DNA from: a bacterium
GTDB lineage: Bacteria; Patescibacteriota; Minisyncoccia; Minisyncoccales; UBA10102
Assembly (NCBI GenBank): GCA_027624865.1
Contig: JAQBTT010000003.1
Location: 1-42,853, forward strand
Direction of reading: 5' to 3'
DNA length: 42,853 bases
The translations under genes and the position numbers were made by a program. The notes below the pieces were generated by a model. The model ran no database searches, was not told the DNA's origin, and was given only the letters and a program-made list of their open reading frames with translations. Below, piece by piece: positions 1 to 42,853 of this stretch; the first letter of the stretch is position 1, and each line of letters begins with the position of its first letter.

Positions 1-2
1 CA

Positions 3-1427
3 AAAGAAATTCAACCCTTGCCAACCGCCGGGCAAAACACAAAGCATACGGTAGAATTGCGCGCTGATGGCTGGTTTCCACAAGAGCTTACCTTAGAGAA
101 AGGAGACACCGTAACATTTACCACTGCGGGCGATAAATTTTTCTGGCCGGCAAGCAATATTCACCCTACTCACTCAATCTATCCTGAATTTGACCCCAAA
201 AAGCCAATACCCGTGGGGGAGAGCTGGAGTTTTACGTTCAATAAGCCCGGAACATGGAGGTTTCATGACCATATACAGGCCTCAAACATAGGAGAGATAA
301 TTGTCTTGGGCAATGGGCAGGAAAGCGCGAATGAGAATTGCCGGGATTTAGAAAAGCTTGAGAGCCAGCAGCGTGAGCAGTGCTGGGATGCCCTTCTTTC
401 TGACGCGTTAAAGAAAAAAGGTGTTGCAGCCGCCTTTAGCGTATTTACTGACCTGTATCAAAGAGACCCGCTCTTTTCTTTTACGGGATGCCATTGGTAT
501 GCCCATCGGATTGGGGAGGAGTTTTACGCGCAGGAATATCCTGCCTATGAAGATAATATTGAATCATTCAAGTTTCCTGCCGAGACGTATTATTGCGGGT
601 TTGGCTTTTTCCATGGGTGGCTTGAGCATATGCTGCGAGACGATCTGGACGTTAAAAAAGCAAAGCTCATTTGTGAGTATTTAGATAATCAACTTTCCCA
701 TGTGCGCCCGCGAATACGCTTAAACTGCTACCATGCCATAGGCCATGGGTTTATTAATGAGCCATATGATCCTTTGCTGTGGGGAAAGCCCCAAGAAATA
801 ATAGATCCTGCTCTTAAAGTTTGCGGCAGTGTCTCCAATAATCCAAATGAGGTTCGAGAATGCCTTCAGGGAGCTTTCAATGTTCTTGCTGATTGGACTT
901 TTAGAAAGGAGTACGGCCTTTTTCCTCCTGCCAAAGATCCTCTCATGTTATGCCATGCGCAGGGTACAGATGAGCATAAGCAGGCATGCTATTATGAAAT
1001 GGCTATGCATTTAAACAGCCTGGTTGGCGATGACCTTGTCAAACTTGCCGAGTTTGCAAAAGATATTAAAGATGATCAAAGCGCCTGGACTGTCATAGAT
1101 GTTGTGGCTGCGGGCGCCACGCAGCGAGCCCTTGGGAAAGATGATTATAGCGAATATATCCATGCGTGCCACAGTGTTCCAGAACGGCTGCGGCTTGGCT
1201 GTATTCATGGCTTTGCGGGAGGGTTTATGGCTCACGGCGAACCTGAAAAAGAGTATATTGAAGCATTGAAGTTTTGCGATTCAGAGGAGCTACTGGAAGA
1301 CGAGAGGCACGTTTGCTACAAAAACATTATTAGAACGTTTAAGGGTTCCTACCCCCGCGAAAAAGTAGAAGATATTTGTTTAACTATTGATGAAGAATAT
1401 CAGCCCTATTGTTTATACGAACCATGA
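3..1427 (+). CDS. Cupredoxin-like domain protein fused to a Cys/His-rich repeat domain (5' end outside the window)
   Basis: Open frame runs to the left edge of the window. N-terminal part resembles a cupredoxin/plastocyanin fold (ELRADGWFPQELTLEKGDTVTFTT...GTWRFHDHIQASNIGEIIVLG). C-terminal part has repeated Cys pairs and conserved His. Confidence 0.7.
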   Translation, partial: KEIQPLPTAGQNTKHTVELRADGWFPQELTLEKGDTVTFTTAGDKFFWPASNIHPTHSIYPEFDPKKPIPVGESWSFTFNKPGTWRFHDHIQASNIGEIIVLGNGQESANENCRDLEKLESQQREQCWDALLSDALKKKGVAAAFSVFTDLYQRDPLFSFTGCHWYAHRIGEEFYAQEYPAYEDNIESFKFPAETYYCGFGFFHGWLEHMLRDDLDVKKAKLICEYLDNQLSHVRPRIRLNCYHAIGHGFINEPYDPLLWGKPQEIIDPALKVCGSVSNNPNEVRECLQGAFNVLADWTFRKEYGLFPPAKDPLMLCHAQGTDEHKQACYYEMAMHLNSLVGDDLVKLAEFAKDIKDDQSAWTVIDVVAAGATQRALGKDDYSEYIHACHSVPERLRLGCIHGFAGGFMAHGEPEKEYIEALKFCDSEELLEDERHVCYKNIIRTFKGSYPREKVEDICLTIDEEYQPYCLYEP

Positions 1428-2371
1428 ATTTTAAATACCATAAACTCATAGTAATTGTGCTAGCATTGGCCGGAGGATTTTTGGCGGGAATGTTTTTTGA
1501 AAAGACGATGCCCTATAATCTTTTTCCTAAAGCCAGCAAGGAGCAGCCAAGGACAGTTGCAACGCCAGAGGGCGTTCAGTTCTCAACGTTCTTTGACGCC
1601 TGGAACATGATAGAGGCAAACTTTATGGGAGCCGCCAGCCTTAACAAAACAAATATGGAATATGGCGCCGCGTCCGGCTTGGCAGAGAGCTTGGGCGATC
1701 CCAATACAAGATTTCTTGACCCAGAGGAAACAAAGCGCTTAACAGAGAATATTGTTGAGGGAGCAGAGCTTAATACCGTAAAATGGGAGTTGTTGGAAAG
1801 AGATATTGCCTATGTAAAACTGTTTCGCTTTACCAGAGCCGCTGATAGTGATTTTGCAAGTATGGTTCCTGCAATTTTGCAAAGCAAAGCTACAAGCATA
1901 ATTTTGGACTTGCGAGACAATCCTGGCGGAGCGACTGATGCGTTTTTAAACATTGCAGGCAGGTTCTTTAAAAAAGGAGAGACAATTGCAATTGAGAGTT
2001 TTGGAGAGGGCAGGGGAGAATTTGTTCATGCATCGCAAGGCAAAGGGGAGCTTGAAGCATACCCGGTAGTTATTTTAATCAACGCGAAAACCGCCTCTGT
2101 TGCCGAAGTGTTTGCACATGCTATGCAAGAGAGCAAGGGCAGTCAGCTTGTGGGGGAGCCGTCAATGGGCAAGGGCACGGTGCAAAAGATATTAACTTTA
2201 AGCGGCGATACTGCTTTGGTGCTTACTACTTCAGAGCTGTTGTCTCCAAAAAAACACGCGGTTTCAAAAAGTGGCTTGATGCCAGATGTTGAAGTTGGTA
2301 CACTAGAAGGCGGAAATGATGTACAGCTTAAGCAAGCAATTCAAGCTATACGAAGCATTGCTAATTTCTAA
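1424..2371 (+). CDS. S41 family C-terminal processing peptidase-like protein
   Basis: ILDLRDNPGG, NAKTASVAEVFAHAMQE (Ser) and GEPSMGKGTVQ (Lys) motifs; N-terminal signal/TM segment. ATG at 1424 preferred over the upstream TTG at 1409. Confidence 0.85.
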   Translation: MNFKYHKLIVIVLALAGGFLAGMFFEKTMPYNLFPKASKEQPRTVATPEGVQFSTFFDAWNMIEANFMGAASLNKTNMEYGAASGLAESLGDPNTRFLDPEETKRLTENIVEGAELNTVKWELLERDIAYVKLFRFTRAADSDFASMVPAILQSKATSIILDLRDNPGGATDAFLNIAGRFFKKGETIAIESFGEGRGEFVHASQGKGELEAYPVVILINAKTASVAEVFAHAMQESKGSQLVGEPSMGKGTVQKILTLSGDTALVLTTSELLSPKKHAVSKSGLMPDVEVGTLEGGNDVQLKQAIQAIRSIANF

Positions 2372-2392
2372 TTTTTATATGAGACTTGTTGT

Positions 2393-2902
2393 ATGAAACA
2401 TATATATATTGCAAGCATACTCTTTTTTGGTTTACTATTTGGGGCGCTGCATGTTTCTGCCCATTCAACAGGCGTCTCACTCGAAAAAACCATTGATGAG
2501 TACAGGGTAGATATAGGGCAAAACCCTCCAGTGCTTGAGACAGAAAATCCTGCGGTATTTGATTTTGATCTGGTTTTTGAAAAAACAGGTGAGAGGGCAG
2601 AGTTTAGCGATATATGGGTACGAATTGTGCAAGGTAAAAAGACGGTGTTTGCAAGCGGCATTAATAAGCCGGATTTTGGCAACACGACTATGGTATATAC
2701 TTTTCCCCAAGGCGGGGAATACGAGTTGAATGTGCGCTTTCAAAAAGCAGGTGAAAAAATTGTTGAGGCATCTTTTCCCCTTGCTATTGAGGGGGTTACT
2801 ACGGATTCCGGGTTCAATCTTCCTTTGCTACTGCTAGGATTTTTCATTGGAACTATATGTGGGTTTTTAGTATCATTTATCTTGCTTAAAAAGAAAACCT
2901 AG
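2393..2902 (+). CDS. Hypothetical exported protein with C-terminal transmembrane anchor
   Basis: 169-aa ORF with signal peptide-like N-terminus and C-terminal LPLLLLGFFIGTICGFLVSFILLKKK. Confidence 0.6.
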   Translation: MKHIYIASILFFGLLFGALHVSAHSTGVSLEKTIDEYRVDIGQNPPVLETENPAVFDFDLVFEKTGERAEFSDIWVRIVQGKKTVFASGINKPDFGNTTMVYTFPQGGEYELNVRFQKAGEKIVEASFPLAIEGVTTDSGFNLPLLLLGFFIGTICGFLVSFILLKKKT

Positions 2903-2948
2903 TCTCATAAAAGAGCAACCTAAACTTGGTTTGGCCAAGTTATCCCCA

Positions 2949-2965
2949 CCTAAGCTAAGCTTAGG
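2949..2965. repeat. TAAGC palindromic element, single copy
   Basis: CCTAAGCTAAGCTTAGG. Confidence 0.9.
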
Positions 2966-2977
2966 AGCTTGGGTGAG

Positions 2978-3000
2978 ATTGCTTCCCCTGGGGAAGCAAT
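2978..3000. repeat. Palindrome ATTGCTTCCCC-T-GGGGAAGCAAT (same family as the insert in uvrA)
   Basis: 11-bp perfect arms; same core found at 38476-38558 in uvrA. Confidence 0.85.
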
Positions 3001-3020
3001 AGGTTAAGCAATAGTTATAG

Positions 3021-3053
3021 AGGCAAAAGCGGGGTCTAACCCCGCTTTTGCCT
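3021..3053. terminator. Strong hairpin, possible terminator
   Basis: AGGCAAAAGCGGGG-tctaa-CCCCGCTTTTGCCT: 14-bp perfect stem, 5-nt loop. No long T tract follows. Confidence 0.5.
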
Positions 3054-3102
3054 TTGATTCAGATGTAGTTTTTTGGCGTAATTTTATGGTATAATTACAA
3101 TT

Positions 3103-3615
3103 ATGATCAGGCAATTTATTAAAGGCAGAGTGTATGTTTTTGTAGATGCTGCGAATATTTTGTATTCATAGCAAACTTTGCGTTGGCGAGTGGATTATGC
3201 AAAACTTAAGGAATATTTTGAGCAAGAATGCGATCTCCAGGCTATTTATTTCTATACTGGTCGTGTTGGGGAGAATAATAAGCAAAACTCTTTTCTTAAA
3301 AAGCTTGAACGTTTTGGATATATCGTAAAAGCAAAAGAGGTAAAAAGGATTAAAGTTTCAAAAAGCACCTACGAATGGAAGGGTAATCTCGATGTAGAGC
3401 TTACCATTGATGTGCTTGGAAGTATTAATAATTTTGATACCCTTATTTTAATGTCAGGAGATAGCGATTTCGCTCCGCTTTTAGATGCGGTAAAAGCTCA
3501 ACACAAAAGAGTGCTGGTTATGTCTACGAAGGGTCATGTTTCAAAAGAGCTTTTAGATCGCGCGAAATACATCAACGTAAAGAAGTTAAAGGATTTTATT
3601 TCGTATTATAAATAA
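3103..3615 (+). pseudogene. NYN (DUF88/LabA-like) domain protein interrupted by an in-frame TAG
   Basis: MIRQFIKGRVYVFVDAANILYS*QTLRWRVDYAKLKEYF...LILMSGDSDFAPLLDAV. TAG at 3169-3171, frame otherwise continuous with the ORF at 3178. Confidence 0.8.
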
Positions 3616-3726
3616 AAAAAATCCCCCCGCTGAAGCGGGAAGAGGTTTGACATTTTCTATTATAGCAAATACATATACCCTGTCAATGGCAAATTTTGGG
3701 GATACTATTGCCGGCGGCTATCCCTG

Positions 3727-3792
3727 CCTAAGCTAAGCTTAGTTATCCCCACCTAAGCTAAGCTTAGTTATCCACAGCTAAGCTAAGCTTAG
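3727..3792. repeat. Three tandem TAAGC palindromic elements, 25-bp period
   Basis: cctaagctaagcttag-ttatcccca-cctaagctaagcttag-ttatccaca-gctaagctaagcttag. Confidence 0.95.
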
Positions 3793-3872
3793 TTTTTGAC
3801 AGAGGCGGTTGGATTTGAGCATAGTGAGTTATAGAAAGGTCGTTAGTGTATACAAGGGTAACATTTAAAGTT

Positions 3873-4097
3873 ATGGCAGAAATAGTTAACTCACCAATCG
3901 TTTCCAAGATTGTAAAAGGAGGAAGTAGAACATACTTTTTGGATTTGCGGGAAAGTAAAAAGGGTAGCAAGTATGTGCAACTCACCGAGTCTCGCCGCGG
4001 GCAAGACGGTGAGAATATCCGTAGCAGTCTCTTTCTTTTTCCAGATCGGATTCCTGAATTTCAGAATGCCTTGAGTGAAATTGTAGAACAGATGTAA
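3873..4097 (+). CDS. DUF3276 / PUR-alpha-like nucleic acid-binding protein
   Basis: VSKIVKGGSRTYFLDLRESKKGSKYVQLTESRR resembles the bacterial PUR-alpha-like family. ATG at 3873. Confidence 0.65.
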   Translation: MAEIVNSPIVSKIVKGGSRTYFLDLRESKKGSKYVQLTESRRGQDGENIRSSLFLFPDRIPEFQNALSEIVEQM

Positions 4098-4143
4098 GAA
4101 TTGTGGGCGTTGCCTATCTTGTTGAGCAGCGCCCCTTCTGTAT

Positions 4144-4195
4144 CTCTGCCTAAGCTTAGCTTAGTTATTCACAGCTAAGCTAAGCTTAGGCAGAG
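4144..4195. repeat. Inverted pair of TAAGC elements upstream of RAYT-1
   Basis: CTCTGCCTAAGCTTAGCTTAG - ttattcacag - CTAAGCTAAGCTTAGGCAGAG: perfect 21-bp arms, 10-nt loop. Confidence 0.95.
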
Positions 4196-4227
4196 CAAAC
4201 AAGAGACATTTGCAGTATACTGTTTTT

Positions 4228-4947
4228 ATGGCAAGAAAAACAAAGTTTAAAGTAGGAAATATATACCACGTGTTCAATAGAGGCGTCGAAAAACGCGATA
4301 TCTTTTTGTCGGACGGAGACCGATGGAGGTTTCTTCAAGGGCTTTATCTTTTTAATAGCGAAGATGGATCGGCAAATCTTTTGTATCGCTTGGAGCAAGA
4401 GAGAGGGAGGATGCATTTTGGGGTTTTGCGCGAATACTTAGCAAAAGCAGGAATAAGGCGTAACCCATTGGTGCGTATTATGGCAGATTGTCTCAAGCCC
4501 AATCATTTCCATTTACTTTTGCAGGAGCTTCAAGAAGGCAGTATTTCCAAATTTATGCAAAAGCTCGGGACAGGGTATACAAAGTATTTTAATAAAAAGT
4601 ACGAACGTGTGGGCAGTCTATTTCAAGGCACGTTTAAAGCAGTGGAAGTGAACAAAGACACTCAGCTTCAGTATCTTCTTGCGTACATAAACGTGATTAA
4701 TCCGGGCCAGGAGCTGGAACCCGATTTAAAATCGGCAGCGCAGGATCCAGAAGAAATTTTGCGGTTTGTAGAGAACTATCCTTGGAGTACCCACCCAGAA
4801 TATCTTGGGAAGCGCACCTCTATTATTGCCGACAAGGGTGTTGCGGGCAAAATGTTTCCTACACCGGCAAAGTACAAGGCATTTGTGGCGGATATTATAC
4901 GAGGTAAACAGCCTTTCCTATTACGTAAAGAAACGTTGTTGGACTGA
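4228..4947 (+). CDS. REP-associated tyrosine transposase-like (RAYT, Y1/IS200-like) protein, RAYT-1
   Basis: IYHVFNRGVEKRDIF, KPNHFHLLLQE (HUH), GYTKYFNKKYERVGSLFQGTF. Flanked on both sides by TAAGC palindromes. Confidence 0.9.
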   Translation: MARKTKFKVGNIYHVFNRGVEKRDIFLSDGDRWRFLQGLYLFNSEDGSANLLYRLEQERGRMHFGVLREYLAKAGIRRNPLVRIMADCLKPNHFHLLLQELQEGSISKFMQKLGTGYTKYFNKKYERVGSLFQGTFKAVEVNKDTQLQYLLAYINVINPGQELEPDLKSAAQDPEEILRFVENYPWSTHPEYLGKRTSIIADKGVAGKMFPTPAKYKAFVADIIRGKQPFLLRKETLLD

Positions 4948-4958
4948 CCCGTGGAAAA

Positions 4959-4977
4959 CTAAGCTTAGCTTAGGCAG
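4959..4977. repeat. TAAGC palindromic element downstream of RAYT-1
   Basis: ctaagcttagcttaggcag. Confidence 0.9.
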
Positions 4978-4980
4978 AAT

Positions 4981-5730
4981 ATGAGAGAGATATTGGAAAA
5001 AGTGAAAAATGGGGTGCTGGATGTTGTGTTTCCGACAATGTGTATGGGTTGCGGGAAGGAAGGGCATTACATATGTATGCGCTGTGAAGGATTTGTGGGT
5101 GAAGTTGCTTTGATTTGTCCGGTTTGTGGGCAGTCCAGTTTAACTGGGCAACAGCACCAAGCTTGCAGGTCGCTCTATGGCTTAGATGGTTTGGCAAGTT
5201 GTTTTGAGTATGAAGGAGTTGTGAAAAATTTATTGCATCACATAAAATATAATGGCATGACTCACGCAGTAAAAGAAACAACAGCTCGCGTACTTGGGAT
5301 TATGCTGGAAGACACAGCGCGATTTTATCCATTTCTCTCATTCTTGTCTTCTCAAAATATACATATAACATATGTTCCTATGTATAAAAAAAAGGAAAGA
5401 GATAGAGGATTTAATCAAGCAGAAATGTTTGCAAAAGAGATTGCAAAGAGCATGGGAAAGGAAGTTTTTACTATGCTTGAAAAGATAAAAGATACAAAGC
5501 CACAGGTTGCATTGAAAAAAGAAGAACGACTGCAAAATGTGAAAGATGCGTTTGCAGTTAGCAGGGTTAGCCCGCATAGCGCTGTAGGGGCTGACTCTAC
5601 TCTGCCAGAAAAGGTGATTTTGGTTGATGATGTGTGGACCACGGGAGCTACTATGAAAGAGTGCTGTAGAGTTTTGAAAAAAGCCGGGGCAAAAGAGGTG
5701 TGGGGCTTTACGTTAGCGAGAACTTCTTAA
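4981..5730 (+). CDS. comF: ComF family phosphoribosyltransferase-like competence protein
   Basis: N-terminal CMGCGKEGHYICMRC zinc motif; C-terminal VILVDDVWTTGATMKECC PRPP-binding motif. Confidence 0.9.
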   Translation: MREILEKVKNGVLDVVFPTMCMGCGKEGHYICMRCEGFVGEVALICPVCGQSSLTGQQHQACRSLYGLDGLASCFEYEGVVKNLLHHIKYNGMTHAVKETTARVLGIMLEDTARFYPFLSFLSSQNIHITYVPMYKKKERDRGFNQAEMFAKEIAKSMGKEVFTMLEKIKDTKPQVALKKEERLQNVKDAFAVSRVSPHSAVGADSTLPEKVILVDDVWTTGATMKECCRVLKKAGAKEVWGFTLARTS

Positions 5731-5734
5731 AAGA

Positions 5735-5785
5735 ATTAACCTAATTGACCTAATTTCTAATTAACCTAAACAATCTCCAATGCCC
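5735..5785. repeat. AT-rich repeat block (ttaacctaattgacctaatttctaattaacctaaacaatctccaatgccc)
   Basis: Related blocks at 6133-6190 (inverted) and 7075-7220. Confidence 0.7.
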
Positions 5786-6136
5786 AATGACAAATACGAC
5801 CTTGAAGAACGAACTGCTATGTTTGGGGAAGAAGTAATAAAGTTTTGCAGAGACTTGCCTAAGAATGAAATCACTAGACCCATTATTAACCAGCTAGTAA
5901 AATGTGGTACGAGTGTAGGCGCTAATTATTGTGAAGCTGACGACGCAGAAAGCAAGGATGATTTTAGACACAAAATAGGGATTTGCAAAAAAGAATCTAG
6001 AGAATCAAAGCATTTTTTGCGAATGGCAGCGGTAGCTGTTTTTGAAATGGCAGACAAAGCAAGAAAACTTTGGATTGAAGCAAAAGAGTTAAACCTGATT
6101 TTTAACTCGATATATAAGAAGGTTAAAAAAAATTAG
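5780..6136 (+). CDS. Four helix bundle protein (S23/IVS-like family)
   Basis: EVIKFCRDLPKNEITRPIINQLVKCGTSVGANYCEADDAESKDDFRHKIGICKKESRESKHFLRMA. Confidence 0.85.
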   Translation: MPNDKYDLEERTAMFGEEVIKFCRDLPKNEITRPIINQLVKCGTSVGANYCEADDAESKDDFRHKIGICKKESRESKHFLRMAAVAVFEMADKARKLWIEAKELNLIFNSIYKKVKKN

Positions 6137-6190
6137 AAATTGGTGCTTGTTTAGAAATTAGGTTAATTAGAATAATTAGGTTAATTAAAA
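6133..6190. repeat. AT-rich repeat block, inverted relative to 5735-5785
   Basis: attagaaattggtgcttgtttagaaattaggttaattagaataattaggttaatt. Confidence 0.65.
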
Positions 6191-7081
6191 ATGTTGACGG
6201 AAGAGAAAAATGTTGTCAAAAAGGAAAACTCTCGCTACCCCTCATTGCTTGGGGATATTTCTGATGCGCCAAAGCAGTTATATTATAAGGGTACCTGGAA
6301 TCTAGAGCTTTTTGATACATGTTTGGCAGTGGTAGGAACTCGAAGGATGACAAGCTATGGAAAGCGCATGACAGAAGATATTGTAAGCAAAGTAGCAAGA
6401 GCTGGCATAACTATTGTTTCTGGATTTATGTATGGTATTGATGCTGTGGCGCATAAGGCTGCAGTGAGCGCGGGCGGAAAAACCATTGCAGTAATGCCAT
6501 GCGGTATTGATATTGTTCACCCAGAATATCAAGCAGATTTGTATCAAGAGATTTTAGATACCGGTGGGTTAGTGCTTTCAGAATATGAAGGAACACACCC
6601 TCCAGCAAACTGGACATTTCCAAGAAGAAATCGCATTGTTGCAGGGTTGTCACAAGCTACGCTAGTGGTTGAAGCAGGAGAAGGCAGTGGCGCTTTAATT
6701 ACTGCAAATCTTGCTAAAAAATATGGAAGAAAAGTGTTTGCCGTGCCAAATCCTTTAACAAGCGCGGTTTCGCAGGGAGTGACGCAATTGCTTCGTGAAG
6801 GAGCAACTGTGGTAGGTGGCGCAGAAGATATTTTGCAATATTATGGGTTGCGAGATCGTGTGCCTAAGCTAAGCTTAGGAGCTCCTAAGCTTAGCTTAGG
6901 CACGGGAGTACAAGATGAACTGGAGCAAAACATTGTAGAGCAGTTAGAAAAACAATCGCTTCATGTAGATGAACTTGCTCGAAGGCTTGAGGTTTTACCA
7001 GCCAAATTGGGTGCTGCAATTTCAATGCTACAACTGGAGGGGTATATTAAAGAGGAGCAAGGGAGATACTATGTTAATTGA
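6191..7081 (+). CDS. dprA: DNA-processing protein DprA with in-frame palindromic insertion
   Basis: VVGTRRMTSYGKRM, SGFMYGIDAVAHKAA, PRRNRIVAGLSQATLVVEAGEGSGALITANLA; insertion VPKLSLGAPKLSLGT before the C-terminal winged-helix-like domain. Confidence 0.95.
   Translation: MLTEEKNVVKKENSRYPSLLGDISDAPKQLYYKGTWNLELFDTCLAVVGTRRMTSYGKRMTEDIVSKVARAGITIVSGFMYGIDAVAHKAAVSAGGKTIAVMPCGIDIVHPEYQADLYQEILDTGGLVLSEYEGTHPPANWTFPRRNRIVAGLSQATLVVEAGEGSGALITANLAKKYGRKVFAVPNPLTSAVSQGVTQLLREGATVVGGAEDILQYYGLRDRVPKLSLGAPKLSLGTGVQDELEQNIVEQLEKQSLHVDELARRLEVLPAKLGAAISMLQLEGYIKEEQGRYYVN
6860..6903. repeat. 44-bp perfect palindrome (two TAAGC elements) inside dprA
   Basis: gtgcctaagctaagcttaggagctcctaagcttagcttaggcac is its own reverse complement. 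Confidence 0.98.
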
Positions 7082-7220
7082 CCTAATTAACCTAATTTCT
7101 AATTGACCTAAACAAATTCTAATGCCCAATAATTCAATGATCAAAAGAAGCTTTAGGCATTGGTTTTTAGACATTGGAGATTGTTTAGAATAATTAGAGC
7201 AATTAGAATAATTAGAATAG
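7075..7220. repeat. AT-rich repeat block between dprA and the comM-like gene
   Basis: ttgacctaattaacctaatttctaattgacctaaacaaattctaatgccc ... gacattggagattgtttagaataattagagcaattagaataattagaatag. Confidence 0.7.
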
Positions 7221-7229
7221 TTTTATCCT

Positions 7230-8765
7230 ATGTTATTTAAAGTACAATCTATTGCAAATTCTGGCATGGAAGCGCTTGGAGTAGATATTGAGGTGAGTGT
7301 TTCAAGTAGAGGTTTGCCGGGTTTTGATATTGTGGGGCTTCCCGATAAGGCAGTGCAAGAAAGCAAGGAGCGGGTGCGCGCTGCAATTGGAAATTCAAAG
7401 ATTGAATTTCCACAAAGAAAAATTACGGTAAATTTAGCTCCAGCCGACATTCCAAAGGAGGGCTCTTTGTATGATTTGCCTATTGCGGTTGGAATTATGG
7501 CTTCTGTCTTGCAGTATGAGATTCCCAAAGACAGTTTATTTTTAGGCGAACTTTCTTTAGATGGCACGTTGCGTCATACAAAAGGGGCTGTGCTCATGGC
7601 GCTCTTTGCAAAAGAACAGGGATTTTGCAATGTTTTTGTGCCAGCAGAGTCTGCCAATGAGGCCGCAATTGTGCAAGGTGTAAATGTATATGGAATAGAA
7701 AATTTAGAGCAGATAGCGAGTTTTCTTTTGGGGAATCAAAAAATAAAAAAAGTGGCGTATTCTGCTCCGTTACTGACTGGGGCGGCTGATGCCGAGTTTG
7801 ATATGGCAGAAGTTCTTGGGCAAGAAACTGCTAAGCGAGCTATAGAGATAGCCGCGGCGGGAGGGCATAATATTTTAATGATAGGGAGTCCAGGTTCTGG
7901 GAAAACCATGCTGGCGCGAGCGTTGGCAGGCATCCTACCAAAATTAAATGAAGAAGAATCGCTTGAGGTGACAAAACTTTATTCTATTGCAGGAAATATT
8001 CCTCCGCGAGGGTCACTCATTACAGCTCGTCCTTTTCGCGCGCCGCATCACAGTGTTTCTCTTATCGGGTTGATTGGGGGAGGCCAAAAACCTCAGCCAG
8101 GCGAGGTGAGCTTGGCGCACAGAGGAGTATTGTTTTTAGATGAATTTAATGAATTTCCCCGTAGTGTGCTGGAAAGTCTTCGCCAGCCTGTGGAAGATGG
8201 CATGCTTACTATTGCGCGAAGCAGACAGCGAGTAACCTACCCTTGCCGATTTATGTTGGTGGCATCTTGTAATCCTTGTCCATGCGGATACCTTACTCAT
8301 CCAAAGAAAGCTTGTGTGTGCACGCCAAGAGAAGTAAAAAAATACAAAAAGCGAGCCTCGGGGCCGCTTTTAGACCGGATTGATCTGCATATTGAAGTAC
8401 CAGAAGTTGACATACAAGAGTTTCAAGATAATCAAAAGGCTTCACTTTCCAAAGAAAGTTCGTTTGCCATGCGAGAGCGAATTGAAAAGGTACGAAAGAT
8501 GCAAGAAGTAAGGTTTGCAGGGGAACCTATACATGCTAATGCCGAAATGAAGAATAGCCATATTAAAAAATACTCTTTGCTTTCAAAAGAAGCAGAGCAG
8601 ATATTGAGTCGAGCGGCTCTTTTGTATCAACTCTCTGCAAGGTCTTTTATGAAAATGATAAAAATAGCACGTACCATTGCAGATCTTGCAGGGGCAGAGC
8701 ACATTGAAAAAAGTCATATGGCAGAGGCTTTGCAGTACCGCCCCAAAGCATATGAATTTGATTAA
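7230..8765 (+). CDS. YifB/ComM family Mg chelatase-like AAA ATPase
   Basis: Walker A GSPGSGKTML, RPFRAPHHSVS, GVLFLDEFNEF, ASCNPCPCGY. Confidence 0.95.
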   Translation: MLFKVQSIANSGMEALGVDIEVSVSSRGLPGFDIVGLPDKAVQESKERVRAAIGNSKIEFPQRKITVNLAPADIPKEGSLYDLPIAVGIMASVLQYEIPKDSLFLGELSLDGTLRHTKGAVLMALFAKEQGFCNVFVPAESANEAAIVQGVNVYGIENLEQIASFLLGNQKIKKVAYSAPLLTGAADAEFDMAEVLGQETAKRAIEIAAAGGHNILMIGSPGSGKTMLARALAGILPKLNEEESLEVTKLYSIAGNIPPRGSLITARPFRAPHHSVSLIGLIGGGQKPQPGEVSLAHRGVLFLDEFNEFPRSVLESLRQPVEDGMLTIARSRQRVTYPCRFMLVASCNPCPCGYLTHPKKACVCTPREVKKYKKRASGPLLDRIDLHIEVPEVDIQEFQDNQKASLSKESSFAMRERIEKVRKMQEVRFAGEPIHANAEMKNSHIKKYSLLSKEAEQILSRAALLYQLSARSFMKMIKIARTIADLAGAEHIEKSHMAEALQYRPKAYEFD

Positions 8766-8773
8766 AATATCTG

Positions 8774-8793
8774 CTTAAGCTTAGCTTAGGCAG
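8774..8793. repeat. TAAGC palindromic element
   Basis: cttaagcttagcttaggcag between the comM-like and yraN-like genes. Confidence 0.85.
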
Positions 8794-8802
8794 TAACAAG
8801 CC

Positions 8803-9189
8803 ATGGCACTGCACAATATTATAGGGAAAGAAGGGGAGGAGATTGCAAGGAAGTATCTTAAAGGTAAAGGATATATAATTCTAGAAGAAAACTATCAGAC
8901 AAAGAGAGCGGAAATTGATATTATCGCTCGACTTCGCCATGGATTCCTTGGGCAAGGCAAGGATATTCTTGTGTTTGTTGAGGTGAGAACAAAGTGTAGC
9001 GAGCAATTTGGAACCCCAGAAGAGACAATTTACTACCAAAAGCGTATGAAGCTTAAAAGAAATGCCGCTGCCTATGTTTATCGCAAGAAATATTATGGCG
9101 CTTATCGCATAGATGCTGTGTGCCTTGTGATAGATGAACATATGGGGCTTAAGCGCATTAATCATTATGAAAATATTGTTGAAACTTAA
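8803..9189 (+). CDS. YraN family (UPF0102) endonuclease-like protein
   Basis: GKEGEEIARKYLKGKGYIILEENYQTKRAEIDIIA...VFVEVRTK. Confidence 0.9.
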   Translation: MALHNIIGKEGEEIARKYLKGKGYIILEENYQTKRAEIDIIARLRHGFLGQGKDILVFVEVRTKCSEQFGTPEETIYYQKRMKLKRNAAAYVYRKKYYGAYRIDAVCLVIDEHMGLKRINHYENIVET

Positions 9190-9231
9190 TCTAGTGGATA
9201 ATGTAACCGGATTAAGGATATAATAGGTAGC

Positions 9232-11499
9232 ATGGGGGACCTCTTAAATTTCACTACAAGGGCGAGTATTTATCTCATTGTATTTTTGGTTCCTTTGGTA
9301 TGGAACCCATGGACCTTTGAGTCTTTTGAGTTCCCAAAGCAGTACGTATTGATATTTCTAGTTTTGTTGGGCTTAGGCACCTGGCTTGCAAAGATGGTGT
9401 TTACTGAACGAGAGCTCCATTTTAAAAGAACTCCACTTAATCTCCCCATCTTACTACTTGCTGCGGCTCTAGTGCTCTCAAGTATATTCTCAGTTGATAT
9501 ATGGTCTTCTTTGTTTGGGCATTATGGAAGATTTTCTGATGGGCTTTTTGGCGTGCTTGCCTCCATTGGACTATATTTTTTAATTACCAATACGATAGAG
9601 AAACCTAGCTTTTTAGTTCGTCCTTTTTTGCTTGCAAGCGGGGTAATCATCACAGCATGGTACCTCTCTTTGTTTGGGGTAATAAAGCTACTTCCTTGGC
9701 TTTCATCTTTTATCCCACAAATGGGAGTAAGCCCTATATCCCAAAGCCAAGAGGGGTTTTTAATATTCTTAGCTTTTCTGGTATCCTTTCTTGCTCTTCT
9801 TTCTTTGCGCCCCGCTTCAGAGAGGCGAGGCTCGCCCAATGAAATTGGGCGGCCTGAGATAAAGCAACTTCCGCGAGCAGGGAATCTTTTGTTGCTTTTT
9901 TCTGCCTTTGGAATTCTTTTAATTGGAGACTCAAGCGTAGCCTGGACTGTTTTGCTTGCCGGTCTTCTTTTGGCGATTCTCTCTTTTCTATTCTTGCGAA
10001 CTCTTGCTGGAGAGACAATGAAGATAAGGCGTTTGTGGCTTCCCCTCGTTCTTTCATTCTTTGTTGTTATTTCTCTTTTTTCTGGCGTCTCCAGTGCAGG
10101 ATTTTTGCAGCAATTTGAAAAGGAATCAAAACTCTCCCATCAAGCGTCTTTTAGCATTGCTGGAAAAACACTTGGCGCAAGTGGCAAAAACCTCATGTTA
10201 GGATCTGGTCCTGGGACCTTTGCATTGGATGTTTCGTTGCACAGAGCAGCTGATTTAAATGAAACTAGTCAGTGGCAAATTCAATTTGATAGGGCTGGCA
10301 ATCACCTTGCAGAGTTACTTGCCACGATGGGTATCTTGGGATTTTTGCTTTACCTTGGAATTATTATTTGGTTTTTACTCATCTCTTTATTTTTTGTAAA
10401 GGATAAAAAGAATTTCCCGTTTGCTCTTGGAGTACTTGTTCTTTTCATAGCTCAGATTGTGTATTATCAAATTACAGCGTTGCAGGTTGCTTTTTGGTTG
10501 TTTTTCGCGCTTGCTGTAATCTCTTTTGATATTCCAAAGAGGGAATTTCGGGTTTCTTTAAAAAAGTTTTTTGAGATAAATATTGCAGTAAAGCTCATAC
10601 TTTTCGCTTTACTATTTATGGTGGGAGCCGCCTTCTTTCTTGGAGCAAGGTTCTTTCTTGCTGATATACGTTATGTTGATTCTCAAAATACCTTACATAA
10701 TGAAAAAGGTATTGAGAAGGCTCTGGAAGCTGTACGTTTTAATCCATGGCAAGGGGAGTATAAGGTATTTCTTTCAAGATTGTATCTTCAAAAAGCCATG
10801 GAGGAGCTCAAGAGGAAAGAGAGTTTACAGGATCAAGAGCAGATTGCAAAAGATGTAAAAAAAGCCATTGCATACGCAAAGGGAGATTATTTGGAAGGTA
10901 CAAAGATTACAGGTGCAATAGAATTAAGTCCCAATAGAGCTTCTTTTTGGGAAGCCTTGGGAGATGTGTATTATGATATTCAGTTTGTTGAAGGTGCTGC
11001 TACCCAAAGCATTGATTCTTTCACTACTGCTATTTTACTTGACCCAACAAATCCAGCGCTATATACCAAATTAGGGAAACTCTATATAGTAAAAAAGGAG
11101 TTTAAAACAGCACGAGAATATTTTGAGAAGGCAGTTCAGCTTAAGCAAGATTATGCAGAGGCTCAGTTGCAAATTGCTCTGTTAAAAGAACGAGAAGGGG
11201 AGACCAAAGACGCCTTATCTATTGTAGCAAAGATAAGTTTGAGGTATCCTTTGAGTATAGACGTAGGGTTCCAATATGGTCGCCTTCTATATAATGCAGG
11301 CAAAGTGGAGGAAGCTGTTGCGCAGTTTAGGAGCGTAATCAAGCTTGCTCCTAGTCATTCAAATGCGCTCTTTGCCCTGGGGACTGCTCTTTTGAGTCAG
11401 GGAGAGAACGAAGAAGCAAAAGCGTGGTTTGAAAAAGCGTTCCAGCTTAACCCTGAAAATGTAGCCTTGCAAGAAATATTGCAAGGATTTGGCAAGTGA
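9232..11499 (+). CDS. O-antigen ligase (Wzy)-like multipass membrane protein with C-terminal TPRs
   Basis: About 10 TM segments, LMLGSGPGTFALDVSLHR motif, TPR-like C-terminus (ALYTKLGKLYIVKKEFKTAREYFEKAVQL). Confidence 0.8.
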   Translation: MGDLLNFTTRASIYLIVFLVPLVWNPWTFESFEFPKQYVLIFLVLLGLGTWLAKMVFTERELHFKRTPLNLPILLLAAALVLSSIFSVDIWSSLFGHYGRFSDGLFGVLASIGLYFLITNTIEKPSFLVRPFLLASGVIITAWYLSLFGVIKLLPWLSSFIPQMGVSPISQSQEGFLIFLAFLVSFLALLSLRPASERRGSPNEIGRPEIKQLPRAGNLLLLFSAFGILLIGDSSVAWTVLLAGLLLAILSFLFLRTLAGETMKIRRLWLPLVLSFFVVISLFSGVSSAGFLQQFEKESKLSHQASFSIAGKTLGASGKNLMLGSGPGTFALDVSLHRAADLNETSQWQIQFDRAGNHLAELLATMGILGFLLYLGIIIWFLLISLFFVKDKKNFPFALGVLVLFIAQIVYYQITALQVAFWLFFALAVISFDIPKREFRVSLKKFFEINIAVKLILFALLFMVGAAFFLGARFFLADIRYVDSQNTLHNEKGIEKALEAVRFNPWQGEYKVFLSRLYLQKAMEELKRKESLQDQEQIAKDVKKAIAYAKGDYLEGTKITGAIELSPNRASFWEALGDVYYDIQFVEGAATQSIDSFTTAILLDPTNPALYTKLGKLYIVKKEFKTAREYFEKAVQLKQDYAEAQLQIALLKEREGETKDALSIVAKISLRYPLSIDVGFQYGRLLYNAGKVEEAVAQFRSVIKLAPSHSNALFALGTALLSQGENEEAKAWFEKAFQLNPENVALQEILQGFGK

Positions 11500-11546
11500 G
11501 GTAGAATAATTAAATCGTATTATTAACTAATTTTTGTTTCATATCT

Positions 11547-13874
11547 ATGATTCAGTCAGTTTCATTGCTAGAGAAGATTTCAAAAGGGGCTCTGTACGCC
11601 GCAGTATTCTTGCTCCCTCTATGGTTTTTGCCTGTAACTCAAAATGTTCTTTTATATCAAAAGCAAACCTTACTAGTTTTGTTGGTGTTCCTTGGTTTGG
11701 TCGCTTGGCTAGCTAAAATAGTGAGCCAGGGTGAAATTCGTCTGCGCCTTTCCCCTCTATATATCCCAGTTGCTTTGCTTTTGCTTTCAGTTGGAGTATC
11801 TACCATGTTTTCTCGCTGGGTTGCAGGTTCCTTTTGGGGATGGCCACTTAGTTTGACTGATAATTTTCTAACGCTCGTAATCTTTGCCTTATTCTCATTC
11901 TTGGTTCTTCAAGTAGTTGAGAATGCAAAGCATCTTTTTAACTTACTCTTAACCTTATTGGTTTCTTCTGGCATTGCAGTTTTATACACCTTGCTCCAGG
12001 CCTACCAGCTCTATCTTCTTCCTTTTGACTTTGCCAAGGTTGCAACCTTTAACACACTTTCAAATATGAATGGTGTTGCTATTTTTTCAGCAATACTCTT
12101 GCCCTTGGCTTTAGCCTTAGCTTTTGTATCAAAGATGCTTTTGCGATGGGCGCTATGGATTGTGGCAGCTGTATTGCTTGCCTCGCTTGTGCTTTTAAAC
12201 TTTCAAACAGCCTGGATTATTCTTACAGCTGGCCTCTTGGTACTTTTGGCCTTTGGTATGTGGAATATGAAAAAGAAGGGTGAGTTTGGATGGACTTCTT
12301 TTCCTATGGCTTTAATCATTGTGGCTGTGTTTTTTATGGTATTTCAGGTTGCCCTGCCTGGGGCTCCAAGAACTTTGCCAACTGAGGTTTCGCTTAGCCA
12401 AGGCGCAACTTGGAATGTTGCAAAAGAAACCTTAAAGAACCATGCACTCTTTGGAGCGGGACCCGGTACCTTTGTTTTACAATATGCCAAGTTCAGGCCA
12501 GCGGAACTTAATCAAACTGTGTTTTTTGGTACAAGATTTTCTTCAGGAGCCTCTGAAATTTTAAACTGGTTAGTAACGAAGGGTGCTGTTGGTTTCGTAG
12601 TACTCTTGGGCCTATTTTTGACGATAAAAGTTCTTGGAATCAAATCATTACTTCGGTTTGAAGAAGAAAACTTTACATGGATGTTGGGCCTTGGAGCTTT
12701 TGCTTCCCTCACCGCCCTTATTGTTTCTACGTTCCTCTACCCTGCTTCCTTTATGGTGTGGTTTCTATTCTGGACCTTACTTGGAGCTCTTGCCTTTACG
12801 GGAGCAAAAAAGGTTTCACATTTTACCGTTACTACATATCCATTCCTTGCCCTGGGCTCTTCTTTTATCTTTTTGATTGTTCTTATCTTTGGCCTTGGTC
12901 TCATGTTTGTTGGTGGACAAAAGTATGTAGCAGAAGCTCAGTATCTTAAGGGGGCACGAGCATCGGCAGTAGGAAATTTGGACGTGGCAATTGCAAAGAT
13001 TCTTTCTGCAGCAAATTTAAATCCCGCAGTGGACCTCTACTGGAGAGATCTTTCTCAGCTTTACTTAACAAAGGTAAATCAGATTTCAGCAAATCAGGAA
13101 CTTTCAAAAGAGGAGCGCCAAGCGCAAACACAGACTGCGGTTTCAAATAGCATCGCATCTGCTCGCGCCGCAACAAAGGTGGCACCAGCAAACGTTGCAA
13201 ACTGGAACGTTCAAGGATTTGTGTACAGAAGCCTTATTGGTATTCAAGGAGCAGAAGCCTTGGCGCAAGAAGCATATCTTGAGGCAGCAAAATTGGAACC
13301 TACCTCTCCGTTCCCGTGGACAGAATTGGCTCGTTCCAAGATTGTGCAGGCTCAAGCTCTTGCTACCAAAAACGCTGAGGAGACAAGAGCACAAGTGCTT
13401 CTGGAGGCTCTTGAAAATCTTAATAAAGCCTTGGAGCTAAAGGAGGACTATGCTCCTGCTCACTTTTTGACTGCTGTGGTATATGATCAACAGGGAAAAT
13501 CAGATGAAGCTGTGGCAAAGCTTGAGGAAACAAAACTTATTTCTTCGCCTGATGATATTGGTTTGGCGTTTCAGCTGGGAGTTCTCTATTGGCAGCGAAA
13601 GGAGCTTGCAAAAGCTGAAGTTGAACTTACGCGAGCAGTTGGGATTAACCCTGATTACTCCAATGCAAGATATATCTTAGGATTGGTGCATGATGCAAGG
13701 GGGGACAAGGTCGCAGCAAAGATAGAGTTTGCCGAGGTAGAAAGATTGAATCCAGATAATCAGGAGATAAAACAAATTCTAACAAACTTGGAAAATGGCC
13801 GTCCGGCTCTGGAGGGTATCCAGGTTTCAGCCCCTCCTATCAAAGAGGCCCCACCTGAAATTCCAGGAGCGTAA
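11547..13874 (+). CDS. O-antigen ligase (Wzy)-like membrane protein with TPRs, tandem paralogue
   Basis: Same architecture as the upstream gene; ALFGAGPGTFVLQYAKFRP motif and C-terminal TPRs. Confidence 0.8.
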   Translation: MIQSVSLLEKISKGALYAAVFLLPLWFLPVTQNVLLYQKQTLLVLLVFLGLVAWLAKIVSQGEIRLRLSPLYIPVALLLLSVGVSTMFSRWVAGSFWGWPLSLTDNFLTLVIFALFSFLVLQVVENAKHLFNLLLTLLVSSGIAVLYTLLQAYQLYLLPFDFAKVATFNTLSNMNGVAIFSAILLPLALALAFVSKMLLRWALWIVAAVLLASLVLLNFQTAWIILTAGLLVLLAFGMWNMKKKGEFGWTSFPMALIIVAVFFMVFQVALPGAPRTLPTEVSLSQGATWNVAKETLKNHALFGAGPGTFVLQYAKFRPAELNQTVFFGTRFSSGASEILNWLVTKGAVGFVVLLGLFLTIKVLGIKSLLRFEEENFTWMLGLGAFASLTALIVSTFLYPASFMVWFLFWTLLGALAFTGAKKVSHFTVTTYPFLALGSSFIFLIVLIFGLGLMFVGGQKYVAEAQYLKGARASAVGNLDVAIAKILSAANLNPAVDLYWRDLSQLYLTKVNQISANQELSKEERQAQTQTAVSNSIASARAATKVAPANVANWNVQGFVYRSLIGIQGAEALAQEAYLEAAKLEPTSPFPWTELARSKIVQAQALATKNAEETRAQVLLEALENLNKALELKEDYAPAHFLTAVVYDQQGKSDEAVAKLEETKLISSPDDIGLAFQLGVLYWQRKELAKAEVELTRAVGINPDYSNARYILGLVHDARGDKVAAKIEFAEVERLNPDNQEIKQILTNLENGRPALEGIQVSAPPIKEAPPEIPGA

Positions 13875-14017
13875 AGCCATAGTAAGGGGGGATGAGGCTT
13901 GTTGATAACCTGGGGAAAAGATTCTTTGATAGAGAGGGGTTGACCCAGCACCATTTTTCTATTATGACTATAATGAGCTAATAATTGAGTTTTTGGTTGG
14001 GCTAAAATGGTGCTGGG

Positions 14018-14046
14018 TTGACATTTCTAGCAATATCCTGTACACT
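14018..14046 (+). promoter_or_regulatory. Putative sigma70-type promoter for rpoBC
   Basis: TTGACA - 17 nt - TACACT, about 110 nt upstream of the rpoB ATG. Confidence 0.6.
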
Positions 14047-14155
14047 ACTTCACAGCTAAATATATTGTAGTTTATCTCATCTTGTCTTCTTTTTTAATAT
14101 AGTAGTAATATAGTTTTACGGGACCTTTTTTGAATGGAAAGGGACCTTTGTTTTT

Positions 14156-17100
14156 ATGGCAACTCCCCAACCTCTTTTTAAAAATTTTACAAAGACTCAA
14201 GTTCACTTCCCCTTGCCTTACCTGCTTTCGGTACCGCAAAATAGTTGGAACAAGTTTTGGGCTACAGATTTTAAGGAACTATTGCAAGAAGTGTCTCCCA
14301 TACGGGACCACACAAAAAAGGAGTTTGAACTTTGGTTTTTGGATTTTAAAATAGGGAAGGCAAATCATGCCTCTGATCTTGAAGCAAAAGAAAACGATGA
14401 TTCCTATCAAGCGCCACTGCGTGTGAAGGTTCGTTTGGTAAACTTAAAAACAAAAGAGCAAAAAGAGCAGGAGATATTCCTCGCTGATTTTCCTTTAATG
14501 ACCGCGAGAGGTACGTTTATCATCAATGGAGTGGAACGTGTTGCAATTAGCCAGCTCATCCGTTCCCCTGGAGTATTCTTTACCGGTCAAAACGTTACTG
14601 CTACAAAAAAGATTTTTGGAGCAAAAATTATCCCTAATCGAGGGGCGTGGTTGGAATTTGAGACTGAGGCTTCAGGATTTATTGGTGTTCGTATTGATAG
14701 GAAAAGGAAAGCGCCCGTTACAACGCTTTTGCGTGCCTTTGGCATGGAGACTGAGGAGGCAATACGGAGTGCATTTGGCGACGTAGATACAGGAGAGGTA
14801 AGTTACATTACAGAAACTTTAAAAAAGGATATTACCAAAGGACAAGGAGATGGGTTAATGGAGATTTACCGAAGGCTTCGCCCTGGGGACTACGTTACCC
14901 CAGAGACAGCAAAGGAACTTATTTGGAACATGTTCTTTAATTTTGAGCGGTATGATTTTTCTCGAGTTGGAAGATGGAAAACACTGCAACGCTTGCCAGC
15001 TTTAAAGCCAAAAGACAAGAAATCAAAATCTGCTGAGGCAAATGAGGAGATTAGCATTGAAGACCGTGTGTTGAAACTGGAAGATGTAGTAGAAGTGCTT
15101 CGTGAAATTATTCGTTTAAACAATACTCCGGGAGCTGCGCCCGATCAAATTGATCACTTAGGGAATAGGAGAGTGAGAACCTTTGCTGAGTTTTTGCAAA
15201 ATAGGTTGCGCGTTGGATTTATGAGGATGGAGCGGATTATAAAAGACAGGATGTCTACCTTGGATTCTGCTACCCTCACCCCAGCGCAGTTGGTAAATCC
15301 AAGGCCGGTTATGGCAATGATTAAGGAGTTTTTTACGTCTTCTCAAATTACTCAATTCATGGATAATGAGAACCCTCTAGCTGAACTTGAGCACAAAAGA
15401 AGAGTGTCAGCTACTGGACCTGGTGGATTAACCAGAGAACGAGCTGGATTTGAAGTGCGAGATGTGCAACCTTCACACTATGGAAGAATTTGCCCTATCC
15501 AAACCCCAGAAGGTCCAAATATTGGGTTGGTGGGACACATGGCAAGTTATGCCCGCATTAACTCTCATGGGTTCTTGGAAACTCCATACTTTAAGGTAGA
15601 GAAAGGAAAGGTATTAAGTGAGCTAAAATATTTAAATGCCTTTGAGGAAGAGCAGGAGATTATATCTCACGCAGGTATTGCTTTGGATAAAAATAATAAG
15701 ATTATTCCAGAAAAAGTGCAGGCGAGAGTACGGGGAGAAGCAGGAACTGCCCCAAGAGACGAGGTGACGTACTTTGATGTTTCAGCAGAGCAGTCAATTT
15801 CTATTGCAACAGCCCTTATCCCATTTTTAAGAAACGATGATGCAAACCGTGCACTGATGGGCTCTAACATGCAGAGGCAAGCAGTTCCTTTAGTAAAACC
15901 TCAAAGCCCATTAGTAGGGACGGGGCTTGAAGAAAAAGTAGCGCAAGATTCAGGGCTTGCAGTCATGGCAAAGGAAGATGGCACCATTACACAGGTGGAC
16001 GCGCGTCACATAACGCTCAAGCCTCAAAAGGGGCATATCATAGTAGAAACACTTAAGAACTTTGTTCGAACGAACCAGTACACTTCTTTTCACCAACGTC
16101 CCATCGTAAATGTTGGAGATAAGGTAAAGAAAGGGCAAATCATTGCAGATGGAGGTGCTATTGATCAAGGACGCTTGGCCCTAGGAACGAATCTATTGGT
16201 TGCATTTCTCCCATGGAGAGGAGGCAACTATGAAGATGCTATTGTTCTTTCAGAGCGCTTGGTAAAAGATGATAGGTACACCTCAATTCACATTGAGGAT
16301 TTTGTGGCAGATATTCGTGAGACGAAACTTGGACCTGAGGTTACTACTTCAGATATTCCTAATGTTGGAGAGGAGAAACTAAGAGATTTGGATGAAGAAG
16401 GAGTAATTCGTGTTGGAGCTGAAGTGGAACCTAATGATATTTTAGTAGGAAAGATTTCTCCTAAAGGAGAGGCAGATCTTACTGCAGAGGAACGCCTGCT
16501 TCGTGCTATTTTTGGTGAAAAGGCACGAGACATTAAAGATAGCTCTCTTTTGATGCCTCACGGAAAACGTGGAAGAGTGGTATCTGTGAAAGTATTTGAG
16601 CGTTCCTTGGGGCACAAACTTGAGCCTGGAATTATAAAACGTATTCACGTTGAGGTTGCACAACTTCGAAAAATACAACCTGGAGATAAGTTAGCTGGGA
16701 GACACGGGAACAAAGGAGTGATTTCTTTTGTCTTGCCAGAAGAGGATATGCCATTTATGGAGGATGGAACCCCAGTGGATATTGTTTTAAATCCTTTGGG
16801 GGTTGCATCTCGAATGAATATTGGGCAGATTTTGGAAACTCACTTAGGGTGGGCAGCAAAGAAGGGCGGGTACTATGCGATAACCCCTGGACTTGCAGGA
16901 GCTACTGAAGAAGATATTAAAGAGGCATTGCGCGAGCAAGGGCTTCCAGAAGACGGAAAGATAACGCTATTTGATGGACATGATGGGAAGCCGTTCCCTC
17001 AAAAAATTACCGTGGGGTACGTGTATATGCTCAAGTTAATTCATATGATTGAAGACAAGATTCATATGCGTTCTATTGGTCCTTACTCTTTAATCACTCA

Positions 17101-17413
17101 GCAACCACTTGGTGGGAAGGCTCAGTTTGGAGGGCAGCGTTTCGGGGAAATGGAAGTATGGGCACTGGAAGGATATGGAGCGGCACATATTTTGCAAGAA
17201 ATGCTTACGATTAAATCAGATGATGTTCCAGGAAGAGCTGCAACCTATGAAGCAATCCTGCGAGGGCAACCTATTCAAACCCCAAATCTTCCAGCTTCTT
17301 TTAGCCTTCTTTTAGGTGAATTAAGATCCTTGGGTCTCAATATTGAAGTGAAAGAGAGTAAATCCGAAGCACGAAATCTGAAGCACGAAACAAATACGAA
17401 TGACAAAAATTAG
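14156..17413 (+). CDS. rpoB: DNA-directed RNA polymerase subunit beta
   Basis: Conserved motifs throughout (RPVMAMIKEFF, YGRICPIQTPEGPNIGLVG, KLAGRHGNKGVIS, GGKAQFGGQRFGEMEVWALE). Confidence 0.98.
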   Translation: MATPQPLFKNFTKTQVHFPLPYLLSVPQNSWNKFWATDFKELLQEVSPIRDHTKKEFELWFLDFKIGKANHASDLEAKENDDSYQAPLRVKVRLVNLKTKEQKEQEIFLADFPLMTARGTFIINGVERVAISQLIRSPGVFFTGQNVTATKKIFGAKIIPNRGAWLEFETEASGFIGVRIDRKRKAPVTTLLRAFGMETEEAIRSAFGDVDTGEVSYITETLKKDITKGQGDGLMEIYRRLRPGDYVTPETAKELIWNMFFNFERYDFSRVGRWKTLQRLPALKPKDKKSKSAEANEEISIEDRVLKLEDVVEVLREIIRLNNTPGAAPDQIDHLGNRRVRTFAEFLQNRLRVGFMRMERIIKDRMSTLDSATLTPAQLVNPRPVMAMIKEFFTSSQITQFMDNENPLAELEHKRRVSATGPGGLTRERAGFEVRDVQPSHYGRICPIQTPEGPNIGLVGHMASYARINSHGFLETPYFKVEKGKVLSELKYLNAFEEEQEIISHAGIALDKNNKIIPEKVQARVRGEAGTAPRDEVTYFDVSAEQSISIATALIPFLRNDDANRALMGSNMQRQAVPLVKPQSPLVGTGLEEKVAQDSGLAVMAKEDGTITQVDARHITLKPQKGHIIVETLKNFVRTNQYTSFHQRPIVNVGDKVKKGQIIADGGAIDQGRLALGTNLLVAFLPWRGGNYEDAIVLSERLVKDDRYTSIHIEDFVADIRETKLGPEVTTSDIPNVGEEKLRDLDEEGVIRVGAEVEPNDILVGKISPKGEADLTAEERLLRAIFGEKARDIKDSSLLMPHGKRGRVVSVKVFERSLGHKLEPGIIKRIHVEVAQLRKIQPGDKLAGRHGNKGVISFVLPEEDMPFMEDGTPVDIVLNPLGVASRMNIGQILETHLGWAAKKGGYYAITPGLAGATEEDIKEALREQGLPEDGKITLFDGHDGKPFPQKITVGYVYMLKLIHMIEDKIHMRSIGPYSLITQQPLGGKAQFGGQRFGEMEVWALEGYGAAHILQEMLTIKSDDVPGRAATYEAILRGQPIQTPNLPASFSLLLGELRSLGLNIEVKESKSEARNLKHETNTNDKN

Positions 17414-17495
17414 AATGGCCAAAACAGGTTTTGAACATTTGAATATTATAACTTTGAATTTGTTTCGTATTTCGACATTCGAATTTCGAATTTTT
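17360..17495. repeat. Imperfect inverted repeat block spanning the rpoB 3' end and the rpoB-rpoC spacer
   Basis: cgaagcacgaaatctgaagcacgaaacaaatacgaatgacaaaaatt ... tttgaatttgtttcgtatttcgacattcgaatttcgaa. Confidence 0.7.
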
Positions 17496-17500
17496 ATCAT

Positions 17501-20500
17501 ATGAGAGTAACTGATCTTGAATCCATACGAATAAGGTTAGCTTCTCCAGAAAATGTTCTGGCGTGGTCTTTTGGTGAGGTTACAAAACCTGAAACTATTA
17601 ACTATCGTACGCAACGCTCAGAGAAAGAGGGATTGTTTGATGAACGTATCTTTGGACCAGAAAAGGACTATGAATGTTCTTGTGGGAAATACCGAAAAAT
17701 CAGGTACAAAGGTGTTGTATGTGATAGGTGCGGAGTTGAAGTTACAAAGTCTTCTGTGCGGCGCGAAAGAATGGGGCATATCACATTAGCTTCACCTTGC
17801 TCTCATATTTGGTTCTTGCGAGGACTTCCTTCTCGTATGGGGTTGGTTCTGGATATTCCAGCAGCATCTTTGGAGCGTGTCATTTATTTTGCTTCCTACA
17901 TCATCACTGAGGTAAATGAAGAGGAGAAACAAAAAGCAGCGCAAGAGATTGAGGAAGAGTTTAAACGAAAAACAAAAGGACAATCAGATGAGGACAAAAA
18001 AATCATAAAAGAAGCAAAAGACAAGGCAAAGGATGAGCTGAAAGGATTTGTGAAGATGAAGATTATTTCAGAAGCTGAGTATCAAAACCTTTCTTTAAAA
18101 TATGGTCAGGTTTTTGAGGCAGGAACGGGAGCTGAAGCACTACGGAAAATCTTTGAGGAGGTGGATCTAAAGAAACTGCTTACTCAAGTAAAAAAAGATT
18201 TACTCACTGCAAGTACGCAAGCAAAGCGTAAGCTTTTGCTGCGCCTTCGTTTGTTGCAAGGTATGATTGAGGCAGAGATTCGTCCCGAATGGATGTTCAT
18301 GACACATTTGCCAGTTTTGCCTCCTGATTTGCGTCCCATGGTGCAATTGGATGGAGGAAGGTATGCATCCTCTGATTTAAATGATTTGTATCGTAGAGTT
18401 ATTAACCGAAACAATCGATTAAAATACCTACTTGAGATTGGAGCACCAGACGTAATTGTGCGAAATGAAAAGAGGATGCTGCAAGAAGCAGTGGATGCTT
18501 TGATTGATAACTCCATGAGAAAAGGACAGATGACTCAGGCAACAACTGGGGGACGCCGTTTGCTTAAATCTTTAGCTGACATGCTCAAGGGAAAGCAGGG
18601 AAGATTCAGACAAAACCTTCTTGGAAAGCGTGTAGATTACTCAGGGCGTTCAGTAATTGTAGTTGGACCCACGATGTCTTTAAATAACGTGGGATTACCA
18701 AAACATATGGCGCTTGAGCTTTTCAAACCCTTTGTTATCAATCAGATTCTAGAGAAGGAACTTGCGTTCAATGTGAGGGGAGCAAATCGTCTCATTGAAC
18801 AAAAGACTGATGATGTGTGGGCAATCTTGGAAGATGTGGTAAAAGACAAACCTGTACTTTTAAACCGTGCTCCTACTTTGCACCGCTTGGGAATTCAGGC
18901 ATTTTACCCTCAGCTTGTAGAAGGAGAGGCAATTCGTTTACATCCCTTGGTATGTCCTGCGTTCAATGCGGACTTTGATGGAGATCAGATGGCAGTGCAT
19001 GTTCCACTATCCAAGGAGGCACAAAAAGAAGCAAAAGATCTTATGCTATCATCTCAAAATCTACTCAAGCCAGCTACTGGAAGTCCAGTGGCCGGCCCCA
19101 GGCAAGACATGGTGCTTGGATGTTACTATCTTTCGGGACTTGACAAGGAGCAAAAGGAAGTGAAACAAAATTTTGGTAGTACACAAGAGGCAATGCTTGC
19201 AATGGAAGCTGGTGTTGTAGGGATTCGAGAACTTGCGAATGTTCGTCTTGCAAAAAATTGGGGAGGTGATGGAGTTTCGCTTACCCAAACCACAGTAGGA
19301 AGAATTATCTTTAACGAATCTTTGCCTACAGGATTTCCTTTTGTGAACGACCAAATTAACGCAAAGAAAATGGAGCGGTTGGTGGCAGATATTATTAAAG
19401 ATTACCCTGCCATAGAAGCTCCTGATATGTTGGATAAAATAAAAGAGCTTGGGTTTGAATACGCAACCAAGTCAGGAATAACTTGGGGAATGGATGACCT
19501 TATCGTTCCTCCAGAGAAAGCAGGATTACTCAAAGAAGCAGATAAGGAGGTTGAGGTTATTGATTCACATTTTGCAAAGGGATTTCTTTCCAAAGAGGAG
19601 AGATCTAGCAAGGTTATTGAAATTTGGCAGAGAGTAAAGTCTAGCATTGAGAAGCTCGTACCAAAGACATTACCAGAAGGTGGTTCTGTGTTTTCTATTA
19701 TTGATTCTGGCGCAAGAGGTTCTTGGTCACAACCCGTACAGATGGCAGGAATGAAAGGGTTGGTGATAAACCCGGCTGGACGTATTATTGAGCTCCCTGT
19801 TACCAGTTCCTTTAAGGAAGGGTTTAACGTGCTGGAATACTTTATCTCAACGCATGGTGCACGAAAGGGAACTGCAGATACTGCACTTCGAACTTCTACT
19901 GCTGGATACCTAACTCGTCGTCTTATTGATGTTTCACATGATGCCTTAATAACGTTACATGACTGTAAAGATACCATTGGCATTATTGCTTCAAAAGACG
20001 AGGCTGAAGAGCTTGGGCAAAATATTGCTTTAAAGCTCGCTGGACGTATGTCGCTTCAAGATATAAAGGGAATCGTAAAGAAAGGAGAATACATTGATTG
20101 GGATATGGCGCAGAAAATAGGAGAGAAGGAAGATGTAAACGAAATTCAAGTTCGCTCTCCTTTGTCTTGCAAATCAATTCGTGGACTATGTCAGCGATGT
20201 TACGGGTGGGATATGGGAAGAAACGAGGAAGTTGAGATTGGAGCAGCCGTTGGTATTGTAGCTGCACAATCCATTGGAGAGCCTGGAACTCAATTAACCA
20301 TGAGAACGTTCCACACTGGTGGTGTTGCTGGAGGTGGGGATATTACACAAGGTCTTCCTCGAGTGGAAGAGATTTTTGAGGGAAGAGTTCCTTCAGGAAG
20401 AGCAGTGGTCTCAGGACTTGATGGAAAGGTAATAGAAATTAGCGCTGATGGTCTGGTAAAAGTTCAAGGGAAAGATCTTGATGCAAAAGCAAAAAAGGAA

Positions 20501-21052
20501 GAAGTGTTTGAGTATCAGATTCCAGCAAAAATGGCTTTATGGGTAAAGACTGGAGATTTGGTAACAAAAGGACAGCAACTTTGTGAAGGACATCTTGAGC
20601 TTCAAGAAATCTTTGCTTTAACAGGAAAAGACAGGGCTGCAAAGTATATTGTAAGAGAGGTGCAAAATATTTATAGCTCGCAAGGTGCTTCTATTCATGA
20701 CAAGCACATTGAAACTATCACGCGTCAGATGTTCTCTCGAGTACGAATTAAGGATTCTGGTGATACGAAATTCACCGAGGGTGAAATCTTGGAGCGAGCT
20801 ATATTGCTTGAAGAAAATGATAGAGTCAAAAAGCTTGACAAGAAAGGAGCTGAAGCGACGCAACTTCTTTTAGGTATTTCAAAGATTGCTCTCACTACAG
20901 ATAGCTTTTTGTCCTCTGCTTCTTTCCAGGAAACTTCCCGTGTTTTGATTAAGGCTGCTATGGAAGGGAAGGAGGATCACTTGCGAGGACTAAAAGAGAA
21001 TGTAATTATTGGAAAACTTATCCCAGCTGGAACGGGGTATAAACAGAAATAG
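17501..21052 (+). CDS. rpoC: DNA-directed RNA polymerase subunit beta'
   Basis: CSCGKYRKIRYKGVVCDRCGVEV zinc motif, NADFDGDQMAVH, GEPGTQLTMRTFHTGGVA. Confidence 0.98.
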   Translation: MRVTDLESIRIRLASPENVLAWSFGEVTKPETINYRTQRSEKEGLFDERIFGPEKDYECSCGKYRKIRYKGVVCDRCGVEVTKSSVRRERMGHITLASPCSHIWFLRGLPSRMGLVLDIPAASLERVIYFASYIITEVNEEEKQKAAQEIEEEFKRKTKGQSDEDKKIIKEAKDKAKDELKGFVKMKIISEAEYQNLSLKYGQVFEAGTGAEALRKIFEEVDLKKLLTQVKKDLLTASTQAKRKLLLRLRLLQGMIEAEIRPEWMFMTHLPVLPPDLRPMVQLDGGRYASSDLNDLYRRVINRNNRLKYLLEIGAPDVIVRNEKRMLQEAVDALIDNSMRKGQMTQATTGGRRLLKSLADMLKGKQGRFRQNLLGKRVDYSGRSVIVVGPTMSLNNVGLPKHMALELFKPFVINQILEKELAFNVRGANRLIEQKTDDVWAILEDVVKDKPVLLNRAPTLHRLGIQAFYPQLVEGEAIRLHPLVCPAFNADFDGDQMAVHVPLSKEAQKEAKDLMLSSQNLLKPATGSPVAGPRQDMVLGCYYLSGLDKEQKEVKQNFGSTQEAMLAMEAGVVGIRELANVRLAKNWGGDGVSLTQTTVGRIIFNESLPTGFPFVNDQINAKKMERLVADIIKDYPAIEAPDMLDKIKELGFEYATKSGITWGMDDLIVPPEKAGLLKEADKEVEVIDSHFAKGFLSKEERSSKVIEIWQRVKSSIEKLVPKTLPEGGSVFSIIDSGARGSWSQPVQMAGMKGLVINPAGRIIELPVTSSFKEGFNVLEYFISTHGARKGTADTALRTSTAGYLTRRLIDVSHDALITLHDCKDTIGIIASKDEAEELGQNIALKLAGRMSLQDIKGIVKKGEYIDWDMAQKIGEKEDVNEIQVRSPLSCKSIRGLCQRCYGWDMGRNEEVEIGAAVGIVAAQSIGEPGTQLTMRTFHTGGVAGGGDITQGLPRVEEIFEGRVPSGRAVVSGLDGKVIEISADGLVKVQGKDLDAKAKKEEVFEYQIPAKMALWVKTGDLVTKGQQLCEGHLELQEIFALTGKDRAAKYIVREVQNIYSSQGASIHDKHIETITRQMFSRVRIKDSGDTKFTEGEILERAILLEENDRVKKLDKKGAEATQLLLGISKIALTTDSFLSSASFQETSRVLIKAAMEGKEDHLRGLKENVIIGKLIPAGTGYKQK

Positions 21053-21055
21053 ATC

Positions 21056-21105
21056 ATCAAAAAATCGCCTTTCTGGGGTATGTGTCAAGCCGGCGATTTT
21101 TTGAT
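21056..21105 (+). terminator. Rho-independent (possibly bidirectional) terminator after rpoC
   Basis: ATCAAAAAATCGCC ... GGCGATTTTTTGAT, 14-bp perfect stem ending in a T tract. Confidence 0.8.
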
Positions 21106-21179
21106 GCTATAGGTTGGGGATAATCAGGCCTTGATTTCTTCTGCTAGCAAAACGTAACTCTGTATGATATACTGATGGT

Positions 21180-21494
21180 ATGAAGCATGAAGCGTGCAGT
21201 CGATTTCCAAGACATTTTCAGGGTTTATTGTGGTCCAAACCCATAGAGAAGCTCGATCTTACAAAAGATAAGGTGTATATTATTCACCAGATTTTAGCTT
21301 TTGGTTCTTTTGAAGATATTAAAGTTCTTTTTCGTCTCTACTCAAAAAAAGAAATTCGCACAGTTTTCACACATTATCCAAAACAGATATACAAAGCTGC
21401 AATGTTTTCTTTCGTAAAGAATTTTATCCTCGGCCTAAAAGATACTATTTTAAATTCCCAGCGCTATGTTCAAGCTTCAGTGGGAAACAATTGA
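21180..21494 (+). CDS. Small DUF6922-like protein, candidate antitoxin partner
   Basis: PRHFQGLLWSKPIEKLDLTKDKVYIIHQILAFGSFEDIKVLFRLYSKKEIRTVF matches my recollection of the family pattern (FW...kldl..dk..ii..il..G....i..l...Y....i). Confidence 0.55.
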   Translation: MKHEACSRFPRHFQGLLWSKPIEKLDLTKDKVYIIHQILAFGSFEDIKVLFRLYSKKEIRTVFTHYPKQIYKAAMFSFVKNFILGLKDTILNSQRYVQASVGNN

Positions 21495-21613
21495 AGAGTC
21501 ACAACGAAAGGCCCTTGCCTCGCTCAAGGAGTTTTCCTCGGTGGAGGTGCGCTTGCGCCAGACAAAGTGACGAGATTTTTTAAACAGGAAATGAAAAAAC
21601 TCAACGTATTGTA
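21466..21613 (+). pseudogene. Remnant of AbiEii/AbiGii-type nucleotidyltransferase toxin
   Basis: MFKLQWETIEESQRKALASLKEF, then a frameshift to FLGGGALAPDKVTRFFKQEMKKLNVL*. Looks like the N-terminal G-G-x-A-L-A motif joined to a C-terminal tail. Confidence 0.5.
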
Positions 21614-21671
21614 AGGAATTTCCGTGTTAAAGACTCGCCTTTTTGGTGATTTTTTAGTATAATATTACAAC

Positions 21672-23852
21672 GTGGCAAAAAAGAAACGAAGCAAAAAAAG
21701 TGGTACTCAAGGAGGGTTAAACATTCATGTTCCAGATGACGCAAAGCGCAAAATAGCGGGTGTATTGTTTTTTGTTGTCGCCCTTATCTTCACCTTTTCA
21801 TTTTTCCAAATGGCAGGCAGTGCTGGATCACTGCTGTTTTCTGCAGGAACATTCCTCATTGGAAAGGCGGTATTCTTAATCCCGCTATTTTTGGTAATTG
21901 GAGGATTGATATTTTTTGGAATGCGCTATTGGGGGCTCTGGCAGGTGTTGATTGCTTTAGCTCTTTTGTTTTTGGGTACTGGAGGAATCCTCGGGGTTAT
22001 GGCTCGTTCGCAAGAATTAGATATTCAAGAGGTAGGAGGGTGGCTTGGATTTTTAGTTTCCTGGCCTGTGTTTCTTGCTTTTGGATTTTGGGTAGGAGAA
22101 ATCATCTTTGGAGCGCTTGTTGCGGTTTCAGGTATTATCTTTTGGCAACTGCTGGACCATGAAAAAATTAAAGAGTCTTCGTTCACGCAAGGAGCAAAGG
22201 AGAAAGTAAAGAAGATTTTTGAGTCAAAGCTTGATGTAAAATCCATAGAAGATGAGGAGGAATTACAGATAGAGGAGCAAGGGAAACAGCAAGAAGAGGA
22301 CAAGGAAGAGAAGTTTTCCGGCAAAAAGAAAGAGGAGAAGGATAGGAATTTTCAACCTCTACCTTTGGCTGGGAATTATAAATTTCCTCCTTCTGATATC
22401 TTGGAAGCAGAAACTGGAACTCCTAATGCAGGAGACATTAAGGTGTATTCTGCGATTATTAAAAAGACGATGGCCAACTTTGATATTTCAGTAGAGATTT
22501 CTGAGGTGAATATTGGGCCTGCAGTTACTCAGTATGCGTTTAAACCTGCTGAGGGGGTAAAGCTCTCGCGCATTACTGCTCTTGCAAATGACTTAGCACT
22601 GTCTTTGGCAGCACACCCAATTCGTATTGAAGCCCCCATTCCAGGAAGGTCTCTTGTTGGAATTGAAATCCCAAACAAGGCGCGTACCACGGTTCGTCTG
22701 CGTACGCTCATTGAAAATCCAAAGTTTAAAAGTTCCACCGATACACTGCTTATGTCCTTTGGAAAGGATGTTGCAGGAAATGCTGTATTTACGGATTTAG
22801 CTCGCATGCCCCATCTCTTGGTTGCAGGAGCCACAGGGACTGGGAAGACAATTGCTTTAAGTAACCTTATCTTAAGCCTCATCTATCGTAACTCGCCATC
22901 AAACCTTAGGTTCATTTTAATTGATCCAAAACGCGTAGAATTCCCTATATACAACGATTTACCACACTTGCTCACCCCAGTCATTTTGGATCCACAACGC
23001 GCTATAAACGCCTTAAAATGGCTTGTAAAGGAGATGGAGCGGAGGTTTCAAGTGCTCGCTGAGGCAAAGGTGAGAGATATTGGCAGTTACCATGTATTTT
23101 GGGAGCAGGAGCAACAAAAGAAGAAAAAGCAAAAGGACGAGGAAGAAACAGAGCAAATGCCCTACATTGTTGTTATCATTGATGAGCTCGCTGATTTAAT
23201 GGCCTCTCGCGGGAAAGAGGTTGAAGCCCTTATTGTACGACTTGCGCAGATGGCGCGAGCCGTAGGTATTCATTTGGTTCTGGCAACCCAACGTCCTTCT
23301 GTTGAGGTTATCACAGGACTTATTAAAGCCAATGTGACAGGGCGTATTGCTTTGCAGGTTGCTTCTCAAATAGATTCAAGAACTATTTTAGATGCAGCTG
23401 GCGCAGAAAAGCTTTTGGGAAGAGGAGATATGCTATTTACTTCTGCTGAATTTTCGCGCCCAAAGAGAATTCAAGGTGCCTACATATCAGACAAGGATGT
23501 AAAGAATGTAGTGGAGTGGATTTTAAAGAATACGAAGAATTTTGTGCGAGAGGAAATTGCAGAGGACGAACTTGAGAAATCAACTGGCGGGAGCACTGAT
23601 GGCGGTGGTGCATTTGGAGATGATGATGCTTTGTATGAGGAAGCAAAGCAGGTAGTTATAGAAGCTAAGAAAGCATCGGCATCTTTGCTCCAAAGACGTC
23701 TGAAAGTTGGGTATGCAAGAGCGGCGCGCCTTTTGGATATCTTGGAAGATAGAGGAGTGATTGGACCAGGAGAAGGAGCAAAGCCAAGAGAGGTGTATGC
23801 AAGTGCTTCTCAGGAAGAGAGTAAAGGAGCATCAGATTGGTTTAGTCCTTAG
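21672..23852 (+). CDS. ftsK: DNA translocase FtsK/SpoIIIE family
   Basis: N-terminal TM segments, Walker A GATGTGKTIALSN, IVVIIDELADLM, C-terminal winged-helix gamma-like domain. Confidence 0.95.
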   Translation: MAKKKRSKKSGTQGGLNIHVPDDAKRKIAGVLFFVVALIFTFSFFQMAGSAGSLLFSAGTFLIGKAVFLIPLFLVIGGLIFFGMRYWGLWQVLIALALLFLGTGGILGVMARSQELDIQEVGGWLGFLVSWPVFLAFGFWVGEIIFGALVAVSGIIFWQLLDHEKIKESSFTQGAKEKVKKIFESKLDVKSIEDEEELQIEEQGKQQEEDKEEKFSGKKKEEKDRNFQPLPLAGNYKFPPSDILEAETGTPNAGDIKVYSAIIKKTMANFDISVEISEVNIGPAVTQYAFKPAEGVKLSRITALANDLALSLAAHPIRIEAPIPGRSLVGIEIPNKARTTVRLRTLIENPKFKSSTDTLLMSFGKDVAGNAVFTDLARMPHLLVAGATGTGKTIALSNLILSLIYRNSPSNLRFILIDPKRVEFPIYNDLPHLLTPVILDPQRAINALKWLVKEMERRFQVLAEAKVRDIGSYHVFWEQEQQKKKKQKDEEETEQMPYIVVIIDELADLMASRGKEVEALIVRLAQMARAVGIHLVLATQRPSVEVITGLIKANVTGRIALQVASQIDSRTILDAAGAEKLLGRGDMLFTSAEFSRPKRIQGAYISDKDVKNVVEWILKNTKNFVREEIAEDELEKSTGGSTDGGGAFGDDDALYEEAKQVVIEAKKASASLLQRRLKVGYARAARLLDILEDRGVIGPGEGAKPREVYASASQEESKGASDWFSP

Positions 23853-23865
23853 TCTGTGCTATATT

Positions 23866-24000
23866 GAAATCTCAAATCCCAAATAACAAATTACAAACAA
23901 ATAACAATGACCAAAATTACAAATCAAAAACTAGAACCGTTTGGAATTTTGAATTTTTTTGTAATTTGGTGCTTGAAATTTGTAATTTCTTTTACGAAGT
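23866..24000. repeat. Imperfect inverted AT-rich repeat block between ftsK and recA
   Basis: aaatcccaaataacaaattacaaacaaataacaatgacc ... aattttgaatttttttgtaatttggtgcttgaaatttgtaattt. Confidence 0.65.
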
Positions 24001-24009
24001 AAAAGCTAT

Positions 24010-25023
24010 ATGGCAAAAAAGAAACAAGAACCAAAGGAGCTTGCAGACTTGCAAGAAGCGATAGATGAGATTAAGCAGAGGTTTGGCGAAGGAGCCATCA
24101 TGCGACTTTCAGAAGCAAAAGCCATGGATGTTGAGGTTGTCTCAACAGGGTCAGTTTCCATTGACCTTGCTTTGGGGGCAGGAGGGCTCCCCAAAGGACG
24201 TGTTATTGAAATCTATGGCCCGGAAGCTTCTGGAAAAACTACGTTGGCACTCCATACTATTGCAGAAGCCCAAAAGAAAGGAGGGGTGGGAGCATTTATT
24301 GACGCGGAACACGCCTTAGATCCTGACTATGCAAAGAGAATTGGGGTGAATGTAAATGAGCTTTTAATTTCGCAACCAGATTCTGGTGAGCAGGCTCTGC
24401 AGATTTTAGAAACGCTTGTGCGCTCAGGAGAGGTTGATGTGATTGTTATTGATTCTGTTGCAGCTTTAACTCCCAAAAGTGAGATTGCAGGGGAAATGGG
24501 AGAGTTTCCAGTTGGTTTGCAGGCAAGGCTCATGTCTTCAGCATTGAGAAAACTTTCTGCTATTGTTTCAAAGAAAACAACAACCGTTATTTTCATCAAT
24601 CAGATTCGAATGAAGATTGGGGTGATGTTTGGAAATCCAGAAACTACGCCAGGAGGACTTGCATTGAAATTCTACTCTTCTGTTCGTATTGAGCTAAGAC
24701 GCATAGCGCAGTTAAAATCCGGAGATCAAATTATAGGGAATCGTGTTCGAGCAAAAATTGTAAAAAACAAAGTAGCACCACCTTTTAAAACTGCTGAATT
24801 TGATATCTACTACAATGAGGGTATTTCTGCCACGGCAGATTTGTTGAACGCGGGTCTGAAAGAAGAAATAGTTACAAAAGCAGGTTCCTGGCTTCAGTAT
24901 AATGATGCAAAGCTAGGGCAAGGCATGGAGGGCGCAAGAAAGTTTCTTGCAGAGAACCCAAAAATAGCAAAAGAGATTCGCGCAAAATTACTGGGACTTA
25001 GCGGAAGCGGAAAGCAGTCCTAG
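24010..25023 (+). CDS. recA: Recombinase RecA
   Basis: [52 protein letters not shown]. Confidence 0.98.
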
Positions 25024-25191
25024 GTGACGAGCTCTCTTTACTGCTTTTGCTACGCGACGCTGATGAGTAGAGCATAGTCCTGTTTTTGTTTTAGGACGTA
25101 TCTTTCCCATTCCTGAAACGTAGGTTCGAAAGAGTTGAGTCTCTTTAAAATCAATCTCTTTGACATTCTTTTTACACAAATAACATTCCAT
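24988..25191 (-). CDS. rpsR: 30S ribosomal protein bS18
   Basis: [63 protein letters not shown] at 25191. Confidence 0.92.
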
Positions 25192-25202
25192 AATTTGTTC
25201 GC

Positions 25203-25294
25203 TTGCGCTCACTATCGCTGATTAATACGGATTAAGCTGATTAATGCTGATAAAATTATCCGCATAAATCTGTAGAATCAGCATAAATCCGCGA
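25203..25294. repeat. Imperfect repeat block (attaatacggattaagctgattaatgctgat...aatcagcataaatccgcg) between ssb and rpsR
   Basis: Repeated and inverted gctgatt/aatcagc units. Confidence 0.6.
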
Positions 25295-25765
<471 letters not shown>

Positions 25766-25910
25766 TTATTCAAGAGCGGAGCGATTGATATAAACGAGTA
25801 TGACCCCGCCCTCTTAGCTTTATTTATTTATGTTGACGACCCGTAAAAGATGTTTTCTTAAGGAGTTTTTCTTACGCATACAGTGTAGAGGGCGGGGTTC
25901 CACTTGGAAG

Positions 25911-26327
25911 CTACACTTCCTCGCGGAAGATTTCTGCTAACCTTTTATCAATATCTTCCAGCTCTACTTTTTCAAGTTCTGTTGGCTCTTTTACTATTGC
26001 GGCCACAACAGTTTTTAGAATAGTTCGTTCCTTTGCTTTGCCAGGGGCATAGGAGAGCAAGGTGAATCTGAGGATGCTCTCTTTTTCTCTCAATTTCTTA
26101 TCCATAACCTCAATTTTTTGAGGGTCTATGGTGAATTTTATCACAGCAAGTCGTGCCTCAGCGTGCTTTTTAACAGGAGCAAGAAGAGCACGTTTTCCCT
26201 TACTATCTTGACTTGTAATCAAAGCACCCTCATCTTGAAGCATAGATGATATTTCTCCCAAAAGTCCCTGCAGTTCAGACTCCACTACATCTGTCCTGAG
26301 GAGCAGTGTAAGCTCATAGTTTCTCAT
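25911..26327 (-). CDS. rpsF: 30S ribosomal protein bS6
   Basis: MRNYELTLLLRTDVVESELQGLL...RFTLLSYAPGK; canonical rpsF-ssb-rpsR order. Confidence 0.92.
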   Translation of the reverse strand: MRNYELTLLLRTDVVESELQGLLGEISSMLQDEGALITSQDSKGKRALLAPVKKHAEARLAVIKFTIDPQKIEVMDKKLREKESILRFTLLSYAPGKAKERTILKTVVAAIVKEPTELEKVELEDIDKRLAEIFREEV

Positions 26328-26357
26328 ATATTTGATATCATGGTACTATATGTGGCA

Positions 26358-27842
26358 ATGAAAGTCAATCCTACTGTTTTTCGAGAATATGATATCCGAG
26401 GCATTGCTGGAGAAAAGTATTCTGCTAAGGAAATCGCAACTTATGAGAAATGGTATGGTCCTTTTCCTGGTATCACTCTTACTCCAGAGGTAGTTTTGAA
26501 TATTGGAAAGGCCTATGGAACTATTATTCGGCGAGCAGGAGGGAGTAAGGTAGTGGTGGGGTATGAGGTACGCCCACAAGCAGAGAAGTTAAGAGAGCCG
26601 TTTATTGAAGGAATACTCACCGCAGGGTGCAATGTCCTTGATGTGGATGTGGCGCTTACTCCTCTTATATATTTTGCTACTGCGTTTTGGAATCTTGATG
26701 GTGGAGTCAATATTACTGGCTCCCACAACATCTATTTTTATAATGGGTTTAAGCTAATGAAAAAAGATGTGTGGCCACTATTTGGCGCGGAGCTACAAGA
26801 GATGCGAGAAATGATAGAAAAAGAAGATTTTCTTGTGGAAAAGAAAGGTGAGCGTACCCCCTTTTTGGCGTTTCCTACGTATGAGGAATATATTATTTCC
26901 CACACAACGCTGCAGCGTTCACTGAAGATTGTTATTGATGCTGGAAATGGGTCAGCAGGAATCTTTGCTCCCGAACTTTTTCGGAAGCTTGGGTGTGAGG
27001 TTGTAGAGTTGTATTGTGAGCCTAATGCTCCTTTTCCTAATCATGATCCAGATCCAGAGAATCCTCATAATGTAGAGGACTTGGGGAAAAAAGTGCGAGA
27101 AGAGAAAGCCGATGTAGGGATTGCTTTTGATGCCGATGGTGATCGTGTGGGATTTGTGGATGAACAAGGGAGTTACATCCCAGCCGACCTTCCATTGTTA
27201 GTATTTGCAAAAGACGCCCTATTAAGAAATCCTGGGAAAAAGATACTCTTTGATACGAAATGTTCCCAGCTCTTAGAAGAGTTAGTCCCTCAATATGGCG
27301 GAGTGCCTTTTATGCATCGCACTGGTCATGCTCCAATTAAAAGAACCTTGAGAGAAGACTCTGAGGTTATTCTTGCAGGAGAGCAGGCAGCCCATTTTTA
27401 TTTTGTTGAAAATTATTTCAAAATTGATGATGGATTGTACGCTGCAGCAAAAATGCTTGAAATCTTCTCTTCTACAAAAGATTCTTTTTCTTCACTTTTT
27501 GCTGATATCCCACTTCGAGTGAGAACACCGGAGATAAAGCTTCCTTGCGTGGATGAAACAAAGTTTGAGGTAGTAAAGAGGATTACAAAAAATCTTAAGG
27601 AACATTATCCCTCTATTCTTCTTGATGGTATTCGTATCCAGGTTACAAAAACTGCGTGGGGGATTGTTCGAGCTTCCAATACCTCTCCGTATATCACCGT
27701 GCGTGTGGAAGGTATTTCTGAAGCCGAGGTTTTGCAGGTAAAGAATATTCTTGCAGATGAACTAGAAAAACACCCTGAAGTGCAGGATCAATTAAATAGA
27801 GAGAAGGTTGCGGTACTGGAGGGAAAGCTTGCTTGGGTATAA
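26358..27842 (+). CDS. Phosphomannomutase/phosphoglucomutase
   Basis: VFREYDIRGIAG, GGVNITGSHN, GIAFDADGDRVGFVDEQG, C-terminal RASNTSPYITVRVEG. Confidence 0.93.
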   Translation: MKVNPTVFREYDIRGIAGEKYSAKEIATYEKWYGPFPGITLTPEVVLNIGKAYGTIIRRAGGSKVVVGYEVRPQAEKLREPFIEGILTAGCNVLDVDVALTPLIYFATAFWNLDGGVNITGSHNIYFYNGFKLMKKDVWPLFGAELQEMREMIEKEDFLVEKKGERTPFLAFPTYEEYIISHTTLQRSLKIVIDAGNGSAGIFAPELFRKLGCEVVELYCEPNAPFPNHDPDPENPHNVEDLGKKVREEKADVGIAFDADGDRVGFVDEQGSYIPADLPLLVFAKDALLRNPGKKILFDTKCSQLLEELVPQYGGVPFMHRTGHAPIKRTLREDSEVILAGEQAAHFYFVENYFKIDDGLYAAAKMLEIFSSTKDSFSSLFADIPLRVRTPEIKLPCVDETKFEVVKRITKNLKEHYPSILLDGIRIQVTKTAWGIVRASNTSPYITVRVEGISEAEVLQVKNILADELEKHPEVQDQLNREKVAVLEGKLAWV

Positions 27843-27856
27843 TCAGCTTACTAGCT

Positions 27857-27887
27857 GGGCTAAAACCGTTTTAGCCCGTTTTAGCCC
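27857..27887. repeat. GGGCTAAAACCGTTTTAGCCC palindrome plus extra half-arm, upstream of RAYT-2
   Basis: Palindrome at 27857-27877 followed by GTTTTAGCCC. Confidence 0.93.
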
Positions 27888-27903
27888 TAATATTAAATAC
27901 ATT

Positions 27904-28623
27904 ATGTTTAGAAAACATCCATTTGTTGTAGGGACAATCCATCACATCTACAATCGTGGTGTGGCGAAGTGTTCCATTTGCGACAAAGAAACGGACTACT
28001 GGCGATTTCTGTAGGGTCTCTGTCTTTTTAGCGATACTAAGAGTACGGCAAGTATCCTTTGGCACTTGGAGCGTGAGCGAGGGCGGCTCTCCATGAATGT
28101 TTTAAAGGAATATCTTACACACCAGGGTATTGCTAGAGACTCATTGGTGCGTATTTTGGCCTACTGTGTTTTGAATAATCATTATCATCTTTTGATAGAA
28201 GAAATTAGCGAAGGAGGCATCACACAATTTATGCGTAAGCTTGGAGTTGGTTATGCAAAGTATTTCAATAATAAATACAAGCGGGTAGGGAGTTTGTTTC
28301 AGAATGTTTTTAAGAACGTTCTCGTGGACGACGATCGATACTTTCAATATCTTCTTGTGTATATCAATGTATTGAATCCAGCAGGCATCATTGAACCCAA
28401 TTGGAAAGAGGAAGGTTTTCAAAATATTGAGAAAGTGCTGGAGTTTGCGGAGCGCTATCAATGGAGCTCACATTTGGATTATCTTGGCAAACGCGGCTCT
28501 ATCATTTTAGACAAAGGCGTAGTGGCTACAATCTTTCCTACTCGCGAGTCATATTTTGAGTTAGTGAGATCGGTATTAGAAGGGAAACATTATAGAGAAA
28601 TTGAACATCTCGCTCTTGAATAG
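27904..28623 (+). pseudogene. RAYT-like Y1 transposase (RAYT-2) interrupted by an in-frame TAG
   Basis: MFRKHPFVVGTIHHIYNRGVAKCSICDKETDYWRFL*GLCLFS... VLNNHYHLLIEE... GYAKYFNNKYKRVGSLFQ. Same frame on both sides of TAG 28012-28014. RAYT-1 has WRFLQGLYLF at this position. Confidence 0.88.
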
Positions 28624-28632
28624 CTGGGTGCT

Positions 28633-28653
28633 GGGCTAAAACGGTTTTAGCCC
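28633..28653. repeat. GGGCTAAAACGGTTTTAGCCC palindrome downstream of RAYT-2
   Basis: Exact reverse complement of 27857-27877. Confidence 0.95.
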
Positions 28654-28668
28654 ACTCCCTTGAGTGAG

Positions 28669-29652
28669 TTAAAGACGCAGGAGGCCTATTTTTTCTCGAA
28701 CTTCTTCCATGGTTGCTTTTGCAATGGAACGCGCTCTTTCTTCACCTTGATGGAGGATTTCTTTTACGTACAGTTCGCGCGAATCAAGCTCTTCTTTTTT
28801 CTTTCGCAAAGGCGCCAGTTTTTTTATAAGAAGATCAACTAAAGATTTTTTAAAAACGGAGTATTCCTTTCCCTTAAATCTCTTTTCTGCTTGCGCTAAA
28901 GATTCATCTGAGAAGAGAGAGTATATGGTTAGGAGATTTGAAATTCCTGGTTTTTTCTTTGCGTCGTATTTAATTTCCTTGCCAGTATCGGTAACGGCGC
29001 TACGAATCTTTTTTTGGATACTTCCTGCTTCTTCAAAAACACCGATGGAAGATTCTGGAGAATCTGATTTGGACATCTTTCTTGCTGGTTCAGTGAGAGA
29101 CATAATTTTTGCCCCTTCTTTTACGAGCAGAGCTTCTGGCTCGGGGAATATCTTCCCGTACATGGAGTTAAACTTTTTTGCGATGTTGCGAGCAAGTTCA
29201 ATGTGTTGTATTTGATCTTTCCCCACAGGAACTCCTTGCGTTTTGTATAGTAAAATATCTGCTGCTTGAAGTACGGGGTATGTTAAAAGCCCTGCATTTA
29301 TATTTTTTACATTTTTAGCAGACTTATCCTTAAACTGAGTCATGCGTTCCAGCTCTCCTAAAGGGGTTAGAGTATTGAATATCCAAGCAAGCTCTGTGTG
29401 CTCTTTTATGTGAGATTGTACGAAGATAGCACATTTTTCAGGGTTGAGTCCTACGGAAAGAAGCTCAATGAACTTTGAGAGTGTGGTTTTGGAAAACTCC
29501 TTTGGGTCTTGGAGGGCGGTGAGTGCATGTAAATCAGCTATCATAAAAAAGGAGTCATGATTGTTTTGCAGCTCAGTCCAATTTTGGGTAGCCCCCAGGT
29601 AGTTGCCAATATGCAATTGTCCCGTAGGCTGTATGCCACTGAAGATACGCAT
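28669..29652 (-). CDS. trpS: Tryptophanyl-tRNA synthetase
   Basis: MRIFSGIQPTGQLHIGNYLGA (HIGH) and ARKMSKSDS (KMSKS). Confidence 0.96.
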   Translation of the reverse strand: MRIFSGIQPTGQLHIGNYLGATQNWTELQNNHDSFFMIADLHALTALQDPKEFSKTTLSKFIELLSVGLNPEKCAIFVQSHIKEHTELAWIFNTLTPLGELERMTQFKDKSAKNVKNINAGLLTYPVLQAADILLYKTQGVPVGKDQIQHIELARNIAKKFNSMYGKIFPEPEALLVKEGAKIMSLTEPARKMSKSDSPESSIGVFEEAGSIQKKIRSAVTDTGKEIKYDAKKKPGISNLLTIYSLFSDESLAQAEKRFKGKEYSVFKKSLVDLLIKKLAPLRKKKEELDSRELYVKEILHQGEERARSIAKATMEEVREKIGLLRL

Positions 29653-29743
29653 AGTGAATCAATTTCTAATTTTTAATTTCTAAACAATTTTTAAATTTAA
29701 AATTTTGAAATTGTTTTAGCATTTGAAATTTATCATTTTATCA

Positions 29744-31492
29744 TTATACCTCAATAATGACAGGGAGCACCATGGGATGACGGTTCATTTTCTTTTGCAA
29801 AAAGTTTGCAACTTCCTTCTTTATGTCATCTCGTACATGTACCCAGTTTACTGCTCCCTCAGCTTCCGATGCTTTATTTACAACGCTCACAACTCTACGC
29901 CGTACATCTCGCAAAAGGTCCTTGGATTCCCTTAGGTAGATAAAGCCACGGGAAATAATATCAGGGGAGCCTTGTACTGTTCCTTTTTGGCGATTTACCA
30001 CAACGATAATAACGAACATGCCATCTTTGGCAAGGTTCTGACGGTCTCGCAAAACAATCTCCCCAACGTCTCCTACTCCAAGGCCATCTACCATGATGAG
30101 GTTTGTAGGAACTGTCTTTTTATCAATAGAGATTTGAGAGGAAGTTAGATTCACAATATTTCCATTTTCTGGAACCACAATATTGCTTTCAGGGATACCT
30201 TCTTCCTTTGCAAGATCAGCATGAGTGTACATCATGGAGAATTGTCCATGAATTGGCATGAAGAACTTAGGCTTTATATATCCTATGATTTCTCGCAATT
30301 CTGCTTGTCCAGCGTGTCCTGAAGCATGAATATCCATCATCTTGTAGTGGAAAACAGTGGCCTGCTGGCGGTAGAGTTGATCTTTCACAAATTGAACGGT
30401 TCGTTCGTTTCCTGGAATAACAGAGGAGGAAAAGATGACAGAGTCACCTTTATGGATACGCAAAAGTTTGTGCTCTTTGTTAATGACACGCATCAATACT
30501 GCATTTTCCTCTCCCTGAGCTCCAGTAGAAAGAATAGTTATCTTTTCTTCGGGGTATGTGAGAAGCTCTTTTGTTGTAAGTATGGTTCCACTCTTTGCTT
30601 TAATGTACCCAAGTTGCTTTGCAATCTCTACGTTAGTTTTCATGGAGTACCCTTCAATAGCAACCCTTCTGCCGTGTTTTTCAGACAGCGTTATAATCTG
30701 CTGGATTCGATTGAGCAGGGAACCAAAGGTTGCGGTGATGATTCTCCCCTCTGCCTGTTTGAAAATTTCGTCCAGGTTTTCCATGATGACTTTTTCAGAA
30801 AGAGAATGATTGGGTTGCTCTGCATTTGTGGAGTCTGACATGAGCAGTAATATTTTACTCCTGCCAATCTTTTTCAAGCGTTCGTAGTCAGTTGGGGGAT
30901 CGTTTACCGGATTGTCATCAAACTTAAAGTCTGATGTGTGGACGATATTTCCCTGCGAGGTGGTGATAACAAATCCAAAGTTATCATTGATGTTATGATT
31001 TTGACGGAAAGGCTCTACGGAAAATGGCCCTATCTTCAGTATCTTTGCGTCCTCCACTGGAAAGATTTTTAGCTTGGGTTGTGCAGTGAAATCTTCTTGG
31101 CGCTTTGAAAGAATACCCTTGGCGAGGGGAGAGGCATACATAGGAGGGTTCCCAAGCTTTCCCACCAGGTAAGGGATAGCTCCAATATGGTCTAAGTGAC
31201 CATGGGTTATGAGAATTCCAACAATGTCTTTCTCTCTCCCCTTAAGAGAGATGATGTTTGGAATGATGTAGTCAATTCCTGGCATGTCTTCATCTGGCAT
31301 ACGAAGACCCATATCAACGATGAGGATTTTTCCTTTATCCTCAATAACCATCATGTTTTTTCCAACCTCTCCAAGTCCACCCAGTGGAGTAATTTTTATC
31401 CCAGGAGTGGCCGGCTGTTTTGTGTGTTGCTGCACAGCAGTCTCTACTCGTTTTATCGTAGGGACTACTTGTCTTGTTTGTGTTTGTATCAT
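29744..31492 (-). CDS. rnj: Ribonuclease J
   Basis: ITHGHLDHIGAIPYL metallo-beta-lactamase motif, MSDSTNAEQPNHSLSE, beta-CASP region HASGHAGQAEL. Confidence 0.93.
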   Translation of the reverse strand: MIQTQTRQVVPTIKRVETAVQQHTKQPATPGIKITPLGGLGEVGKNMMVIEDKGKILIVDMGLRMPDEDMPGIDYIIPNIISLKGREKDIVGILITHGHLDHIGAIPYLVGKLGNPPMYASPLAKGILSKRQEDFTAQPKLKIFPVEDAKILKIGPFSVEPFRQNHNINDNFGFVITTSQGNIVHTSDFKFDDNPVNDPPTDYERLKKIGRSKILLLMSDSTNAEQPNHSLSEKVIMENLDEIFKQAEGRIITATFGSLLNRIQQIITLSEKHGRRVAIEGYSMKTNVEIAKQLGYIKAKSGTILTTKELLTYPEEKITILSTGAQGEENAVLMRVINKEHKLLRIHKGDSVIFSSSVIPGNERTVQFVKDQLYRQQATVFHYKMMDIHASGHAGQAELREIIGYIKPKFFMPIHGQFSMMYTHADLAKEEGIPESNIVVPENGNIVNLTSSQISIDKKTVPTNLIMVDGLGVGDVGEIVLRDRQNLAKDGMFVIIVVVNRQKGTVQGSPDIISRGFIYLRESKDLLRDVRRRVVSVVNKASEAEGAVNWVHVRDDIKKEVANFLQKKMNRHPMVLPVIIEV

Positions 31493-31532
31493 AGTTATAA
31501 GTTAGTTATTATTTTGGTGCCTAGGGCGAGAC

Positions 31533-31576
31533 TTGCCATATCATTCGATATGGCACCCTATCGGATGATAGGGTGA
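31533..31576. promoter_or_regulatory. Two consecutive hairpins between tRNA-Leu and rnj
   Basis: GCCATATC-attc-GATATGGC then CACCCTATC-ggat-GATAGGGTG. Confidence 0.6.
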
Positions 31577-31585
31577 ACTCATCTG

Positions 31586-31667
31586 TGCTCTCGGTGGGAT
31601 TTGAACCCACAAGCCCTGCGGCATACGGTTCTGAACCGTACGCGTATACCAATTCCGCCACGAGAGC
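31586..31667 (-). tRNA. tRNA-Leu (anticodon CAG)
   Basis: GCTCTCGTGGCGGAATTGGTATACGCGTACGGTTCAGAACCGTATGCCGCAGGGCTTGTGGGTTCAAATCCCACCGAGAGCA. Cloverleaf stems pair by eye; long variable arm; CCA not encoded. Confidence 0.95.
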
Positions 31668-33674
31668 CTAGAAATTCCAAACTCTTTTTGTTTTAATGTA
31701 CCAATCTAAAATTCCAGAAAATCTCTGTGAAGGCTCAGATAGAAGTTGTCCTGCAATCCCCTTGATATCTTTTGTGGCAACATATTGGTATGGCAAATCA
31801 TAGAGAGCTATTGCAGGCATATCTTGCGAGAGCAGTTCTTGCAATTGAAATAGAAAATTACTTCGCTCGCTCTCATTGAGGGTTCTGCGAATTTGCTCCA
31901 AAAGAGTATCAGCTGCTGCGCTGTCGTACCCAGAAAGATTGAGTCCTGGGTCTTTTGTTTGAGAGGAGTGCCAAAAGGGAAGAGGGTCTGGAACTCTGCT
32001 GAGAATCTCTCCAAATAGGAGTACTTCAAAGTTCCTTGGTTTTAGCACATCTCGCTCCATTTCACCAGGGGCAAGGAGATTTATTTCAGTTACAATCCCT
32101 AGCTCCTCCCATGAGGATGCTATGAAGGAAGCTACGTCTTTTAATGGAGATTGATCCAACGTAGTAAGAATAAGTCGCAATGGTGCGTCTTCCTTTGCAA
32201 TGGAGCAAAGCTCATTTAGCTTGTCGCGAGTTGAAGGACCTACTGTTCCTGTTCCTTTTTTTAGCCCAAAAGGAGCTAGGACATCCTCTGCATATTTTTC
32301 TTGAAAGGTAATCACTGCTTTTTGAGTTGATGGACCAAACACTCCATTTGTAGTGCCCAATGGGTATACCTCAGGATCGCGGGCTAAACATTCTTGCAGG
32401 GCAGTAACTAAAGGACCTTGATTCCCTTGGCGAAGGTCCTTTGAAAATTCACTGGACACAAAAACCTTTACCAGGTCTCCTGATTCTGTTTTTTGATACC
32501 CTTCTTTGCCAAAGAGCGCGAGCGCTTCCTCAATATTTTTTACAACAAAAGGAGGAGCGGGAAAGGAGAATAGGTCAGGGCGCAAAAGAGAGGAGAGGAG
32601 AATTGCATTCCCATCAAATATTTTTGTATTCAGTTCTTCCTGGTCAAGGCTTACGGCAAGCGCCTCTCGTATGTTTTGCTCTGTAATTGGGGAGTTTGAC
32701 TCAAGGTTAAAGAAGAGTGAGTAGGAGCGAGGGATAGAGAACTCATATATCTTGAGTGCAGGATTGCGAAGGCGTCCTGGAGAAGGGTTCTCCAGAGAAA
32801 AGCTCTGCAGCTTTCCAGCATCAGCGGTGCGCAGTAGTTCTTCTTCTGTTGCAAAGAACTTGAATATGAGTTTTGCAATGTATGGTCCTTCAAGATGATA
32901 TTTTGCATTAATCTTCAATTCCACTTCACTCACCGAGCCTGACTTGGTGCGCTCTACATTTATTAGGCGATAGGGTCCAGTTCCTACAGGCTGGAGGTTG
33001 TATATAGAGAGGGCAAAGTTTTCAGGGCTAATATCTTCCCATATATGTTTGGGAATAATTTTTAATGTGAGGCGTTCAGGAAAGGAAGCAAAAGGATCCT
33101 TTAAGATAAAGCGTATTTTTGTGGGAGATATCTTTTGAATGTTCACCCCTACCCAGTTTGCTCGCACTGGGGACTTATAGCGAGGGTCTTGAATAGTTTG
33201 CACGGTAAAGAGAACGTCATCTGCATCAAATCCATACCCATCATGCCATCGTACATCTTCCTTCAAGTTTACCTCAAATATTCTTCCACCTTCTAGGATG
33301 CTGTAATCCTTTGCAAGGTCGGAGATGAGGTTCCCTGTATTATCATACCGAAGTAGTCCAGAGAAGATAAGTTGACTGAGACTTCTATCAACGTCATTTA
33401 CCTGTGCATACACTGGGTTTAAAAATCGAGGGGAGCCTATCATCCCTTCAGTTACTGTTCCTCCTCGCGTTGGCGTGAGCACGGTGTAGGTCATGTATAT
33501 ATTAGAAAGCAAGAACAGAAAAGAGCCAAAGAACACAACTGACAAAAGAAGCACTCCCTTTTTTTCTTTTGTGGAAAGCACCAAAGGGAGTTTTTTTATC
33601 TGACTAAAAGAAGGGAACTTAGTGTTCCGCAAAAAATCAGCAAGGTTGTTTATGAGAGGAAATTTTGGAAGCAT
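31668..33674 (-). CDS. ABC transporter oligopeptide-binding (SBP_bac_5-like) protein with an internal peptidoglycan-binding domain
   Basis: GGTVTEGMIGSPRFLNPVYAQVNDVDRSLSQLIFSGLLRYD and DVRWHDGYGFDADDVLFTVQ; internal LRQGNQGPLVTALQECL...YPLGTTNGVFGPSTQKAVITFQEKY. Confidence 0.85.
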   Translation of the reverse strand: MLPKFPLINNLADFLRNTKFPSFSQIKKLPLVLSTKEKKGVLLLSVVFFGSFLFLLSNIYMTYTVLTPTRGGTVTEGMIGSPRFLNPVYAQVNDVDRSLSQLIFSGLLRYDNTGNLISDLAKDYSILEGGRIFEVNLKEDVRWHDGYGFDADDVLFTVQTIQDPRYKSPVRANWVGVNIQKISPTKIRFILKDPFASFPERLTLKIIPKHIWEDISPENFALSIYNLQPVGTGPYRLINVERTKSGSVSEVELKINAKYHLEGPYIAKLIFKFFATEEELLRTADAGKLQSFSLENPSPGRLRNPALKIYEFSIPRSYSLFFNLESNSPITEQNIREALAVSLDQEELNTKIFDGNAILLSSLLRPDLFSFPAPPFVVKNIEEALALFGKEGYQKTESGDLVKVFVSSEFSKDLRQGNQGPLVTALQECLARDPEVYPLGTTNGVFGPSTQKAVITFQEKYAEDVLAPFGLKKGTGTVGPSTRDKLNELCSIAKEDAPLRLILTTLDQSPLKDVASFIASSWEELGIVTEINLLAPGEMERDVLKPRNFEVLLFGEILSRVPDPLPFWHSSQTKDPGLNLSGYDSAAADTLLEQIRRTLNESERSNFLFQLQELLSQDMPAIALYDLPYQYVATKDIKGIAGQLLSEPSQRFSGILDWYIKTKRVWNF

Positions 33675-33727
33675 TACCTATTTTAAGCAAGGCGAGAGCC
33701 AAGCTTTGTAAGCGAAGTGAAAGGTTT

Positions 33728-33943
33728 CTATATAACAAGATTAAGGAGAGCAAGACCAACAAAGAGAATTGCAAGGACAATAGTTGCGTAGTGAAGTTTC
33801 TGTTGCAAGCCACGCTTTGCTCCAAAAGAGCCACCATCTGAGCCTCCAAAGGCGCCCCCCAATCCTCCCCCACGCTGTTGCAGAAGAATAGAAATCACCA
33901 AAAGGACTGCTACTACTATTTGTATTATTGGTAAGTATGACAT
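33728..33943 (-). CDS. secG: Preprotein translocase subunit SecG
   Basis: MSYLPIIQIVVAVLLVISILLQQRGGGLGGAFGG: two TMs with a Gly-rich linker. Confidence 0.88.
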   Translation of the reverse strand: MSYLPIIQIVVAVLLVISILLQQRGGGLGGAFGGSDGGSFGAKRGLQQKLHYATIVLAILFVGLALLNLVI

Positions 33944-33956
33944 GTATTTTTTAGGT

Positions 33957-34298
33957 TTACACTTTTCCTCTTCCAAATAGGGAAAGGACTATTGTAGCTC
34001 CAGCTACTGCAAGGCCGGTCCATAGAAGAGAAAACAAGTTTGGAATATCAAATTCTGGGAAAATAATATCTAGCACCCACAGTCCCGCAAGAACGAATAC
34101 TGTTAAGATGACGAGTTTTATAATCAAAGAAAAAACATTGAGGAGGGGACGCGATACAATAATGATGATACCAAGAACGCCACCCAACATCAAGAAGCTC
34201 TTTATATCTCCTGTAAAGCTTACTCCTGGGATAAATTCAGTTGCTATCCATAGGCCGGCAAATCCTGCGAGCAGCGAGAGCACAACAGTATGAATCAT
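33957..34298 (-). CDS. Phage holin family / Phage_holin_4_2-like small membrane protein
   Basis: LLAGFAGLWIATEFIPGVSFTGDIKSFLMLGGVLGIIIIVSRPLLNVFSLIIKLVILTVF. ATG at 34298. Confidence 0.7.
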   Translation of the reverse strand: MIHTVVLSLLAGFAGLWIATEFIPGVSFTGDIKSFLMLGGVLGIIIIVSRPLLNVFSLIIKLVILTVFVLAGLWVLDIIFPEFDIPNLFSLLWTGLAVAGATIVLSLFGRGKV

Positions 34299-34330
34299 TA
34301 ATAAAAGTATACCTTTTTTCTGTATATACG

Positions 34331-34382
34331 TCAATCAGACTCTGTCACCTTTTTCGCGTGAAGAAGTCTATGATACGTAATG
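34331..34382 (-). pseudogene. Displaced original 3' end of uvrC (YHRLLHAKKVTESD*)
   Basis: Reverse strand reads ITYHRLLHAKKVTESD*, resembling a UvrC C-terminus. It lies ~311 bp beyond the equivalent segment in the current uvrC ORF. Confidence 0.6.
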
Positions 34383-34475
34383 GTCGCTTGTCGACCAAGT
34401 CTCCTCGCTCCTTAACAACCTTCGGTTTTTAATATTTTTCCACCACGGGGTCAAATACAACTGCTTGTCTTTGAC

Positions 34476-34630
34476 GGGCAATTTAGGCGAAGCTCCTGCG
34501 GAGCCGTTATAAATTGCCCAGGGGTCGCCGTGAGGCGACTACTTTCTTATAATGTACCCGGTGCGTTCTTTCACGCAATTTGAGGACAAATTGCTAGAAC
34601 GCCCGTCCAAGCAAAGCAGTTTGCTTGGAC
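34476..34630. other. Cluster of four strong hairpins in a uvrC-associated insertion
   Basis: GGGCAATTTA/TAAATTGCCC; GTCGCC-gtga-GGCGAC; GCGTTCT..GCAATTTG-agga-CAAATTGC.AGAACGC; GTCCAAGCAAA-gcag-TTTGCTTGGAC. Confidence 0.8.
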
Positions 34631-34641
34631 CCCGACCCCTC

Positions 34642-35964
34642 CTATGCATTTCGTATCATCGCCTTTTTTCTCAAAAGTCTATGATACGAAATGGCAAAGC
34701 GGTGCGCTTCATCTCGAATATGAAGGAACATATGCTCCAAAGGTCTTGGGAGGTCTTTTAATAGTATTGGTTTTGATTTACCAGGAAAAAATAGTTCATT
34801 TTGTTTTTTTGCCAAAGCCACCACTTGGATGCTGCTGCCTAAGCTAAGCTTAGGCAGCGCTTTGAGGGCTGAGCTGAGCTGACCTTTCCCTCCATCAATA
34901 AGTATAATTTGAGGATAGGGCCATTCGGGGTGGCTGAGACGTCTTTTTACAAGTTCTTCCATCATAGCAAAATCATTTGCCTTACCTGTAATATGTATCT
35001 TGTACTTTCGGTAGTGTTCCTTTGCAGGAACTCCTTTTACAAAGGTAACTTGTGACCCTGTTGATTCCTTCCCTTGAATATTTGAGATGTCGTATGCCTC
35101 AATACGGGTTATTTTTTTTGTAGTGGAAAATAGTTTTGCTAGGTCCTTTTCCATTGTGCTCCAATTTAGGGAAGGTGAGCCTTCAAGAGCAAGAAGTCTT
35201 GCGTGTGAGACAATACGCTCGAGCGCCAGAAATTGATCGCGAAGTTCTACGGCTTTTTCAAAGTCCTGATTCTTTGCGGCAAGGCCCATATCTTTTTCAA
35301 GTTTCTTTAAAACAGAGGTCTTCTTTCCTTTTAAAACAGCAATAAGGCCTTGGATATTTTTTTTGTATTTTTTTGTATCAGGAGCAGGGCCAGGGCAAAG
35401 TTGTAAATGGCAGTACTGGCACAACAAAGGTGGGTGCTTTTTTGCAGTGTACCCAGCTCCACTGCGCTGGGGCTGGGTGTAGTAGGGGAATACCTTGCGT
35501 AGTAATCGTAATACTCGCTTAATTGCCTTTCCCTCTACAAAGGGACCAATGTACTCTGCGGTGCCTAAGCTTAGCTTAGGAGCTCCTAAGCTAAGCTTAG
35601 GCACAACTGGCTGATGCGTCAAAAATACTCTTGGGAGCTCTTCTTTTGTGATAGCAACATAGAAATACTTTTTATCATCCTTCCACATAACATTGTACCT
35701 TGGTTGCCCCTTCTTTATGAGACGAGATTCCAGGAGCAGTGCATCAATATCTGATTCTGTTTTTATATATCCAATTTTCGTCACAGATTTTATAAACAAA
35801 TCATCTCTGTATGTTGGTCCCGTGAAATGGTTTTTCACCCGTTCTTTCAGATTTGATGCTTTTCCTATATATAAGATGGTTTTGGGGGATGACAAAGCAT
35901 ACACGCCGGGTGCCTTTGGGAGTTCATTGAGCTTTGACTTTGGGGAATATATGAATTTCTCCAT
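34642..35964 (-). CDS. uvrC: UvrC-like excinuclease subunit (GIY-YIG plus RNase H-like domain) with palindromic insertions
   Basis: LPKAPGVYALSSPKTILYIGKASNLKERVKNHF; EAYDISNIQGKESTGSQVTFVKG; RDEAHRFAISYHR. Contains VPKLSLGAPKLSLGT and LPKLSLGS inserts. Confidence 0.93.
   Translation of the reverse strand: MEKFIYSPKSKLNELPKAPGVYALSSPKTILYIGKASNLKERVKNHFTGPTYRDDLFIKSVTKIGYIKTESDIDALLLESRLIKKGQPRYNVMWKDDKKYFYVAITKEELPRVFLTHQPVVPKLSLGAPKLSLGTAEYIGPFVEGKAIKRVLRLLRKVFPYYTQPQRSGAGYTAKKHPPLLCQYCHLQLCPGPAPDTKKYKKNIQGLIAVLKGKKTSVLKKLEKDMGLAAKNQDFEKAVELRDQFLALERIVSHARLLALEGSPSLNWSTMEKDLAKLFSTTKKITRIEAYDISNIQGKESTGSQVTFVKGVPAKEHYRKYKIHITGKANDFAMMEELVKRRLSHPEWPYPQIILIDGGKGQLSSALKALPKLSLGSSIQVVALAKKQNELFFPGKSKPILLKDLPRPLEHMFLHIRDEAHRFAISYHRLLRKKAMIRNA
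34834..34858. repeat. TAAGC palindromic element inside uvrC (single copy)
   Basis: gctgcctaagctaagcttaggcagc; encodes LPKLSLGS on the minus strand. Confidence 0.95.
35561..35604. repeat. 44-bp perfect palindrome (two TAAGC elements) inside uvrC
   Basis: gtgcctaagcttagcttaggagctcctaagctaagcttaggcac; encodes VPKLSLGAPKLSLGT on the minus strand. Confidence 0.98.
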
Positions 35965-36012
35965 GACTGCATTGTACCCTTTTTACATGTGAAAGCCCGC
36001 GAAGCAGGGCTT

Positions 36013-36189
36013 TTAGGTGATCCAATGCCATAATCCTTGAAAGATAATTGGCCATGGATCATTGATTATCTCTTGTACCTTCTCGTTGGGGGGAAAGTGA
36101 AAGAGAATGAAAGCTACAATACCGATTATGATGAGTAAAGCAGCTGTCTTTGCTGTATAAATCCATTGTTCTTTTTTTACTCTACTCAC
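36013..36189 (-). CDS. Small single-TM hypothetical protein, translationally coupled to its upstream neighbour
   Basis: GTG start: VSRVKKEQWIYTAKTAALLIIIGIVAFILFHFPPNEKVQEIINDPWPIIFQGLWHWIT*. Overlaps the preceding stop by 8 bp. Not in the supplied ORF list. Confidence 0.5.
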   Translation of the reverse strand: MSRVKKEQWIYTAKTAALLIIIGIVAFILFHFPPNEKVQEIINDPWPIIFQGLWHWIT

Positions 36190-36475
36190 GAAGTTCTCTC
36201 CTGGTAGTAAATTGTGGGTTGCCCCACAAAGGGATGATGCTTACCAGCATGCCAAATTGTATTGCGAGCTCTTTTAAGAGCCACGTGAGTTTTTTAAGAG
36301 GGGGAAAGAGATTGATTAATTCTCTTTGAGAATGCTTCCATATCTCAATAGGCGCCTCCATATTCTCTGTTGGATGATTAAACATCACAATTGCATAAGA
36401 GACAGGGAGGATGAGCACGAAGACTGCTAATAAGACAAGAAGCTGCACGAACCAGGTTAGCATATCTGAAAACAT
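36182..36475 (-). CDS. Hypothetical membrane protein
   Basis: MFSDMLTWFVQLLVLLAVFVLILPVSYAIVMFNHP..., preceded by an AGGAGG-like sequence on the minus strand. Confidence 0.6.
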   Translation of the reverse strand: MFSDMLTWFVQLLVLLAVFVLILPVSYAIVMFNHPTENMEAPIEIWKHSQRELINLFPPLKKLTWLLKELAIQFGMLVSIIPLWGNPQFTTRRELRE

Positions 36476-36605
36476 GATTATTCCCTCCTTTCTTTATTCT
36501 TATGATAGGTGCCGTGTTACTTTGAGTAAAGCAAAATGACAGGTTTTTGCAAGCCCCAGGTATCTATTGAAATTACTTGCAATATCATGTATAATTGTAG
36601 AGTTT

Positions 36606-39575
36606 ATGGCTCAAGACTTCATCACAATTAGGGGAGCTCGCGTACATAATCTTAAGAATATTGATGTTGATATTCCAAAGGGGAAACTTGTTGTTATAAC
36701 AGGGCTTTCTGGATCTGGGAAAAGTTCTCTTGCCTTTGACACACTGTATGCGGAAGGACAACGTAGGTACGTTGAGAGTCTGAGCGCCTATGCTAGGCAA
36801 TTTCTTGGCATCATGCAAAAGCCTGATGTAGATAGCATTGAGGGCATTTCACCTGCTATTGCAATTGACCAAAGAAAGGGAGCACATAACCCAAGATCTA
36901 CTGTTGGAACCAGTACGGAGATTTATGATTACCTCCGTCTTTTATTTGCCAGAGTCGGTATTCCTCATTGCCCAAAGTGCAGAAAGGTGGTTTCCAAGCA
37001 ATCTGTTTCACAGATTGCAAGTCAGGTGCAAAAACTTCCAATGGGAAAAGAGATTTCTATTCTAGGTCCTGTTATTAAAGAAAAGAAAGGAGAACATCGC
37101 GGAGTACTAGAAGAGGTATTGCGTTCTGGGTTTGTGCGAGTTCGCGTGGATGGAATTGTAGAGCGCATTGAGGAAGCAATGGGACGCGAAATAGATGGCA
37201 AAAAGAAGCATTCCATTGAGGTTGTCGTAGATAGACTAACGATTGAAAAAGATTTGGATCGTCCTCGGCTTGTTGATTCTTTGGAAACCGCACTGAAACT
37301 TGGAAAGGGCATGGTGATAATAAATCACAAATCACAAATCACAAATCACAAACAAATCACAAATCCAAAAACACAAAACACAAATAATAAATCAGCATCA
37401 ATCAGTAGAAATCAGCATCAATCAGCGGCTGAAGACCTTGTCTTCAGCGAGCGGCTTGCTTGTGAGGAGTGCGGTATCTCATTGCCAGAGATTGAGCCTC
37501 GGGTATTTTCTTTTAACTCTCCTTTTGGAGCGTGTTTGTCTTGCCAGGGATTGGGAGAAAAATTGGAGGTTGATCCAAAATTGGTTATCCCCAACCCAAG
37601 ACTTTCCATTGCAGAGGGAGCTATTTTTCCTTGGGCTCACGCTTCACATAAAATTGGGAGGCAGGGATTCTTTTGGTGGAAGCTAGAAGACTTGGCAAAG
37701 GAGCGTAAGTTTTCGCTCAATAGTCCCGTGAAAGATCTCCCCTCTAGCGTGACAAAGTTAGTATTGCACGGAGATGGAGACTTTGAAGGGGTCATTCCTT
37801 GGCTCCAAAGACGCTACCATGAAACTGATTCTGAATATGCTCGGGAAGAAATTGAGCAGTACATGGTAGAGAAGATTTGCGAAGCATGCCAGGGGCAAAG
37901 ATTAAAACCAGAGGTTTTGGCAGTAACGGTTGGAGGAAAATCTATCCACGAAGTAGTAAGTCTTCAGTTAAATCATACAAAAGAGTTTTTTTCCAAGCTT
38001 GTATTAAAGGAGCATGAAAACAAAATTGCGCATCCCATTATTAAAGAAGTACTAAACAGACTACAGTTTTTAATTGATGTTGGGCTTGAGTATTTAACCT
38101 TGGCAAGAAAGGCAGGGACTTTGTCTGGAGGAGAGGAGCAGAGAATACGTCTTGCAACCCAGATTGGTTCCAAGCTTACTGGAGTACTATATATTTTAGA
38201 TGAGCCATCCATTGGACTCCATGCAAGAGATCAGCACGGGTTAATTGCAACATTAAAGCAACTTCGCTCGCTGGGAAATACCATTGTGGTTGTGGAACAT
38301 GATGCACAAACCATGGCAGCCGCTGATTGGATAATAGATATTGGCCCTGGAGCTGGAAAGCACGGAGGCAAGGTTACGTTTCGTGGTACCCCAAAGCAAC
38401 TATTAAAATCACATACCTTAACGGGAGACTATTTTTCAGGAAGAAAAACAGTAACGGTACAGCGCCGAACAACCGTTGCTTCCCCAGGGGAAGCAATCCC
38501 AGGAGGGGAAGCAACCCCAGGAAAAGGGCCATTGCTTCCCCTGGGGAAGCAATGGCCCTACTCAAAAGTAGGGTCAGACCCTACTTTGCAGATGGTTATT
38601 AAAGGGGCATCCCAAAACAATTTAAAAAATATTGATGTAAAAATTCCTTTAGGGAAGCTCGTATGTGTTACTGGGGTTTCAGGTTCAGGGAAGAGCTCTT
38701 TGGTAAATGATATCTTGGCAAAGGCATTGCTTAAAAAACTGTATCGGGCAAAGGAAGAACCAGGGGAACACAAAGCAATTGAGGGAGTTGAGAATGTAAA
38801 CAAAGTGGTGTTGGTAGATCAGTCGCCCATAGGAAGAACTCCAAGGAGCAACCCCGCAACCTATACAGGGGCCTTCTCTGTTGTGCGAGATTTATTTACA
38901 GGAACGAAAGAGGCAAGGATACGAGGGTATGCCTCAGGAAGATTTTCTTTTAACGTGAAAGGAGGAAGGTGTGAGTCATGTGAAGGACAGGGCTTAAAAA
39001 AGATTGAGATGTACTTTTTGCCAGATGTGTATGTTGAGTGTGAGGAGTGCCAAGGGAGAAGGTATATGAAGGAAGTGCTTGAGGTGCAGTATAAAGGAAA
39101 GAATATTGCAGAGGTACTGGACATGACTGTAGAGGAATCTTTGGACTTTTTCAAAAATGTTCCATCGCTTGCGCTAAGGCTAAAGACCTTAAACGATGTA
39201 GGACTTTCCTACGTTGAGCTAGGTCAGCCAGCGCCATCGCTGTCTGGTGGGGAAGCACAGCGAGTAAAACTGGCAACAGAACTTGCAAAGAAAGCAACAG
39301 GGAAGACTCTCTACATATTGGACGAGCCAACTACGGGGCTACATTTTGATGATGTACGAAAGCTTTTGCAGGTTTTAGGAGAACTTGTAGATAAAGGAAA
39401 CTCTGTGCTTGTTATAGAGCATAACCTTGACCTCATACGCGCTGCTGACTGGATTTTAGATTTGGGTCCTGAAGGAGGAGAGAAAGGAGGGCAACTCATT
39501 GCAGAGGGGACACCAAAAGATGTTGCGAAAGTAAAGAAGAGCTACACTGGGCAGTTCTTGCAAAAGACTAATTAG
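36606..39575 (+). CDS. uvrA: UvrA excinuclease ATPase with two low-complexity/palindromic insertions
   Basis: [39 protein letters not shown]; two ABC signature motifs; zinc-finger cysteines. ATG at 36606. Confidence 0.97.
37318..37430. repeat. Direct-repeat array in uvrA (atcacaaatcacaaa.. and aatcagcatcaatcag..)
   Basis: aaatcacaaatcacaaatcacaaatcacaaacaaatcacaaat ... aaatcagcatcaatcagtagaaatcagcatcaatcag. Confidence 0.9.
38472..38588. repeat. Palindrome cluster inserted in uvrA
   Basis: TTGCTTCCCC-A-GGGGAAGCAA; GGGCCATTGCTTCCCC-T-GGGGAAGCAATGGCCC; AAAGTAGGGTCagACCCTACTTT. Confidence 0.9.
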
Positions 39576-39619
39576 TGTGGTATAGTTTTATTGCGTATTT
39601 TTACATAGAGGTGATTGAA

Positions 39620-39814
39620 ATGGCTGATTGGAAGTATGTCTTGAAGTGAGAGGTTGACCTTCCGGGGAAGGACTCTCCTATTGTTGACTTTAATGATGAA
39701 AAAAGGATCATTGAAGTTAGAGGAGATGCAGAGCTGGAGACTGTGAATCAAATTAAAGCCATTGTAGAGCGGATCGGAATAAACTATGAAGTCCGACAAC
39801 TCTCATTAAGCTAG
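39620..39814 (+). pseudogene. Small hypothetical protein with one in-frame TGA
   Basis: MADWKYVLK*EVDLPGKDSPIVDFNDEKRIIEVRGDAELETVNQIKAIVERIGINYEVRQLSLS*; TGA at 39647-39649. Confidence 0.45.
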
Positions 39815-39831
39815 CTCTTTGGAGGGTGAAA

Positions 39832-40239
39832 ATGCCAAGCAAAAGACGCAGTAGTCGCTCAAGAGGAAAGGACGCGAGTAAACCGACAGCGCGGTTGCCA
39901 AAAAAGCCTTTGCTTCCTCCTCAAGATAGGGCGAGCAAGAAGAGTAAAGACTCTTCTCAAAAAGAAGTCGCTCCTTTACAAGTTTCTGCTCTAAAAGAGC
40001 CTATAGCAAAGCAGGATTCCAGGAAGTGGGTTGATTATTTTGACCCCAAAGACATCTTGACGCCGGGTCTTTGCTGTCAAGAACATCCAAAAGAAGCTAT
40101 CAAGGAGATTAGTGAGAGCGTCGCTTTTTGCAGAGTTTGTTTTCAAGTGTTGAGCTTGCAAGGAGAACCTTCTTTACAGCAAAGTAGGAAAAGAGGATTC
40201 CTGCAGAAGTTAAGGAGAACCTTCTTTACAGCAAAGTAG
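39832..40239 (+). CDS. Hypothetical basic protein with a CxxC/CC motif and altered C-terminus
   Basis: Good upstream ggaggg; LCCQEHPKEAIKEISESVAFCRVCFQ. C-terminus changed by a 52-bp tandem duplication. Confidence 0.55.
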   Translation: MPSKRRSSRSRGKDASKPTARLPKKPLLPPQDRASKKSKDSSQKEVAPLQVSALKEPIAKQDSRKWVDYFDPKDILTPGLCCQEHPKEAIKEISESVAFCRVCFQVLSLQGEPSLQQSRKRGFLQKLRRTFFTAK

Positions 40240-40263
40240 GAAAAGAGGATTCCTGCAGAAGTT
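40160..40263. repeat. Perfect 52-bp tandem duplication
   Basis: aaggagaaccttctttacagcaaagtaggaaaagaggattcctgcagaagtt occurs twice, head to tail. Confidence 0.97.
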
Positions 40264-40325
40264 GCTGAGAATATAAATACGAAGCACACTTCTTTAAACC
40301 CCGTCGGTGCATGAAACAGGCGGGG

Positions 40326-40353
40326 TTGACTTTTTTCTAAAGTCTCGTAAAAT
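40326..40353 (+). promoter_or_regulatory. Putative sigma70-type promoter for groES
   Basis: TTGACT - 16 nt - TAAAAT. Confidence 0.55.
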
Positions 40354-40410
40354 AAGGACTGCAAAGAGTGCTCAAAGGTACATAATATTATTAATCTATT
40401 ATCAAAAAGT

Positions 40411-40701
40411 ATGATCATCAAACCATTATCAGACCGCGTATTACTTGAGCCTTTAAAAGAAGAACAAAAGACTAAAACTGGCATCCTATTGCCAGAGACG
40501 GTGGAGCAGGAAAAGTCAGAGCAAGGAACTGTTATTGCAGTGGGCCCCGGTAAGAAGGGAAAGGATGGCAAGATAACTCCTTTGGACGTTAAGGTAGGAG
40601 ATATAGTATTGTATGCAAAGTATGGCCCAAATGAGATGAAGGTGGAAGGAAAAGACTACCTCATTGCAGAGGAGAAAGATATCTTAGCGATATTAGAATA
40701 A
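40411..40701 (+). CDS. groS: Co-chaperonin GroES
   Basis: MIIKPLSDRVLLEPLKEEQKTKTGILLPETVEQEKSEQGTVIAVGPGKK. Confidence 0.97.
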   Translation: MIIKPLSDRVLLEPLKEEQKTKTGILLPETVEQEKSEQGTVIAVGPGKKGKDGKITPLDVKVGDIVLYAKYGPNEMKVEGKDYLIAEEKDILAILE

Positions 40702-40806
40702 CAAGTGATATTTATGGATATTTGCCCCTCGCATAGCTCGGGGCGATACTCGTGGATACTCGTTGTGCCCCTGAATATCGCGAGCGTAGCGAGCAAGTAT
40801 CAATAA

Positions 40807-42462
<1,656 letters not shown>

Positions 42463-42477
42463 CTCACGAGAATGTTG

Positions 42478-42519
42478 CCTAAGCTAAGCTTAGTTATCCC
42501 CACCTAAGCTAAGCTTAGG
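42478..42519. repeat. Two tandem TAAGC palindromic elements, 25-bp period
   Basis: cctaagctaagcttag-ttatcccca-cctaagctaagcttagg. Confidence 0.95.
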
Positions 42520-42538
42520 CAGACTAGCTTAAGCTAGG

Positions 42539-42574
42539 AACAACGCCGCCTTGTATGGGCGGTGTTGTTTTTTT
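42539..42574 (+). terminator. Rho-independent terminator after groL
   Basis: AACAACGCCGCC-ttgtatg-GGCGGTGTTGTT followed by a T run (one G-T pair in the stem). Confidence 0.85.
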
Positions 42575-42600
42575 AAGGATTATTGGTAAGATATAGCTAT

Positions 42601-42853
42601 ATGAATACTATACAAATTATTATCGTAGCCGTTGCCCTTATCGTTGTGTTTGCCGTGGTTACCTACAACCGTTTAATTGCTCTAAAAAATCGCGCAAAAG
42701 AGGCTTTCTCTGACATTGATGTACAGATGAAGCGAAGGTATAACTTAATTCCAAACTTGGTTGAGGCGGTGAAGGGGTATGCTGCTCATGAAAAGGGAGT
42801 ATTTGAATCGGTGACAAAAGCTCGGGCAAATGCACTTTCGGCAGAACAGACAG
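42601..42853 (+). CDS. lemA: LemA family protein (3' end outside the window)
   Basis: [54 protein letters not shown]. Confidence 0.92.

Follow-up and report, generated by a model that had tools for sequence, protein, structure and literature searches.

A Y1/HUH single-stranded (ss) DNA transposase-like gene, RAYT-1, which neighbors the competence genes comF, dprA and comM in a bacterium of the Candidate Phyla Radiation (CPR), is probably a domesticated, vertically inherited enzyme with the short palindromes scattered through its genome as its non-autonomous substrates. The distribution of these palindromes among related genomes also lets us advance, as a tentative proposal, that this competence-cluster RAYT could drive a concerted in-place rewriting of a fixed set of palindromes, including copies within essential proteins, as its specificity drifts. 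If this holds, a segment of some 14-15 residues encoded within essential genes would be set and updated by a DNA-processing enzyme. The stretch analyzed here, termed the window, is the 42,853-nt contig C11; the genome, from Candidatus Wildermuthbacteria (CPR), comprises 559 kb and is 98.9% complete. Beyond the window, the genome was read in the parts that surround elements or genes of interest.

The open reading frame of RAYT-1 spans 4210-4947 from an alternative TTG, with the ATG at 4228 being the more likely start because it best fits the homologues. Its preliminary description as a Y1/HUH RAYT-like gene is well founded: it matches Pfam Y1_Tnp with 34.6 bits (cut-off 23), none of 32 homologues departs from the H93-x-H95 (HFH) motif or from Y153, and comparison of its AlphaFold model (pLDDT 89, pTM 0.87) with the PDB recovers as the top fold match the structure of a REP-associated tyrosine transposase in complex with its REP hairpin, 4er8 (E = 3e-6). 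This structure outranks all IS200-type transposases, with those of ISDra2 and IS608 being the next best. While the fold comparison gave this match, a profile search of PDB sequences with RAYT-1 gave none; a search of PHROGs likewise returned no meaningful match, and no Bac_DnaA_C or HTH domain is detected in the protein by Pfam. RAYT-1 also falls below the cut-off of the NCBIfam RAYT equivalog NF047646 (25.9 versus 80 bits). It is present in one copy among five Y1 genes of the genome. The closest named homologues come from Candidatus Wildermuthbacteria, Nealsonbacteria and other Patescibacteria, which supports the CPR origin that had been considered probable from the DNA alone.

RAYT-1 is followed by comF and then dprA in this genome and in the relatives G002, G003, G005, G014, G016 and G019, with G018 showing the order comF-RAYT-1-dprA-comM. 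Wherever the available stretch is long enough (this genome, G002 and G018) comM comes after dprA, and a DUF3276 gene lies 5' of RAYT-1 in this genome, G003 and G005. The syntenic genomes bearing RAYT-1 span at least six genera of the family and encode one gene each of the RAYT-1 clade (support 0.999), except for G018 which has two. Judging from this gene order and the clade, RAYT-1 is vertically inherited beside comF-dprA-comM. Between comF and dprA, the present genome also codes for a member of the 23S rRNA intervening-sequence-protein family (5780-6136).

Table 1. Location of RAYT-1, its neighbors and the palindromic elements (positions in the window)
Feature	Positions	Strand	Remarks
RAYT-1, Y1/HUH ssDNA transposase-like gene, 239 aa	4228-4947	+	Pfam Y1_Tnp; HFH and Y153; 4er8 fold match; clade support 0.999
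Conserved neighbors of RAYT-1: comF (4981-5730), dprA (6191-7081), comM (7230-8765)	4981-8765	+	Same order in G002
Diverged unit CTTGGTTTGGCCAAG, spacer TTATCCCCAC and one exact unit	2925-2964		Form I, mixed stems
Array of three units, spacers TTATCCCCAC and TTATCCACAG	3728-3792		Form I
Inverted pair, spacer TTATTCACAG	4144-4195		Form I; upstream of RAYT-1
Single 15-bp unit, not a pair	4959-4973		11 nt (4948-4958) after the RAYT-1 stop
44-bp perfect palindrome in dprA	6860-6903		Form II (GAGCTC); in frame between Rossmann and winged-helix domains
One-mismatch unit	8775-8789		Between comM and the next gene
Single unit inside uvrC	34834-34858		In frame, peptide LPKLSLGS
44-bp perfect palindrome in uvrC	35561-35604		Form II; in frame in linker
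Pair, spacer TTATCCCCAC	42476-42521		Form I; downstream of groEL
Form II host genes: dprA, uvrC, an isoleucyl-tRNA-synthetase-type gene, tsaD (twice), pth, a Mur ligase gene, cca, rnhB, an ATP-pyrophosphatase-like gene			
Variant-spacer host genes: argS, a PGA_cap gene			

Examination of the flanks of RAYT-1 bears out the perfect 21-bp inverted pair reported immediately upstream of it, the arms of which (4144-4164 and 4175-4195) are 100% complementary over 21 nt each around the 10-nt spacer, as well as the further element 11 bp past its stop. As ssDNA the upstream pair folds at -24 kcal/mol (z = -7.9). In the window, 15 sites match the underlying 15-mer CTAAGCTWAGCTTAG at up to two mismatches, versus 0.13 expected from shuffles; in the whole 559-kb genome there are 69 sites at up to one mismatch and 66 with the exact query, versus 0 for the reversed pattern. 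The spacers at 3743, 3768, 4165 and 42494 match or nearly match the DnaA-box consensus (TTATCCACA, TTATTCACA, TTATCCCCA).

These elements occur in two forms: 1) form I, with a 10-nt spacer of the TTATCCMCA type and a period of 25; 2) form II, with a GAGCTC spacer and a period of 21, usually enclosed within TGC...GCA, which yields a palindrome of 42-44 bp. The presence of the repeats within coding sequences, also recorded in the preliminary description, is confirmed by the copies in dprA and uvrC (Table 1). In this genome, 10 of 14 form II elements lie inside genes versus 0 of 13 form I pairs (p = 1.5e-4), a count in which the copies of L068 and L082 are not taken as intragenic, since in our judgment the true gene starts leave them narrowly outside, and from which a variant-spacer copy in L078 is set apart. 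Form II elements read through in frame as a peptide of some 14-15 residues, and the reading frame and domains of the element-bearing host genes are intact; of the host names, rnhB, cca, the ileS type and the ATP-pyrophosphatase represent our reading of Pfam hits and sequence motifs. All the intragenic copies are in a single frame, typically [VL]PKLSLGAPKLSLG[TR]. Given that the unit is open in one of the three frames, and that a 21-nt period holds both units in that frame while a 25-nt period does not, survivorship explains the single frame; this 21-nt period is also the probable reason for the persistence of the GAGCTC form in genes. Palindromes of other kinds are also seen in the excision repair genes: uvrC contains a further in-frame palindromic insert ACCCAGCTCCACTGCGCTGGGGCTGGGT (35451-35478, peptide YTQPQRSGAGYT), which among 20 aligned relatives is found at the same site in G016 only, and a single linker of uvrA (38473-38587; gene 36567-39575) contains three palindromes in frame that belong to other families, one of which, AAAGTAGGGTCAGACCCTACTTT, resembles the palindromes that flank a different RAYT clade in G001 (L044).

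To what extent RAYT genes are paired with their own palindromes can be gauged from 72 homologues with enough flanking sequence, mostly from CPR with a few from Omnitrophota, Nitrospirota and Spirochaetia bins. In 61 of these, an exact 13-mer is common to the two 80-nt flanks, upstream of the start and downstream of the stop, versus 4.2% in a mispaired-flank control. The common words are mostly palindromic and differ gene by gene. The paralogues in the same genome behave likewise, with TGGGCTAAAACNGTTTTAGCCCA next to RAYT-2 and, at the copy on contig C24, a CCAACTTCGCACCCC palindrome. Thus, bracketing by cognate palindromes is general among these CPR RAYTs. RAYT-2 itself (27904-28623), which is bracketed by GGGCTAAAACNGTTTTAGCCC palindromes (27857-27877 and 28632-28654), shows an in-frame TAG in place of a conserved glutamine and is probably a recent pseudogene. 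An in-frame TAG (3168-3170) is also seen in a NYN-domain gene (3102-3615) with an apparent ATG near 3103; recoding of TAG was ruled out for both genes, as it is the stop codon of 12 out of 28 genes.

The cognate pairing proposed in the preliminary description is therefore upheld by flank-sharing and by the architecture of the elements; the check suggested there, a correlation of the RAYT-1 subfamily with the TAAGC motif across genomes, failed in the form in which it was put, as the exact motif is abundant only in the present genome and absent or nearly absent in the eight other genomes with RAYT-1. Exact-motif co-occurrence was for this reason abandoned in favor of the architecture that the RAYT-1 genomes have in common, namely paired 15-nt hairpins, a TTATCCMCA spacer and a genome-dependent stem. 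Counts of this architecture are higher in genomes with RAYT-1 (mean 11.1 versus 2.4 without; Mann-Whitney p = 0.002). The main exceptions are G016, which possesses RAYT-1 with no form I match, and G011 (82% complete; L107, L122), which has 17 form I matches and in which a RAYT homologue was not found, with both loss and a missing contig being possible. G009 and G010 contain 5 and 7 elements, respectively, without a match. Together these observations partly support the earlier interpretation, which was right in kind and incomplete.

The elements of the RAYT-1 genomes are pairs of 15-nt hairpins (CTxxxx-nnn-yyyyAG) spaced by TTATCCACAN or TTATCCCCAC. The pattern AGTTATCCMCANCT is found in 16 of the 25 members of the family with up to 18 occurrences per genome (control 0) and never exceeds 3 in the 222 other genomes of the order that were searched. 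The dominant stem is CTAAGCTAAGCTTAG in the present genome, CTAAACGAGATTTAG in G002, CTTACCGAGAGTAAG in G003 and CTTGGCCCGACCAAG in G005, with G014 and G018 having mixed stems. The stem flanking RAYT-1 is exactly one of the genome's stems in the present genome, G005, G014 and G018; in G002 it is the genome stem with one extra base, and in G003 the flank stem CTTACCCAGGGCAAG is related, though not identical, to the dominant CTTACCGAGAGTAAG.

Comparison of orthologous sites reveals that the same codon positions are occupied by other stems among relatives in tsaD, uvrC, dprA, cca, pth, rnhB, ileS, the ATP-pyrophosphatase-like gene and mur. In G002, from the same genus, GAGCTC elements with the G002 stem occupy the same codons of dprA, cca and pth, while the same sites in tsaD (both), rnhB, ileS, the ATP-pyrophosphatase gene and mur are taken by palindromes whose stem is that of G002 or closely similar. 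The stem that flanks the RAYT of G014, from another genus, is CCTAAGCGAGGCTTAGG, and it recurs in that genome at the first tsaD site and in the uvrC linker; in G005, the stem flanking its RAYT is found in rnhB and the ATP-pyrophosphatase gene. In G004, where RAYT-1 was not found, decayed elements with a G002-like stem are seen in the uvrC linker and the ATP-pyrophosphatase gene. The site of the single unit in uvrC is occupied by other palindromic inserts in G002 and G003, and that following comM by a form I element in G002. Of 17 G002 elements examined with their flanks, at least 9 are located at element sites of the present genome, intergenic ones included, two of them in the other spacer form; this coincidence has p = 1.6e-7 to 3e-4 at an assumed background of 0.06-0.15, a rate that is our own estimate.

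In light of these observations, we propose that RAYT-1 might bind the hairpin in ssDNA, and cut and rejoin strands at its foot, thereby spreading copies. New copies would tend to overwrite old ones because a resident element would itself be a recognized target, and drift in specificity could thus convert the population of elements at fixed sites to a new stem. Replacement of resident elements in place by RAYT-1 is what we infer from the same-site differences. The same pattern could arise from repeated loss and insertion at the same sites, due either to a target preference of RAYT-1 or to a paucity of tolerant loops and gaps, with no conversion in place, a scenario that is conceivable but somewhat doubtful. 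The location of the inserts in linkers and variable loops is in line with it, as are the other palindrome families in the linkers of uvrC and uvrA, since repeated insertion wherever it is tolerated would give a similar picture. However, the match in position is exact to the codon in many genes and extends across genera, intergenic sites agree too, and decayed copies persist where RAYT-1 is missing. For these reasons the comparative data favor turnover in place over re-insertion at hotspots, short of proof; the other spacer form at two of the common sites fits either reading.

The conserved location of RAYT-1 beside comF, dprA and comM raises the prospect that the palindromes are DNA-uptake or self-recognition sequences, with RAYT-1 processing incoming or replicating ssDNA and the copies spreading by transformation and selection rather than transposition. 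Copies in the genome-maintenance genes dprA, uvrC and rnhB would be in keeping with this, and short, abundant sequences, often arranged as inverted pairs, likewise serve DNA uptake in Neisseria and Haemophilus. Known uptake sequences are, however, far denser than the approximately one unit per 8 kb seen here (66 in 559 kb), and the other palindrome-bearing RAYT clades are not located beside comF-dprA, making this explanation improbable. It is also rather unlikely that the elements act in replication control by titrating DnaA, with RAYT-1 only spreading them. This is suggested by the spacer TTATCCACA, which equals the high-affinity DnaA box, by the additional occurrence of TTATTCACA and TTATACACA, and by the TTWTNCACA sites around dnaA in the family. 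Nevertheless, TTATCCCCA is common in the spacers while TTTTCCACA, which is frequent near dnaA, is absent from those seen; form II has no such box; and the reverse strand of the spacer (GTGG-ATAA) could instead represent a guide-like tag. A role as a DnaA box is hence suggestive and was not upheld. Finally, an ordinary IS200/IS605-type element, in which gene and hairpin ends move together as a multicopy unit, is very improbable in spite of the Y1 transposase with hairpins near both gene ends and the ISDra2 and IS608 transposases as the next best folds: RAYT-1 is single-copy in most genomes (one copy here), its best fold match is a RAYT, many solitary element sites adjoin no transposase, and the synteny kept across several genera argues against a plain IS200 element, which was rejected on this ground.

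REPs inside genes, including repair genes, and REPs or RAYTs outside Proteobacteria are already known (PMC3733652, PMC6006769, PMC8266576). Therefore, of the extension of known behavior envisaged in the preliminary description, invasion of coding sequences in a CPR genome stands but such invasion is not by itself new (PMC3733652). What is new is the CPR host, the inheritance of a RAYT in a competence cluster, the coding-compatible form of the element and the widespread turnover of stems at the same sites; no treatment of RAYTs in the CPR was found in the open-licence PMC literature. In-frame palindromes in protein genes of Rickettsia (PMC10969869) have been known since 2000, and repeats of the CGTC type, including some of these, apparently lack a dedicated transposase (PMC3733652). 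For the coding elements described here there is a candidate enzyme, together with a relative lacking RAYT-1 (G004) and orthologous sites with a changing stem at an unchanged position, so that what moves coding palindromes and how proteins tolerate them become directly testable.

Among the closest known systems are the REP-RAYT (TnpAREP) REPtrons and REPINs, in which a single-copy, inherited Y1/HUH gene is flanked by short hairpins (PMC2817692, PMC3116915, PMC6006769, PMC8266576); tens of copies of these are scattered over the genome, frequently in inverted pairs, with one palindrome family per RAYT gene. RAYT-1 agrees with this in its Y1 core with HUH and tyrosine, RAYT fold, cognate hairpin flanks, dispersed hairpins without the gene (66-69 copies) and low-copy vertical inheritance. 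It differs in its score under the NCBIfam RAYT cut-off, its CPR host, the dedicated in-gene form and the turnover of stems at fixed sites between related species, and also in the foot of the hairpin: no 5' GTAG or GTGG was seen within 0-2 nt of it among the elements inspected, with a GTGG occurring 4-6 nt away on the reverse strand in form I only. GTGG is an accepted variant of the REP tag (PMC6006769).

Long terminal inverted repeats flank the tyrosine transposases known as TIRYTs (PMC3733652). These are RAYT relatives with non-GTAG inverted repeats and, in some cases, moderate repeat families (subclass 2.1 in PMC6006769), and the clade-3 palindromes here contain GGGACWGTCCC, which is near the TIRYT motif GGGGWSAS. 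In contrast, the RAYT-1 units are hairpins of 15 nt that come in pairs around a TTATCCMCA or GAGCTC spacer, and Pfam detects neither Bac_DnaA_C nor an HTH domain in RAYT-1. A further likeness is offered by the mitochondria of Nematomorpha, with long perfect palindromes in coding sequences and some hairpin midpoints common to species; these are mitochondrial, and the available part of that account links them to no transposase-bearing repeat family (PMC6649704).

The Rickettsia palindromic elements (RPEs) resemble form II in being in-frame palindromes in many unrelated housekeeping genes, DNA-repair genes included, at sites tolerated by the protein (Ogata 2000, 2002, as conveyed in PMC10969869 and PMC6649704). 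They are set apart by a length of about 150 bp versus 42-44 bp here (with about 100-150 bp as the range for membership) and by the CGTC tag of RPE-4 and RPE-6, which the present elements lack; conversely, the latter have a candidate cognate transposase and different stems at the same site in about ten genes. For different REPs at about the same site there is one precedent, in Xanthomonas recB (PMC3733652). As the tests for GTAG at the hairpin foot and for the NCBIfam model both failed, we do not call the system a canonical REPtron; it works like a REP-RAYT system combined with Rickettsia palindromic elements.
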